Assembly: GCA_022729355.1 (NCBI GenBank)
Contig: JALDAN010000002.1
Coordinates: 1-47,645, forward strand
Direction: 5' to 3'
DNA from: Candidatus Nanohalarchaeota archaeon
GTDB taxonomy: Archaea; Nanohalarchaeota; Nanosalinia; Nanosalinales; Nanosalinaceae
DNA length: 47,645 bases
Shown: piece by piece, positions 1 through 47,645 of the stretch
How the letters are laid out: every line of letters starts with the position of its first letter
Position numbering within the stretch: position 1 is the stretch's first letter
Notes under the pieces: generated by a model
What the model was told of the DNA's origin: nothing
What the model saw: only the letters and a program-made list of their open reading frames with translations
Database searches by the model: none
Made by a program: the position numbers and the translations under genes

Positions 1-37
1 AAAAACTACGATACTACAACAAAAAACATACAGACAG

Positions 38-109
<72 letters not shown>

Positions 110-179
110 AATCCAATTTTTCTAAGATAGTGGTATATTGTCGAAAAAGATAAACCTCTTCGTTGCTGTTGTATTGTAT

Positions 180-434
180 ATGTCACGAAAACTGTTGAAG
201 ACAACGAGTAGGATGGGAAGGGAAGAGGCCTCTGATAAACTCCGCAACCTCGCTGAAAAAATCAGTAACGGCAGAGTCGAACTACAGTCTGGAGAAAACA
301 GTATCGAATTAAGGCCTGCTGAACAGCTGGAATTCGAGCTTGAGGTAGAGGAAGAAGAGGACGGCGATATTTCAATCGAAATCGAACTTGAATGGCCAAA
401 AGAGAGCTCAGGATCAGGACTAAAGATAAAGTAG
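180..434 (+). CDS. amphi-Trp domain-like small acidic protein
   Basis: ORF 138-434; ATG at 180 (MSRKLLKTTSRMGREEASDKLRNLAEKIS..) resembles the amphi-Trp domain family. Confidence 0.7.
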   Translation: MSRKLLKTTSRMGREEASDKLRNLAEKISNGRVELQSGENSIELRPAEQLEFELEVEEEEDGDISIEIELEWPKESSGSGLKIK

Positions 435-559
435 AGAGTACTATAATCTACTCTGATTAAAGGCCTTTCATTTCTCTTGATTTTTTTCAGGCCTTGTTCT
501 GATTACGTTAGGATACTATCTGAAAAGAAAAAGTCACAGATACTCTGATCACTTAATGA

Positions 560-796
560 TTGCCGGATATAGGATTTGATCTTGATGAGGTGGAACTGGC
601 GATTTTAAGGGAGGCCTCTGAGGATTTTCTGTCTGTAAGTGAGTTTGAGGATGTGCTTGATGTCTCTGAGTCTACTATTTATAGGAAGTTGGATGGCTTG
701 GGGGAGAGAGGTCTTTTGGTGTCGGAGGAGTGTTCCGGCAGGAATTGTTATTCTACGTCTTCTGTGGGCGGTGCTATTGTTTTTTCTAGTGATTAG
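560..796 (+). CDS. winged-helix HTH transcriptional regulator
   Basis: ILREASEDFLSVSEFEDVLDVSESTIYRKLDGLGERGLL is a clear wHTH. Confidence 0.7.
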   Translation: MPDIGFDLDEVELAILREASEDFLSVSEFEDVLDVSESTIYRKLDGLGERGLLVSEECSGRNCYSTSSVGGAIVFSSD

Positions 797-866
797 AGGT
801 CTCTGTCTTTTATTTCCACAACTTTTATGTGTCTAGATGCCGTAAAACTGTTTAGAGGTGAAATTT

Positions 867-1076
867 ATGAGTTTGAGAGCAGCACTAGGAGATCTTGTGG
901 AGAATGTTGTGGCTGGAGTTGTAATGCTTGTATTTGCGATTCTGTCGTTCTTCGTGACTGTATTCGTTATCAGCACGGGAGCACAGCTTGCAGGTTACAC
1001 TCCAAGCGGCGACTTTGCAGTACTTTCCGCGACAATCCTAGTAGCGTCTACGATTATCGCCGGCTTGATGAAGTAA
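867..1076 (+). CDS. small two-TM membrane protein
   Basis: ATG at 867; two hydrophobic segments. Confidence 0.6.
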   Translation: MSLRAALGDLVENVVAGVVMLVFAILSFFVTVFVISTGAQLAGYTPSGDFAVLSATILVASTIIAGLMK

Positions 1077-1125
1077 AAAATACTTCTCAAGTCAGGGAAA
1101 AACTTCCTATTCTCTATTTTTCTTT

Positions 1126-2115
1126 ATGGGATTTACGATAGACGATTTGGATATGAAGAATTCAGGCCTTTACGTAGCTTTGGCTTTGTCGCTTGTTGCA
1201 GGCCTGTATGTTTTAAGTGATGTTTTCTGGACTGTTTTCTTGGCTGGGACTTTTGCATATGTTTTGTATCCTTTGACGAGGCGTTTGAGGAGTAAAGGTT
1301 TTTCCGAAAGACAGTCAGCTGCTTTAACTACGTTCCTGTCTTTTTCTGTGCTTCTCCTGTTTTTCGTGCCTGTTTTCCTTGTCCTGTTTGAGAGAAGGCA
1401 GATTATAATTGATTTTATGGTTTCTTTGCCGGAGGAGTTCACTTTCCAGATATTTGATTTTTCATTAAGTTATTCAACTGAACAGTTGGAGGCTATGGCT
1501 GTTGAATGGATTACTGCAGCAGCTGTGACTGTGGCTGAGGCTGTTCCAGGGCTTCTTCTACGTGTGATGTTGTTTGTCTTCATCTTGTATGCTATAATGC
1601 GTTATCCTGACAGGATAAAGGATAGTGTGGTAGGGATAACGCCGAATGTCTTCAATGATGTGCTTTACAGTTATCATGAGAGAGTGGAGAAGACATTGGT
1701 CGGGATCTTTGCTGTACAGGCTCTTACAGCTGTACTTACTTTTGTAATCGCTTTGCCTGTTTTCTACTTCCTTGGCTATCAGCCGTTTGTCTTCCTGTCT
1801 TTACTGTCTGCTTTACTCCAATTTATTCCTGTGATCGGGCCTTCTCTTGTTATACTGGCTCTTGTTGCCTTGGAGCTTTCTGTAGGCCTTATCGGTAAGG
1901 CTGTATTGATTCTTGTTCTTGGAATAGTTATTATCGGATTTCTGCCTGATGCGTATCTCAGGCCTAAGATGGCTGGCAAGACTACAGGTCTTCCTGCAAG
2001 TCTTTACTTTCTTGGATTTGTTGGAGGGGGCTTGACGCTTGGAGCTATCGGTGTATTGGCAGGGCCTCTTGTTATAGCGTTTATACTTGAGACTGTCGAG
2101 TTGTTGAAAAAGTAA
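1126..2115 (+). CDS. AI-2E family transporter (PF01594-like) membrane protein
   Basis: Multi-TM 329 aa; LQFIPVIGPSLVILALVAL..YLRPKMAGKTTGLPASLYFLGFVGG motif. Confidence 0.9.
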   Translation: MGFTIDDLDMKNSGLYVALALSLVAGLYVLSDVFWTVFLAGTFAYVLYPLTRRLRSKGFSERQSAALTTFLSFSVLLLFFVPVFLVLFERRQIIIDFMVSLPEEFTFQIFDFSLSYSTEQLEAMAVEWITAAAVTVAEAVPGLLLRVMLFVFILYAIMRYPDRIKDSVVGITPNVFNDVLYSYHERVEKTLVGIFAVQALTAVLTFVIALPVFYFLGYQPFVFLSLLSALLQFIPVIGPSLVILALVALELSVGLIGKAVLILVLGIVIIGFLPDAYLRPKMAGKTTGLPASLYFLGFVGGGLTLGAIGVLAGPLVIAFILETVELLKK

Positions 2116-2144
2116 AAAATATGGAGGGGATGATAAAGGCTTGT

Positions 2145-2426
2145 TTAGAAGGATTTGAGGCTTCCAAGGTTGTCTCTCTGGTTCTCGTTGCCTTCTGTCC
2201 GCAGCCATTTGTCGTTGTGGATCTTCAGTTTATCTCCTTCTGTCCAGCGTCCGTCTCTCAGGTATGCTGTCTTGATGTCTTTCCCTTTCTTCAACTGTTT
2301 GACTACTTTTTTCCGCTTCAGTACTTTGCTTGGACGTGATTCAAGATCTTCACTGACTTTTACTTTGACTATCTGGCCGTCATCATTTCTTCTGACTTTC
2401 TTCACATAGTATTTTGGAGTTGTCAT
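2145..2426 (-). CDS. DUF3892-like protein
   Basis: ITkVrk/IVKVKV pattern, small basic protein. Confidence 0.5.
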   Translation of the reverse strand: MTTPKYYVKKVRRNDDGQIVKVKVSEDLESRPSKVLKRKKVVKQLKKGKDIKTAYLRDGRWTEGDKLKIHNDKWLRTEGNENQRDNLGSLKSF

Positions 2427-2539
2427 AGTAAGTTATGCTGTAGAAAGAAACTGTTATATCTTTAACTGCTTTAGAAAGTATTTATTCTTTTCAGAAAAGA
2501 TTTAATAATTTTAACAGGTCTGTTAACTGTTTAAAACAG

Positions 2540-3088
2540 TTATTCTTGTTTTTTATGTATTATTTCATCTTCGATTTCCTGTACCACATGTAGATCTGTC
2601 TTTCTGTATCTTTTAACGGCTTTAAGCATCACTACGTATGATATAGAGGCCACTATAGAAGCTATCACAAGGCTTCCAAGGTATAGATAAGTTACTACGG
2701 TCAAAGGATCTACTGTTCCGACTATACTTCCTTCGATTATAAGGCTTCCGACGTTTATCGATGCGAGATAGAAGACAGGCTTGATGAATGGATTCATCAC
2801 TACGACACTTGCCATCAATGCAAGACTGCTGATGGAGTCGAATAACTTGATCAATACAAGGAAAAGAAGTAGTCCAAGACCCAGTGTAGGAAGCGTGGCT
2901 ATGAATATTCCGATCGAGAAACTTAATGCGATCTGATGAGGAGTATGCTTCTCGTTGAAAGCTTTCTCTATCTCATCACTTACTGTACGCCTATAATCCT
3001 TGAATCGTTTCCTCACATCAACATTAACGGGGAGGAAGATAGAAAAATGTTTGTATACCGGTACATGTTTTTCAATCTTCAGATACAT
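2540..3088 (-). CDS. DUF2062 domain membrane protein (true start probably about 70 nt inside the ORF)
   Basis: FNEKHTPHQIALSFSIGIFIATLPTLGLGLLLFLVLIKL typical of DUF2062. Confidence 0.8.
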   Translation of the reverse strand: MYLKIEKHVPVYKHFSIFLPVNVDVRKRFKDYRRTVSDEIEKAFNEKHTPHQIALSFSIGIFIATLPTLGLGLLLFLVLIKLFDSISSLALMASVVVMNPFIKPVFYLASINVGSLIIEGSIVGTVDPLTVVTYLYLGSLVIASIVASISYVVMLKAVKRYRKTDLHVVQEIEDEIIHKKQE

Positions 3089-3097
3089 CAGTTAATT

Positions 3098-3808
3098 ATG
3101 GAAGAAGATGAGGGATTCAAGGTGGATATGCACGTTCACTCAGAAGGCTCATTCGATGGAAAAGAACCTGTTGAACTTATACTTGAGCAGGCCTCTGATA
3201 TAGGCCTGGATGCCATTGTTGTGACTGATCACGATGAGATAGATGAATCACTCGAAGCTGCGGAAAAGGCCTCAGAGTACGGTTTAATCGGGATTCCTGG
3301 CGTAGAGGTTTCAACTATGCACGGTCACTTACTGGCTATCGGTGTTGAGGAGAGGCCTGAAGAAGGAATGCCTTATGAAGATACTATTGAGAAGATCAGG
3401 GAGCTTGGAGGAGCAGCTGTCGTCCCTCATCCCTTCCAGAGAAGCCGTCACGGCGTCCGCAAGAAAAATGTGGGAGAGCCTGACGCCATAGAAGTTTATA
3501 ACTCCTGGCTGCTCACAGGATACAGGAATAGAAGAACAAAGAAGTTTGCAAGGCGTAGAGATATTCCGGGTGTAGCAGCAAGCGATGCTCACTCACTGGC
3601 GACTATAGGAAGAGCCTATACAGATATCAAGATCGAAGGCGCAGATTCTGTTGAAGATGTCTCGGCCGATGACGTAGTGGAGAAACTGAGGGAAAGCGAT
3701 CATGATATACACGGCAGAAGAGTTCCTATGTACAAAAGCATCGGTCACTTCGTCAAAGCAGGAGTAAGAAAGACTAAATACAGTGTAAAAAGAATTTTAA
3801 GAAGATAG
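3098..3808 (+). CDS. PHP domain metal-dependent phosphoesterase
   Basis: DMHVHSEGSFDGKEPVELILEQASDIGLDAIVVTDHDEI; ATG at 3098. Confidence 0.9.
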   Translation: MEEDEGFKVDMHVHSEGSFDGKEPVELILEQASDIGLDAIVVTDHDEIDESLEAAEKASEYGLIGIPGVEVSTMHGHLLAIGVEERPEEGMPYEDTIEKIRELGGAAVVPHPFQRSRHGVRKKNVGEPDAIEVYNSWLLTGYRNRRTKKFARRRDIPGVAASDAHSLATIGRAYTDIKIEGADSVEDVSADDVVEKLRESDHDIHGRRVPMYKSIGHFVKAGVRKTKYSVKRILRR

Positions 3809-3820
3809 AGCATAGGGCCT

Positions 3821-4792
3821 CTAAAGAGGCCGGTCGGTTTTAATACTGTATCTTTGCTTCAGCGGCACTTCATTTTTGAATCTCTCGAATTTTGCGTTTG
3901 CTTCACTGCTCAGTTCAGATAATCTTTTTCCTGTTCCTTTGACAGGAGGATCAACTATCCGATGTTTCCTCATGGCCTCGTATCTATCGTGTTCAGCACC
4001 TTTCTCTACTGAGATGTTCTCATTAATAGCTTCAAGGCCTTTTTCCAGTCCTTCATCCTGTCTTAGTTTTTTCAAGACCTGTTCATCGTTCTTGAAAAGA
4101 TCTTCTTCCTTTATCACTCCTTTTTCCATTCCTTTCTCAAGTAGCTCTACCATCAACATTGATGCAGCTTCGTGCTGTTCATTGAAGAAGACTTCCTTAT
4201 TCAAAATCATGAATAAATCCATAATTCTATGAGCTGTCTCTTCGTCATTAGCCACTATAACCTCATCTTCTACATCTAGGCCTTCCAGTACTTCATCCAC
4301 ATCATTTCTGTCGATAGCTCCATATTTGAAAAGATCTCTCAGAGTATAATCAAGACGGTCAGCACAGATATCAGGCCTGTCTCTCTCAAGGACGGAGAAG
4401 TTCTCCTCATCGAATATGTATTCCGGATCGTAGCCATATTCCTCCACTAGTTCGTCAAGGCTATAGTTTTCGATGAATTTTTCATGATGATCTTCATGAT
4501 ATGTTTGATCCTGTCTGCGATAAATCTGATCAGCTAGATGGCTGAAAGCAGTATGGCTTATATCATGCACAATAGCTGCCACAACTTCCTCTTCACTGCA
4601 GCCAAACTTCTTGCAAAGAATTGCAACTCCCAGACTGTGCTCAAATCTACTAGTATCCATATCAGGATTCACTAGAAAGTCTGCACCGTTCTGATGCACC
4701 TTCTTGAGGCGTTGCATCCCGTTGTTCTGTATTACTTTTTCCTCCAGTCCCGTGAATTCGACTTCTCCGTAAATAGGGTCATTGTATTTCAT
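3821..4792 (-). CDS. HD superfamily phosphohydrolase (COG1078/dNTPase-like)
   Basis: RFEHSLGVAILCKKFG..AAIVHDISHTAFSHLAD..DICADRLDYTLRDLF. Confidence 0.85.
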   Translation of the reverse strand: MKYNDPIYGEVEFTGLEEKVIQNNGMQRLKKVHQNGADFLVNPDMDTSRFEHSLGVAILCKKFGCSEEEVVAAIVHDISHTAFSHLADQIYRRQDQTYHEDHHEKFIENYSLDELVEEYGYDPEYIFDEENFSVLERDRPDICADRLDYTLRDLFKYGAIDRNDVDEVLEGLDVEDEVIVANDEETAHRIMDLFMILNKEVFFNEQHEAASMLMVELLEKGMEKGVIKEEDLFKNDEQVLKKLRQDEGLEKGLEAINENISVEKGAEHDRYEAMRKHRIVDPPVKGTGKRLSELSSEANAKFERFKNEVPLKQRYSIKTDRPL

Positions 4793-5370
4793 TGTTCTAG
4801 TACCTCGTATGCAAAGTCTCTGACCTGTGAATAGGCCTCTTCTAATCCTTTTTCATCGTTTTCTATCACTACATGCTCGATTCCGTGTTCACTGTATATC
4901 TGGAAGTGATTATCCCTTACTCTATCGTAGAAGTCCAGTATCTCATCGTCCCCTTCCTCGAAATGCGGACTCCTATTCCAGATGTTCTCTAAAGGCATAT
5001 TGAAGAAGACTGCATAAATATCTGTATCCGTCTCCTCACTGACGACCTGAATGTATTCATTTTGATCTCTTACAAGGCCTTCTCTGGCAGTCTCCATGCT
5101 ATGAGCAAGGTTTCCGAAGTGCCATGTCTCAACTACGGCGTGATCCAGATCTCCATCCAGGATATCTCTGTCACGTGAGGCTTCTTCTTCGTGTATGGCT
5201 GACTGGAAGGCATGATCGCCTTCTTCTCCCCAGTCAGCTCCTTCTTCATCGATCAGTTTCTGAGCTACTTCTGGGAAATAGTTGAGGCCTTCTCTTTCCT
5301 CCAGCATTTCTCCTAGACTGGATTTACCTGCTGTATGCACTCCATTCAAGGCCAGTATACTGTCAGCCAT
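4789..5370 (-). CDS. P-loop ATPase/kinase (AAA_28-like)
   Basis: Walker A-like NGVHTAGKSSLGEML; overlaps neighbours by 1-4 nt. Confidence 0.7.
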   Translation of the reverse strand: MADSILALNGVHTAGKSSLGEMLEEREGLNYFPEVAQKLIDEEGADWGEEGDHAFQSAIHEEEASRDRDILDGDLDHAVVETWHFGNLAHSMETAREGLVRDQNEYIQVVSEETDTDIYAVFFNMPLENIWNRSPHFEEGDDEILDFYDRVRDNHFQIYSEHGIEHVVIENDEKGLEEAYSQVRDFAYEVLEQ

Positions 5371-7130
5371 TAATCCTCATCCTTGAGATCCATAGGCTGC
5401 TCCTGATTTGAGCCGTTCCTGTAAACAGTCATTCCGTTCAGACCGGCATTGTAGGCCTTCAGGTATACATCTTTGACAGCTTCTGGATCAACGTCTTTAG
5501 GCAGATTAATCGTTTTGGAAACACTTTCATCAACGAAGGCCTGGGCCTCCACTAGGACGTTAAAGTGCTCTCTGTGCCCTATCTCTATGGCTGTGCGGAA
5601 GATATCCTTGACTTTCTGCGGCAGATCAAGTTCCTGGCAGCTACCGTTCTCTTCAACCTGTTGTATAACTTCTTCGCTGTTTACTCCTTCCAGGCTTTCC
5701 AAGGCTTTCCTGAATTCTTGGTTTACATCTCCGTAACGATCTACCAGACTGAATATCGGCTCGATTTGCTGGCTTGTATCGAAAGTCATGGCTGATCGAC
5801 CCGTCGGAGGTAGTATAACTGTTGTACTATTCCTTAAACCGGTTTTTTCGATCAACTTGTCAAGACTTCTCCAGTCGGCTTCAGTCACTTTCCGGCTTTC
5901 CTCATCTCCGAACTTTTCCGTCAGGAAGTTGCGGCCATTCTCACTGTACTTCGAACTGTCCCAGCCAGCGAAGTTACCACGTTCCTTAGCCAGTTCCACG
6001 GAGTACTTCTTGCTGTGGTAATTAATGAAAGACAGAGTATCTTTCAGCAACTGATTGCCTTCCTCACTATCGTATTCCAGTCCATGTCTCGCAAGTAATT
6101 TACTGTAGCCGCAGTAACCGATACCTATCTTTCTGCTTTTACGCATTGCCTCTACAGAAGCCTCATGACTGTAATGATCAATACTGTGCTCAAGTACGTC
6201 GTCAAGAAATCGTGTGATAAGTCTCGAGGCCTCTTCAAGTTCCTCCCATTTAATATTCTCCCCATCACTGAATGCAGCAATATTGATGGAGGCAAACTGG
6301 CATGTCTCTCCTTCTGCAAGACCTACCTCTCCACATGGAGCAACTGAAACATAATTCAGCTCTTCATTGAAAGGCCTCCTCCTGTTCATATTATCAAGGA
6401 ATATAAGGCCTGGATCAGCGCAGTCCCATGCACATGTCACTATAAGATCCATCAGTTCACCGGAGTCAATTTCATCTCCGTTTCTCAGTTCAAAGCTTTC
6501 TCCATTTCTGTAGGCCTCCATGAATTCATCAGACATATTCACTGAGAGATTGAATTTCCAGTCGATCTGCGGATTCTCATGTTTGATCTTCACAAATTCC
6601 TTGATAGCAGGATTGTCAACTTTCATTATTCCCATATTGCCTACAGGCCTGTGCTGCTCATCTCTTTCAAGGCCTGTTCTGGCTATCTCCTGAAGATCCA
6701 GCAGTACTTCAATAGGATTCTGAGCTTTATCCAGAGCGAATCCGGTTCCCATCCCCTCCTCGTGATACGTATCTACTTTATCCTTAATTTCGCTGAAGTC
6801 GTTGTTGAGGTCGACTGGAGGTACTGAGCAGGCGCTTAGAGGCCTTTCATTGAATCTTCCGGCGTTCGTCATTATTGGAGTGCTTGGCACTATTTTTCTT
6901 TCCAGGAATAGTTCTAGCATCTTCTGTGAGAAGTCTATTGCATCTTCTGTGTCTGCTCCAAATTCTTTCTCTATTTCAGGTAGTATGCCTGCTACTCTTT
7001 CCAGCATCTCTGTAGGTGTTTCTTCTTCGGCGAGTATGTCGCCGTCTCTCATGATTTTTTCTGCCTTTTTCGAAGGGGTGAACTCTGTTTGTGCTTTGAT
7101 CTTTGCTCTTTGTTTGGTCTGTTGTGTCAT
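5370..7130 (-). CDS. ribonucleotide reductase large subunit, class II (adenosylcobalamin)-like
   Basis: GMGTGFALDKAQNPIEVLLDL..APCGEVGLAEGETCQFASINIAAF..PPTGRSAMTFDTSQQIEPIFS..NGMTVYRNGS. Confidence 0.88.
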   Translation of the reverse strand: MTQQTKQRAKIKAQTEFTPSKKAEKIMRDGDILAEEETPTEMLERVAGILPEIEKEFGADTEDAIDFSQKMLELFLERKIVPSTPIMTNAGRFNERPLSACSVPPVDLNNDFSEIKDKVDTYHEEGMGTGFALDKAQNPIEVLLDLQEIARTGLERDEQHRPVGNMGIMKVDNPAIKEFVKIKHENPQIDWKFNLSVNMSDEFMEAYRNGESFELRNGDEIDSGELMDLIVTCAWDCADPGLIFLDNMNRRRPFNEELNYVSVAPCGEVGLAEGETCQFASINIAAFSDGENIKWEELEEASRLITRFLDDVLEHSIDHYSHEASVEAMRKSRKIGIGYCGYSKLLARHGLEYDSEEGNQLLKDTLSFINYHSKKYSVELAKERGNFAGWDSSKYSENGRNFLTEKFGDEESRKVTEADWRSLDKLIEKTGLRNSTTVILPPTGRSAMTFDTSQQIEPIFSLVDRYGDVNQEFRKALESLEGVNSEEVIQQVEENGSCQELDLPQKVKDIFRTAIEIGHREHFNVLVEAQAFVDESVSKTINLPKDVDPEAVKDVYLKAYNAGLNGMTVYRNGSNQEQPMDLKDED

Positions 7131-7154
7131 GTGTGTAGGCCTCTTTTTTTGTTG

Positions 7155-7502
7155 TTAGAATCGTGTCGAGGTTATCCTTTCTGTGTTCCCGCAGTCTGCG
7201 CATTCGTACATTATCAGGTTGTCTTCATCTCCACGTCCTGCAGGGAATTCGTGTTCTATCGCCTGAGTATGGTCGCATTCTCTGAATTCGTAATTTTTTA
7301 AAGCGTCTTCATCGTATCGTTCCAGTATTTCTGTTATTCCTTCGTCTTCCTGTGCTGTCTCTAGTCTCCATTCACTTCCAAGCTCTACATCGGCGTATTC
7401 ATCGCAGTCTTCACAGTAACCTATGGAGACTTCTCTTCCGTCTTCAGTTTCTAGAGTATCTCTTTCTAGAAGTGAGCCACAGTCTTCATGGAAAAGACTC
7501 AT
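7155..7502 (-). CDS. TFS/TFIIS-like zinc-ribbon protein
   Basis: FHEDCGSLL..GYCEDCDEYADV..ECDHTQAIEHEFPAGRGDEDNLIMYECADCGNTERI; resembles archaeal TFS with variant Zn ligands; ATGA overlap with tmk. Confidence 0.65.
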   Translation of the reverse strand: MSLFHEDCGSLLERDTLETEDGREVSIGYCEDCDEYADVELGSEWRLETAQEDEGITEILERYDEDALKNYEFRECDHTQAIEHEFPAGRGDEDNLIMYECADCGNTERITSTRF

Positions 7503-8077
7503 TTCAAACCGGCCTCCTCTAGTGTACGGTCAACTACATTTTGTACTCCTTCAACTGCCTCTATCTTGGTCATGTCATAATCTTCTACTGCTCTCTCGTA
7601 TGCTTGTTCGACACCGGAGTAGCCGATTTGATCTGCGTCTCTACCTTCGTCTTTTGATGTTCGACCTGATTTACGCTCTAGACGTGTTTCTGTATTTGTC
7701 CAGAGGTAGAACATGTGATCTGGTTCAAGGAAGTCGAATTCACGGGCCAGCTCTCTCCATCTTCCGCTTTCATCTTCGTCAGCTTCATTATAGACTACTG
7801 TGGTAGGATAGTATCTGTCTAGAACCACATCTTCTCCCTGATTGATGCGCTCTTCAATTTGATCGCCAAGCGCAGAGTTAGACGCCATATACATCAGGAA
7901 CTGCGTCTGTTTGCTGTGTGGTTCGCTATCCACATATTCACGTATTTCCTGTATCCCTGGGCCCGGACTCTCCATATATATTCCATCTATTTCATCCGCA
8001 AAGGCCTCAGCTACTGTAGATTTGCCGACTCCGTCCAGTCCTTCAAATACGAAAAAATTTCCTGACTCTCCACTCAT
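7499..8077 (-). CDS. tmk: thymidylate kinase
   Basis: FFVFEGLDGVGKSTVAEAFADEI..VVLDRYYPTTVVYN. Confidence 0.9.
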   Translation of the reverse strand: MSGESGNFFVFEGLDGVGKSTVAEAFADEIDGIYMESPGPGIQEIREYVDSEPHSKQTQFLMYMASNSALGDQIEERINQGEDVVLDRYYPTTVVYNEADEDESGRWRELAREFDFLEPDHMFYLWTNTETRLERKSGRTSKDEGRDADQIGYSGVEQAYERAVEDYDMTKIEAVEGVQNVVDRTLEEAGLK

Positions 8078-8080
8078 ATC

Positions 8081-8095
8081 AAGTCAACTTGACTT
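8081..8095. promoter_or_regulatory. Putative operator A: AAGTCAA-C-TTGACTT perfect inverted repeat between the tmk TATA element and start codon
   Basis: Palindrome read directly; 3 nt upstream of the tmk start. Confidence 0.65.
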
Positions 8096-8097
8096 GA

Positions 8098-8107
8098 CTT
8101 TTATATA
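8098..8107 (-). promoter_or_regulatory. tmk operon TATA box (leaderless-type spacing)
   Basis: AGATATATAAAAG on the minus strand about 25 nt upstream of the ATG. Confidence 0.6.
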
Positions 8108-8112
8108 TCTTT

Positions 8113-8129
8113 GTCAAGTGGAATTGACT
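8113..8129. promoter_or_regulatory. Putative operator B: GTCAAGTGGAATTGACT (minus strand AGTCAATTCCACTTGAC)
   Basis: Shares a 16-nt exact match with operator C at 10136-10151. Confidence 0.7.
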
Positions 8130-8157
8130 GACATCAGTTTCTTCTGAGAGAAAAATT

Positions 8158-8847
8158 CTATTCGAACTCAAGATTTGCGAGTTCAAAGCTGTGATCTTCG
8201 TTCTCTTTTATTGTCCATTCTCCGAAGAATCTCTCATCTTCGTTTCTGGACTTTCTGATTAATTGATTGAGGCCTGGTATCAAATGCATTTCTTCGAGGC
8301 CTTCTACTTCATAGAAGTCATCTCCTCTTTCTATATCATCGTCTTCAATAACTGTGAAAAATGAGATATAGTGTTGTTTAAATCCTCCAAATAGGTGAAC
8401 GTTGTTCCTCATAACACCTCTTATGTCTGCTTCAGAGGACTCTTTATCAAACTCCTTTCTGAAGGCCTCTTCAGCAGATCTCTGTATCGACTCATCCTTC
8501 TCCGTTCTCAGTACAAGGCCTCTGAAGGAGCCTGGAAAAGGATCGAGAGGATCATCTCGTCTCTTAAGGTATACAGAATCTCCTGAAAATATTAGTACAT
8601 GATTGATTATCAGAGGCTGCCGTATCTGATTCTGCTCGATGTAAGCAAGATACTCTTTTCCCTCGGCTGTTGTAGAGTATTTCTTATCCTTCTTCTCGAT
8701 CAAATTTTCCTCTTGAAGCTTGTTGAGGTGGAAAGATATCTTGTTGCTACTTTTGTTCCCCTGTAGTTCAGAGAATCTCTTCCTGTTTCTGTAGCCCAGT
8801 TTCTCCATTATAGATTTCTGTATCTCATGTAATTCAATATTCTTCAT
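8158..8847 (-). CDS. N-terminal winged-helix, C-terminal Nudix-fold putative transcriptional regulator
   Basis: wHTH (FSELQGNKSSNKISFHLNKLQEENLIEKKDKKYSTTAEGKEYL) then Nudix-like GLVLRTEKDESIQRSAEEAFRKEFDKESS; 12 nt after the GCS2 gene. Confidence 0.75.
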   Translation of the reverse strand: MKNIELHEIQKSIMEKLGYRNRKRFSELQGNKSSNKISFHLNKLQEENLIEKKDKKYSTTAEGKEYLAYIEQNQIRQPLIINHVLIFSGDSVYLKRRDDPLDPFPGSFRGLVLRTEKDESIQRSAEEAFRKEFDKESSEADIRGVMRNNVHLFGGFKQHYISFFTVIEDDDIERGDDFYEVEGLEEMHLIPGLNQLIRKSRNEDERFFGEWTIKENEDHSFELANLEFE

Positions 8848-8859
8848 TTTTCAAAGGCC

Positions 8860-10131
8860 TCACTGTTTAATTCCCAGAGCATTAAAAAGAGCTTTACGGT
8901 TTCCTGCATTCTTCGTTTCTCTTTGAAATCTGTTAGCTAATCTATCTGATGGCAACTCTCCTTTTTCGACTCGTTCCTTCAAGATCTCCATATAATTTTC
9001 TGAATCTATTCCATAGATCTCCAATCCTTCAGAGGCCTTTTCTATCTCCTTGAGAAGCATGTTTTCACTTTCTTCAAGAACACCTTCAGGACTATAAAAT
9101 TCTCCTTCCAGTCCGTGTCTCATGGCCTGTTCTCTATTATGATTAACTTTCTCGATGTCAAGAAGTTGTTCGCTTGAATCTATAGCGTAAAGTAAACGGC
9201 CTATACAGAATGCATGAACTGCTACATCTTCTCTTACTGACGGCTGAGTCGACGCTATACGTGACTCAACGATTAAATCATTCTCGCTGAATTTTATTCG
9301 GGAATCCTTCCAGAAATGCGCAATGTTTTTCTCCAGAATACTTTCTTCATACTCTATGACTTCGGGCCAGGCCTCAACACGCTCTAGATAATCTCTCATC
9401 GAGTCGAAGTAGCTATCCAGACGTCCTATATCAATCTCATCTGTACTATGTGATTTCTCCCAGAGAATCATCCGTAAATCTGAGAGGCCTGTATCCCTGC
9501 CATCAAGAAATCTGGCGTTCCCGGACAACGCTGAAATATAGGGAGATATCATGTATATGTAATTTGCTTTACTAACTGCATCCTCAAAGGAAGAGGCCTC
9601 GATATTAGTGTGTAAAGCTGATATAAGACTTGCCGCTCTTGCATCGCCTACGTCTATCTCGTTCTTATCTCCTAACTTTACGGTTTCATCATTTCTGAAA
9701 TATCTGTTTATTTTCTTCAAAGAAGGTTTCTGACTTAATTCAAGCTTTTCAAGTTCTCTGAAAGGATTTGTGCCGCTTCTGAGTAAGAAAAGATTTCTGT
9801 CCAGAGCTTCTTCCCTAAGTTTTTTCTCTTTCTCACTTATTTCCTGTTCAAGTTGTTTAAACGAACTCAATGCCAGTGCATCTGTAGCTATCTCGATGGA
9901 GTCTGCTGCGAGTTCTTGCTTGCAGAAATCAAGAGAGTCAAGGATTTCATTCCGCTTCTCCAAATCCTGTAAATGCTGCCGTTCTTCAACGAGAAAATAC
10001 TCTGTTTCCACTCCAACCTTCACAGTCGAGTCATCCTTCCTGAATTTCCTCTCATTATCAAACAGCTTCTCAACTTCATTCGAAAAGCACGATTCAGTGC
10101 TGTTTTCAGAACCTTCGTTAACAGATGCCAC
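8860..10131 (-). CDS. GCS2-family glutamate-cysteine ligase-like protein
   Basis: VGVETEYFLVEE..ELAADSIEIATDAL..SALHTNIEAS..ISPYISALSGNARFLDGRDTGLSDLR; GTG start. Confidence 0.85.
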   Translation of the reverse strand: MASVNEGSENSTESCFSNEVEKLFDNERKFRKDDSTVKVGVETEYFLVEERQHLQDLEKRNEILDSLDFCKQELAADSIEIATDALALSSFKQLEQEISEKEKKLREEALDRNLFLLRSGTNPFRELEKLELSQKPSLKKINRYFRNDETVKLGDKNEIDVGDARAASLISALHTNIEASSFEDAVSKANYIYMISPYISALSGNARFLDGRDTGLSDLRMILWEKSHSTDEIDIGRLDSYFDSMRDYLERVEAWPEVIEYEESILEKNIAHFWKDSRIKFSENDLIVESRIASTQPSVREDVAVHAFCIGRLLYAIDSSEQLLDIEKVNHNREQAMRHGLEGEFYSPEGVLEESENMLLKEIEKASEGLEIYGIDSENYMEILKERVEKGELPSDRLANRFQRETKNAGNRKALFNALGIKQ

Positions 10132-10135
10132 TTCT

Positions 10136-10152
10136 AGTCAATTCCACTTGAT
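10136..10152. promoter_or_regulatory. Putative operator C: AGTCAATTCCACTTGAT just upstream of the GCS2 start
   Basis: 16-nt AGTCAATTCCACTTGA identical to operator B (reverse strand); lies between TTTTAAAG TATA-like element (about 10155-10162) and GTG start. Confidence 0.7.
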
Positions 10153-10240
10153 TCTTTTAAAGCTTACAGGTTCGGCATCAATTTCTCATCAATGATTTGT
10201 ATAAACGTGAAGTTCCAAAATATTTTACAGTGTTACAGCT

Positions 10241-11479
10241 ATGGGGCTGCTAGACAGTATCAAGGAAGCAATCGGAGGACAGAAACAGGAAGAAATAGAT
10301 GTTGAACTGAAGGACGCAGGTGAACTCTTCCGTGAAAGAAAGGCCTATGAAATAGAGGAAGCACGTGAAGAGGCATCCGAGATAATAGAGAAGACACAAG
10401 GCCTCGTAGACGAACTTGAAGATGCTCTTGAAGAACTGAAAGGATATGAAGATAAGAAAGGAATCCAGGCCGTAGAGGATGTGGCGGAGAACTTCTACAG
10501 ATCGAGAAAAGAAATAGTCAGAGAATTTGAGGCCTCGGAAGATGTGGAGGAGCATTTCCAGAGGCTTGACGATATGCTTCAGGAATTCAACGATGTATCC
10601 TTGAAGGAGGGAGCAGTCATGAACAGAGTGCATAAAAGCTCCGGCGTACTTTCAGAACGAATTGAAGCTGTCATGGAGCACAGGGATGAACTGGAGGAGT
10701 TTATTCAAAAGGACTATGCAGCCGTCACACAGCTGGAAGAAGTGGAAAACGCACTGAAAGAAATAAGGAATCTTGAAGAGGAGATAGAGGAACTGGAACA
10801 GGAGATTGAAGATTTGGAAAGCAACGATATTCAGCAGGAAATAGATAATAGACAGGAAGAGCTGGAGGAATTAAAGCAGAGGCCTGAATGGAATAGAAAA
10901 CAGGAGATACTGGATAGCATCGAGGAACTTGAGCATGAGAAGTCGGAGCTGGAAAGCAAGCATTCACGCAATGCATCTGTAGTAGAGAGAGGCCTCAAGA
11001 AGCTTCTATACAACATAAGGAATCAGGGTCTGAGCTTCCAGGGAGATACAGTTGTCTTGGAGGCGATCAGAGACGAAAAATTTGGAGAAGTAAGAGATCC
11101 TGCTGAAAACCTTGAAGAAGCGCTTGAAGCGATAAAGAAAGAGGATATACTGGGTGAAAGACAGCTCTCCAAGTTCTCAGGAGCTGTCGAGGCCTTTGAA
11201 GATTTCGAGCATGAACGTGAAAGGATTCAGCAAATAAATTCAGAGATAAAAGAACTTGAAAAAGAGCTTGACGGTCTGGATATAACTGATGAAAAGAAAG
11301 GAGTGGAGAACAGAATTGAAGGACTTAAACATGAGAAAGATGAGCAGAAGGATAAACTGGAGATGATTGAAAGAAATCTTGGTGAAGCGGAGAAAGATCT
11401 GGAGGCCTCAATCGATAACTTAGAGGAGTATCTTGACGATGCACTGAATGCCGATGTCTCTATAAACAGTCGGGATTAA
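10241..11479 (+). CDS. long coiled-coil protein
   Basis: 412 aa heptad-rich Glu/Lys/Leu protein. Confidence 0.75.
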   Translation: MGLLDSIKEAIGGQKQEEIDVELKDAGELFRERKAYEIEEAREEASEIIEKTQGLVDELEDALEELKGYEDKKGIQAVEDVAENFYRSRKEIVREFEASEDVEEHFQRLDDMLQEFNDVSLKEGAVMNRVHKSSGVLSERIEAVMEHRDELEEFIQKDYAAVTQLEEVENALKEIRNLEEEIEELEQEIEDLESNDIQQEIDNRQEELEELKQRPEWNRKQEILDSIEELEHEKSELESKHSRNASVVERGLKKLLYNIRNQGLSFQGDTVVLEAIRDEKFGEVRDPAENLEEALEAIKKEDILGERQLSKFSGAVEAFEDFEHERERIQQINSEIKELEKELDGLDITDEKKGVENRIEGLKHEKDEQKDKLEMIERNLGEAEKDLEASIDNLEEYLDDALNADVSINSRD

Positions 11480-11506
11480 AAGAACACTTTCCTTAATACA
11501 GACTAT

Positions 11507-11713
11507 ATGTTTAACTGGTTTCAGGAGCTTCCTGAGAAGAAGAAAAAGATAATCGGCGGTGCCGGTATAACTGTTGTAATTGGGTCCTGGCTCGTTGTTC
11601 CGCTTGTAGCCAAGATTTTCTATGATATATCAAGTATAGATGTCGCAATGGCTCTAACATTCTTCTACGCAGTCCTCTGGTTCGCTCACAAGGCCTACAG
11701 GAAATATAAATAA
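11507..11713 (+). CDS. small membrane protein
   Basis: 68 aa with two hydrophobic segments. Confidence 0.6.
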   Translation: MFNWFQELPEKKKKIIGGAGITVVIGSWLVVPLVAKIFYDISSIDVAMALTFFYAVLWFAHKAYRKYK

Positions 11714-11741
11714 AAAGAGAAAAATTCGGAAAGAAAGGTGT

Positions 11742-13517
11742 TCAGGTGAACATATCCTTCCCTTTCTCAACGTTATTCCTGTAATGCTCTATCGCTTTCT
11801 CGACAGGCCTCTCTTCCTCCATGTCAACGCCTGCGATCTTCAATGCATCTATCGGGTATTCTGAGGAGCCTGTCTTCAGGAAATCGATGTAGTCCTCAGG
11901 TCCTTCCTGGATAATTTTCTCTACAAGCGTCTCTGCTGCACTGATGCCGGTGGAGTACTGGAAGACGTAGAAGTTGTAGTAGAAATGCGGGATACGCATC
12001 CACTCCTTCCTGATACGATCATCGACATCTGCAGGCCTGTAAAACTCTTCCTTAAGGCCTCCATACATCTCGTTCAGCTTCTTCGAGTTCAGTGCTTCCC
12101 CTTCCTCCACTTCCTCATGCACATGCTGTTCGAAGTCAGCAAACATTGTCTGTCTGAACAGTGTGGTCCTGAAGTTCTCCAGATAATGGCTCAAAGCATG
12201 CCTCCGTATCTCCTCCGGAGCATTCTCCAAAAGATAACGAGTCAGCAAGGCCTCATTCACTGTGGAAGCAACTTCTGCAACGAAAATCTTGTAATCTCCG
12301 TAGATGTAAGGCTGATTCTCTGTCGTGAAGTATGAATGCATGGAGTGTCCGAGTTCATGTGCCAGTGTATACATCGAGTTGACATCGTCTTGGTAATTAA
12401 GCAGGATGTACGGCATGGAATCATATGTTCCTCCGGAGTATGCTCCTGAGCGCTTCCCACGGTTCTCGTAGACATCAACCCAATCGTTCTCAAGGCCTTC
12501 ACGCATCACCTTTTGGTACTCATCGCCGAGCGGAGCAACAGCCTCCAGAATGTACTCCTTCGCATCCTCGTAACTGACTTCCGGCTCCTCGGAAGTAGCC
12601 ACAGGCATGTAAACATCCTGCATACCCAGTTCATCTACTTCAAGCACGTTCTGCTTCAATTCCAGATGATCATGTAAGGCATCAAGATTATCATGCACGG
12701 CATCAACAAGATTATCGTATACTTCAACAGGGATATTCGAGCTGAACAGTGAGGCCTTCCTTGCTGATTCGTAATCTCTTATCTCGGCCATCTTCACGTT
12801 CCTTTTCACGTTTTTCTGGAAAGTGGATGTAACAGTGTTTGTAACCGTCTCTATTCTGTCGTAGAACGTCTGATATACTTCTGTACGGAACTCTCTGTCC
12901 TCGTTCTTCAGGAACTTCGTGAAGTTGCTCTGAGTGATTTCAACGTTCTCACCTTCAGGAGTCTCAACTTCCGGAAACGTCATATCGGCGTTCATCAACA
13001 TCCTGTATGCGTCGTCAGGAGCATCAAGCACATCTCCAAGAGATGAAACAAGCTTCTCCTCACTCTTAGACAACGTATGCGGAGTGAACCGCAGAACATT
13101 GTCAAAGTAATGCCTGTATACTTCAAGGCCTTCCTCTTCATCGATCAGTTCATCAATACGCTCTCTGCCGGCGTCCTGGATCTCTGGCTGTATAAAGCTG
13201 ACAGCTGAAGAGAACTCGGAATACAGTGTAGAGGCCTTTGATTTCATCGCCTGATACTCCTGTTCTCTTGTATCCTGATCGTAACGCATCCTTGCGTAGG
13301 CAGAAAGATCCTTGATCTCCCGCTTCACTTCTTCACGAAGTTTCAGTACTTCAAGCAACGTTTCTCCTGACTCAGTGACCCTGCCCTGGAATCTTTCGAA
13401 CTCATCCAGTCTTTCAGAGGCCTGTTCAAAGCTTTCATGCCAGGCCTCGTCGCTTTCAAACATTTTTTCTAGATCCCATTTGTATTCGTCTTCTATATCT
13501 TTTCTCTCCTTTACCAT
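11742..13517 (-). CDS. pepF: oligoendopeptidase F (M3 family)
   Basis: TLAHELGHSMHSYFTTENQPYIYGDYKIFVAEVASTVNEALL. Confidence 0.95.
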   Translation of the reverse strand: MVKERKDIEDEYKWDLEKMFESDEAWHESFEQASERLDEFERFQGRVTESGETLLEVLKLREEVKREIKDLSAYARMRYDQDTREQEYQAMKSKASTLYSEFSSAVSFIQPEIQDAGRERIDELIDEEEGLEVYRHYFDNVLRFTPHTLSKSEEKLVSSLGDVLDAPDDAYRMLMNADMTFPEVETPEGENVEITQSNFTKFLKNEDREFRTEVYQTFYDRIETVTNTVTSTFQKNVKRNVKMAEIRDYESARKASLFSSNIPVEVYDNLVDAVHDNLDALHDHLELKQNVLEVDELGMQDVYMPVATSEEPEVSYEDAKEYILEAVAPLGDEYQKVMREGLENDWVDVYENRGKRSGAYSGGTYDSMPYILLNYQDDVNSMYTLAHELGHSMHSYFTTENQPYIYGDYKIFVAEVASTVNEALLTRYLLENAPEEIRRHALSHYLENFRTTLFRQTMFADFEQHVHEEVEEGEALNSKKLNEMYGGLKEEFYRPADVDDRIRKEWMRIPHFYYNFYVFQYSTGISAAETLVEKIIQEGPEDYIDFLKTGSSEYPIDALKIAGVDMEEERPVEKAIEHYRNNVEKGKDMFT

Positions 13518-13622
13518 AGTTAATTTTTGGAAGGCCTAGAGATAAAAGAGATTTCCAGAAACTCGTCAAAAGAATCTAAAACAGTTCATCCAGCAAATGT
13601 ATCTACAGGTGACTGAATAATT

Positions 13623-14417
13623 ATGAGTGAGATACCGGAGCTAGGCCTTGGAACATGGCAGAACACAGATAGAGAAGAATGCGTAAACTCTGTAAAAACA
13701 GCGTTGAACATAGGATACAGACACATAGATACAGCACAGGTCTACGGCAACGAAGAGGAAGTCGGAGAAGGCCTTGAAAAAGCAGAAGTGGATAGAGAAG
13801 ACTATTTCCTGGCATCCAAGGTATGGATAGATCAACTGGATCCTGAAAACGTCAAGGCCTCTACAGAGAAGTCGCTGGAGAAGCTTGGAGTGGACTTCAT
13901 TGATCTGATGTATATTCACTGGCCTGCCGGTGATTACAGTCCACAGGAGACTTTGAAGGCCTTCAAGGAGCTTATACATAGCAGAGATATCAGGAGTATC
14001 GGTGTCAGCAACTTCACACCGGAACAACTGGAAAAGGCTATGGAGATTGCTCCACGCCACATAATCTCAAATCAGGTTGAAATGCATCCTCTTCTGCAGC
14101 AGGAAGAGTTACTGGAGAAATGCAGAGAACACGGTATAACTCTCGTGGCTTACTCTCCTCTGGCACGTGGCGAAGTATTCAACGTCCCTGAACTTAAGGA
14201 TATTGCCGAGAAACACGGCGTCTCCGAGGCCCAGATCAGCCTTGCATGGCTTATGCAGAAAGAAGGCGTTGTAGCAATACCGAAGGCCTCTTCAGAGAAG
14301 CATATCAGAGATAACTATCAATCTCTTGAACTGGAGCTAGATCAGGAAGATATAGAGAAGATTGAATCCATCGATAGAGAGGAGAGAATGGTTGATCCAG
14401 AGTTCGCACCCTGGTAA
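13623..14417 (+). CDS. aldo/keto reductase
   Basis: ELGLGTWQ..GYRHIDTAQVYGNEEEVGEGL..DLMYIHWP..RSIGVSNFTPEQL. Confidence 0.95.
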   Translation: MSEIPELGLGTWQNTDREECVNSVKTALNIGYRHIDTAQVYGNEEEVGEGLEKAEVDREDYFLASKVWIDQLDPENVKASTEKSLEKLGVDFIDLMYIHWPAGDYSPQETLKAFKELIHSRDIRSIGVSNFTPEQLEKAMEIAPRHIISNQVEMHPLLQQEELLEKCREHGITLVAYSPLARGEVFNVPELKDIAEKHGVSEAQISLAWLMQKEGVVAIPKASSEKHIRDNYQSLELELDQEDIEKIESIDREERMVDPEFAPW

Positions 14418-14474
14418 AAAGGCCTCTCAACGAATAATTTTTATCTTTCATTAACGCAGTTGAATTCAAGCAAG

Positions 14475-14978
14475 ATGAAGGCGGCGATCTTTGATATAGA
14501 TGACACGCTCCTCTCCAGCAAGGAAGATGAAGAAGATGACTTCATTCAGTTGGCACGGAATCTTCTTGATAGAGCGAATGAAGATGAAGAAACACTCACT
14601 GTGTTGCTGACTGCCCGTGCAGAGGAGATAAGGGATGAGACGATCGAGAAACTGAATGAAGCCGGCATCAACTTCGACAGACTTTACATGAGGCCTGAAA
14701 ACCGTTTCGAGGTAAGAGATGAAGTATACAAGAAGAGCGTACTGGAGGATTTAAGAAGCGAAGGCCTTGATATCAGCTTTGCCGTTGACGACAAGAACTT
14801 CGTGGCCGAGATGTGGAGAGACAACAACGTCACGTGTTTGAAACTGCCTGAGAGACAGTACTTGAGAAATCGTTTCTACAGAAAGACTAGAAAACTTTAT
14901 CCTTTGCTTCCAAGGCCTCTACAGAGACTTTTCCAGAGATACTATCGTTACAGATATAGGAAAAGAATCAAGGACTAG
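14475..14978 (+). CDS. HAD superfamily phosphatase-like protein
   Basis: AIFDIDDTLL, LTARAEEIRDETIEKL, VDDK. Confidence 0.75.
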   Translation: MKAAIFDIDDTLLSSKEDEEDDFIQLARNLLDRANEDEETLTVLLTARAEEIRDETIEKLNEAGINFDRLYMRPENRFEVRDEVYKKSVLEDLRSEGLDISFAVDDKNFVAEMWRDNNVTCLKLPERQYLRNRFYRKTRKLYPLLPRPLQRLFQRYYRYRYRKRIKD

Positions 14979-15406
14979 TTTACGGGCTTTAACGGCTCTA
15001 CACGGAAGAACTGCATCCAGGCCTCTTCCTCCGATACCTGGTATCTGTAGAATACTCTGTAAATATTGTCAGGATAATCAATAAGCATTACGTCTTGATG
15101 GACTTCACCGTCTGTGTTTACTTCTATTCTGTCATCTGCTGAACCATCTCGATCCTGATCTAGATAGAAAAATGTCTCGCCGTTTCTCTCCATGAAGAAA
15201 TCTACAGATTCGTTGTAGAAATCAACTGTAACTACGTTCTGACTGGCATTCAGCTCCTCATTGATATCAAGGCTTTCGTGCTGATCCTGCAACTGCTCTG
15301 CCATGAAAAATCCTGCTGCAAAAGCTATTAGAAGGAGGCCTCCTAGCTGCAGATACTGTCGAGGACTGAAGTCTGGATCAATATACGTCAGCTTTTCCTT
15401 GATCAT
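14975..15406 (-). CDS. membrane-anchored hypothetical protein
   Basis: One N-terminal TM (LQLGGLLLIAFAAGFFMAEQL) plus extracytoplasmic domain; 4-nt convergent overlap with HAD gene. Confidence 0.6.
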   Translation of the reverse strand: MIKEKLTYIDPDFSPRQYLQLGGLLLIAFAAGFFMAEQLQDQHESLDINEELNASQNVVTVDFYNESVDFFMERNGETFFYLDQDRDGSADDRIEVNTDGEVHQDVMLIDYPDNIYRVFYRYQVSEEEAWMQFFRVEPLKPVN

Positions 15407-15438
15407 AATTCAACATGAGGCCTGTGATTCTTTAATAT

Positions 15439-15921
15439 CTAAGAGTTCCAAGGCCAGTTTTGGGCTTCAAGTACGGACTCAAGTTCTTCCATATACTCAT
15501 CAGCGTCTTCATCGTCAAACCAGCCATTCATATCTTCTTCAAGGCCTTCTCTTGAATCATTTCTGTATACTACTGCATCATCTCCATTCATGAATACAAG
15601 ATCATATCCTGCTACTCCTACTTGACGTCCGTCATAATCGTGCTCTATGATTACTCCGGCTCTATCTACGTAGCCTAGTTCAAAAACTTCTGTGCCTGTA
15701 AGAAGTTCTTCGACATCTATCCTGCCCTTCATTATGACTTCCAGGCCTGTTCCATGTGAATCCTCCCATACTTCCTCTGCAAGAGTTTTATTCAGGACTT
15801 CAGCTGTATTATCCAACTGTTGGAGTTTGTATTGTTCTCCTTGAGTATCTCTTTTCAAGAGTCCGTTATACCAACCTATTTCTCCTTCATTTGCGGTGCT
15901 AATTTTCATTTTTCTATTCAA
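15439..15921 (-). CDS. hypothetical acidic protein
   Basis: 160 aa ORF adjoining the kinase gene on the same strand. Confidence 0.6.
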   Translation of the reverse strand: MNRKMKISTANEGEIGWYNGLLKRDTQGEQYKLQQLDNTAEVLNKTLAEEVWEDSHGTGLEVIMKGRIDVEELLTGTEVFELGYVDRAGVIIEHDYDGRQVGVAGYDLVFMNGDDAVVYRNDSREGLEEDMNGWFDDEDADEYMEELESVLEAQNWPWNS

Positions 15922-17337
15922 TCACCAGAAACTGTGTCTACTATCTAGTCTGATCACGAATTCTGCACCTCCTTCTTCAGATTCTCCTGCTTCAATGCCT
16001 TTACCGTATGCTTCAGCTATTTCGCTTGCTAGCCAGGTGCCGAGGCCTGTTCCATCAGATTCTTCCCCTTTGTCACCTTTGGTGAAGCTGAAATCTTCCG
16101 GCAGGCCTTCTCCATCATCTGAGACATATAGTTCCACAGAATCGTCGTTTTTTTCTGCACCTATTGTTACTGTTTCAACTTGGTCTGGGTGTACTATTGC
16201 ATTTTCAACCAAGTTTGAAAGAGCCTGATTTAACAATGGTCCGGCCTGAACAGGGTAGCTTTCGTCGTTTTCCAGTTCTGTCTGTATTTCGATTCCACGG
16301 CTTTCTGCTAGGTGTGAGGTATGGTCTAGTACTTCTTCTACTGTGTCTTCGAGATTTATCTCTTTTCTTTCGGCTTTTGGATCGTTTTTTAGAAGGTCTC
16401 TGACTCCATGTAGAAGCTGGTTGCTTTTTTCAGCGCATTCCTGTATCGTATCTACATATTCTTGCTGTTCATCGTCAAGGTCCGTACCCTGTAAGATCTC
16501 GATAAATCCTGTCAAGGTCTGTATATCATTTCCTACGTCGTGCCTCAACATTGAATTAAGAAGCTCTCGCCTTTGCTCCATCTCTTTCTTTTCCGTTATG
16601 TCGTTGCTTACAGCTATCAAGTATTTGATATTGCCATTCTGATCTGTTATAGGTGACAATGTCTGGTCAATCCAGTATTCTTCTCCATCTCTATCCTCTT
16701 TCAGTATCTCACCGTGCCAGATTTCATCGGAATCTAAATTACTGCAAAACTCTTCATAAAATTCCTCTCCATCTTCATCTGCAGTGATTATCGAAGGATC
16801 TTCTCCAAGTAATTCATCTTGACTGTATCCTGTGGCTTCCTCCATTGCCTCATTTACATAAATAATATTGCACTCGCTATCTAAAACTTTGACTGCATGT
16901 CCTGCATTATCGAGGCCTGCTTTAAGCATTGATAACTCTTCTTCTGCTCTATGCTTAATTGCAGCATTTTCTACACGGTTAGAGAGTTTTTCAATACTTC
17001 TTGAACTGCTTTTAGTTACATAGTCTTCTGCGCCTGACTGCAAGGCCTCAACAGCGATCTCTTCGCTGCCTTGACCCGTGAACATAATAAATGGGACGTC
17101 ATACTCTGAATTAATCTCATCCAAGAGCTCCAATCCGTCCATATCTGGCATACAGTAATCGGATACTACTGCTCCAATACTGCTATCTGATTCAAGCCTG
17201 TCTAGAGCCTCCTCAGCAGATGTCACATACTCTGTAACTAAATAATCAGATCTACTCTCTAGCTGATTGGCTGCAAGCTCTGCATGCATCTCACTGTCAT
17301 CTACCACAAGAGCATATATCTCATCTGTAAAGCTCAT
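15922..17337 (-). CDS. REC-PAS-histidine kinase hybrid (haloarchaeal type)
   Basis: VVSDYCMPDMDGLELL receiver; PAS EATGYSQDELLGEDPSII; H-box LRHDVGNDI; N-box NLVENAIVH. Confidence 0.9.
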   Translation of the reverse strand: MSFTDEIYALVVDDSEMHAELAANQLESRSDYLVTEYVTSAEEALDRLESDSSIGAVVSDYCMPDMDGLELLDEINSEYDVPFIMFTGQGSEEIAVEALQSGAEDYVTKSSSRSIEKLSNRVENAAIKHRAEEELSMLKAGLDNAGHAVKVLDSECNIIYVNEAMEEATGYSQDELLGEDPSIITADEDGEEFYEEFCSNLDSDEIWHGEILKEDRDGEEYWIDQTLSPITDQNGNIKYLIAVSNDITEKKEMEQRRELLNSMLRHDVGNDIQTLTGFIEILQGTDLDDEQQEYVDTIQECAEKSNQLLHGVRDLLKNDPKAERKEINLEDTVEEVLDHTSHLAESRGIEIQTELENDESYPVQAGPLLNQALSNLVENAIVHPDQVETVTIGAEKNDDSVELYVSDDGEGLPEDFSFTKGDKGEESDGTGLGTWLASEIAEAYGKGIEAGESEEGGAEFVIRLDSRHSFW

Positions 17338-17460
17338 TTAACCTATTAATACACCAACCTTTAACCCTACAAATAGAATGATAACTATTATAAATCTGTT
17401 ACGACTATAAAGAAGTTACTTCTCAGTTACTTCAATATAAAGAATTGAAGTTTAGAATAT

Positions 17461-17534
17461 GCGGTTGCCGGGATTTGAACCCGGGTCGTTGGCTCGAGAA
17501 GCCAACATGATTGGCCGGACTACACCACAACCGC
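17461..17534 (-). tRNA. tRNA-Glu (anticodon CTC)
   Basis: Reverse complement GCGGTTG...TTGGC-TTCTCGA-GCCAA...CCGGG-TTTGAAT-CCCGG-CAACCGC. Confidence 0.93.
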
Positions 17535-17649
17535 GCTGTAAGAAGAATAGTAGAGTGTAAGCTTTTTGAATAAAAGGCCTGACCAAAAAAATTCTCTAAA
17601 ACAATGCTACGCCTTTTGATTTAAGAATATCAGTTACTATCAGCCATAT

Positions 17650-18012
17650 ATGGATCTCGAGAAGTTTATACCAAATGATTATGGACAGCTTGAAAACTCT
17701 GATCTAGCTCTCTCAGAAGGCCGAATCGCCCGACTACTAAGGGAAAGAATGGATGACACTCAGACACTTGACGGAGACGTACCACACGTCATTAACTGCG
17801 TGCTATCCGAACTACTTGAGGAGATAATCGACGGCACACTTGATGAAGCAGAATACATGGCCAAAGTAAAGGAATCACATCTTCGCGTAGCACTGAGAGA
17901 AGTAGAAATAAAGGAACAATATAATGCACGTACGGAGGCCTTCATAGAAGAACTAAGAAGCATCTCAGATGAAATGGAGAGGACGGCAGAACGCCTAGAG
18001 GCCGAAAAATAA
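17650..18012 (+). CDS. hypothetical helical protein
   Basis: 120 aa ORF, predominantly helical. Confidence 0.6.
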   Translation: MDLEKFIPNDYGQLENSDLALSEGRIARLLRERMDDTQTLDGDVPHVINCVLSELLEEIIDGTLDEAEYMAKVKESHLRVALREVEIKEQYNARTEAFIEELRSISDEMERTAERLEAEK

Positions 18013-18062
18013 AGGCCTCACATCAATTACTTTTTAATCAGTTACAGCCCAGAAACTTGTCT

Positions 18063-18287
18063 ATGGAAGATATGAATCAAATTGATCTGGCAACATACGT
18101 ATTGATTATAGTTGGAGCGCTCAACTGGGGGCTTGAAGGCCTTGGAAGCTTCGCAGACATGGATCTTAACGTAGTTGAACTTATCGGAGTAGCTGTCGGA
18201 GTAGACTTTCTGGCGCCAGCAGTATACATGCTTGTAGGAATCGCAGGCCTCTACCAGGTATACTTCGGATACCAGAACCATCAGTAA
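18063..18287 (+). CDS. DUF378 family membrane protein
   Basis: ATYVLIIVGALNWGLEGL..VYMLVGIAGLYQVYFGY. Confidence 0.85.
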   Translation: MEDMNQIDLATYVLIIVGALNWGLEGLGSFADMDLNVVELIGVAVGVDFLAPAVYMLVGIAGLYQVYFGYQNHQ

Positions 18288-18313
18288 ACTTTGAAAGACT
18301 CTCTGGAGGCCTT

Positions 18314-18499
18314 TCATTCATTCTTCTTTTTCTCGTCTTCTTTCCCTGACTGCTGTTCCTGGAGTTCGCTTATCTTCTCGAACTGTTCCTGGATGTCGCT
18401 TGCCTGTGAGTAAATGCTGTACTGGAAGTAAAGTAGCATAGCTCCTGCGCCTAGAATAAAGCCGACTGCGAAGAGGCCTATGTAGATGAGTGAGGACAT
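18314..18499 (-). CDS. small single-TM protein with charged tail
   Basis: YIGLFAVGFILGAGAMLLYFQYSIYSQASDIQEQFEK. Confidence 0.6.
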   Translation of the reverse strand: MSSLIYIGLFAVGFILGAGAMLLYFQYSIYSQASDIQEQFEKISELQEQQSGKEDEKKKNE

Positions 18500-18519
18500 A
18501 GTTCCTGTTTAGTAATCTA

Positions 18520-18535
18520 AAGGGATAAATCCCTT
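18520..18535. promoter_or_regulatory. AAGGGAT-AA-ATCCCTT palindrome between divergent small-TM gene and sod
   Basis: Perfect 7-bp arms, 2-nt spacer, in the intergenic region. Confidence 0.5.
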
Positions 18536-18575
18536 GCCCTTCCAACTAATTATTAGAGGTGAATAAATTTTTTCT

Positions 18576-19178
18576 ATGACACGATACACTCTTGACGAAC
18601 TACCTTACGACTACGATGCACTTGAACCCGCAATCACCAGCCAGGTACTGGAATGGCACCATGATACACACCACCAGGGATACGTAAACGGCGTGAATAA
18701 TGCGGAGGAAGGCCTTGAGCAGCAGAGAGAGGATGATGACTACTCTTCAACAGGCAGCCTGCTGAACCAATTCACACATAACTACAGCGGAAATATTCTT
18801 CACGAAATCTTCTGGAACAACATGAGTCCTGAAGGCGGTGGAAAGCCTCAGGGAGCTCTACTGGAGAAGATCAAGGAAGACTTCGGAAGCTACAGCAACT
18901 GGAAGAAAGAGTTCAAGGCAGCAGCTTCAAGTGCATCAGGATGGGCACTACTCGTATACATCCCGTACACAGACGAACTGCACAACGTAGCAGTAGACCG
19001 ACACGACGAAGGAGCAGTCTGGGGAGCACACCCTGTGCTGGCACTTGACGTCTGGGAACACAGCTACTACCACGACTACGGACCAGAAAGAGGAGAATTC
19101 ATCGAAGGCTTCTTCGACGTAGTCAACTGGAACAACGCGGAAGAAAGCTACGAAGACATCGCAGACACATTCAACTAG
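18576..19178 (+). CDS. sod: superoxide dismutase (Fe/Mn family)
   Basis: LPYDYDALEPAITSQVLEWHHDTHHQGYVNGVN..DVWEHSYYHDYG. Confidence 0.96.
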   Translation: MTRYTLDELPYDYDALEPAITSQVLEWHHDTHHQGYVNGVNNAEEGLEQQREDDDYSSTGSLLNQFTHNYSGNILHEIFWNNMSPEGGGKPQGALLEKIKEDFGSYSNWKKEFKAAASSASGWALLVYIPYTDELHNVAVDRHDEGAVWGAHPVLALDVWEHSYYHDYGPERGEFIEGFFDVVNWNNAEESYEDIADTFN

Positions 19179-19225
19179 ACAGTCTTCTAGAGGCCTTATC
19201 CACATTTCATTTCTTTTTTCTTTAT

Positions 19226-19351
19226 CTAGGTGCTGAAATCCGGCTTCGGCAAGTCAGTGTAACTGGCAACTATATAGTATAGGCCTGCGAATACCATGGC
19301 CCAGAAGATAAACTCTCCTCTCGTAGTAGGGAACAGTTCGAAGAGACTCAT
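19226..19351 (-). CDS. 41-aa single-TM microprotein (absent from the ORF track)
   Basis: MSLFELFPTTRGEFIFWAMVFAGLYYIVASYTDLPKPDFST*, read from the reverse complement. Confidence 0.5.
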   Translation of the reverse strand: MSLFELFPTTRGEFIFWAMVFAGLYYIVASYTDLPKPDFST

Positions 19352-19394
19352 CTGTGATTAACGTTAAATTCTGTGATTGATTTAACTCTTGTTC

Positions 19395-20351
19395 ATGAAG
19401 GTGGGCTGGTACGACTTCCAGGAATGGGAAAGGGAAGAGGTAGAACAGTGTGAATTTGATGTAGAGACATATAGTGAATCGCTGAGTAAGCATAACTTCG
19501 GTAAAGATCACGATGTGATAACTGTCTTCGCCTCTTCGAAAGTAGATAGAGAAGTTCTAGATGAAGTGAGGCCTGATGTAGTTTGCACGCGTTCCACAGG
19601 ATTCGATCACATTGATCTAGAGGCCTGCGAAGAGCTAGGAATCGAAGTATACAATGTACCTCATTACGGAAGCAATGCTGTAGCTGAACAGGCCTTTGCG
19701 CTTCTACTGGCTCTTTCAAGAAAAATTCCTTCAGCTGTGAAACGCACTCAACAGGAGTTCTCTCATGAAGGTCTTGAAGGATTCGAGCTTGATGGAAAGA
19801 AATTCGGTGTCATAGGTACAGGTGATATAGGGCGGAAAGCGATAAAAATGGCGAAAGGCTTTGAGATGGATGTTATAGCATGTGATCCATATGGAGATGA
19901 TGAACTGGAGGAGGAACTTAGATTCATGTATGTATCCATGAGTGATCTTCTTCGCCAGTCTGACATAATAAGTCTGCACGTGCCTTTAACTAGCTCAACG
20001 CGTCATCTTCTTGACGCACCTGAATTTGATCAAATGGAGAACACTGTCATCATAAACACAGCCAGAGGCGAAATTATCAATAGTGAGGCCTTGCTTGAGG
20101 CCTTGGAAAAAGGTAAAGTTAAAGCTGCAGGTCTTGACGTACTTGAAGCAGAGGATAAGATGGAAAAGATAAAGCAGGCGCATGAAGATACTTGTCAAGA
20201 ATACGACATCAATTGTAAACTTATCAATCGAGATGACGTCTTTGTAACACCGCATAATGCCTTCAACACTATTGAGGCCAAGCAAAGGATTCTTGAAACA
20301 ACTTTCAGGAATATCAGGGAGAGGCCTGAAGAGAACAGAGTTAATATGTAA
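19395..20351 (+). CDS. D-2-hydroxyacid dehydrogenase
   Basis: GVIGTGDIGRKAIKMAKGFEMDVIACDPY..IINTARGEIINSEALLEALEKGKVKAAGLDVLE. Confidence 0.93.
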   Translation: MKVGWYDFQEWEREEVEQCEFDVETYSESLSKHNFGKDHDVITVFASSKVDREVLDEVRPDVVCTRSTGFDHIDLEACEELGIEVYNVPHYGSNAVAEQAFALLLALSRKIPSAVKRTQQEFSHEGLEGFELDGKKFGVIGTGDIGRKAIKMAKGFEMDVIACDPYGDDELEEELRFMYVSMSDLLRQSDIISLHVPLTSSTRHLLDAPEFDQMENTVIINTARGEIINSEALLEALEKGKVKAAGLDVLEAEDKMEKIKQAHEDTCQEYDINCKLINRDDVFVTPHNAFNTIEAKQRILETTFRNIRERPEENRVNM

Positions 20352-21512
20352 TTACTCGTATCTTAGGGCGTCAGCCGGCTTCAGGTTAGAGGCCTGTCTT
20401 GAAGGCAGGTATCCGGATACAAGTCCGAGCAGAGTTGAAAAAGTCAGGGCACCTATCAGGAGTGGAGCATCGTATCCTGAAGTAATCAGTGTATCGCTGT
20501 AAGTGGTGACGAGATATACTGCGGCCTCGCTTATCCCGATACCGATTATTATTCCTATGAGGCCTCCTATGAAACCGATTAATCCGGCCTCCATCAGGAA
20601 AAGCATTCTAATATTTTTCTTCGATGCTCCGATTGCTTTCAGGACGCCGATTTCCTGAGTCCTTTCATTTATAGACATGTACATAGTATTCATGATTCCG
20701 ATCCCTCCAACGAGAAGTGCTATCGATGCAAGGCCTACAACAATCCCCTGTACGACGTTAATGATGTTCGTTAATGCATCAAGTATGTCCTGAGGAATAG
20801 TGACATTGAAGTCTTCATCTCCTTCCTGAAGGCCTCTATCACGCCTCAGTCCTTCCTCAATATTTCCTCTTACTTCTTCCTGAGTGAATCCCGGTTGAAT
20901 AACAGCAATTATTTGTGAAAGATCATCATCCACATCCTCAAGATCCCGCACCTGATCGATATCGATTATCATACTGTTCTGATACTCTGGAGCACCAGTA
21001 CTGTAGATTCCCTGTACTCTGTAAGAGTCTCCGTCTATCTGCAGTTGATCACCGAGGCCTATATCTCTCTCGTACTGATCTTCAAGGCCTGAACTAATCA
21101 TCGTTGATCTCCTGTCAGGCCCTCGCAGAGTCCTTCCATCCTCCAGAGTCAATGGGAGGCCTCTGAAAAAATTGTTGAAGTTGTTCAGGTTCGCGCCAAC
21201 GACGTTGATATCCTGTTCTTCACCTCTAAATGATACTGTCTGAGTGGCGCTGTATGCTCCTGCAGTTGTATCAACTCCTATAACTCTCTCTACAACATCA
21301 AGATCTGATTCATCAACGTTTCCTGTAACTATCACCTGGTTGGCACCAAGCTCCTCGAACTCCTGCGTAATAGCCAGTTCCAGTCCCTGCCCGAGTGATA
21401 CAAGCGAAACTACGGCCGCGATTCCGATGAATACTCCTATCACTGTAATCCAGGATTTCCTGCCACGCCTCAAAGTATTCCGTACAGCCAGTTTCGCAAG
21501 ACCTGCAATCAT
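20352..21512 (-). CDS. MacB/FtsX-type ABC transporter permease
   Basis: GGIGIMNTMYMSINERTQEIGVLKAIGASKKNI. Confidence 0.92.
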   Translation of the reverse strand: MIAGLAKLAVRNTLRRGRKSWITVIGVFIGIAAVVSLVSLGQGLELAITQEFEELGANQVIVTGNVDESDLDVVERVIGVDTTAGAYSATQTVSFRGEEQDINVVGANLNNFNNFFRGLPLTLEDGRTLRGPDRRSTMISSGLEDQYERDIGLGDQLQIDGDSYRVQGIYSTGAPEYQNSMIIDIDQVRDLEDVDDDLSQIIAVIQPGFTQEEVRGNIEEGLRRDRGLQEGDEDFNVTIPQDILDALTNIINVVQGIVVGLASIALLVGGIGIMNTMYMSINERTQEIGVLKAIGASKKNIRMLFLMEAGLIGFIGGLIGIIIGIGISEAAVYLVTTYSDTLITSGYDAPLLIGALTFSTLLGLVSGYLPSRQASNLKPADALRYE

Positions 21513-22714
21513 TCCTGTCTGATCGCCTCCACCGGTTGAAGTCCTGCAGCTTTTCTAGCCGGAAGATATCCCGAAACCGTTCCAAGTATAACAGAAGCAC
21601 CAAGAGCCGCACCAATCAACTCGATTGAACGAGTTGGCTCAAGAGGTATACCTACAGCCTGCTCTATAACGTAGAAACTGATTTCTGCAAGGCCCAATCC
21701 CAAGGCGATACCTATCAGGCCTCCTACAAATCCGAGTGCAGCTGCCTCAAGCAGGTAAATACTGAGTATCTGCCTTCGAGTCGCTCCAATAGACTTCATA
21801 ATCCCGATTTCCTTCGTTCTCTCGGATACAGACATGTACATCGTATTCATGATGCCGAGGCCTCCTACAAACAAGGCAATCGATATAATTCCCAGTACAA
21901 CGTACTGTACAACATTCAGTATACCGAGGAAGGAGTCAAGCAAGTCGTCAGCAGTCGAAACCGTGAAGTCTTCACTTCCTTCCGCCACGTTTCTTTCTCT
22001 ACGTATCTCCTCTCTTATCTCATCTGCCACATCAACAGGCTCTCTTCCGGACTCGACTTCTGCATTTATGAAGTCGATTCTATCGTCTTCATCAAGAATA
22101 TCTCTTACAGAATCGATTGGCAGAACTATTGAGCGATCATACTCAGGGTCTCCAGACGCTTCCAGCAGGCCTACAATTCTCACGTTTTCGCCCGCCAGGT
22201 TAATCTGGGCTCTAAGACCTACTTCTCTCTCGAATACATTTCCTTGATGTAAGTCATATCCTGCAAGGCCTGAGAACTGATCTCCATCCCTGATATTTCT
22301 GCCAGAGTCAACCTCTAAGTTGTTGCTTCGCATCACCATTTCCTGAGATGAGTCAGTCGGGATTCCGACCATTGGGATGCGCTGTTCTTCTCCTCTGAAC
22401 TCTCCTGAGGCCTGCGTATAAATCACTGGTCCGGCCTCTCCTACTCCTTGAACTCGCCTCACTGCTTCTAGATCATCTTCATCTAGTCCTCCTTCGCTGA
22501 AGAAGCCTTCAAAGCCTTCTCCAGGTAGAATAAATATTGTGTTGGCGCCTAAATCCTCGAATTCCTGTGTGACTGAGTCTTCAAGGCCTTGTCCAAGTGA
22601 GAAAAGTGCGACTATGGCTGTTATGCCAATGACTATGCCGATGACTGTAAGCCATGATCTCTTTCCTCTGCGGAACAGGTTTTTGCCGCTTAACTCGGCC
22701 AGATCGTAGATCAT
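21509..22714 (-). CDS. MacB/FtsX-type ABC transporter permease
   Basis: GGLGIMNTMYMSVSERTKEIGIMKSIGATRRQI; 4-nt overlap with paralogue. Confidence 0.92.
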   Translation of the reverse strand: MIYDLAELSGKNLFRRGKRSWLTVIGIVIGITAIVALFSLGQGLEDSVTQEFEDLGANTIFILPGEGFEGFFSEGGLDEDDLEAVRRVQGVGEAGPVIYTQASGEFRGEEQRIPMVGIPTDSSQEMVMRSNNLEVDSGRNIRDGDQFSGLAGYDLHQGNVFEREVGLRAQINLAGENVRIVGLLEASGDPEYDRSIVLPIDSVRDILDEDDRIDFINAEVESGREPVDVADEIREEIRRERNVAEGSEDFTVSTADDLLDSFLGILNVVQYVVLGIISIALFVGGLGIMNTMYMSVSERTKEIGIMKSIGATRRQILSIYLLEAAALGFVGGLIGIALGLGLAEISFYVIEQAVGIPLEPTRSIELIGAALGASVILGTVSGYLPARKAAGLQPVEAIRQE

Positions 22715-22718
22715 TTTA

Positions 22719-23912
22719 CTATTCTTCCTTTCTTCTCTTTCTCCAGTAGTAGATTCCTGCTACTGCGAGGCCTGTAACTAGAAGTATTACTAGAGGTGTT
22801 CCTCCTCGCTGTGTCAGGCCGTATCTTTCAAGCTCTTCTGATGTGTAGAGGTTTCTTTCCACTTCAAATGTTTCTGTCTGATCGCCCTGTCCATCTCTGT
22901 AGTTAACTGTTACGGGTAGCTCCAGTTTCTCGTCTTCCTCTACGTAGAGGTCGAACTCTGCTGTCTGGAAGTCATCCGCGATCATTGATCCGAGATATAT
23001 GCTGTCCTCTGAAAGGATTTCATACTGTTCTGATTCGTCAAGTTCTACCTGTGTGAACCGGGCCTGTCCTTCTCCCTTATTCACTACTCTGAAAGTAACT
23101 TCTCCACTTCCTGAAGTCCTGATATCGGACTGTTCAATCGCTACATCAATGTTTGGGAATCCTCCGATGTTTACTCCTGTTGTCTCCGTCATGGAGAGTG
23201 GATTACCGGCCTGATCCTGGTAATCAATCCTGATAGGTAAATCATGGAGCTCGTTATCAGCGTCATCATCCACGTCAAGCGTGAAGTCGACTGTACGGGA
23301 GCTATCAGGTCCAACAGAAGCGATTCGCTGCCTTGAAGTCTCTCTTGTAGCAACGGGAAGATCAGTAGTCTCCAAAGTCACATCAATATTCTTGAACTGT
23401 GACTGCGCAAGATTCTCCAAAGTCAAACTCATATCACCAGAACTTCCGGGCTCAACACGTTCCTCGAAATCCAGTTCACTGACAATCAGAGAACGATTAT
23501 CTGTCCTGACTTCCAGAGGAATCTTCTGATCAACCCAGAGATCGCGATTACCTGTCGTCTTCCTGATCTTCAAATCATTGCTGCCAAAAACCGCATTTTC
23601 ACTGACTCTGACCTGAGCTCTCAAAGTATAAGTCTCACCTGGACCGAGGCCTCCAGGAATCCTCCACTCCGTTCTCTCAGTAGGAGTGAAAGGAAAATTG
23701 TCTTCAAGCTGGATTACAGGAGCACTGGCATCCACGTTACCTGTGTTCGTCACTCTAAGCCAGATATCGCCGTACTCTCCTGCCTGTAACGGCTCTGGCT
23801 CCATGTGGAAGTCCTCCACCTGAAGATTAGTTGACTGGCCCTGCGCAGCGGCAACAGTTGAAATGCCTATGACGAGGCCTATCAGTCCGATTATGCTGAG
23901 GCCTTTTTTCAT
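22719..23912 (-). CDS. secreted/membrane-anchored CARDB/COG1361-like protein
   Basis: Signal peptide, repeated beta-sandwich-like NTGN/NKGEG segments, C-terminal TM. Confidence 0.75.
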   Translation of the reverse strand: MKKGLSIIGLIGLVIGISTVAAAQGQSTNLQVEDFHMEPEPLQAGEYGDIWLRVTNTGNVDASAPVIQLEDNFPFTPTERTEWRIPGGLGPGETYTLRAQVRVSENAVFGSNDLKIRKTTGNRDLWVDQKIPLEVRTDNRSLIVSELDFEERVEPGSSGDMSLTLENLAQSQFKNIDVTLETTDLPVATRETSRQRIASVGPDSSRTVDFTLDVDDDADNELHDLPIRIDYQDQAGNPLSMTETTGVNIGGFPNIDVAIEQSDIRTSGSGEVTFRVVNKGEGQARFTQVELDESEQYEILSEDSIYLGSMIADDFQTAEFDLYVEEDEKLELPVTVNYRDGQGDQTETFEVERNLYTSEELERYGLTQRGGTPLVILLVTGLAVAGIYYWRKRRKEE

Positions 23913-24586
23913 GCTTCTACACCTGTTTTTCCGTCTACGATTTTGATTATTCTGTCTGCGTATTCTGCGTCGTTTTCGTCGTGTGTAACCATTACGATTG
24001 TCTTACCCTCGTCGTTAAGTTCTGTTAAAAGATTCATTATGTTTTCTCCTGTCTCTGTGTCAAGGTTTCCCGTAGGCTCGTCCGCCAGTATTATATCCGG
24101 ATCGTTTGACAGTGCCCGTGCGATTGATACTCTCTGTCTCTGACCTCCTGAAAGTTCTGAAGGCATGTGATGCATTCTTTCTCCTAGGCCTACACGTTCA
24201 AGGAGTTCTTCAGCTCTTTCCATTCTTTTCTTCTTGCTTGCTCCTCTGAAGAGCATAGGCAAGGCTACATTCTCTGCTGCATTCATGCTTGGAATCAAGT
24301 TGAACTGCTGGAAGATAAATCCGATTTTCCGGCTTCTCAAAAGAGCCAGTTCGTCTTCTCCAAAGTCTGAGACGTCTTCTCCACCGATACTGACTTCGCC
24401 TTCTGTAGGAATATCCAGCGCACCCACCATATTCATCAAAGTGGATTTACCTGAACCAGAAGGCCCCATCACAGCCACGAACTCACCATCCTCAATATTT
24501 ACATCTGCGTCTTCAAGGGCCTCTACCTTTGTATCCCCCATTCTATACACTTTTTTCACGTCTTCCAGCGATATCATTGAACTCAT
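23909..24586 (-). CDS. ABC transporter ATP-binding protein (LolD/MacB type)
   Basis: GPSGSGKSTLMNM, LSGGQRQRVSIARAL, DIILADEPTGNLD. Confidence 0.95.
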   Translation of the reverse strand: MSSMISLEDVKKVYRMGDTKVEALEDADVNIEDGEFVAVMGPSGSGKSTLMNMVGALDIPTEGEVSIGGEDVSDFGEDELALLRSRKIGFIFQQFNLIPSMNAAENVALPMLFRGASKKKRMERAEELLERVGLGERMHHMPSELSGGQRQRVSIARALSNDPDIILADEPTGNLDTETGENIMNLLTELNDEGKTIVMVTHDENDAEYADRIIKIVDGKTGVEA

Positions 24587-24691
24587 TTCAGAGATGCCCT
24601 ATCTAGATCTTAGAACTTAAGCCACATAAAACTAACCATTTGTTCAGTCGCCCGCAGAAGTTATTAACAATAAGGCCTCAAAAAAGAAGTT

Positions 24692-25123
24692 ATGAAGTTG
24701 CGGAGACGCCTGCGTTCAAATCTCAAATCGGAGTCAGAGGCCTACGGATACACTCTTAGCCTCTGGGGATCTGGAGCACTGCTGCTTCAGGGCTTTGAGA
24801 TGCAGGCCTTCGAAGTCCTTATTTTTGTACTTGGAGGGGTAATAGGGTTCGGTATACTGGCACTAGCCGCATTCAGACACTTGTTGAGTGATGCAGATGT
24901 TCAGGAGGATGAGGATATCTTGACAGGTTCGATGGTGCACATACTGGCTTCTATAGGAACAGTTTTAATCAGCTACGGACTTGTTACGGCAGGTTCCGGT
25001 GTTCAGCTGGAATATCTTGCATTTATTGTAGGAATAAATACCACTTTCAGCTACAATATTCTACTACTTGTTGAAGAAGTCGTGTACAATGATTTATACA
25101 GGCTGGAGAGCTCAGTTGTCTGA
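24692..25123 (+). CDS. four-TM membrane protein
   Basis: 143 aa with hydrophobic helices. Confidence 0.65.
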   Translation: MKLRRRLRSNLKSESEAYGYTLSLWGSGALLLQGFEMQAFEVLIFVLGGVIGFGILALAAFRHLLSDADVQEDEDILTGSMVHILASIGTVLISYGLVTAGSGVQLEYLAFIVGINTTFSYNILLLVEEVVYNDLYRLESSVV

Positions 25124-26263
25124 CTGTTCACTGCTGTTCTCCAGATTCAGTAAGGATACTTCTCCTCCATCCGGCAATACGTAGAGGCCTCCATCGGGCG
25201 ACGACTCTATATCTCTGATTCTCTGGCTTCTATCTTCCAGAAGTTTTTCCTCAAGTGTTACTTCTCCTTCAACTTTGAATCGTGCAACGCTCTGGGTGGC
25301 GAGGCCTGCCACGAACAGATCTCCCTGGAACTCTGGAAGTTCTTCTCCTTCATAGAACGTGATTCCTGCTGGAGGGAAGCCTCCGCTGCCGCACTCCCAG
25401 TGGAACACAGGATCAACTACTTCATCCATTTCGAAGGGAGAGTCACCTACAGGAGTACTGGTTCCGTACTCACATCCTGTATGTGCGACAGGCCATCCGT
25501 AATTACCGCCTTCCTCTATAACATTTATTTCATCACCGTCTTCTTCACCGTGCTCACTCTGCCAGATCTCTCCGGTATCAGGATGGATAGCCATTCCCTG
25601 GGCATTCCTGTGGCCGTAACTGTATACAGCATCATCAAAAAGATCGTCACCGTAGAAAGGATTGCTTGAAGGCTCTGTACCGTTCCTGTAAAGCCTCAAA
25701 GTCGCACCGACTGTATTACTGGCGTCCTGAGAGATATGATCAGGTCCGAAGTCTTTCTCCCCTCTATCACCGGAAGTGAAGTAGACATAATCACCCTCAA
25801 GCACAACACGTGAACCGTAGTGCACAGTATCCTCCTTCACAGGTCTCACAGAATGAAGCACCTCAAAATCAGTGATCTCCTCTCCATCAAAGTCCAGGAG
25901 GCCTCTTCCAATTTCCGTAACTGTACCTTCATCTTCAACTGCTGAATAAGTCAAATATACGTATCCATCATCGTGTGCTACATCTAGGAGGCCTCCCTGC
26001 CCCATATCCGATACTTCTGGGACGCCTTCAATACTGGTTTTTTCTCCAGAAGTCGTATTTACGTATTGAAGTGTTCCGCTGCTTTCAGTGATCAATGCTT
26101 CGTCTTCCGAGAGAAATTCCACTCCCCAAGGTGCTTCAAGGCCTTCCACTACTTCTACTACTTCAAAGCGGTCTTCTGTAGTGGTTTCGGGTGTTTCTGC
26201 ATCCTGTCCGACGCATCCGCTGACTATAACTGCTAGAAAAATTGCGATCAGTATTCTTTTCAT
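25112..26263 (-). CDS. PQQ-dependent sugar dehydrogenase-like lipoprotein
   Basis: Lipobox VSGCVG; GLEAPWGVEFLSEDEALI; GHRNAQGMAIHPDTGEIWQSEHGEEDGDEINVIEEGGNYGWP. Confidence 0.9.
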   Translation of the reverse strand: MKRILIAIFLAVIVSGCVGQDAETPETTTEDRFEVVEVVEGLEAPWGVEFLSEDEALITESSGTLQYVNTTSGEKTSIEGVPEVSDMGQGGLLDVAHDDGYVYLTYSAVEDEGTVTEIGRGLLDFDGEEITDFEVLHSVRPVKEDTVHYGSRVVLEGDYVYFTSGDRGEKDFGPDHISQDASNTVGATLRLYRNGTEPSSNPFYGDDLFDDAVYSYGHRNAQGMAIHPDTGEIWQSEHGEEDGDEINVIEEGGNYGWPVAHTGCEYGTSTPVGDSPFEMDEVVDPVFHWECGSGGFPPAGITFYEGEELPEFQGDLFVAGLATQSVARFKVEGEVTLEEKLLEDRSQRIRDIESSPDGGLYVLPDGGEVSLLNLENSSEQSDN

Positions 26264-26365
26264 AAATTATCAAGTAGTTTTAATGGCTAAAAAAGCTTTC
26301 TTATGAGGCCCCGTCTCTTTTTTTGAGCATTTTTTGTGGGTGGAAAGTATACTTCGGGAGAGATC

Positions 26366-27523
26366 TCAATCAGTGTATATCTCGAATCGTGCTCCTCCGT
26401 AAGGGGACTCGTCAATGTCTATATCCCAGTCGTGTGCTTCAATGACCTGCTGCACAATTGAAAGACCAAATCCTGTGCCATCTCTGGAAGTAGTGTATCC
26501 TTCTTTAAGTACTTCATCTCGATCCTCTTCTGGTATTCCGGGTCCATCATCCTGTATGTAGAAACCTGTTGGTTCGTCTCGCGCACGGGTACTTGTGCCT
26601 ATAGGCTGGGTGATAGGTCCTACTTCAATGGTTGCGTCTTCCCCAACATGGTCAAATGAATTCCTGTACAGGTTCTCGAAAAGAGTCGTGAGCCTGCTTC
26701 TATCCGCATCCACTAATTTTGGTCCATAAAACTGGGTGTCGAGTTCACCGTTGTAAGTCTCAAGGTTTTCCCAGCAACTCCTGCTTATCGCTTGAATATC
26801 CAACTCATCTGTTTCATCCACTGATCCACCGACGCGAGCATATGTAAGAGCATCATCAATAATACTTTCCATTCTCTCAGTAGAACCTTCGATAGTTTCT
26901 TGGTACTCTTCCAGATCAGCTATAGCTTCATGGAAAACATCTTCATCCACTTCATCCAGATCTTCGTATTGTTCAACGACTCTGCTTAAAGCATCGAGCT
27001 TTATTTTAATCTCTTCGTTGTAAGTTCGGGTTATAGCTAGTGGATTTCTCAGGTCGTGAGAAACATGTGAAACAAAATCTCCAAGCCTTTCCTTATTCCT
27101 CTCAAGTCGATCCTCCCTTCTACTCTGCTCAACAGCCTGTTCTACTTTGGCACCCAGCATATCAAGAGCTCCGTCACCTTTCGTTATGAAATCATATGCT
27201 CCCTTCTTCACTGCATCCGGGCCAGTATCAATCCAACTACTGTCGGAATAAAATATCAACGGTATCTCGAGTTCTTCCTCAACGTCCTCTAAAACAGTCA
27301 GTCCATCAATATCCGCTGAATCATAATGAAACTCGGAGACTACCGCATCAGCCTCTACTTGCCTTGCTGTATCCACTGCAGTTTCAGGCTCATCTAGACC
27401 CGAAACAGTAAAATCCAGGTCATCTCCTTCTGAATCTTCAAAAAATTTCTCTACAGCTTCCAGAGAATCATGATCCTCATCTACATGTAGAATCCTGATC
27501 TCATCGTCGGTTTTGAATACCAT
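26366..27523 (-). CDS. pseudo-receiver/histidine kinase
   Basis: REC-like N-terminus ILHVDEDHDS..VVSEFHYDSADIDGL; H-box FVSHVSHDLRNPLAI; ATPase DDGPGIPEEDRDEVLKEGYTTSRDGTGFGLSIV. Confidence 0.9.
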   Translation of the reverse strand: MVFKTDDEIRILHVDEDHDSLEAVEKFFEDSEGDDLDFTVSGLDEPETAVDTARQVEADAVVSEFHYDSADIDGLTVLEDVEEELEIPLIFYSDSSWIDTGPDAVKKGAYDFITKGDGALDMLGAKVEQAVEQSRREDRLERNKERLGDFVSHVSHDLRNPLAITRTYNEEIKIKLDALSRVVEQYEDLDEVDEDVFHEAIADLEEYQETIEGSTERMESIIDDALTYARVGGSVDETDELDIQAISRSCWENLETYNGELDTQFYGPKLVDADRSRLTTLFENLYRNSFDHVGEDATIEVGPITQPIGTSTRARDEPTGFYIQDDGPGIPEEDRDEVLKEGYTTSRDGTGFGLSIVQQVIEAHDWDIDIDESPYGGARFEIYTD

Positions 27524-27612
27524 TGAAATATTGTTTTCACTAAAGAGTTAAATTTCAGATAGGTTGATGAAGAAAGCAATCGATAAAAAACTCCTTGAAC
27601 TCTTCTCTATTT

Positions 27613-28638
27613 GTGACGGAGAAGATAATTCACACTGCTGATGTCCATCTTTCCAGTGAGTATCCGGAAAGACTGGAGGCCTTCAAGCAAATACTGGATA
27701 TCTGTGAGGAAGAGGCGGATTATCTTGTTGTTTCCGGAGATCTTTTTGATGCAAATACTGATCTGGAGGATCTGAAAACTGATTTGAGGCCTCTTCTTTC
27801 TGATAACAGTTTTGAGACTCTCGTGATTCCCGGTAATCATGATAAAGGAGCATTCCGTGAAGACGATTACTTGGGAGACTCTGTAACAGTACTTAATGAG
27901 AGGCCTTTCCAGAGCTTTGAGACAGAGGACTACAACATAGTGGGTGTTCCATACACCGACGAATCATTCTCTGATCTGTCTGATAAACTTAGTGAGGGCT
28001 TTGTTGAAGGAAAAGATAATGTTCTCTTGCTTCACTGCACTTTACAGGGCGCCAGTGGAGGCTTTGGAGAGGAAGAAGAGTACATGCCTGTAAGGCCTGA
28101 CGAACTTGTAAAGACTGGCTTTGACTACGTTCTTGGAGGCCATATCCACTCTATGGCTGTTAGGAAGAAGTTTCAGGGAACAGTATTCGCCTATCCCGGA
28201 TCACCAGCTTCAGTATCTTCAACAGAGACAGGGCCACGATACATCTGGAAGCATGGAGAAGAAGGCCTTTCAACAGTAGAGCTGAACTCCTTCCACTACA
28301 TATCCAGAGATATAGAGATACTTCCTGGAGAGGAGGAAGATGTGATCGATTATCTTAATTCGAGTCTTTCAGAGGCCTCCAGCCAGGCCTGTGCACTGGT
28401 AAATGTGTCGGGATTTACTGAGAGAAACGTTGAGGAGATGATGGAAAAATTAACTGAAGCAGTGGAGGATCAAGGCCTCGAGATCCGTCTTAACGATGAA
28501 GGCCTTGAATCTGTTTCCAGTATAGTTGATTCAGAACTTTACACTGAGTTCATCGAACGCCTGGATGAAAAGGATACTGAGGATGAAAATGAAATTGAGA
28601 AGAAGTTTCTGAGAGCTCTGTCGCGCCATGAAAGATAA
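27613..28638 (+). CDS. SbcD/YhaO-like metallophosphoesterase
   Basis: IIHTADVHLSS..VVSGDLFD..VIPGNHDKG..VLGGHIHS; GTG at 27613 (ORF opens at 27595). Confidence 0.88.
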   Translation: MTEKIIHTADVHLSSEYPERLEAFKQILDICEEEADYLVVSGDLFDANTDLEDLKTDLRPLLSDNSFETLVIPGNHDKGAFREDDYLGDSVTVLNERPFQSFETEDYNIVGVPYTDESFSDLSDKLSEGFVEGKDNVLLLHCTLQGASGGFGEEEEYMPVRPDELVKTGFDYVLGGHIHSMAVRKKFQGTVFAYPGSPASVSSTETGPRYIWKHGEEGLSTVELNSFHYISRDIEILPGEEEDVIDYLNSSLSEASSQACALVNVSGFTERNVEEMMEKLTEAVEDQGLEIRLNDEGLESVSSIVDSELYTEFIERLDEKDTEDENEIEKKFLRALSRHER

Positions 28639-30580
28639 AACTATAATTGAAAGAGTGAAGATCGATCATTACGGTCCTCTGGAGATAGATGTTGAACTGG
28701 AGGAAGGCCTCAACGTTTTCCATGGATTGAATGAGTCGGGAAAGACTCTTTTCGTGGAGGCTGTGACTTCCATGCTTACAGGTGAGAACGGAAGACTTGA
28801 TCAGAGGCCTGAAGGATTCATGACTGTTTCAAACGGTGGTGAAGAATTAAATGCCTCTCAGGAAGGACTGGAACATGTTCTGGAAGGTGTTAGTCCTGAA
28901 GATGTTCGTGAAGCGTTTGTGATACGTGACGGTGATTTGAGAAGGCCTGAGATGGATAATAGCTTCGGCAGGCATGACTACTTCCGTGACGTCACTGACA
29001 GGGTACTAGGATCAAGAACGACAAAGATAGAAGCCATACGTGATGAATTAGCAGATATCGGCTTCCTGACTAACTCCACCAGCGACGGAAAACTGGAGAA
29101 CACCAAGAACAGCGGAAAACTTGGAGACGCAAGAGATGAAGCCATAGGCCTCATCGATGATATCAATGATTTCCTTGATTCACTGGAGGGAGAAGGCCTT
29201 TACAGCAAATTCAGAGAACTGAATAGACTTGAAAACAGTATCAAGGAACAGGAGGAGCTTGTCACTAAGTTAGAGAACGCAGAGAAACAGGAAAAATACA
29301 GGAAAGGCCTCGAAATAATTGAAGAGCTGGAATGCCTTGATGATAAAAGAAAGGCCTTGAGAAAAGAGGAAAACGATGTTAGTGAGCTTGAAGAGTTAAA
29401 GCGTGCGGCTGAAGAGTTCGAGGCCTCCGGTAAAGCACCGGATAGATGGAGTAAAGCAGCCTTGATAAGCGGATTGAGTTCAGCGGCTCCAGCTGTAATT
29501 TCATTGTTCGCTCAAGGTATCGTACAGATACTGATGGCTATTGCAGCACTGATCGGTGTAGCAGCAACTATTTACTTCATATACAGATATGTGGAGGCCT
29601 CGGGAGAATTATCTGAGACAGAAGCAGAAAGAGATGATTTAATTGATGAAGCCGAGGCAAAAGGCCTTTCAGCTTCCTCACTTCATGATGTAGTGGAGAA
29701 GATCGAGAGTTACAGTCGGGAAGTGGAGACGGAGATAGATGAAGTGGAGCAAGAGAGACAGAATTTATTGCAGGATCTTTCAGCGATCTTCGGCGAGAAC
29801 AGGAAAGGCCTGCAGGAGTGGAGAGAGTTCATAAATGAGTACAGTGAAAGCTTTGAAGCAGTTGATGAGGATTTCGATCAAGGTCTTGAAGAAGCCGAGG
29901 AAGAGCTCCAGGAGATGAAGAACAGGATAGATGAGATAGAGGATGAGATCAGAAGCAAGAAACGTAAAGTAGAAGGCCTCGGAAAAGAATTCTCCAATAC
30001 AGTCGATGAGAGATTCCTAGAAGAGCCAGTGGAAGTTAATTCTATTGAAGATCTTTCAAGGGCAAGGGATCAGCTTGAACAGTTTGTCTCAAATCTGGAT
30101 GAAAATGTTGAGGCCTCTAGAGAGGCTATTGCGATCCTGGAGGAGATGGAGCAGGATGAAGGAGACGAGTTCAACAGATTGTTCGACGATAGTTATGCAG
30201 TGCAGATGTTCAGCGAAGCAACAGAAGGAAACTACACCGATATCAGATATGTGAAGGAGGAGAACAGGCTTGAAGTTGAACGTGCAGACGGCAGAAATGT
30301 TACGCCAGATCAACTGAGTCAGGGAACGTACGATCTGCTTTACATGTCGATAAGACTGGGCCTTGCACAGGAGATACTTGACAGGCCTGGTTTCCTGATA
30401 CTTGACAGCGCATTCACTCATTCGGATGTTGAGCGTATAGAGAAAGAAGTTGAGTTCCTTCAGAAGCTTGAAGAAAAGGGCTGGCAGATAATCTACCTGA
30501 CGTACAGAGAAGACACCAAAAAAGTATTTGAAGAGTACACAGATGTGAAAGGCCTTGATAGATTTGATTACAGTAGTTAA
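28628..30580 (+). CDS. YhaN/SbcC-like SMC-family ATPase with internal TM hairpin
   Basis: GLNESGKTLFVEAV Walker A; long coiled coils; TM segment ALISGLSSAAPAVISLFAQGIVQILMAIAALIGVAATIYFIY; LSQGTYDLLYMSIRLGLAQEI signature. Confidence 0.85.
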   Translation: MKDKTIIERVKIDHYGPLEIDVELEEGLNVFHGLNESGKTLFVEAVTSMLTGENGRLDQRPEGFMTVSNGGEELNASQEGLEHVLEGVSPEDVREAFVIRDGDLRRPEMDNSFGRHDYFRDVTDRVLGSRTTKIEAIRDELADIGFLTNSTSDGKLENTKNSGKLGDARDEAIGLIDDINDFLDSLEGEGLYSKFRELNRLENSIKEQEELVTKLENAEKQEKYRKGLEIIEELECLDDKRKALRKEENDVSELEELKRAAEEFEASGKAPDRWSKAALISGLSSAAPAVISLFAQGIVQILMAIAALIGVAATIYFIYRYVEASGELSETEAERDDLIDEAEAKGLSASSLHDVVEKIESYSREVETEIDEVEQERQNLLQDLSAIFGENRKGLQEWREFINEYSESFEAVDEDFDQGLEEAEEELQEMKNRIDEIEDEIRSKKRKVEGLGKEFSNTVDERFLEEPVEVNSIEDLSRARDQLEQFVSNLDENVEASREAIAILEEMEQDEGDEFNRLFDDSYAVQMFSEATEGNYTDIRYVKEENRLEVERADGRNVTPDQLSQGTYDLLYMSIRLGLAQEILDRPGFLILDSAFTHSDVERIEKEVEFLQKLEEKGWQIIYLTYREDTKKVFEEYTDVKGLDRFDYSS

Positions 30581-31143
30581 CGTGTATCAAGCACCAGTTC
30601 GTCCTTACTTTTCAGTCTCCACCGTATCCTGTCGTCTTCCTGAAGGCCTGTGATCGCTGCCAGTTCATCCGGCAGATTCACCTTGAATCCTTCACTTGTT
30701 TTCTCAACTTTGTGATCTGAGTCTCCTTTTTTCTCCCTCAGGCTGTAGGCCTGAAGTTCGCTTGAATCAAGTTTGTCCTCTACTTCTTTACTGTGTTCAG
30801 TGAACCATATCTCGCAGTTGATTCCTTTGAAGTCCTTCAACCATTTCAGCTGTGTATGCCGTAAACCGTCTTTATCCGACTTCACCTCGACGAATAGATA
30901 CTGTCCGCTGTCGCTGAAAGCCATAAAATCCGGGACTCCAGACCTGAAAACATTTCCGGTCTCTCCTTCAATATCTCTGGAAATCCGCTGACTTACTTTC
31001 TCCGATACCTCCGGATACCTTCCCTTGATATCTTCCAGGACACCGGGAGTAGTCCTGACAACGTTATCCCATTTATTCTCGAGCATACCTTCAACGTATT
31101 TTTCAGTCCTGTTCAGAGAGGCCTCTTCCTCGAACGGAATCAT
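30577..31143 (-). CDS. VRR-NUC-like nuclease with C-terminal AbrB/SpoVT-like domain
   Basis: GVPDFMAFSDSGQYLFVEVKSDKDGLRHTQLKWL; GFKVNLPDELAAITGLQEDDRIRWRLKSKDELVL. Confidence 0.75.
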   Translation of the reverse strand: MIPFEEEASLNRTEKYVEGMLENKWDNVVRTTPGVLEDIKGRYPEVSEKVSQRISRDIEGETGNVFRSGVPDFMAFSDSGQYLFVEVKSDKDGLRHTQLKWLKDFKGINCEIWFTEHSKEVEDKLDSSELQAYSLREKKGDSDHKVEKTSEGFKVNLPDELAAITGLQEDDRIRWRLKSKDELVLDTR

Positions 31144-31252
31144 AGTTCGGATATCTTTTAGAGAATCTTTTATCGTTCACTGGTCGGCTGGACAAGTTTT
31201 TTCTGTAATTTTAAATATTTCCTTAAGTTAACGGTTCGAAAAGGGTAATGCA

Positions 31253-32386
31253 ATGAAAGGCCAGTCCCAGACCAACTCGTTCTTGGCGATCGCTGCTGCT
31301 TTAGCCTTACTGGCAGGAGTAACAGCACTTTCACTGACCGATCCTGTCCACGACGTTGCAGCACCCGGAGACTTCATAGACAGTGACGGCGACGGAATAC
31401 AGGTCGACGAACCTGCACTGAACAGGACAGTAGAATCAGGAGGCCTTGAAGATACCGCAGAATACGCATCGGAAGGAGGCCTTGTAAACGACATGGCTGA
31501 AGATCTGGCGCAGTTCATATCAGGAGAGGAGATCGATTCCGGAGATCCTGAAATCAATGATACACTTCCAGAAATGGGGGAAAATGAGAGTCTTGATAAT
31601 GTTACTCCTCCGGATGAAGAACCTGAACTTGACAACATAACTGAACCGGGAGAAGATGATTCAGGTATCCTTGAAGACTTTTTGAATACTACGTCTGAAC
31701 TGATTAACTTCGAGGAGGAAAGTGAAGAAGAGGAGTCTGATGAACAAGATTCTGAGACAGAACGCGAAGGCCTCCTGCCTGACATACCGGATGGAGTGCT
31801 GGCAGCTCTTCTGCTTTTGATGACAGGCCTGGCGGCTGCTGCACTTTACAGAAGCGATGTAGATACTAAAAAGCTTCTCAAGCAGATAATCAGGAAGGCT
31901 CGGGAACTTGTGAAGGCAGCGCCAGATATCTTCAGACGGTTAATCGTCAATACAGCAACACTCCTTTCCAACACTGTCCAGAAATTACTGAAGACTCTAG
32001 TCGATTTAGCTAGAAGACCGGTATCAACGGCCAGTGAGATCAAGGAAGGCCTCACAGTAAAAATCATCAATATCCATAAGTGGTTGCTTTCTCTTCGTGA
32101 CGGAGGTTGGAAGCGGAAGATCAGAGAAAATCTTCCTGTAAAGGAGGAGCCGGAAAACAGTCTTGAGTACGTCTGGAGGCTTCTCAAGAGAAAGGCAGGT
32201 GTTGAAAATGATAATACGTATACTCCTCTTGAAGTTGGAGGCCTGGCGCTTGAACATGATCTTGATAGAGAGACTGTTGGAGATATAGTTGAGGCCTACA
32301 GGCTGGAGCAGTACTCCAGTGAGGGTTATACAGGAGAGCTTGATATCAGTGAGTGGCGGAAGAATCTGGGTGATGAGAGTGAGTAA
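31253..32386 (+). CDS. DUF4129-like transmembrane protein
   Basis: Signal-like N-terminus, central TM, C-terminal YTPLEVGGLALEHDLDRETVGDIVEAYRLEQYSSEGY. Confidence 0.75.
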   Translation: MKGQSQTNSFLAIAAALALLAGVTALSLTDPVHDVAAPGDFIDSDGDGIQVDEPALNRTVESGGLEDTAEYASEGGLVNDMAEDLAQFISGEEIDSGDPEINDTLPEMGENESLDNVTPPDEEPELDNITEPGEDDSGILEDFLNTTSELINFEEESEEEESDEQDSETEREGLLPDIPDGVLAALLLLMTGLAAAALYRSDVDTKKLLKQIIRKARELVKAAPDIFRRLIVNTATLLSNTVQKLLKTLVDLARRPVSTASEIKEGLTVKIINIHKWLLSLRDGGWKRKIRENLPVKEEPENSLEYVWRLLKRKAGVENDNTYTPLEVGGLALEHDLDRETVGDIVEAYRLEQYSSEGYTGELDISEWRKNLGDESE

Positions 32387-32918
32387 GGCAAGGACACTGC
32401 TGGCCGTCTTTGGTATTGTTCTTGTTGCGGCTGCGGTAGCTTTGCTTACTGTTCCAGAGCTTTACCAGGTTGTAGGTGTGTCTGATGAGGTGCTGATGAT
32501 TGCTGCATGGGTTATGACTGCCGTTCTTCTATTCTACGCTTTAAGGGCTTTTAGTATTGATACTCCTGAGGCAGAGGAGCTTTATCTGAGGCCTGATAAT
32601 CCTCCTGAAACTGTTGAAGATCCTGAAGGCGATCTGAAGCTGGAGATGAAGGATAATGATGAAAGATTCCGTGAAACAGTGAAGGATGTTCTGAAGGAGA
32701 TATACGGTAAAAGTGAGGAAGAGGCGGAAAACCTGATTGAAAGTGGAGAATGGACTGAAAACGGTGTTGCAGCTGCTTACGTTGATAAATCTGTTAGTTA
32801 CCCTGTGCTGGAAAGATTGAGGGAGTGGATAGAGGACTCCGGCACCGAAGAACGAAGAAGGAGCGAAACAGTTGAAGCAATAGAAAATCTTTACAGCAAA
32901 GGTGATAGAGATGAATGA
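32373..32918 (+). CDS. two-TM membrane protein of MoxR/DUF58 cluster
   Basis: ATG at 32373 (MRVSKARTLLAVFGIVLVAAAVALL). Confidence 0.65.
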   Translation: MRVSKARTLLAVFGIVLVAAAVALLTVPELYQVVGVSDEVLMIAAWVMTAVLLFYALRAFSIDTPEAEELYLRPDNPPETVEDPEGDLKLEMKDNDERFRETVKDVLKEIYGKSEEEAENLIESGEWTENGVAAAYVDKSVSYPVLERLREWIEDSGTEERRRSETVEAIENLYSKGDRDE

Positions 32919-34197
32919 AAGCTACAGGGCCTGGAGCTATGCACTCCCGGTAACAGTCACGTTGATCCTGCTTGGAGTAGTCTCCGGAAGACCAGAGTTC
33001 TTCGTGGCAGCAGTGATACCTGCAGTATTCATCCTTTTCTCAAAGATTTCAAGAAGTCCCTCAGAGGAAGCACTTGAACTTGAAAGAAGTATATCTGATG
33101 AAGCGCCAGGCCCGGGAGAAGAAGTGGAAATAACTGTATCAGCAAAGAACGATGGAAGTACAACCATGACTGATCTCAGGATCGTGGACGGAGTACCCGA
33201 AGGCCTCAAAGTTACTGACGGTTCTCCAAGGAGTTCAATCGCTTTATCGCCTGGGAAAGAAAAACAGTTCTCCTACAGTCTTGTAGCGAGGAGAGGAAGC
33301 TACGTATTCGAATCTGCGAAGGCAGAGTTCAGCAGCGGCTCCAATAAAAAAGGAGTTGAAGTAGAGGCCTCTGGAGATAAGGAGATACAGGTTGGCACAG
33401 AGATACAGGAAGCAGTTCTCCGTGATAAAACAGATCTGCAGACAGGCGACCTGGTGACGAGGGATGGTGGAAGCGGGGTGGAGTTCCACTCTCTACGTGA
33501 TTACAAGAGCAGCGATCCTATTTCAAGGATTGAATGGAGGCACATGGCTAAGACAGGAGACCTAGCAACAAAAAATTTCAGAGAGGAGAGAAGTGGCAAG
33601 ATAATAATCGTACTTGATGCAAGAGAAAGCTCAGACAGGAAGGCAGACGAAGGCCATCCAACAGGAGTCGATCTCTCGGCTTATGCTGCCAGGACAGTAT
33701 TTAAACTACTTGATAAATCAAGGCACAGGACAGGCCTCGCAGTACTCGGAGTAAATCCTGAGGATGTGACTGCGACTTCTGATTCACCGGTTTTACAGTA
33801 TATCAGGCCTGGAAGCGGTAGAAGGCCTCGACAGAAGATACTCGGTACTCTTGAAGACGTGCAGAAAGCAGATAAGCATGACGAAGATGAGATGACGTCA
33901 CGGCTTTACAGGATGTTGCCTCCTGATTCTCAGATACTCTTCTTCAGCCCGTTGCTTGATGATGGTCTTGAAGATACTTTGAAACTGCTTGATACTCACG
34001 GATTCCCTTCAACAGTTGTAAGCCCTGACGTTACATACGCAGATTCGCCTGCTGCACGGCTTGAAGCAGTTGAAAGAGATCTACGTGTAAAGGAGTTGAG
34101 AAAATGGGCTCCGGTAATTGACTGGGATGTCAAAAGGCCTATGTCAATACAGGTATCAAAAGCTCTCAGAAGAATCTATATGAGGGATAAACGATGA
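32911..34197 (+). CDS. DUF58 domain protein
   Basis: GDLVTRDGGSGVEFHSLRDYKSSDPISRIEWRHMAKTGDLATKNFREERSGKIIIVLDA. Confidence 0.92.
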   Translation: MNESYRAWSYALPVTVTLILLGVVSGRPEFFVAAVIPAVFILFSKISRSPSEEALELERSISDEAPGPGEEVEITVSAKNDGSTTMTDLRIVDGVPEGLKVTDGSPRSSIALSPGKEKQFSYSLVARRGSYVFESAKAEFSSGSNKKGVEVEASGDKEIQVGTEIQEAVLRDKTDLQTGDLVTRDGGSGVEFHSLRDYKSSDPISRIEWRHMAKTGDLATKNFREERSGKIIIVLDARESSDRKADEGHPTGVDLSAYAARTVFKLLDKSRHRTGLAVLGVNPEDVTATSDSPVLQYIRPGSGRRPRQKILGTLEDVQKADKHDEDEMTSRLYRMLPPDSQILFFSPLLDDGLEDTLKLLDTHGFPSTVVSPDVTYADSPAARLEAVERDLRVKELRKWAPVIDWDVKRPMSIQVSKALRRIYMRDKR

Positions 34198-35738
34198 GTT
34201 TGAGCGAAAAGAACTGGCGTATAACAAGGCTTGGAGCAATCGCAGTCGCAGTACTGTCTGCAGCGTATATTTACGCAGTGATGGAGGCCTCAGTATTCGA
34301 TCAATCGCTTGTACTGGCGGCTGCTTCAGGTGCTTTTTACGCTGTTGCATCCAGATTAGCAGGCGCTGAAAGATTCGGTTCGATGGCTAGGCCTGTTTCT
34401 TCTTTCCTATCAATGACTTCTGGAGTACTGTTGATAGCAGCTGCCGCAGTCTTCACACAGTCATCCTTTGAGGTACTGTCTGCTCTAGTAACTCTCGATC
34501 AAGGTATCTCCACAATCCTGCTCTCAGTATTCACAACTTTGGTCGGAGCAGGAGGCCTCATTCTAGGTTCGTACTTCATAATGAACGGAGTCATACTCGT
34601 TCTCTCTGAGAAACTTGATGAGGGAACTCCTGTAGGCCCTCAGTCATCTGATCTGGTTTTCACGGGAATCCTGATAGGGGTAACTGTTCTATCAGTCGCA
34701 GGCACTGCATTCCTCACCGATTTAGAGCCGGGAGCCTACATCACAGCACTTCTCGAGACACTGATCGCTCCTGAGACAGTTCCGGCAACCGTTACAGGCC
34801 TCATATTTGTAACAACATACTTCATTTCAGCACGGGCATGGAGGAGCCTACCTTTCAGCGAACTAGTCCCGTCAGATCACAGTGATACTTATGGAAAGCT
34901 TGCCAGAGTAGAGCAGTTCTTCCGATTCCTGGCAGTCCCTGTAATAGGCCTCCTGATAGCTCTCAATGATTCACCGGAGATGCTTGAAGCAGCAGTCCTT
35001 GGAGGCCTTGACACACCTGGTTTCAGGGAATTCATGCTATACCTGATTTTTGCCTCCATCTTGGCCTTTGTAGGAGTGAAAGTTATTCAGGCCTTCACAG
35101 GTGACAGGGAGTGGATGAAAAGTCTGGCACCTTACCTCCTTTTCACAGGCCTTGCATGGCTGATCGCTCCATACGTCGCAATAGTGCTGGATGTATTCGC
35201 CTCCACCGCACCGGAACTAATCGCAACGCCTGTAGAGGAGATGCTTGCAGAACTTGGACAGAGAAACACAGGCCTTGTATTCCTGACAGCAGCATCAGGC
35301 CTTTCATTCCTACTCAAATCATTTACAGGTCTGCTGAAAGGCCTCGGATTCGTATCGGAAGGCCTTGAAGGAACAGGTTTCTCGGCTTTCGGGGTACTAT
35401 CTGTTGCTCTGGGCCTGTATATTTTCCAGGCCTCTCCATCATCAGTACTACTGTTCACGGGGGTTGCTCTTTCAATGGTAGTCTGGGAGATCGGAAGACG
35501 CTCTACGGTTCTTGGCATGGAGGTAGGTAGAGAAGGAGCATCGATGCAGGGAGAATTTGTACAGGTATTATTGAAGCTGGCAGTAGCACTTATAGCGATA
35601 GTTGCTGCAGAAACAGTTCTTGTGTTACTGAGTCAGGTAGGTACACCAGCAATACCGGGTTCGGTCGCACTCATGGTATTTCTTCTGGCTGTGTCCGGAG
35701 TGCTACTTGTATCTATGGCGTTGAAGGATTTTCTCTAG
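34194..35738 (+). CDS. polytopic membrane protein of MoxR/DUF58 cluster
   Basis: 514 aa, about 12 hydrophobic segments, ATGA overlap with DUF58 gene. Confidence 0.75.
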   Translation: MSLSEKNWRITRLGAIAVAVLSAAYIYAVMEASVFDQSLVLAAASGAFYAVASRLAGAERFGSMARPVSSFLSMTSGVLLIAAAAVFTQSSFEVLSALVTLDQGISTILLSVFTTLVGAGGLILGSYFIMNGVILVLSEKLDEGTPVGPQSSDLVFTGILIGVTVLSVAGTAFLTDLEPGAYITALLETLIAPETVPATVTGLIFVTTYFISARAWRSLPFSELVPSDHSDTYGKLARVEQFFRFLAVPVIGLLIALNDSPEMLEAAVLGGLDTPGFREFMLYLIFASILAFVGVKVIQAFTGDREWMKSLAPYLLFTGLAWLIAPYVAIVLDVFASTAPELIATPVEEMLAELGQRNTGLVFLTAASGLSFLLKSFTGLLKGLGFVSEGLEGTGFSAFGVLSVALGLYIFQASPSSVLLFTGVALSMVVWEIGRRSTVLGMEVGREGASMQGEFVQVLLKLAVALIAIVAAETVLVLLSQVGTPAIPGSVALMVFLLAVSGVLLVSMALKDFL

Positions 35739-36705
35739 AATCAGTCTCCTGTGTTTCAGGGACTTCAGTATTCTCGATCACTGACCTGGCCACTTCCTGT
35801 TTGTCCACATTATCTACTTCTGCCTCCGGTGTAAGTACAAGCCTGTGATGCAGTACCTCAGTGGAGATCGCCTTCACATCTGTGGGAGTGACGAAGCTTC
35901 TTCCCCCGATAAGTGCCTTGGCTCTTGAGGCCTCGAAAAGCCTCTGGATGCCTCTCGGCGATACTCCGACTTCCACTCTTTCATCCTGTCTGGTGTTTCT
36001 TCCGATGTTGACGATGTAGTCTCTTATCTTTTCATCTGTCTCTACGTCCTCTACTGAGGCCTGTATATGTCTTACTTCTCTGGCGTTGACTGCCTGTGAG
36101 GCCTTTGGCATCTGTTTGTCTCTATCGGCTCTTCCGTCCAGTATTTTTCTTTCACCTTGTCTATCCGGATATCCGATCTCTGTTTTGATCATGAATCTGT
36201 CTCTCTGGGCCTCTGGAAGTGCGAATGTTCCTTCCTGTTCTACAGGGTTCTGTGTGGCGATCACGAAGAATGGTTCAGGGAGTTGACGTGTCTCGTTGTC
36301 TACTGTTACCTGTTTCTCTCCCATTGCCTCCAGTAGAGCTGCCTGTGTTTTTGGTGGTGCTCTGTTGATCTCGTCTGCGAGGATTATGTTTGAGAATATA
36401 GGTCCTTTCTTGAACTGGAACTCTCCTGTTTCCTCGTTGTATACATGGCTTCCTGTGATATCACCTGGCAGGAGATCCGGTGTGAACTGTATCCTGTTGA
36501 ATGACAGGCCCATAGAACGGGCGAAGCTTCTGGCAGTAAGAGTCTTCCCTGTACCAGGCACGTCTTCCAGTAATACGTGACCTTTCGCAGAAATACCTGT
36601 CATAACGGTTTTCAGGAACTCGTCATCTGCAATCACTGCAGAGGATACAGAATCGAGAACTTTGTCTATATCTCTGGAGGCCTTGTCAATTCCCATATAC
36701 TGCAT
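35713..36705 (-). CDS. moxR: MoxR-family AAA ATPase
   Basis: GHVLLEDVPGTGKTLTARSFARSMGLSFNRIQFTPDLLPGDITG..ADEINRAPPKTQAALLEAMGEKQVT. Confidence 0.95.
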   Translation of the reverse strand: MQYMGIDKASRDIDKVLDSVSSAVIADDEFLKTVMTGISAKGHVLLEDVPGTGKTLTARSFARSMGLSFNRIQFTPDLLPGDITGSHVYNEETGEFQFKKGPIFSNIILADEINRAPPKTQAALLEAMGEKQVTVDNETRQLPEPFFVIATQNPVEQEGTFALPEAQRDRFMIKTEIGYPDRQGERKILDGRADRDKQMPKASQAVNAREVRHIQASVEDVETDEKIRDYIVNIGRNTRQDERVEVGVSPRGIQRLFEASRAKALIGGRSFVTPTDVKAISTEVLHHRLVLTPEAEVDNVDKQEVARSVIENTEVPETQETDSRENPSTP

Positions 36706-36803
36706 TCTTTGTTCTCATACGTTTAAAGAAGTAATTCTGTAAAAAGGCCTCCACTAATCGAATAGAAGTGTTTTTATTGTTTGGTAACAATACTCGGTTC
36801 AGT

Positions 36804-37646
36804 ATGTCTGAGTTTGTTGTTGATATTGATCCTGATAACTGGAGTAGGGCGTTTGAGGTCCTTGATTACTATTTTGTAGATGATCAGGACATGATGCAGG
36901 CCCTCGGAATAGGTAGTCCTCAGACGCTTCATGAACAGAGAAATGGAGAAAGAGAGTTTATGGATAGTGTAGTGGCAGGAAATATATTGACAGTACTTAA
37001 TGACACTGAACCTGTAATCCAACTGGGTGATTCTCCGTATGACCATATAGAGGATACTTACAATGCATGGGGAGAAAGAGCAGAACTGGAAGATGGTGTT
37101 GCTGAATTCATTTTTGCCACTTACTCCCGGAAAGAGCTTGCCGAAAAGGCAGATGTCGACAAGAGAAGAGCTGTAGACTACAAAAACGGTGAGAGCAATC
37201 CGACAGTAGAATTATTCGAGGAATGTTTCGAAGAAGTAAATGATGCAATGAACGCTGTATTTCATCCTGAGATGGATGTTTATCCTTTAGGAGCCTACTC
37301 TAGCCCTGAATATAGAGATGGGCGTCACGCATTTATAGAAAACGCCGATCCGGAACAACTCGCTGATATTAATGAAGCTGTGCGTGATGTGAAGTGGCTT
37401 GAAGAGGAGAGGCCTATGGGATATACAGGGATTAAGAAAAATATCGAGGCCTTGGAAGAGATGAAGGACGTTGTTACGAATCCTCTTCGATCAGAGGTAT
37501 CGGGTAGGTCGCTCACTTCCTCATCTCCATTCTTCCATGGAGTTACAGAGGCAGGAATAGCAGATAAAATAGCTGGAGAGGCCTCTAATTATTCAATTAA
37601 TGTTTCAGAGACGTATCTTGAGACATTGACTTATATGATTCGCTAA
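36804..37646 (+). CDS. protein with XRE-like HTH (possibly tandem)
   Basis: YSRKELAEKADVDKRRAVDYKNGESNPTVELFEECFEEV resembles HTH_XRE; weaker similar segment near the N-terminus. Confidence 0.55.
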   Translation: MSEFVVDIDPDNWSRAFEVLDYYFVDDQDMMQALGIGSPQTLHEQRNGEREFMDSVVAGNILTVLNDTEPVIQLGDSPYDHIEDTYNAWGERAELEDGVAEFIFATYSRKELAEKADVDKRRAVDYKNGESNPTVELFEECFEEVNDAMNAVFHPEMDVYPLGAYSSPEYRDGRHAFIENADPEQLADINEAVRDVKWLEEERPMGYTGIKKNIEALEEMKDVVTNPLRSEVSGRSLTSSSPFFHGVTEAGIADKIAGEASNYSINVSETYLETLTYMIR

Positions 37647-37700
37647 AAATTTCTCTCGAAAGCAAAGTCTAATAAAGATTCTGCCAGATGATTTTTACTT

Positions 37701-38468
37701 GTGAGTGACAAAATTCTACTTGAGGATTTTTACAGTGAAAGAATTGCGTCTCTAGATCAGATGTCGGCTACCTACGGCTTTATCAGAGAGGAGTATGATC
37801 AAGGTATTTCAGAGATAGTTGATTCTCTTGAGATGGATTATACATGGATTGGAGCTTCAGGTGACGGAGTAGATATCTTTTACAGTGCACTTGCGGAGGA
37901 GTTCGACATGCTTGAAGATATTGGAAAAGACAGTACTTACCGGATAAAGGCCTCTAAAGAGGATTTTCAGGTGCTCGAAGAGAGACTTGATCAGCACTTC
38001 AGTAGGGGATATGATAGGTCTGAACTTGTCGGCATCCTCAGAGCAGAGTTTCCTGAAGTTTCACAGAGAAGATTTCGTGAGGAAGATGATCTGCCTACAG
38101 AACAGCCTTACAAAAGTCGTTTTGGAGGCTGGAACAATGCTCTCTGGAGTGCAGGCCTTCCTACCGAAGATCAATTAACGGATCAGGAGCTTGAACATCA
38201 GCTGATAGCAAAAACTCATGATCTTAATGACAAGAGAGATTTACTTGTTGAAACTGCTTCAGCCCGAGATATCAACTCTTCAGAAGGAATGAATAACGAG
38301 AGAAGCTTTCAGGAGACCTTTGGAAGTATAGAGGACGCCTATGAAAGCGCTGGCTTGGGTAATATCAGATTAATCGAAAAAGAGATGGAGGAATGGAGAT
38401 CTATAATATATACGCCCTACTCCGATATAATTGAAGTATCAACGAAAGACGTAGGCCACAAGCTTTGA
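37701..38468 (+). CDS. homing-endonuclease-associated-repeat (HNH_repeat-like) protein
   Basis: LPTEQPYKSRFGGWNNALWSAGLP and FQETFGSIEDAYESAGLGN repeats. Confidence 0.6.
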   Translation: MSDKILLEDFYSERIASLDQMSATYGFIREEYDQGISEIVDSLEMDYTWIGASGDGVDIFYSALAEEFDMLEDIGKDSTYRIKASKEDFQVLEERLDQHFSRGYDRSELVGILRAEFPEVSQRRFREEDDLPTEQPYKSRFGGWNNALWSAGLPTEDQLTDQELEHQLIAKTHDLNDKRDLLVETASARDINSSEGMNNERSFQETFGSIEDAYESAGLGNIRLIEKEMEEWRSIIYTPYSDIIEVSTKDVGHKL

Positions 38469-38471
38469 ATT

Positions 38472-38735
38472 TCAGTCAGAGGCCTTGTCTGCACGTATAT
38501 AATCCATTCCGGGCAGGCTTCCTGATTCTCCATTGAGTATTGCCTGTGCCTCTGCAACTTCGGCAACTTTCTTCTTTTCTGTTTGATCGAGCAAGTCGAA
38601 GGGCGAATCGTATTGATTATTTTCTTTGAATTCCTCTAAGGCCTCCTCATGTCCAAGTGCTTTGAAGGCCTGATCGTATAGCTCGGCGTGTTCCTGATAT
38701 GCATCTTTGAAGTTCATTGTATAGAGAAAAGACAC
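38472..38735 (-). CDS. small hypothetical protein (start probably 38717, MNFKDAYQEHAELYDQAFKALG)
   Basis: 87 aa ORF with coding-like composition. Confidence 0.55.
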   Translation of the reverse strand: MSFLYTMNFKDAYQEHAELYDQAFKALGHEEALEEFKENNQYDSPFDLLDQTEKKKVAEVAEAQAILNGESGSLPGMDYIRADKASD

Positions 38736-38759
38736 TCCAAACTGATTTTAACTTTTTCC

Positions 38760-38774
38760 CAATCAATTTGATTG
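38760..38774. promoter_or_regulatory. CAATCAA-T-TTGATTG perfect palindrome in the divergent promoter region of mnhE
   Basis: 7-1-7 inverted repeat in the intergenic region. Confidence 0.45.
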
Positions 38775-38881
38775 AAAGCTGTTTTGAGGCCTGTTTTCAG
38801 TAAGATTTAAAATAGGATTACGGTTTTCCAGTGATGAAGGTTTAAAATAAGTTGTTGTCTCTGAATTGATAGTAGCGATCT

Positions 38882-39448
38882 ATGACTGGAGTTAGAGGCT
38901 CAGCATCTTTAGTTAATGCAGAGGGTTTTAATCTGTATAGAATTGTGACGACATTCGCAGTGTCTTTCAGCTTTTACATGATCTTGGCCGGAAGCATCAC
39001 TATTTTCAACATAGTTACTGCTGTACTGACAGGTTTGATAGTAGCCTTAACTCTATCCAACGTTATGCTTCAATCCGATGAATCAAGCCACTTAACTACA
39101 AAGACATTTAGGTTTATTGTTTACGTTCCCTTAATATTAAAGGAAATTATAAGAGCAAATTTCAAGACTGCTTTCACTATCTTAAGTCCAAACATGCCTA
39201 TAGATCCTCGAATGATTGAATACAGGCCTCAAGTAAAAAGTAATTCAGCTTTGACTCTTTTAGCGAACAGTATAACTTTGACTCCTGGAACATTAACAGC
39301 AAAGATGTCTAAGGATACGTTTCATATTCATACTCTTGATGCTGATTCTCGTGAAGGTTTGAGATCCGGTTCTATTGAACGCGGCGTACAGTACGTTTTC
39401 GGACAACAAAGCGATTCTGGAGGTAGAGGTGAACAGAAACGAATCTAG
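38882..39448 (+). CDS. mnhE: Na+/H+ antiporter subunit MnhE
   Basis: KEIIRANFKTAFTILSPNMPIDPRMIEY..LTLLANSITLTPGTLTAKMSKDTFHIHTLD. Confidence 0.92.
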   Translation: MTGVRGSASLVNAEGFNLYRIVTTFAVSFSFYMILAGSITIFNIVTAVLTGLIVALTLSNVMLQSDESSHLTTKTFRFIVYVPLILKEIIRANFKTAFTILSPNMPIDPRMIEYRPQVKSNSALTLLANSITLTPGTLTAKMSKDTFHIHTLDADSREGLRSGSIERGVQYVFGQQSDSGGRGEQKRI

Positions 39449-39726
39449 CCGAGATATCAATCAACACTCTTTTCCTTGTATCTGCAGGAGTCCTGGTGCT
39501 ATTAGCTGTTCTGATGATTTATAGAGCGGTTAAAGGCCCTACTATGCAGGACAGGATTCTGGCAATAAACGTTCTGGGAACCAACACAGTAGTCATACTA
39601 GCTCTACTATCTGCAGCTCTGGAAACTCCTTATCTACTTGATATGGCAATGATCTATGCCTTACTCAACTTCGTTCTGGCAGTTGCAGTATCCAAATTTA
39701 CAGTTGAAAGAGGTGGAGTAATATGA
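39439..39726 (+). CDS. mnhF: Na+/H+ antiporter subunit MnhF, inferred ACG start (first canonical start GTG 39496)
   Basis: YRAVKGPTMQDRILAINVLGTNTVV; TM1 complete only if translated from upstream of 39496. Confidence 0.85.
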   Translation, partial: TNLAEISINTLFLVSAGVLVLLAVLMIYRAVKGPTMQDRILAINVLGTNTVVILALLSAALETPYLLDMAMIYALLNFVLAVAVSKFTVERGGVI

Positions 39727-40046
39727 TAGAAACACTGAGAGTAGTGATCATCTCCCTCCTCCTTGCTGGAGGCATATTCTTCACAGCCATCTCAGCCATC
39801 GGAATAATAAGGCTTCCAGATGTCTACACACGCTCCCACATGGCATCAGAAACCGATACATTAGGCGCAGGCCTCACACTTGCAGCAGTCGCAATAGCAC
39901 TGGGATGGCAAGCCCAGACAGTACTAACTATACTTCTGCTTGTATTCATATTCATAACTAATCCAACTGCAGCACACGCAATCGCCAGATCCGCCCTGAA
40001 TCAGGGAATAGAAATGTACGAAGTAAAGGACGGTGAAAAAAGATGA
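39723..40046 (+). CDS. mnhG: Na+/H+ antiporter subunit MnhG
   Basis: AISAIGIIRLPDVYTRSHMASETDTLGAGLTLAAVAI. Confidence 0.93.
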   Translation: MIETLRVVIISLLLAGGIFFTAISAIGIIRLPDVYTRSHMASETDTLGAGLTLAAVAIALGWQAQTVLTILLLVFIFITNPTAAHAIARSALNQGIEMYEVKDGEKR

Positions 40047-40606
40047 TAAGCGGCCTCGAAATCCCGTTCGTACAGATAGCTCTACTACTTTTCATACTGA
40101 TAACAAGCATTTCAACAGCACTACTCAAAGATGTCCTGGCCTCCATAATCCTTTTCACCTCCTACAGCCTCGGGATGGCCATTTACTATGTCCTGCTACT
40201 GGCGCCCGACGTCGGAATGACAGAAGCAGCAGTAAGCGCCGGAATAACAACGATACTCCTCCTACTAACGATTGCAAAAACAGTTCATCCTGGCCACCAG
40301 GAAGTCCTGGAAGACATCGAGTGGAAGGCCTTGATACCGCTGACATTCATGGTGCTGATACTGGCGTTGAACCTTACTCACTTCCCTGCATTGGGTGATC
40401 CAGAGGCCTCTGCCTGGAATAATCCGGTGACTCAGTATTACATCGAGAATAGTTACGAGGATCTCGGAGTACAGAACACAGTGACAGCTGTGCTGGCAGG
40501 TTACAGAGGGTTCGATACGTTGGGTGAGGCTGTCGTGGTATTTGCAGCAGGGATTGCTTCGTTAATCGTTTTACACAGGGAGGTGTTCACTGATGCGCAG
40601 GGATGA
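40043..40606 (+). CDS. DUF4040/MbhD-MbhE-like antiporter subunit
   Basis: APDVGMTEAAVSAGITTILLLLTI; QNTVTAVLAGYRGFDTLGEAVVVFAAG. Confidence 0.85.
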   Translation: MISGLEIPFVQIALLLFILITSISTALLKDVLASIILFTSYSLGMAIYYVLLLAPDVGMTEAAVSAGITTILLLLTIAKTVHPGHQEVLEDIEWKALIPLTFMVLILALNLTHFPALGDPEASAWNNPVTQYYIENSYEDLGVQNTVTAVLAGYRGFDTLGEAVVVFAAGIASLIVLHREVFTDAQG

Positions 40607-41084
40607 TCACGAGCTATCTATAATCAAAGATCACTGCATTGACAGTCTGATAATAGAGACAACTATTCGATTTGTCGCACCTTTTGTACTCACCTATGGA
40701 TTCTTCATGACATTTAACGGAGCCAGTACTCCGGGGGGAGCATTCCAGGGAGGCACTATAGTAGCTGCCACCATACTGATGATAGCTTTCGGCCTCGGAA
40801 TAGATGATATACGTAGAAAAGTCAAAGGAAGCTATCTCATAGATTTGATGATAGCAGGAAGCCTCATATTCAGTATAATAGGCCTCATGGGACTGGCTTT
40901 CGGAGGAAGCTTCTTCAACCACCAGTTTTTCACTCAACTAGGGATCGAAAATGGCGTCAAATGGAGTATGGAGGCAGTAGAAGTCGGCGGAGTATTCCTT
41001 ATAATAGTCGGCTCATTCGTAGGCCTTTTCTTCGTCATAGGCTCCGGCTTCAAACCCTTCAGAACAGGAGGTGAGGAGCTATAG
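40593..41084 (+). CDS. mnhB: Na+/H+ antiporter subunit MnhB
   Basis: FNGASTPGGAFQGGTIVAATILMIAFGLG. Confidence 0.92.
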   Translation: MRRDDHELSIIKDHCIDSLIIETTIRFVAPFVLTYGFFMTFNGASTPGGAFQGGTIVAATILMIAFGLGIDDIRRKVKGSYLIDLMIAGSLIFSIIGLMGLAFGGSFFNHQFFTQLGIENGVKWSMEAVEVGGVFLIIVGSFVGLFFVIGSGFKPFRTGGEEL

Positions 41085-41452
41085 CTCTGGAGATCCTATT
41101 CAATCAGTACACGTATCTATCGATGATCATACTACTGGCTCTAGGCCTTTACATGATGATAGCCAGTCCAAATCTTGTGAAGAAAGTGATAGGCCTCAAT
41201 ATCTTCCAATCAGCTATCTTCCTGTTTTTCATCTCCACAGCATACGTTGAAGACGGCTCTATACCGGTAGTATACCCTGAAGCATCCGGAATGACACACG
41301 TCAGCCCTTTGCCTCATGTGATAGTGCTGACAGCGATCGTTGTTGGAGTGGCACTGACTGCTGTAGCGCTGGCGCTGATCATAAGAATCTACTCGGAGTA
41401 CGGAACCCTGAATATACGGGAAATTGAAGAGGTGAATCAAGCTGAACATTGA
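41081..41452 (+). CDS. mnhC: Na+/H+ antiporter subunit MnhC, inferred AUA (41081) or CUG (41087) start; first ATG 41123
   Basis: LGLYMMIASPNLVKKVIGLNIFQSAIFLFFIS; PLPHVIVLTAIVVGVALTAVALALIIRIY. Confidence 0.85.
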   Translation: MALEILFNQYTYLSMIILLALGLYMMIASPNLVKKVIGLNIFQSAIFLFFISTAYVEDGSIPVVYPEASGMTHVSPLPHVIVLTAIVVGVALTAVALALIIRIYSEYGTLNIREIEEVNQAEH

Positions 41453-42959
41453 AGCTGCTTTACCTCTCCTGATAATGCTGCCTATCATCGGATCCACTTT
41501 CCCGCTGATAGCCAGTAAAATCAAGGAAGAATACAGTGGAGGCCTCGTAACAGCGATCCTCTTGACGTGCCAGAGCATTGTTGCAGGGCTTGTTGCCTAC
41601 AGTGTTTACTCCAGAGGCCCGATACTCTACGGTGTTGGAGGAGAAAGTCTGAGCAGGCCTGAAGGCTTCGCCATCGGTGTGGAGTTACTTGCTGATGAAT
41701 TTTCGGCAATACTCGTGCTTCTGGCCAGTTTAATTACTCTTTCAACTGTGATCTATGCCGTCAGGATTTCATCGAGAAGTCCAACTTTCCTCAGTGGAGT
41801 GCTTCTTCTTATTGGAGGTATCATGGGTGTCCTGATGACTCATGATGTATTCAATCTCTTCGTCTTCCTGGAGATAACAGGGATAGCAACCTACGCCTTG
41901 ATAGCAAGCGGAAAATCGAAGGAATCCTCTCTTACATCATTCAAATATCTTCTTATCGGCACTACTGGGGCCTCGCTGTACCTGCTGGGAGTAGGCTTCC
42001 TTTACATGACTACAGGAACACTCAACATCTCCGATCTCTCAACAGTACTGGCCGGAGAAGGATTCATAGATGAACCTCTATACGGAAACCCGTTAGTTCA
42101 ACTCAGCTTTGCATTTATCTCAACAGGCCTCCTGATAAAATGCGCCATCTTCCCGCTACACACATGGCAGCCGGACGCCTACGACTATGCACCACACTCT
42201 ATCACAGCACTAATCGCAGCACTCGTATCCACGGCTTCAGCATACGTATTCGGCAGACTACTATTCAACGTCTACACACCTGAATTCTTCGTGGCCAACC
42301 CGTTAGCCGCAGAAATAATCATAATTGTATCAGGCCTCAGCGTAGTAGCAGGCAGTGTACTGGCAGTCATGCAGGAAAACATCAAGAGAATGCTGGCTTA
42401 CTCATCAGTATCACACTTCGGACTGATACTCGCCGCCTTCGCCGCAGCAGTACAGCCATCCGGCAGCATAGAGGCCTTGATCGGAGGCATTATCCACCTC
42501 ACAGGCCACGGACTGGTCAAGGCAGGAATGTTCTTTGGAGCAGGCCTCCTGATAATATACACAGGAAGCAAGAATATACATGACTTCAGAGGCCTCGGTG
42601 AAAAACTAAGAGGGGTATCCGGATCAGTTTCATTAATGGGAATAGTGCTGATCGGTGTTCCACCTAGTATCGGTTTCCTGGGCAAATGGTATATCGTTCT
42701 GGGAGCCATTAAATCGGAGATGTGGGTTCTGGCAGGCCTCGTACTCTTCAGCACATTGCTCACGCTCATGTACGTTGCAAAACTGGTTGAGACACTGTTC
42801 TTCAGCAATAAAGAGAGTTCAGGAAGCCGGGTCAAGATATACAGAGTACTGGTACTGATCCCTGTATTTTTCGCCTTACTGTCTGTACTGCTGGGATTCA
42901 CAGGCAGTGCCTGGTTCGACGGTTTGATGCCGTTCGCTGAAGAGGTGATGAATAAGTGA
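41442..42959 (+). CDS. mnhD: Na+/H+ antiporter subunit MnhD, inferred CUG start; first ATG 41475
   Basis: MLAYSSVSHFGLILAAFAAA; HLTGHGLVKAGMFFGAGLLI. Confidence 0.88.
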   Translation: MNIEAALPLLIMLPIIGSTFPLIASKIKEEYSGGLVTAILLTCQSIVAGLVAYSVYSRGPILYGVGGESLSRPEGFAIGVELLADEFSAILVLLASLITLSTVIYAVRISSRSPTFLSGVLLLIGGIMGVLMTHDVFNLFVFLEITGIATYALIASGKSKESSLTSFKYLLIGTTGASLYLLGVGFLYMTTGTLNISDLSTVLAGEGFIDEPLYGNPLVQLSFAFISTGLLIKCAIFPLHTWQPDAYDYAPHSITALIAALVSTASAYVFGRLLFNVYTPEFFVANPLAAEIIIIVSGLSVVAGSVLAVMQENIKRMLAYSSVSHFGLILAAFAAAVQPSGSIEALIGGIIHLTGHGLVKAGMFFGAGLLIIYTGSKNIHDFRGLGEKLRGVSGSVSLMGIVLIGVPPSIGFLGKWYIVLGAIKSEMWVLAGLVLFSTLLTLMYVAKLVETLFFSNKESSGSRVKIYRVLVLIPVFFALLSVLLGFTGSAWFDGLMPFAEEVMNK

Positions 42960-44563
42960 CAGAGCAGGTGGTAGCTGATGTAAGGCCTCTACTTGCTGTC
43001 GTGGTTTCTCTTGTGGCGGCGGCGTTGATCCTTCTGTCAAGCAGGAGGCCTGATTTAAGGGAGGGCTGGTCTGTACTCGCCGCTTTTGTTAAGTTTGGTA
43101 TCGTGTTGAGTATGCTTCCAGGTGTTTTATCCGGTAAAGAGTATTACTGGTCTTTCGGGCAGTTTATTCATGGTATAGAGTTCGCATTGAAGGTGGATAT
43201 GCTTGGAATGCTGTTTGCCTTGCTCTCCAGCTTCCTGTGGATATTCACTGTATTTTATACGGCCGGCTACATGCGTAGTCTTAGTGAGGCTAATCAGACA
43301 AGGTTTTTCGCAGCTTTCGCTGCCAGTCTTTCCACAGCTATCGGCATTGCTTTTGCCGAGAATCTTTTGACAATATTCATTTTCTATGAACTGCTTTCCG
43401 TAGCGACTTATCCTCTTGTAGCCCACAACGAGGATGAAGAGGCCCGTGCAGCAGGCAGAAAGTATCTGGCCTACACATTCTTTGGAGGAGGATTCCTTGT
43501 ACTTGGAGGAACTGCAATGGTGCATTCTGCTGCCGGTACCACAAGCTTCGGTGAAACAGCTGCAGGCCTCGCAAATGCCGATCCATTACTGGCTCAGGCT
43601 GCCTTTGCGTTCCTAATCCTGGGCTTTGGGACTAAAGCTGCATTGATGCCTTTCCATTCATGGCTTCCGGATGCAATGGTGGCGCCGACACCTGTTTCCG
43701 GCTTACTCCATGCTGTTGCTGTAGTTAAATCAGGGGCCTTCGGAATATCAAGAGTATTCCTTGACGTATACAGTCCGGAGTTAGTGGTGGAACTTGGCTT
43801 GCATATCCCTGTAGCAGCACTGGCGGCATTCACCTTCATCACCGCATCGTTTATCGCTCTGAAGAAGGATCATCTGAAGAGGAGGCTGGCTTACTCCACT
43901 ATATCGCAGCTCTCCTATATCGTACTGGGAATCGCATTGTTGACACCGTACGGTATAGTCGGAGGATTGCTTCACATACCTGCACACGCATTCATGAAGC
44001 TTACACTGTTCTTCTGTGCAGGAGCAATCCATGTAGAAACGCACAAGGATTACATCAGCGAACTCGCAGGCGTAGGCAAAAGGATGCCGACAACTATGAG
44101 GGCCTTTGCAGTTGCAGCCGCAGGCATGGCAGGCCTCCCACTATTGGCTGGATTCGTCAGCAAGTTCTATCTGGTGATTGGATCAATACAGATGAATGAT
44201 CCGGAAGTGATGTTCGGAGAACCAGCAGTTGCAGGCCTTGTATTTGCCGCTGCTCTTGTTTTCTCAGGCGTGCTGAATATCGCCTATTTCTGGCCTGTAG
44301 TGTACACAGCTTTCTTTGAAGATGAGGAGGATCATCGCTCCAAGCCGCTTCTGGACAGTGTACTTGGAGGGGAGAAAGAGGCCTATGATTACACGTGGGA
44401 TAGCCGTAACTTCCTGAATGAAACGACGTGGCTGATGCTTCTACCGATATTACTGGTCGTTACAGGAGCGGTAATACTGGGAGTTGTTCCTCAGCACTTT
44501 GCATTCCTTGAACTGGCTATTAATATCGCGGAAAATGCTACAGGTATGGAGGTGAGGCCTTGA
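42956..44563 (+). CDS. Na+/H+ antiporter MnhA/D-like subunit (second copy)
   Basis: FGTKAALMPFHSWLPDAMVAPTPVSGLLHAVAVVKSGAFGISR. Confidence 0.92.
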   Translation: MTEQVVADVRPLLAVVVSLVAAALILLSSRRPDLREGWSVLAAFVKFGIVLSMLPGVLSGKEYYWSFGQFIHGIEFALKVDMLGMLFALLSSFLWIFTVFYTAGYMRSLSEANQTRFFAAFAASLSTAIGIAFAENLLTIFIFYELLSVATYPLVAHNEDEEARAAGRKYLAYTFFGGGFLVLGGTAMVHSAAGTTSFGETAAGLANADPLLAQAAFAFLILGFGTKAALMPFHSWLPDAMVAPTPVSGLLHAVAVVKSGAFGISRVFLDVYSPELVVELGLHIPVAALAAFTFITASFIALKKDHLKRRLAYSTISQLSYIVLGIALLTPYGIVGGLLHIPAHAFMKLTLFFCAGAIHVETHKDYISELAGVGKRMPTTMRAFAVAAAGMAGLPLLAGFVSKFYLVIGSIQMNDPEVMFGEPAVAGLVFAAALVFSGVLNIAYFWPVVYTAFFEDEEDHRSKPLLDSVLGGEKEAYDYTWDSRNFLNETTWLMLLPILLVVTGAVILGVVPQHFAFLELAINIAENATGMEVRP

Positions 44564-46330
44564 ATGGATCCTGTAGCAATACCTCCATTCGTTCTAGTGT
44601 TTGTGGGTGCTCTGGCACTTTATTTCCTGCCTAGAAGGCTTGGCTTCAGTATGGGGATTCTTTCCGTGATTTCAGCGGGCTTTATCATAGCTACTCTTTC
44701 CTACGGTACGTATCACGAGTATACAGTGTTCGGTGTATTTGATGTAGTGCTGTTCAGACTGGATGTGTTCAACGCATTGATTGGAGTGATCTTTGCATTA
44801 CTGGGGTCTGCGGCCTTACTCTACAGCTATGCCAGTGAACTACCTGAAAAAACGGCAGCTGTAGCTCTTTTCTACATGGCCTCTACCTTCGGAGCGTTAT
44901 TTGCTGGTGACTGGCTTACACTGCTTATATTCGCCGAACTGATGGCTGTAACCAGTACAGTACTTGTCTGGCAGTACGGAGGAGAAGCAGTACGGGCAGC
45001 ATACAGATACGCACTGGCACACGGTATAGCAGGCACACTCATGTTCATGGGAGTAGCATGGCACTACATCTCTGCTGGAAGCCTCGAACTTACAGCGACC
45101 GGTATCGCCAGCGGATGGCCTACCTTACTGATGATCCTCGGAATAGGGATCAACTGCGGATTCATAGGCCTCCATATGTGGCTTCCTGACACTTATCCGA
45201 GACCTCACTTCGCAGCATCCGTCTTCTTGAGCGTCTTCACTACTAAGACTAGTGCCTATATTTTGTTCAGGATCTTCCCTGAAGGCGGTGCAGCACTGGC
45301 ACTGGCGTATATGGGAGGTGCGATGGCGATCTACGGAGTGATCTTCGCTCTTCTCCAGCATAACATGAGGGCGTTGCTTTCTTACCATATTCAGGCACAG
45401 ATGGGATATATGATAGCAGGGATAGGCCTTGGACTGTATCTTGGAGGTGAGGCCTTGAATGTAGGTGTAGGTGGAGCTACTGCTCATCTCGTCAATAATA
45501 TACTGTTCAAGTCTTTGCTTTTCATGGCTGTCGGAGTCATAATCTACAGGACCGGTATCGAAAATCTCTACGAACTGGGAGGCCTCTACAAAGTTATGCC
45601 TCTGACTTTTGCTGCTTTCCTTCTAGGAGCTCTTTCAATCACAGCTGTTCCAGGCTTCAACGGATTTATCAGTAAAGGCCTGATTCTGGACGCAGCTAAC
45701 CCAGTTTATTTTGGAGGCGGAAACACTGTTATTTACTGGATGCTGATGATAGGGGCAGTAGGGACATTTCTTTCGTTCATCAAGCTAGGATACTACGTCT
45801 TCCTCCACAACAAGCCGGAATTGAATGTTCAGGATGCCAACAGGCTTCAAACAGTCAGTATGCTGTTTATCGGAGGCTTCTGCCTTCTATTAGGTGTTCA
45901 CTGGACTGCCTTCGTTGAAAAACTGCCTCTACTCGGCGCTGATATAAGGCTACAGCCTTACAGCGCAGGGCATCTACAGGATGCCTTAATGCTTTCAATA
46001 ACAAGTCTCGTTGTCTTCAAGATAATCAGGAAGCCTCTGTCCAGTCTACACATCAGTGATCCGGCCTCACTGCAGTATCCACTGATCTTCCATTTAACAG
46101 AGCTAATCACAGGCCTCATCTCCAGAATCTACGGTCCAGTCGATAACACCGTGAAGAAAGTAGTCAGAAAGCTTTACTCCAAGTGTAGTGATCCTGAAAG
46201 CTTTGAATCCACCGTTAATACTCTCCTGCAGAGAGATGAAGATATAAGGCCTGGAGCAGGCCTGAATGAGGCATTGCTTATTGTAGTTACGTTCCTGACT
46301 CTGATGCTGGCATTATTCACTATGATCTGA
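44564..46330 (+). CDS. Na+/H+ antiporter MnhA/D-like subunit (third copy)
   Basis: GINCGFIGLHMWLPDTYPRPHFAASVFLSVFTTKTSAYILFRIFPEG; ALLSYHIQAQMGYMIAGIGLGL. Confidence 0.9.
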   Translation: MDPVAIPPFVLVFVGALALYFLPRRLGFSMGILSVISAGFIIATLSYGTYHEYTVFGVFDVVLFRLDVFNALIGVIFALLGSAALLYSYASELPEKTAAVALFYMASTFGALFAGDWLTLLIFAELMAVTSTVLVWQYGGEAVRAAYRYALAHGIAGTLMFMGVAWHYISAGSLELTATGIASGWPTLLMILGIGINCGFIGLHMWLPDTYPRPHFAASVFLSVFTTKTSAYILFRIFPEGGAALALAYMGGAMAIYGVIFALLQHNMRALLSYHIQAQMGYMIAGIGLGLYLGGEALNVGVGGATAHLVNNILFKSLLFMAVGVIIYRTGIENLYELGGLYKVMPLTFAAFLLGALSITAVPGFNGFISKGLILDAANPVYFGGGNTVIYWMLMIGAVGTFLSFIKLGYYVFLHNKPELNVQDANRLQTVSMLFIGGFCLLLGVHWTAFVEKLPLLGADIRLQPYSAGHLQDALMLSITSLVVFKIIRKPLSSLHISDPASLQYPLIFHLTELITGLISRIYGPVDNTVKKVVRKLYSKCSDPESFESTVNTLLQRDEDIRPGAGLNEALLIVVTFLTLMLALFTMI

Positions 46331-46354
46331 GAAAGAATTTCTTCAGTCAGAGGC

Positions 46355-47645
46355 CTATTCTCTTATTTCTATTTCGAAGTCACTGGTTTCTGTGTTGATC
46401 GTGTCTACGACTTCTCCATCTTCAACTACTGTTATCTCAACTCCTTCTTCTGTGGCTTCCGGATCATCTACTTCCACGGTTTCATCCAGTTCCTCTCCTT
46501 CAAGGAATTCGATGAGTTCTTCATCGTCCTGTGCTGTGAATACGTTGCTTGTGTCGGCGTCAACGAAGCTTGTGAATGCTACTCCTGCGCTGTCAAGAGG
46601 CACTACTCTCACCTGCCAGTACATTTTGTCGTCGACGATGACTGGTAGAGGCTCTATAGGTGCGAATCCTGAGTTACTGTCCTGATCAGCCCAGTCAACT
46701 CTGCTGTTAGCCTGTCTAACGAAGTTGACTGCTCTGTTGGCTCCTATGAGGCCTTGATCTCTGTCTAGTCTGTAGAGTTCGTATTCGCCTGTTACTCCGT
46801 CGACTGTCCATATCTCGAAGAGGCCTGATGCATCTCCGAACGGTTCTGTCGCGATGAATAGTTCAGGGTTGTCCTCTGTCAGTATCATGAACGGCTGGTC
46901 GTTGTCGAAGCCTGGTATAGGTGCTACCTCCAGCTGGTTTTCGTGGAAGAACCATTTGTTGATTATTCCTTCTCTGTACTCCATTGCGGAGATGTAGTTT
47001 CTGGCCAGGTCGAAAGGATAGTTTCTCTGGTTCTGAAGTATTTCGTGTTCATCAACGTTCTCTGATTCAACGTATTCGATATTTCCGTCGCTATCCGTCA
47101 GTGCAGTTCCGCCCCATTGAGGGACTGTATGTACTATAGGGAAAGTGAAGCGGAAGTCGTACTCCACGTACGGAGTGGCGATGTAGTTACTTCCGTCGTG
47201 CTCCAGTGCGAAGTGGTCCTCGTAGTTCACGAAGTAACGCTCCTTTCTCTGCACCCAGTTAATGTTATCTCTTACCTGCATACCGATTCCGACATCCATC
47301 TCCTCGCTGTTGTAACTGATATTTGAACTGCTTGTAGTCATATCCGCATAAGCCGCACCACGCTGATCGATAAGGAAAATATTCGCCAATCCATCAGGAC
47401 TCAACGGATAACTCCACTGAGGAGTACCATCCTCTGCAATAGCTATATCACTGGAAGAAAGTCTGTGACGCGGCTCCTGAAGACTGTTCTCAGCGAACTC
47501 ATCAGCAACATTCCTCGGCAGTATACGGGGATTCTCCTGATCCATGCTTGGAAGAGTATCGATTTCAGTCAGCTCTTCCTGAACATCCTCCGCCATCGCA
47601 ACATTAGTATACGCATTCTCCAAGACACCGCCTACAAGAACAAAA
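46355..47645 (-). CDS. C-terminal part of a larger uncharacterised protein, open at the window edge
   Basis: Reading frame continues (..FVLVGGVLENAYTNVAM..) to 47645 with no stop; acidic C-terminal tail. Confidence 0.7.
   Translation of the reverse strand, partial: FVLVGGVLENAYTNVAMAEDVQEELTEIDTLPSMDQENPRILPRNVADEFAENSLQEPRHRLSSSDIAIAEDGTPQWSYPLSPDGLANIFLIDQRGAAYADMTTSSSNISYNSEEMDVGIGMQVRDNINWVQRKERYFVNYEDHFALEHDGSNYIATPYVEYDFRFTFPIVHTVPQWGGTALTDSDGNIEYVESENVDEHEILQNQRNYPFDLARNYISAMEYREGIINKWFFHENQLEVAPIPGFDNDQPFMILTEDNPELFIATEPFGDASGLFEIWTVDGVTGEYELYRLDRDQGLIGANRAVNFVRQANSRVDWADQDSNSGFAPIEPLPVIVDDKMYWQVRVVPLDSAGVAFTSFVDADTSNVFTAQDDEELIEFLEGEELDETVEVDDPEATEEGVEITVVEDGEVVDTINTETSDFEIEIRE

Follow-up and report, generated by a model that had tools for sequence, protein, structure and literature searches.

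The window (the whole analysed stretch of 47,645 nucleotides) contains two transcription units whose promoters share a set of short repeated sequences (Table 1). The first unit comprises a GCS2-family ligase gene followed, after a gap of 12 nt (8860 to 8847), by the gene for a protein that combines a winged helix (wHTH) with a Nudix-like domain. Both the fusion and its predicted co-transcription with GCS2 had been put forward in the initial annotation, and they are supported by this short gap and by a model of the Nudix fold. The second unit starts with the thymidylate kinase-like gene tmk and continues with the genes for a small putative zinc-ribbon protein, a ribonucleotide reductase (RNR), a P-loop NTPase and an HD phosphohydrolase. 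No NAD genes were recognised in the two units.

Table 1. Genes and candidate regulatory elements of the two transcription units (positions in the window)
Feature	Positions	Strand	Remarks
SAMHD1-like HD phosphohydrolase	3821..4792	-	
P-loop NTPase (AAA_28), kinase-like	4789..5370	-	
Class II (adenosylcobalamin-type, NrdJ-like) ribonucleotide reductase	5370..7130	-	
Small protein, TFIIS-like zinc ribbon	7155..7502	-	weak match, below gathering cut-off
Thymidylate kinase-like (tmk)	7499..8077	-	first gene of target operon; Pfam Thymidylate_kin 1.8e-20
Site B, candidate operator	8079..8097	.	perfect 19-bp palindrome TCAAGTCAA-G-TTGACTTGA (centre also written C); between tmk TATA and ATG
TATA-like element of tmk operon (putative)	8098..8109	-	GATATATAAAAG; centre ~27 nt from ATG; leaderless type
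Site A, second candidate tmk operator	8114..8129	-	exact 16-mer; 5' of TATA
wHTH-Nudix protein, proposed repressor/sensor	8158..8847	-	Nudix catalytic residues lost
GCS2-family carboxylate-amine ligase	8860..10131	-	GTG start; Pfam GCS2 E=3e-16
Site C, candidate GCS2 operator	10133..10151	.	contains exact 16-mer 10136-10151; between TATA and GTG
TATA-like element of GCS2 operon (putative)	10154..10162	-	CTTTAAAAG; centre ~27 nt from GTG

The reductase of the second unit reaches 382.6 bits against TIGR02504, for which the cut-off is 399.95. The same genome encodes two further systems, namely NrdR with a class II enzyme (L105:8443-11886) and a class I large and small chain (L106:8939-11646), and the window RNR is therefore accessory. 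Three ribonucleotide reductase systems, the one at 5370-7130 among them, are found in this nanohaloarchaeal-type genome of 0.89 Mb. A viral origin of the operon or the regulator was rejected: viral contigs contained no wHTH-Nudix, NTPase, window RNR subgroup or exact palindrome, tblastn of the wHTH-Nudix protein and the NTPase against phages and plasmids gave no matches, and the window RNR found only generic relatives (~30%) there.

The GCS2 protein belongs to Pfam GCS2 at the superfamily level, and all NCBIfam equivalogs, including gshA, lie far below cut-off. Its relatives in G004, G003 and G015, as well as a second copy in the own genome (L103), are paired with an AstE/AspA-type hydrolase. 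Pairs of this type are located in nanohaloarchaeal genomes at L102:4159-7829, L103:8586-10618, L099:8683-10786 and L101:9407-11589. A thiol supply for ribonucleotide reduction had been suggested as the functional link between the two units. This thiol role is unsupported, since most GCS2 relatives neighbour such hydrolases and not an RNR, and a nucleotide-derived signal is favoured instead.

A separate feature of this DNA is the over-representation of AGGCCT, which occurs 220 times in the window (9.1 expected). The same holds for other contigs of the genome (L103 and L104; 77 vs 2.9 and 78 vs 3.8 expected) and for G003 (L101, 78 vs 4.1), and enrichment is also listed for G016 (L141). Counts are at or below expectation in the same-genus G001 and in G008. 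The hexamer seems to be an archaeal counterpart of HIP1, a palindrome of cyanobacteria.

Candidate operators at the tmk and GCS2 promoters

The 16-mer AGTCAATTCCACTTGA is present in exact form at 8114-8129 (minus strand) and 10136-10151 (plus strand), as had been reported initially; when up to three mismatches are allowed, five matches are found (0.73 expected). The two exact copies are the only ones in the 886-kb genome. In shuffled promoter pairs, a common 12-mer arose in just 0.45% of the trials; a common 16-mer is therefore far rarer. The window itself is not poor in exact 16-mer repeats (~8 independent cases, mostly coding, vs 0.5 expected from shuffles), and the signal of AGTCAATTCCACTTGA is that it joins two neighbouring promoters.

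Both copies lie beside a TATA element, as the initial annotation stated, but they are not equivalent: the tmk copy (site A) precedes the TATA element by 4 nt, whereas the GCS2 copy lies between TATA and the start codon. The positional counterpart of site C is not site A but a third and better site that had been missed, the perfect palindrome of site B, which fills the gap between the tmk TATA element and the start codon. Written out to 19 bp on the minus strand, site C reads TCAAGTGGA-A-TTGACTAGA and matches this palindrome at 15/18 positions. Sites B and C are found in identical register, each ending 1 nt before the start codon and with the TATA centres ~27 nt away. The TCAAGTNNNNTTGACT core is common to sites A, B and C and is present on both strands of site B. 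Perfect palindromes of such length are not rare by themselves (1.2 expected per window in shuffles); site B is notable for its position and company, not for its mere occurrence.

The core is confined to very few places. In the own genome it occurs four times, all at the three sites of the two promoters, and across the 28 genomes of the order it recurs solely in G008 (two occurrences), compared to ~9 occurrences over eight genomes for its reversed control. With up to three mismatches, the 19-bp palindrome retrieves six sites from these 28 genomes (reversed control: ~13 sites), of which two are the window promoters, two belong to G008, and G016 and G004 contribute one each. One of the two G008 sites is the promoter directly adjoining the wHTH-Nudix ortholog. 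A second operator-like site in G008 (15/18 match; L094:1498-1516, C9:81177) is located upstream of a peptidyl-tRNA hydrolase-like gene, close to a tRNA-like stretch.

The wHTH-Nudix protein and its relatives

Pfam detects a weak winged helix alone in the window protein (DUF7347 and HTH_45, below gathering cut-offs) and a weak NUDIX match in its orthologs. Searching with a profile of the three orthologs gave distant matches in another six genomes of archaea. Seven full-length fusions were read from five of those genomes, and NUDIX is above the Pfam cut-off in six of the seven. An AlphaFold model based on a ten-sequence alignment (pLDDT 88.4, pTM 0.78) replaced an earlier one from three sequences that was too weak (pLDDT 53.5). 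The predicted layout consists of the wHTH (8-59), a linker helix (61-72), the Nudix domain (79-201) and a C-terminal hairpin (207-228). Profile A7 matches MutT 3fk9 with E=3e-19, and the best Foldseek matches are MutT/MTH1 (MTH1 at 3.9e-7). Profile, Foldseek and the Pfam NUDIX matches of the six distant members together place the domain in the Nudix fold superfamily.

The intact Nudix box (GX5EX7REUXEEXGU) is absent from the window protein. In the alignment, the member from G368 (GKIEFGESFKQAVDRELLEETD) retains REllEE, while the window protein displays EAFRKE at this position. The R, E and E have been lost, so catalysis should be lost as well, and the Nudix domain of the 8158-8847 protein is predicted to be catalytically dead. 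At six of nine loci, the wHTH-Nudix gene has a separate gene for a canonical Nudix hydrolase as its direct neighbour; gene duplication could be an alternative cause of this adjacency. In G104 these two genes are divergent, and their spacer (L155:6085-6206) contains two perfect inverted repeats with arms of 12 bp (ATTAGCAAAAGG-N6-CCTTTTGCTAAT) and 9 bp, a candidate operator region of a distant family member.

Close orthologs are found solely in G008 and G015 besides the own genome, which gives a sample of three orthologs from two genera. Their recognition helix is nearly identical (SNKI/L-S/A-FHLN), and a search of the own genome at E<=1e-3 detected no second relative of the protein. In both G008 and G015, a canonical Nudix hydrolase gene is followed by the wHTH-Nudix gene and then by a gene of 157/172 aa, which is limited to these two among the 149 genomes searched. 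The spacer before this last gene contains TCAAGTCGATTTGAGTCGA in G008, a 15/18 match to the palindrome and the sole match at this level in unselected loci, the window's own sites aside. In G015 the spacer contains GTCAACCGAGGTTGACT. Both motifs are located ~30 nt downstream of a TATA element.

The core TCAA-N6-TTGA[C/G]T is thus present in the promoter beside the regulator gene in both other ortholog genomes (2/2), and the target gene differs. In 326 kb of loci, this core is found at the two window promoters, in the spacers beside the two other orthologs (L107:10920 and L108:1251), and at two unrelated places. It is a relaxed form that was partly fitted after the relatives' spacers had been seen; the strict palindrome recovers the G008 site and misses the G015 site. 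Because the core lies beside the ortholog in both genomes, the motif appears to travel with the regulator and not with tmk or GCS2. This co-location supports the wHTH-Nudix protein as the putative operator binder.

Proposed local regulon and its repression

The initial annotation predicted a shared operator, autoregulation and control of the tmk/RNR/HD operon. This part is supported, and the core beside both other orthologs is new evidence for the wHTH-Nudix protein as the binder. We consider it likely (probability about 0.68) that 8158-8847 encodes a domain-swapped analogue of NrtR: a local, autoregulated, nucleotide-responsive repressor acting on operators of the TCAAGTCAA-N-TTGACTTGA type. 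The protein would consist of an N-terminal ArsR/MarR-like winged helix and a dead MutT/MTH1-like Nudix sensor domain, and would bind these operators as a dimer. In its own GCS2-regulator operon, a single operator would occupy the space between TATA and the start codon. In the tmk-(Zn ribbon)-RNR-NTPase-HD operon, the perfect operator would take up the equivalent space, with a second operator upstream of TATA. The bound repressor would then block TFB/RNA polymerase at these near-leaderless promoters. Occupation of the Nudix pocket by a nucleotide would alter the DNA affinity, thereby releasing or engaging the repressor, so that the repressor would be switched together with GCS2 and the accessory operon for dNTP supply. 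The ligand would most likely be a dNTP or another nucleoside di/triphosphate. A dNTP is favoured because of the target genes and the MTH1-like domain, albeit with little certainty; the PDB holds a very large number of MTH1 structures, which weakens a ligand inference from fold resemblance.

It is also conceivable, though unlikely, that the operators are genuine and that a different transcription factor, encoded elsewhere, binds them, the wHTH-Nudix gene being no more than a regulated member. From general knowledge and not from a count, other wHTH proteins are expected in an archaeal genome of such size. In addition, the sequence in front of the G008 regulator gene itself showed no operator, and autoregulation is therefore not conserved. 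However, the motif accompanies the wHTH-Nudix gene in both other ortholog genomes despite differing neighbours. Furthermore, among the 25 genomes of the order that lack an ortholog, only two contain a palindrome-like site (one each), and none contains TCAAGTNNNNTTGACT.

An activator or dual regulator that acts through site A, with site B as auxiliary, has a lower probability still. The location of site A just upstream of the tmk TATA element is compatible with TBP/TFB recruitment, but the best site (B) and the sole GCS2 site (C) lie where a bound protein should hinder initiation. Least probable of all is that the repeat arose in AT-rich promoter DNA by chance or as a neutral feature, with no regulatory role: although the window holds several exact 16-mer repeats and shuffles predict about one perfect inverted repeat with 9-bp arms and a short spacer per window, the three sites are confined to two promoters in 886 kb, share one register and recur beside the regulator in two relatives.

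The repressor reading concerns the own genome. The tmk-RNR-NTPase-HD operon is kept in G027 (52, 68, 58 and 57% identity, respectively), where an NrtR-type Nudix-winged-helix gene (L097:8512-9393; NrtR_WHD match 8.9e-26) lies directly upstream of it. There, an inverted repeat CTGGTC-N6-GACCAG is located between TATA and the tmk start; its six-base arms are short and it may be of chance origin. The window motif was found neither upstream of this operon nor upstream of the GCS2 relatives. Conservation at the RNR, tmk and GCS2 genes of relatives had been expected; as the 16-mer is not conserved at these orthologous promoters, a conserved regulon is rejected. On sequence comparison, the proposed regulon of GCS2 and tmk-RNR-NTPase-HD is specific to the own genome, and the wHTH-Nudix orthologs elsewhere adjoin other genes. 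The initial annotation had named such a lack of conservation as refuting its proposal. Formally this is what was found, yet local binding is not thereby refuted, because G027 and the GCS2-bearing G001, G003 and G004 lack the regulator as well.

A more far-reaching proposal would be that wHTH-Nudix proteins constitute a family of repressors, widespread in archaea, which sense nucleotides and have the reverse architecture of NrtR. The member in the own genome would sense dNTPs directly by its dead MTH1-like domain and thereby feed back on the transcription of tmk and RNR, independently of NrdR. This extension is possible but doubtful.

Comparison with known regulators

To our knowledge, NrdR aside, little is known about how archaea control their dNTP supply at the level of transcription, and a literature search in a limited collection turned up no description of a wHTH-Nudix regulator from archaea. 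With its defined 19-bp operator, the small fused sensor, whose genes lie close to Nudix hydrolase genes in several lineages of archaea, offers a readily testable system. If the proposal holds, it would represent a new way of coupling the supply of DNA precursors to a nucleotide signal, by a kind of switch protein that was previously uncharacterised.

The window protein, as proposed, would resemble NrdR in being a nucleotide-responsive repressor of ribonucleotide reductase genes. However, NrdR consists of a Zn ribbon and an ATP-cone, both of which are missing here, and NrdR-type control by the 8158-8847 protein was rejected. The true NrdR is a separate copy (L105:8443-8889) beside the main class II RNR. 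With the ArsR/MarR-like archaeal winged helices (DUF7347, HTH_45), the protein shares a weak N-terminal match and a dimer-type palindromic operator; it differs in that this match is below gathering cut-offs and a Nudix domain is fused to it. The closest fold of the C-terminal domain is that of MutT/MTH1 (NUDT1), from which it is distinguished by the degenerate Nudix box (REUxEE to EAFRKE) and the fusion to a wHTH.

The nearest functional parallel is the NrtR family of Nudix-related regulators that control NAD metabolism (including BtAraR), in which a Nudix sensor is coupled to a winged helix; these are autorepressors with palindromic operators and can be catalytically dead (PMC6800001, PMC10311068, PMC4666351). 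The window protein has predicted palindromic operators at its own and its target promoters, and by analogy it probably works like NrtR. In NrtR, however, the Nudix domain is N-terminal, the wHTH is C-terminal and the response is to ADP-ribose (PMC10311068, PMC6800001). Here the wHTH precedes the Nudix domain, and with this reversed domain order the window protein is not an NrtR. It also displays no NrtR_WHD or AraR_C match, its Nudix domain is nearer to MutT/MTH1, and the system is archaeal with a dNTP operon as target. Both kinds of Nudix regulator adjoin the tmk-RNR-NTPase-HD operon, in different genomes, which hints that the two may respond to the same kind of signal. The comparison suggests that the Nudix fold has been recruited twice as a transcriptional sensor, with opposite domain orders.

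Follow-up and report, generated by a model that had tools for sequence, protein, structure and literature searches.

Results

The window, by which we mean the whole 47,645-nt stretch of DNA analysed, is contig C36 of an 886-kb genome in 48 contigs (about 90% complete), which is probably a metagenome assembly and derives from a tiny, probably salt-loving archaeon; the genome size and the nearest Mrp relatives suggest Nanohaloarchaeota. A complete nine-gene Mrp antiporter operon lies on its plus strand at 38882-46330, in the order E-F-G-DUF4040(MbhD/E)-B-C-D-D-D, with every frame open and Pfam matches throughout. The A/D-type, B, C, E, F and G subunits of an Mrp (Mnh) cation/proton antiporter are thus encoded together, and in the order found in haloarchaeal operons. 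The operon begins with mnhE (38882-39448; PF01899, E 4.6e-32), followed by mnhF (39439-39726; PF04066, E 8.3e-18), mnhG (39723-40046; PF03334), the gene for a DUF4040/MbhD-MbhE subunit (40043-40606, ATG start; PF13244 and PF20501), mnhB (40593-41084; PF04039), mnhC (41081-41452; PF00420, E 5e-23) and mnhD (41442-42959; PF00361, E 6.8e-56), and it ends with two more D-type subunits (42956-46330; PF00361) that have the canonical starts GTG 42956 and ATG 44564.

The starts of mnhF, mnhC and mnhD are of a different kind. Upstream of mnhF, GAGGTGA (39426-39432) is followed by six nucleotides (ACAGAA) and then by ACG at 39439-39441; for mnhC, GAGGTGA at 41068-41074, part of a 9-nt match AGGAGGTGA that begins at 41066, is followed by GGAGCT and ATA at 41081-41083; and for mnhD, GAGGTGA (41429-41435) is followed by ATCAAG and CTG at 41442-41444. 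The same spacing leads to ATG in mnhG (GAGGTGG at 39710) and mnhB, which serve as canonical comparisons. The 16S rRNA of this genome ends at its 3' end in GGATCACCTCC, the complement of GGAGGTGATCC, and GAGGTGA is therefore a true Shine-Dalgarno (SD) sequence, so that the three genes have SD matches of 7, 9 and 7 nt, all at spacing 6. The layout that a sequence-only reading had described for them proved correct to the base in its coordinates, motifs and spacings. That reading had also named TGA stops (39430, 41072 and 41433) that, being in frame, exclude earlier starts; they are present and do bound the starts, but since each TGA sits inside GAGGTGA it is automatically in frame at spacing 6 and gives no independent evidence for them. 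GAGGTG is not enriched across the window (22 found, 22.8 expected), yet it is located at gene junctions, and three arbitrary non-canonical sense codons would all lie one step from ATG with a probability of about 0.002 (7 of 58 codons). Each of the three genes overlaps its predecessor, at a closeness suited to reinitiation: mnhF by 10 nt (the TAG stop of mnhE lies 7-9 nt beyond the A of the mnhF ACG), mnhC by 4 nt (the TAG stop of mnhB forms ATAG with the mnhC start) and mnhD by 11 nt.

A dicodon model of the genome, which is blind to start codons, placed the coding start of mnhF exactly at 39439 and that of mnhC a single codon ahead of ATA; it was less precise for mnhD (41487). The first ATG, GTG or TTG codons of these frames are GTG 39496 in mnhF, ATG 41123 in mnhC and ATG 41475 in mnhD, and the sequences agree with the earlier claim that starts at the first and last of these would truncate the first transmembrane helix of MnhF and of MnhD.

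Comparison with relatives drew on a phylum set of 28 genomes and on haloarchaeal plasmid operons of like gene order found by tblastn, of which up to 14 were compared. The only other operon of the same type found in the phylum is that of G027 (locus L020), from another family; its MnhD is 53% identical, and its contig ends before mnhF. Its SD sequences stand at spacing 6 in the same positions as in the window, with GTG at all three starts: GAGGTGT-TCACCG-GTG for mnhB, GGGGTGA-GACACA-GTG for mnhC and GAGGTGA-TGGCCA-GTG for mnhD. The haloarchaeal operons start mnhC (14 of 14) and mnhD (13 of 13) with ATG or GTG. For mnhF, the listed start is GTG or ATG in 11 of 13 operons, at the SD-led position of the ACG in the window; the other two (L089 and L091) have ATC or CTG as the listed start, with a GTG in frame a short way upstream. 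When N-termini were aligned, as the sequence-only reading had proposed, the homologues lined up to the ACG, ATA and CTG codons (for MnhD, LNIEAALPLLIMLP versus VNPDWILPVLILLP), so that in all three genes a codon one base from ATG stands at the orthologous start position. Translation therefore most likely begins at these codons, as far as homologous N-termini and the ATG or GTG of relatives can tell, and ACG, ATA and CTG are best read as derived, in this lineage, from an ancestral ATG or GTG. The near-cognate codons themselves are not conserved among relatives, a further check that had been suggested: G027 and the haloarchaeal operons have ATG or GTG, and no close relative in the set carries the operon, which is absent from the same-genus genomes examined. 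Other genomes of the family have Mrp-type operons whose MnhD is only about 26-28% identical and whose starts are canonical where these can be placed, and scans of viral contigs and GTDB contigs found no close orthologue of the operon.

Near-cognate starts also occur elsewhere in this genome. In an SD-based survey of 841 kb, which is thus blind to leaderless genes, a strong SD at spacing 6 was followed by a canonical codon in 19 cases, had a canonical codon within five in 17, a near-cognate in 5 and another codon in 3. At the control spacings of 3, 9 and 12, genes without a nearby canonical start gave about 2 near-cognates to 18 others, and the difference from 5:3 (Fisher p 0.009) was obtained after repeat occurrences of a gene had been taken out manually, the three Mrp genes being counted among the 5. 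The cases outside the operon are all on the minus strand. An AbrB/MazE-like protein (L055:16376-16516) has CTG at spacing 6 in a frame without any ATG, GTG or TTG, and a pilin-like protein (L046:4777-5043) has ATC at that spacing; relatives of both have ATG at the exact codon. A signal-peptide-like protein (L046:8602-9003), for which no homologue was found in the family, has a probable ATT start, again at spacing 6. G009, which belongs to another genus and consists of one contig, has an msrA that starts with CTG (LKTATFAGGCFWC), its first canonical codon lying past the conserved motif, and a secreted protein that probably starts with ATT (the comparison of G000 with G009 used the coding model). 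Near-cognate starts thus appear to be a rare general trait here, of which three genes of nine in one operon are the extreme case.

All six near-cognate starts of the genome lie within 12 nt of the stop codon of the preceding gene, the three outside the operon beginning 12, 2 and 6 nt after it. Their SD matches measure 7, 9, 7, 7, 6 and 5 nt, and the SD was called strong in five. Among canonical genes with a strong SD, 35 of 66 lie within 15 nt of an upstream stop (p about 0.02 against the six), and an SD match of at least 7 nt is found in four of the five homology-supported near-cognates as against 24 of 756 canonical genes; these statistics are post hoc, concern few cases, include the Mrp genes that raised the question and are indicative only. 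Strong SDs and overlaps are, moreover, ancestral traits of the operon, so that its three genes are not independent events for the association, and we therefore read both features as permissive conditions rather than as compensation.

Discussion

We consider it probable that translation of mnhF, mnhC and mnhD starts at ACG, ATA and CTG, six nucleotides behind their SDs, that these codons replaced an ancestral ATG or GTG while SD and overlap were kept, and that the ribosome is handed over by termination-reinitiation. The codon positions and their arrangement come from sequence and homology; initiation, coupling and methionine as the first residue are what we infer. A ribosome finishing the upstream gene would be held at GAGGTGA, a few nucleotides from the start, where initiator tRNA could pair with two of the three bases of a near-cognate codon, the one-base mismatch being tolerated; the same rule would cover the remaining near-cognate starts of the genome. 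In Haloferax, termination-reinitiation requires an overlap or a very short distance, is nearly abolished by a 20-nt gap and is found more often than expected among genes whose products join one complex (PMC10666635; PMC6728339). Our observations suggest that a poor start codon can be offset by a strong ribosome-binding site in the last stretch of the upstream gene; that coupling itself relaxes codon choice is our own proposal and goes beyond the literature cited. A broader version is tentative and somewhat less likely than not: in these archaea, reinitiation at SD-bearing overlaps may proceed with markedly relaxed codon choice, so that genes inside operons would drift freely among ACG, ATA, ATT, ATC and CTG and be systematically missed or truncated by standard gene callers.

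The haloarchaeal plasmid operons (for example that of Natronorubrum bangense, L087) share the gene order E-F-G-DUF4040-B-C-D-D-D with the window, their best MnhD matches are about 42-46% identical to its MnhD, and in the examples from Natrialbaceae both the overlaps and the starts behind an SD coincide in position with those of the window; the plasmid operons differ in using ATG or GTG for mnhF, mnhC and mnhD and, in most, in a long fused MnhE. The bacterial near-cognate starts with an extended SD (infC and pcnB in E. coli; infC, cvfC1 and ccpN in S. aureus) likewise differ from ATG at a single base and follow an SD of unusual length (PMC13009471). Those of S. aureus are conserved across species and have a measured lower output (PMC13009471), whereas those of the window are not conserved, include an ACG, lie at gene overlaps and number three in one operon. 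Termination-reinitiation systems, as the studies above describe them, resemble the window in their overlapping or near-abutting stops and starts, in an SD inside the upstream gene and in joining subunits of one complex, but have been studied with canonical starts. Among archaea, Ribo-seq in Methanosarcina assigned a CTG start to 5% of unannotated small open reading frames (PMC11456600); a search of open-access papers turned up no such starts described for this phylum.

One alternative is that translation begins at GTG 39496, ATG 41123 and ATG 41475, giving slightly shorter subunits. Standard gene callers pick these codons, GTG 39496 has AGGAG 5 nt upstream, and ATG 41123 would keep most of the first transmembrane helix of MnhC. 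We nevertheless regard it as unlikely: the two ATG codons lack an SD, the first helices of MnhF and MnhD would be cut, the residues that would be lost align with residues of relatives, and the three codons stand 47, 38 and 22 nt past the upstream stop, beyond the reinitiation range measured for Haloferax (PMC10666635). Similarly improbable is that the near-cognates are regulated weak starts of the infC/ccpN type, limiting or conditioning the output of MnhF, MnhC and MnhD. In S. aureus, AUU and AUA starts accompanied by extended SDs yield about 10% of the AUG output, and one of them responds to growth medium (PMC13009471). Regulation that is conserved would, however, predict conserved near-cognates, and none is conserved in the relatives that carry the operon; starts of the same kind occur in unrelated genes of the genome; and the solved Mrp complexes contain one chain each of A, C and D (7qru) or two each of A and C (6z16). 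The same facts tell against the proposal of the sequence-only reading that near-cognate starts tune subunit stoichiometry, and the overlapping stops and starts point to coupling of a kind that equalizes the subunits rather than skewing their ratio.

A single draft genome in 48 contigs, the sole genome of its species compared, invites the suspicion that the codons are mistakes of sequencing or assembly or come from a minority strain, and an operon with three damaged starts that is missing from the same-genus genomes examined might be decaying, its subunits no longer properly made. We think both very unlikely. Across 413 genes compared with G009 (112,480 residues), no reading frame was shifted and the conserved body was free of nonsense codons; such in-frame stops as the comparison listed stood near alignment ends, most of them ahead of the start. 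The three differences are confined to start codons and still leave near-cognates, with all operon frames open. As for decay, the nine open frames have strong family matches, SDs and overlaps are preserved, and the codons that remain are near-cognate, not random. Ribosomal frameshifting from the upstream gene, with no new initiation, is the least credible of the explanations considered. SD-like motifs can promote such frameshifting, and all three genes overlap or abut the upstream frame; but the shifts required differ (-1, -1 and +1), only a short stretch separates the in-frame TGA from the upstream stop, with no slippery sequence seen in it by eye and from the letters of the sequence only, and the corresponding place in relatives is occupied by true start codons. 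Editing of ACG to AUG at the RNA level, as it occurs in plastids, was rejected, as it would leave ATA and CTG unexplained.

If near-cognate initiation is indeed what happens here, the identity of a start codon would matter less than its position when an upstream gene hands the ribosome over. Gene finders limited to ATG, GTG and TTG would then give a wrong N-terminus for three of the nine subunits of this operon and miss the AbrB-like gene entirely. It would also bear on how archaeal initiation checks the start codon; the factor aIF1 reportedly selects against starts other than the canonical ones (review, PMC8211752). The SUI1 model has no match in this genome, and aIF1 is present in 16 of 19 genomes of the family, so that loss of aIF1 could be considered as a cause of the relaxed starts. 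Judged by synteny with G013 and G004, on the other hand, the gene has its place where contigs C8 and C5 end, and it therefore most likely lies in the assembly gap between them. The genes for aIF2-beta and aIF1A are both present.

Candidate near-cognate starts beyond the window

In the source genome (G000), a 47-aa AbrB/MazE-like protein is encoded on the minus strand of contig C30 (L055:16376-16516) with a CTG start, and this codon is preceded by GAGGTGA, the same Shine-Dalgarno sequence that stands ahead of mnhF, mnhC and mnhD in the Mrp operon. As its frame is devoid of ATG, GTG and TTG, standard callers would miss this gene. The counterpart in G009, a single-contig genome of another genus, has ATG where G000 has CTG. 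Furthermore, msrA in G009 (minus strand, near position 9997 of locus L141) appears to start at a CTG that follows AGGAGGT, and the conserved GCFWC motif of the protein comes before the next canonical codon.

Two further genes lie on the minus strand of contig C21 of G000. A pilin-like protein (L046:4777-5043) starts with ATC, a position occupied by ATG in a neighbouring paralogue and in several relatives. A signal-peptide-like protein (L046:8602-9003), for which no homologue was found in the archaeon's family, has a probable ATT start located 2 nt after the preceding TAA. Another pilin-like match (G000:C30:569-802, minus strand) reads through one in-frame TAA and is possibly a pseudogene or two frames.

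Mrp genes at five haloarchaeal loci are also annotated with ATC or CTG starts (L089:2330, L090:8042, L091:2164, L175:8000 and L179:8081). Each has an in-frame GTG or ATG just upstream, and the listings look like quirks of annotation rather than near-cognate starts.

As regards the initiation factor aIF1 (SUI1), no match was found in the G000 genome, and its syntenic slot falls between the end of contig C8 at 34431 and that of contig C5 at 20279, so its absence is probably due to an assembly gap.

A highly iterated palindrome

In the window as a whole there are 220 copies of the palindrome AGGCCT, where 10.9 would be expected. Across the 841 kb of G000 counted, it is the most frequent hexamer (n = 3429; 4.08 per kb, approximately 21 times expectation), an abundance comparable to that of HIP1 in cyanobacteria. 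It is much sparser in G009, at 0.21 per kb, and in the counted part of G013, a genome of the same genus, at 0.36 per kb. AGGCCT is a highly iterated palindrome specific to the lineage of G000.
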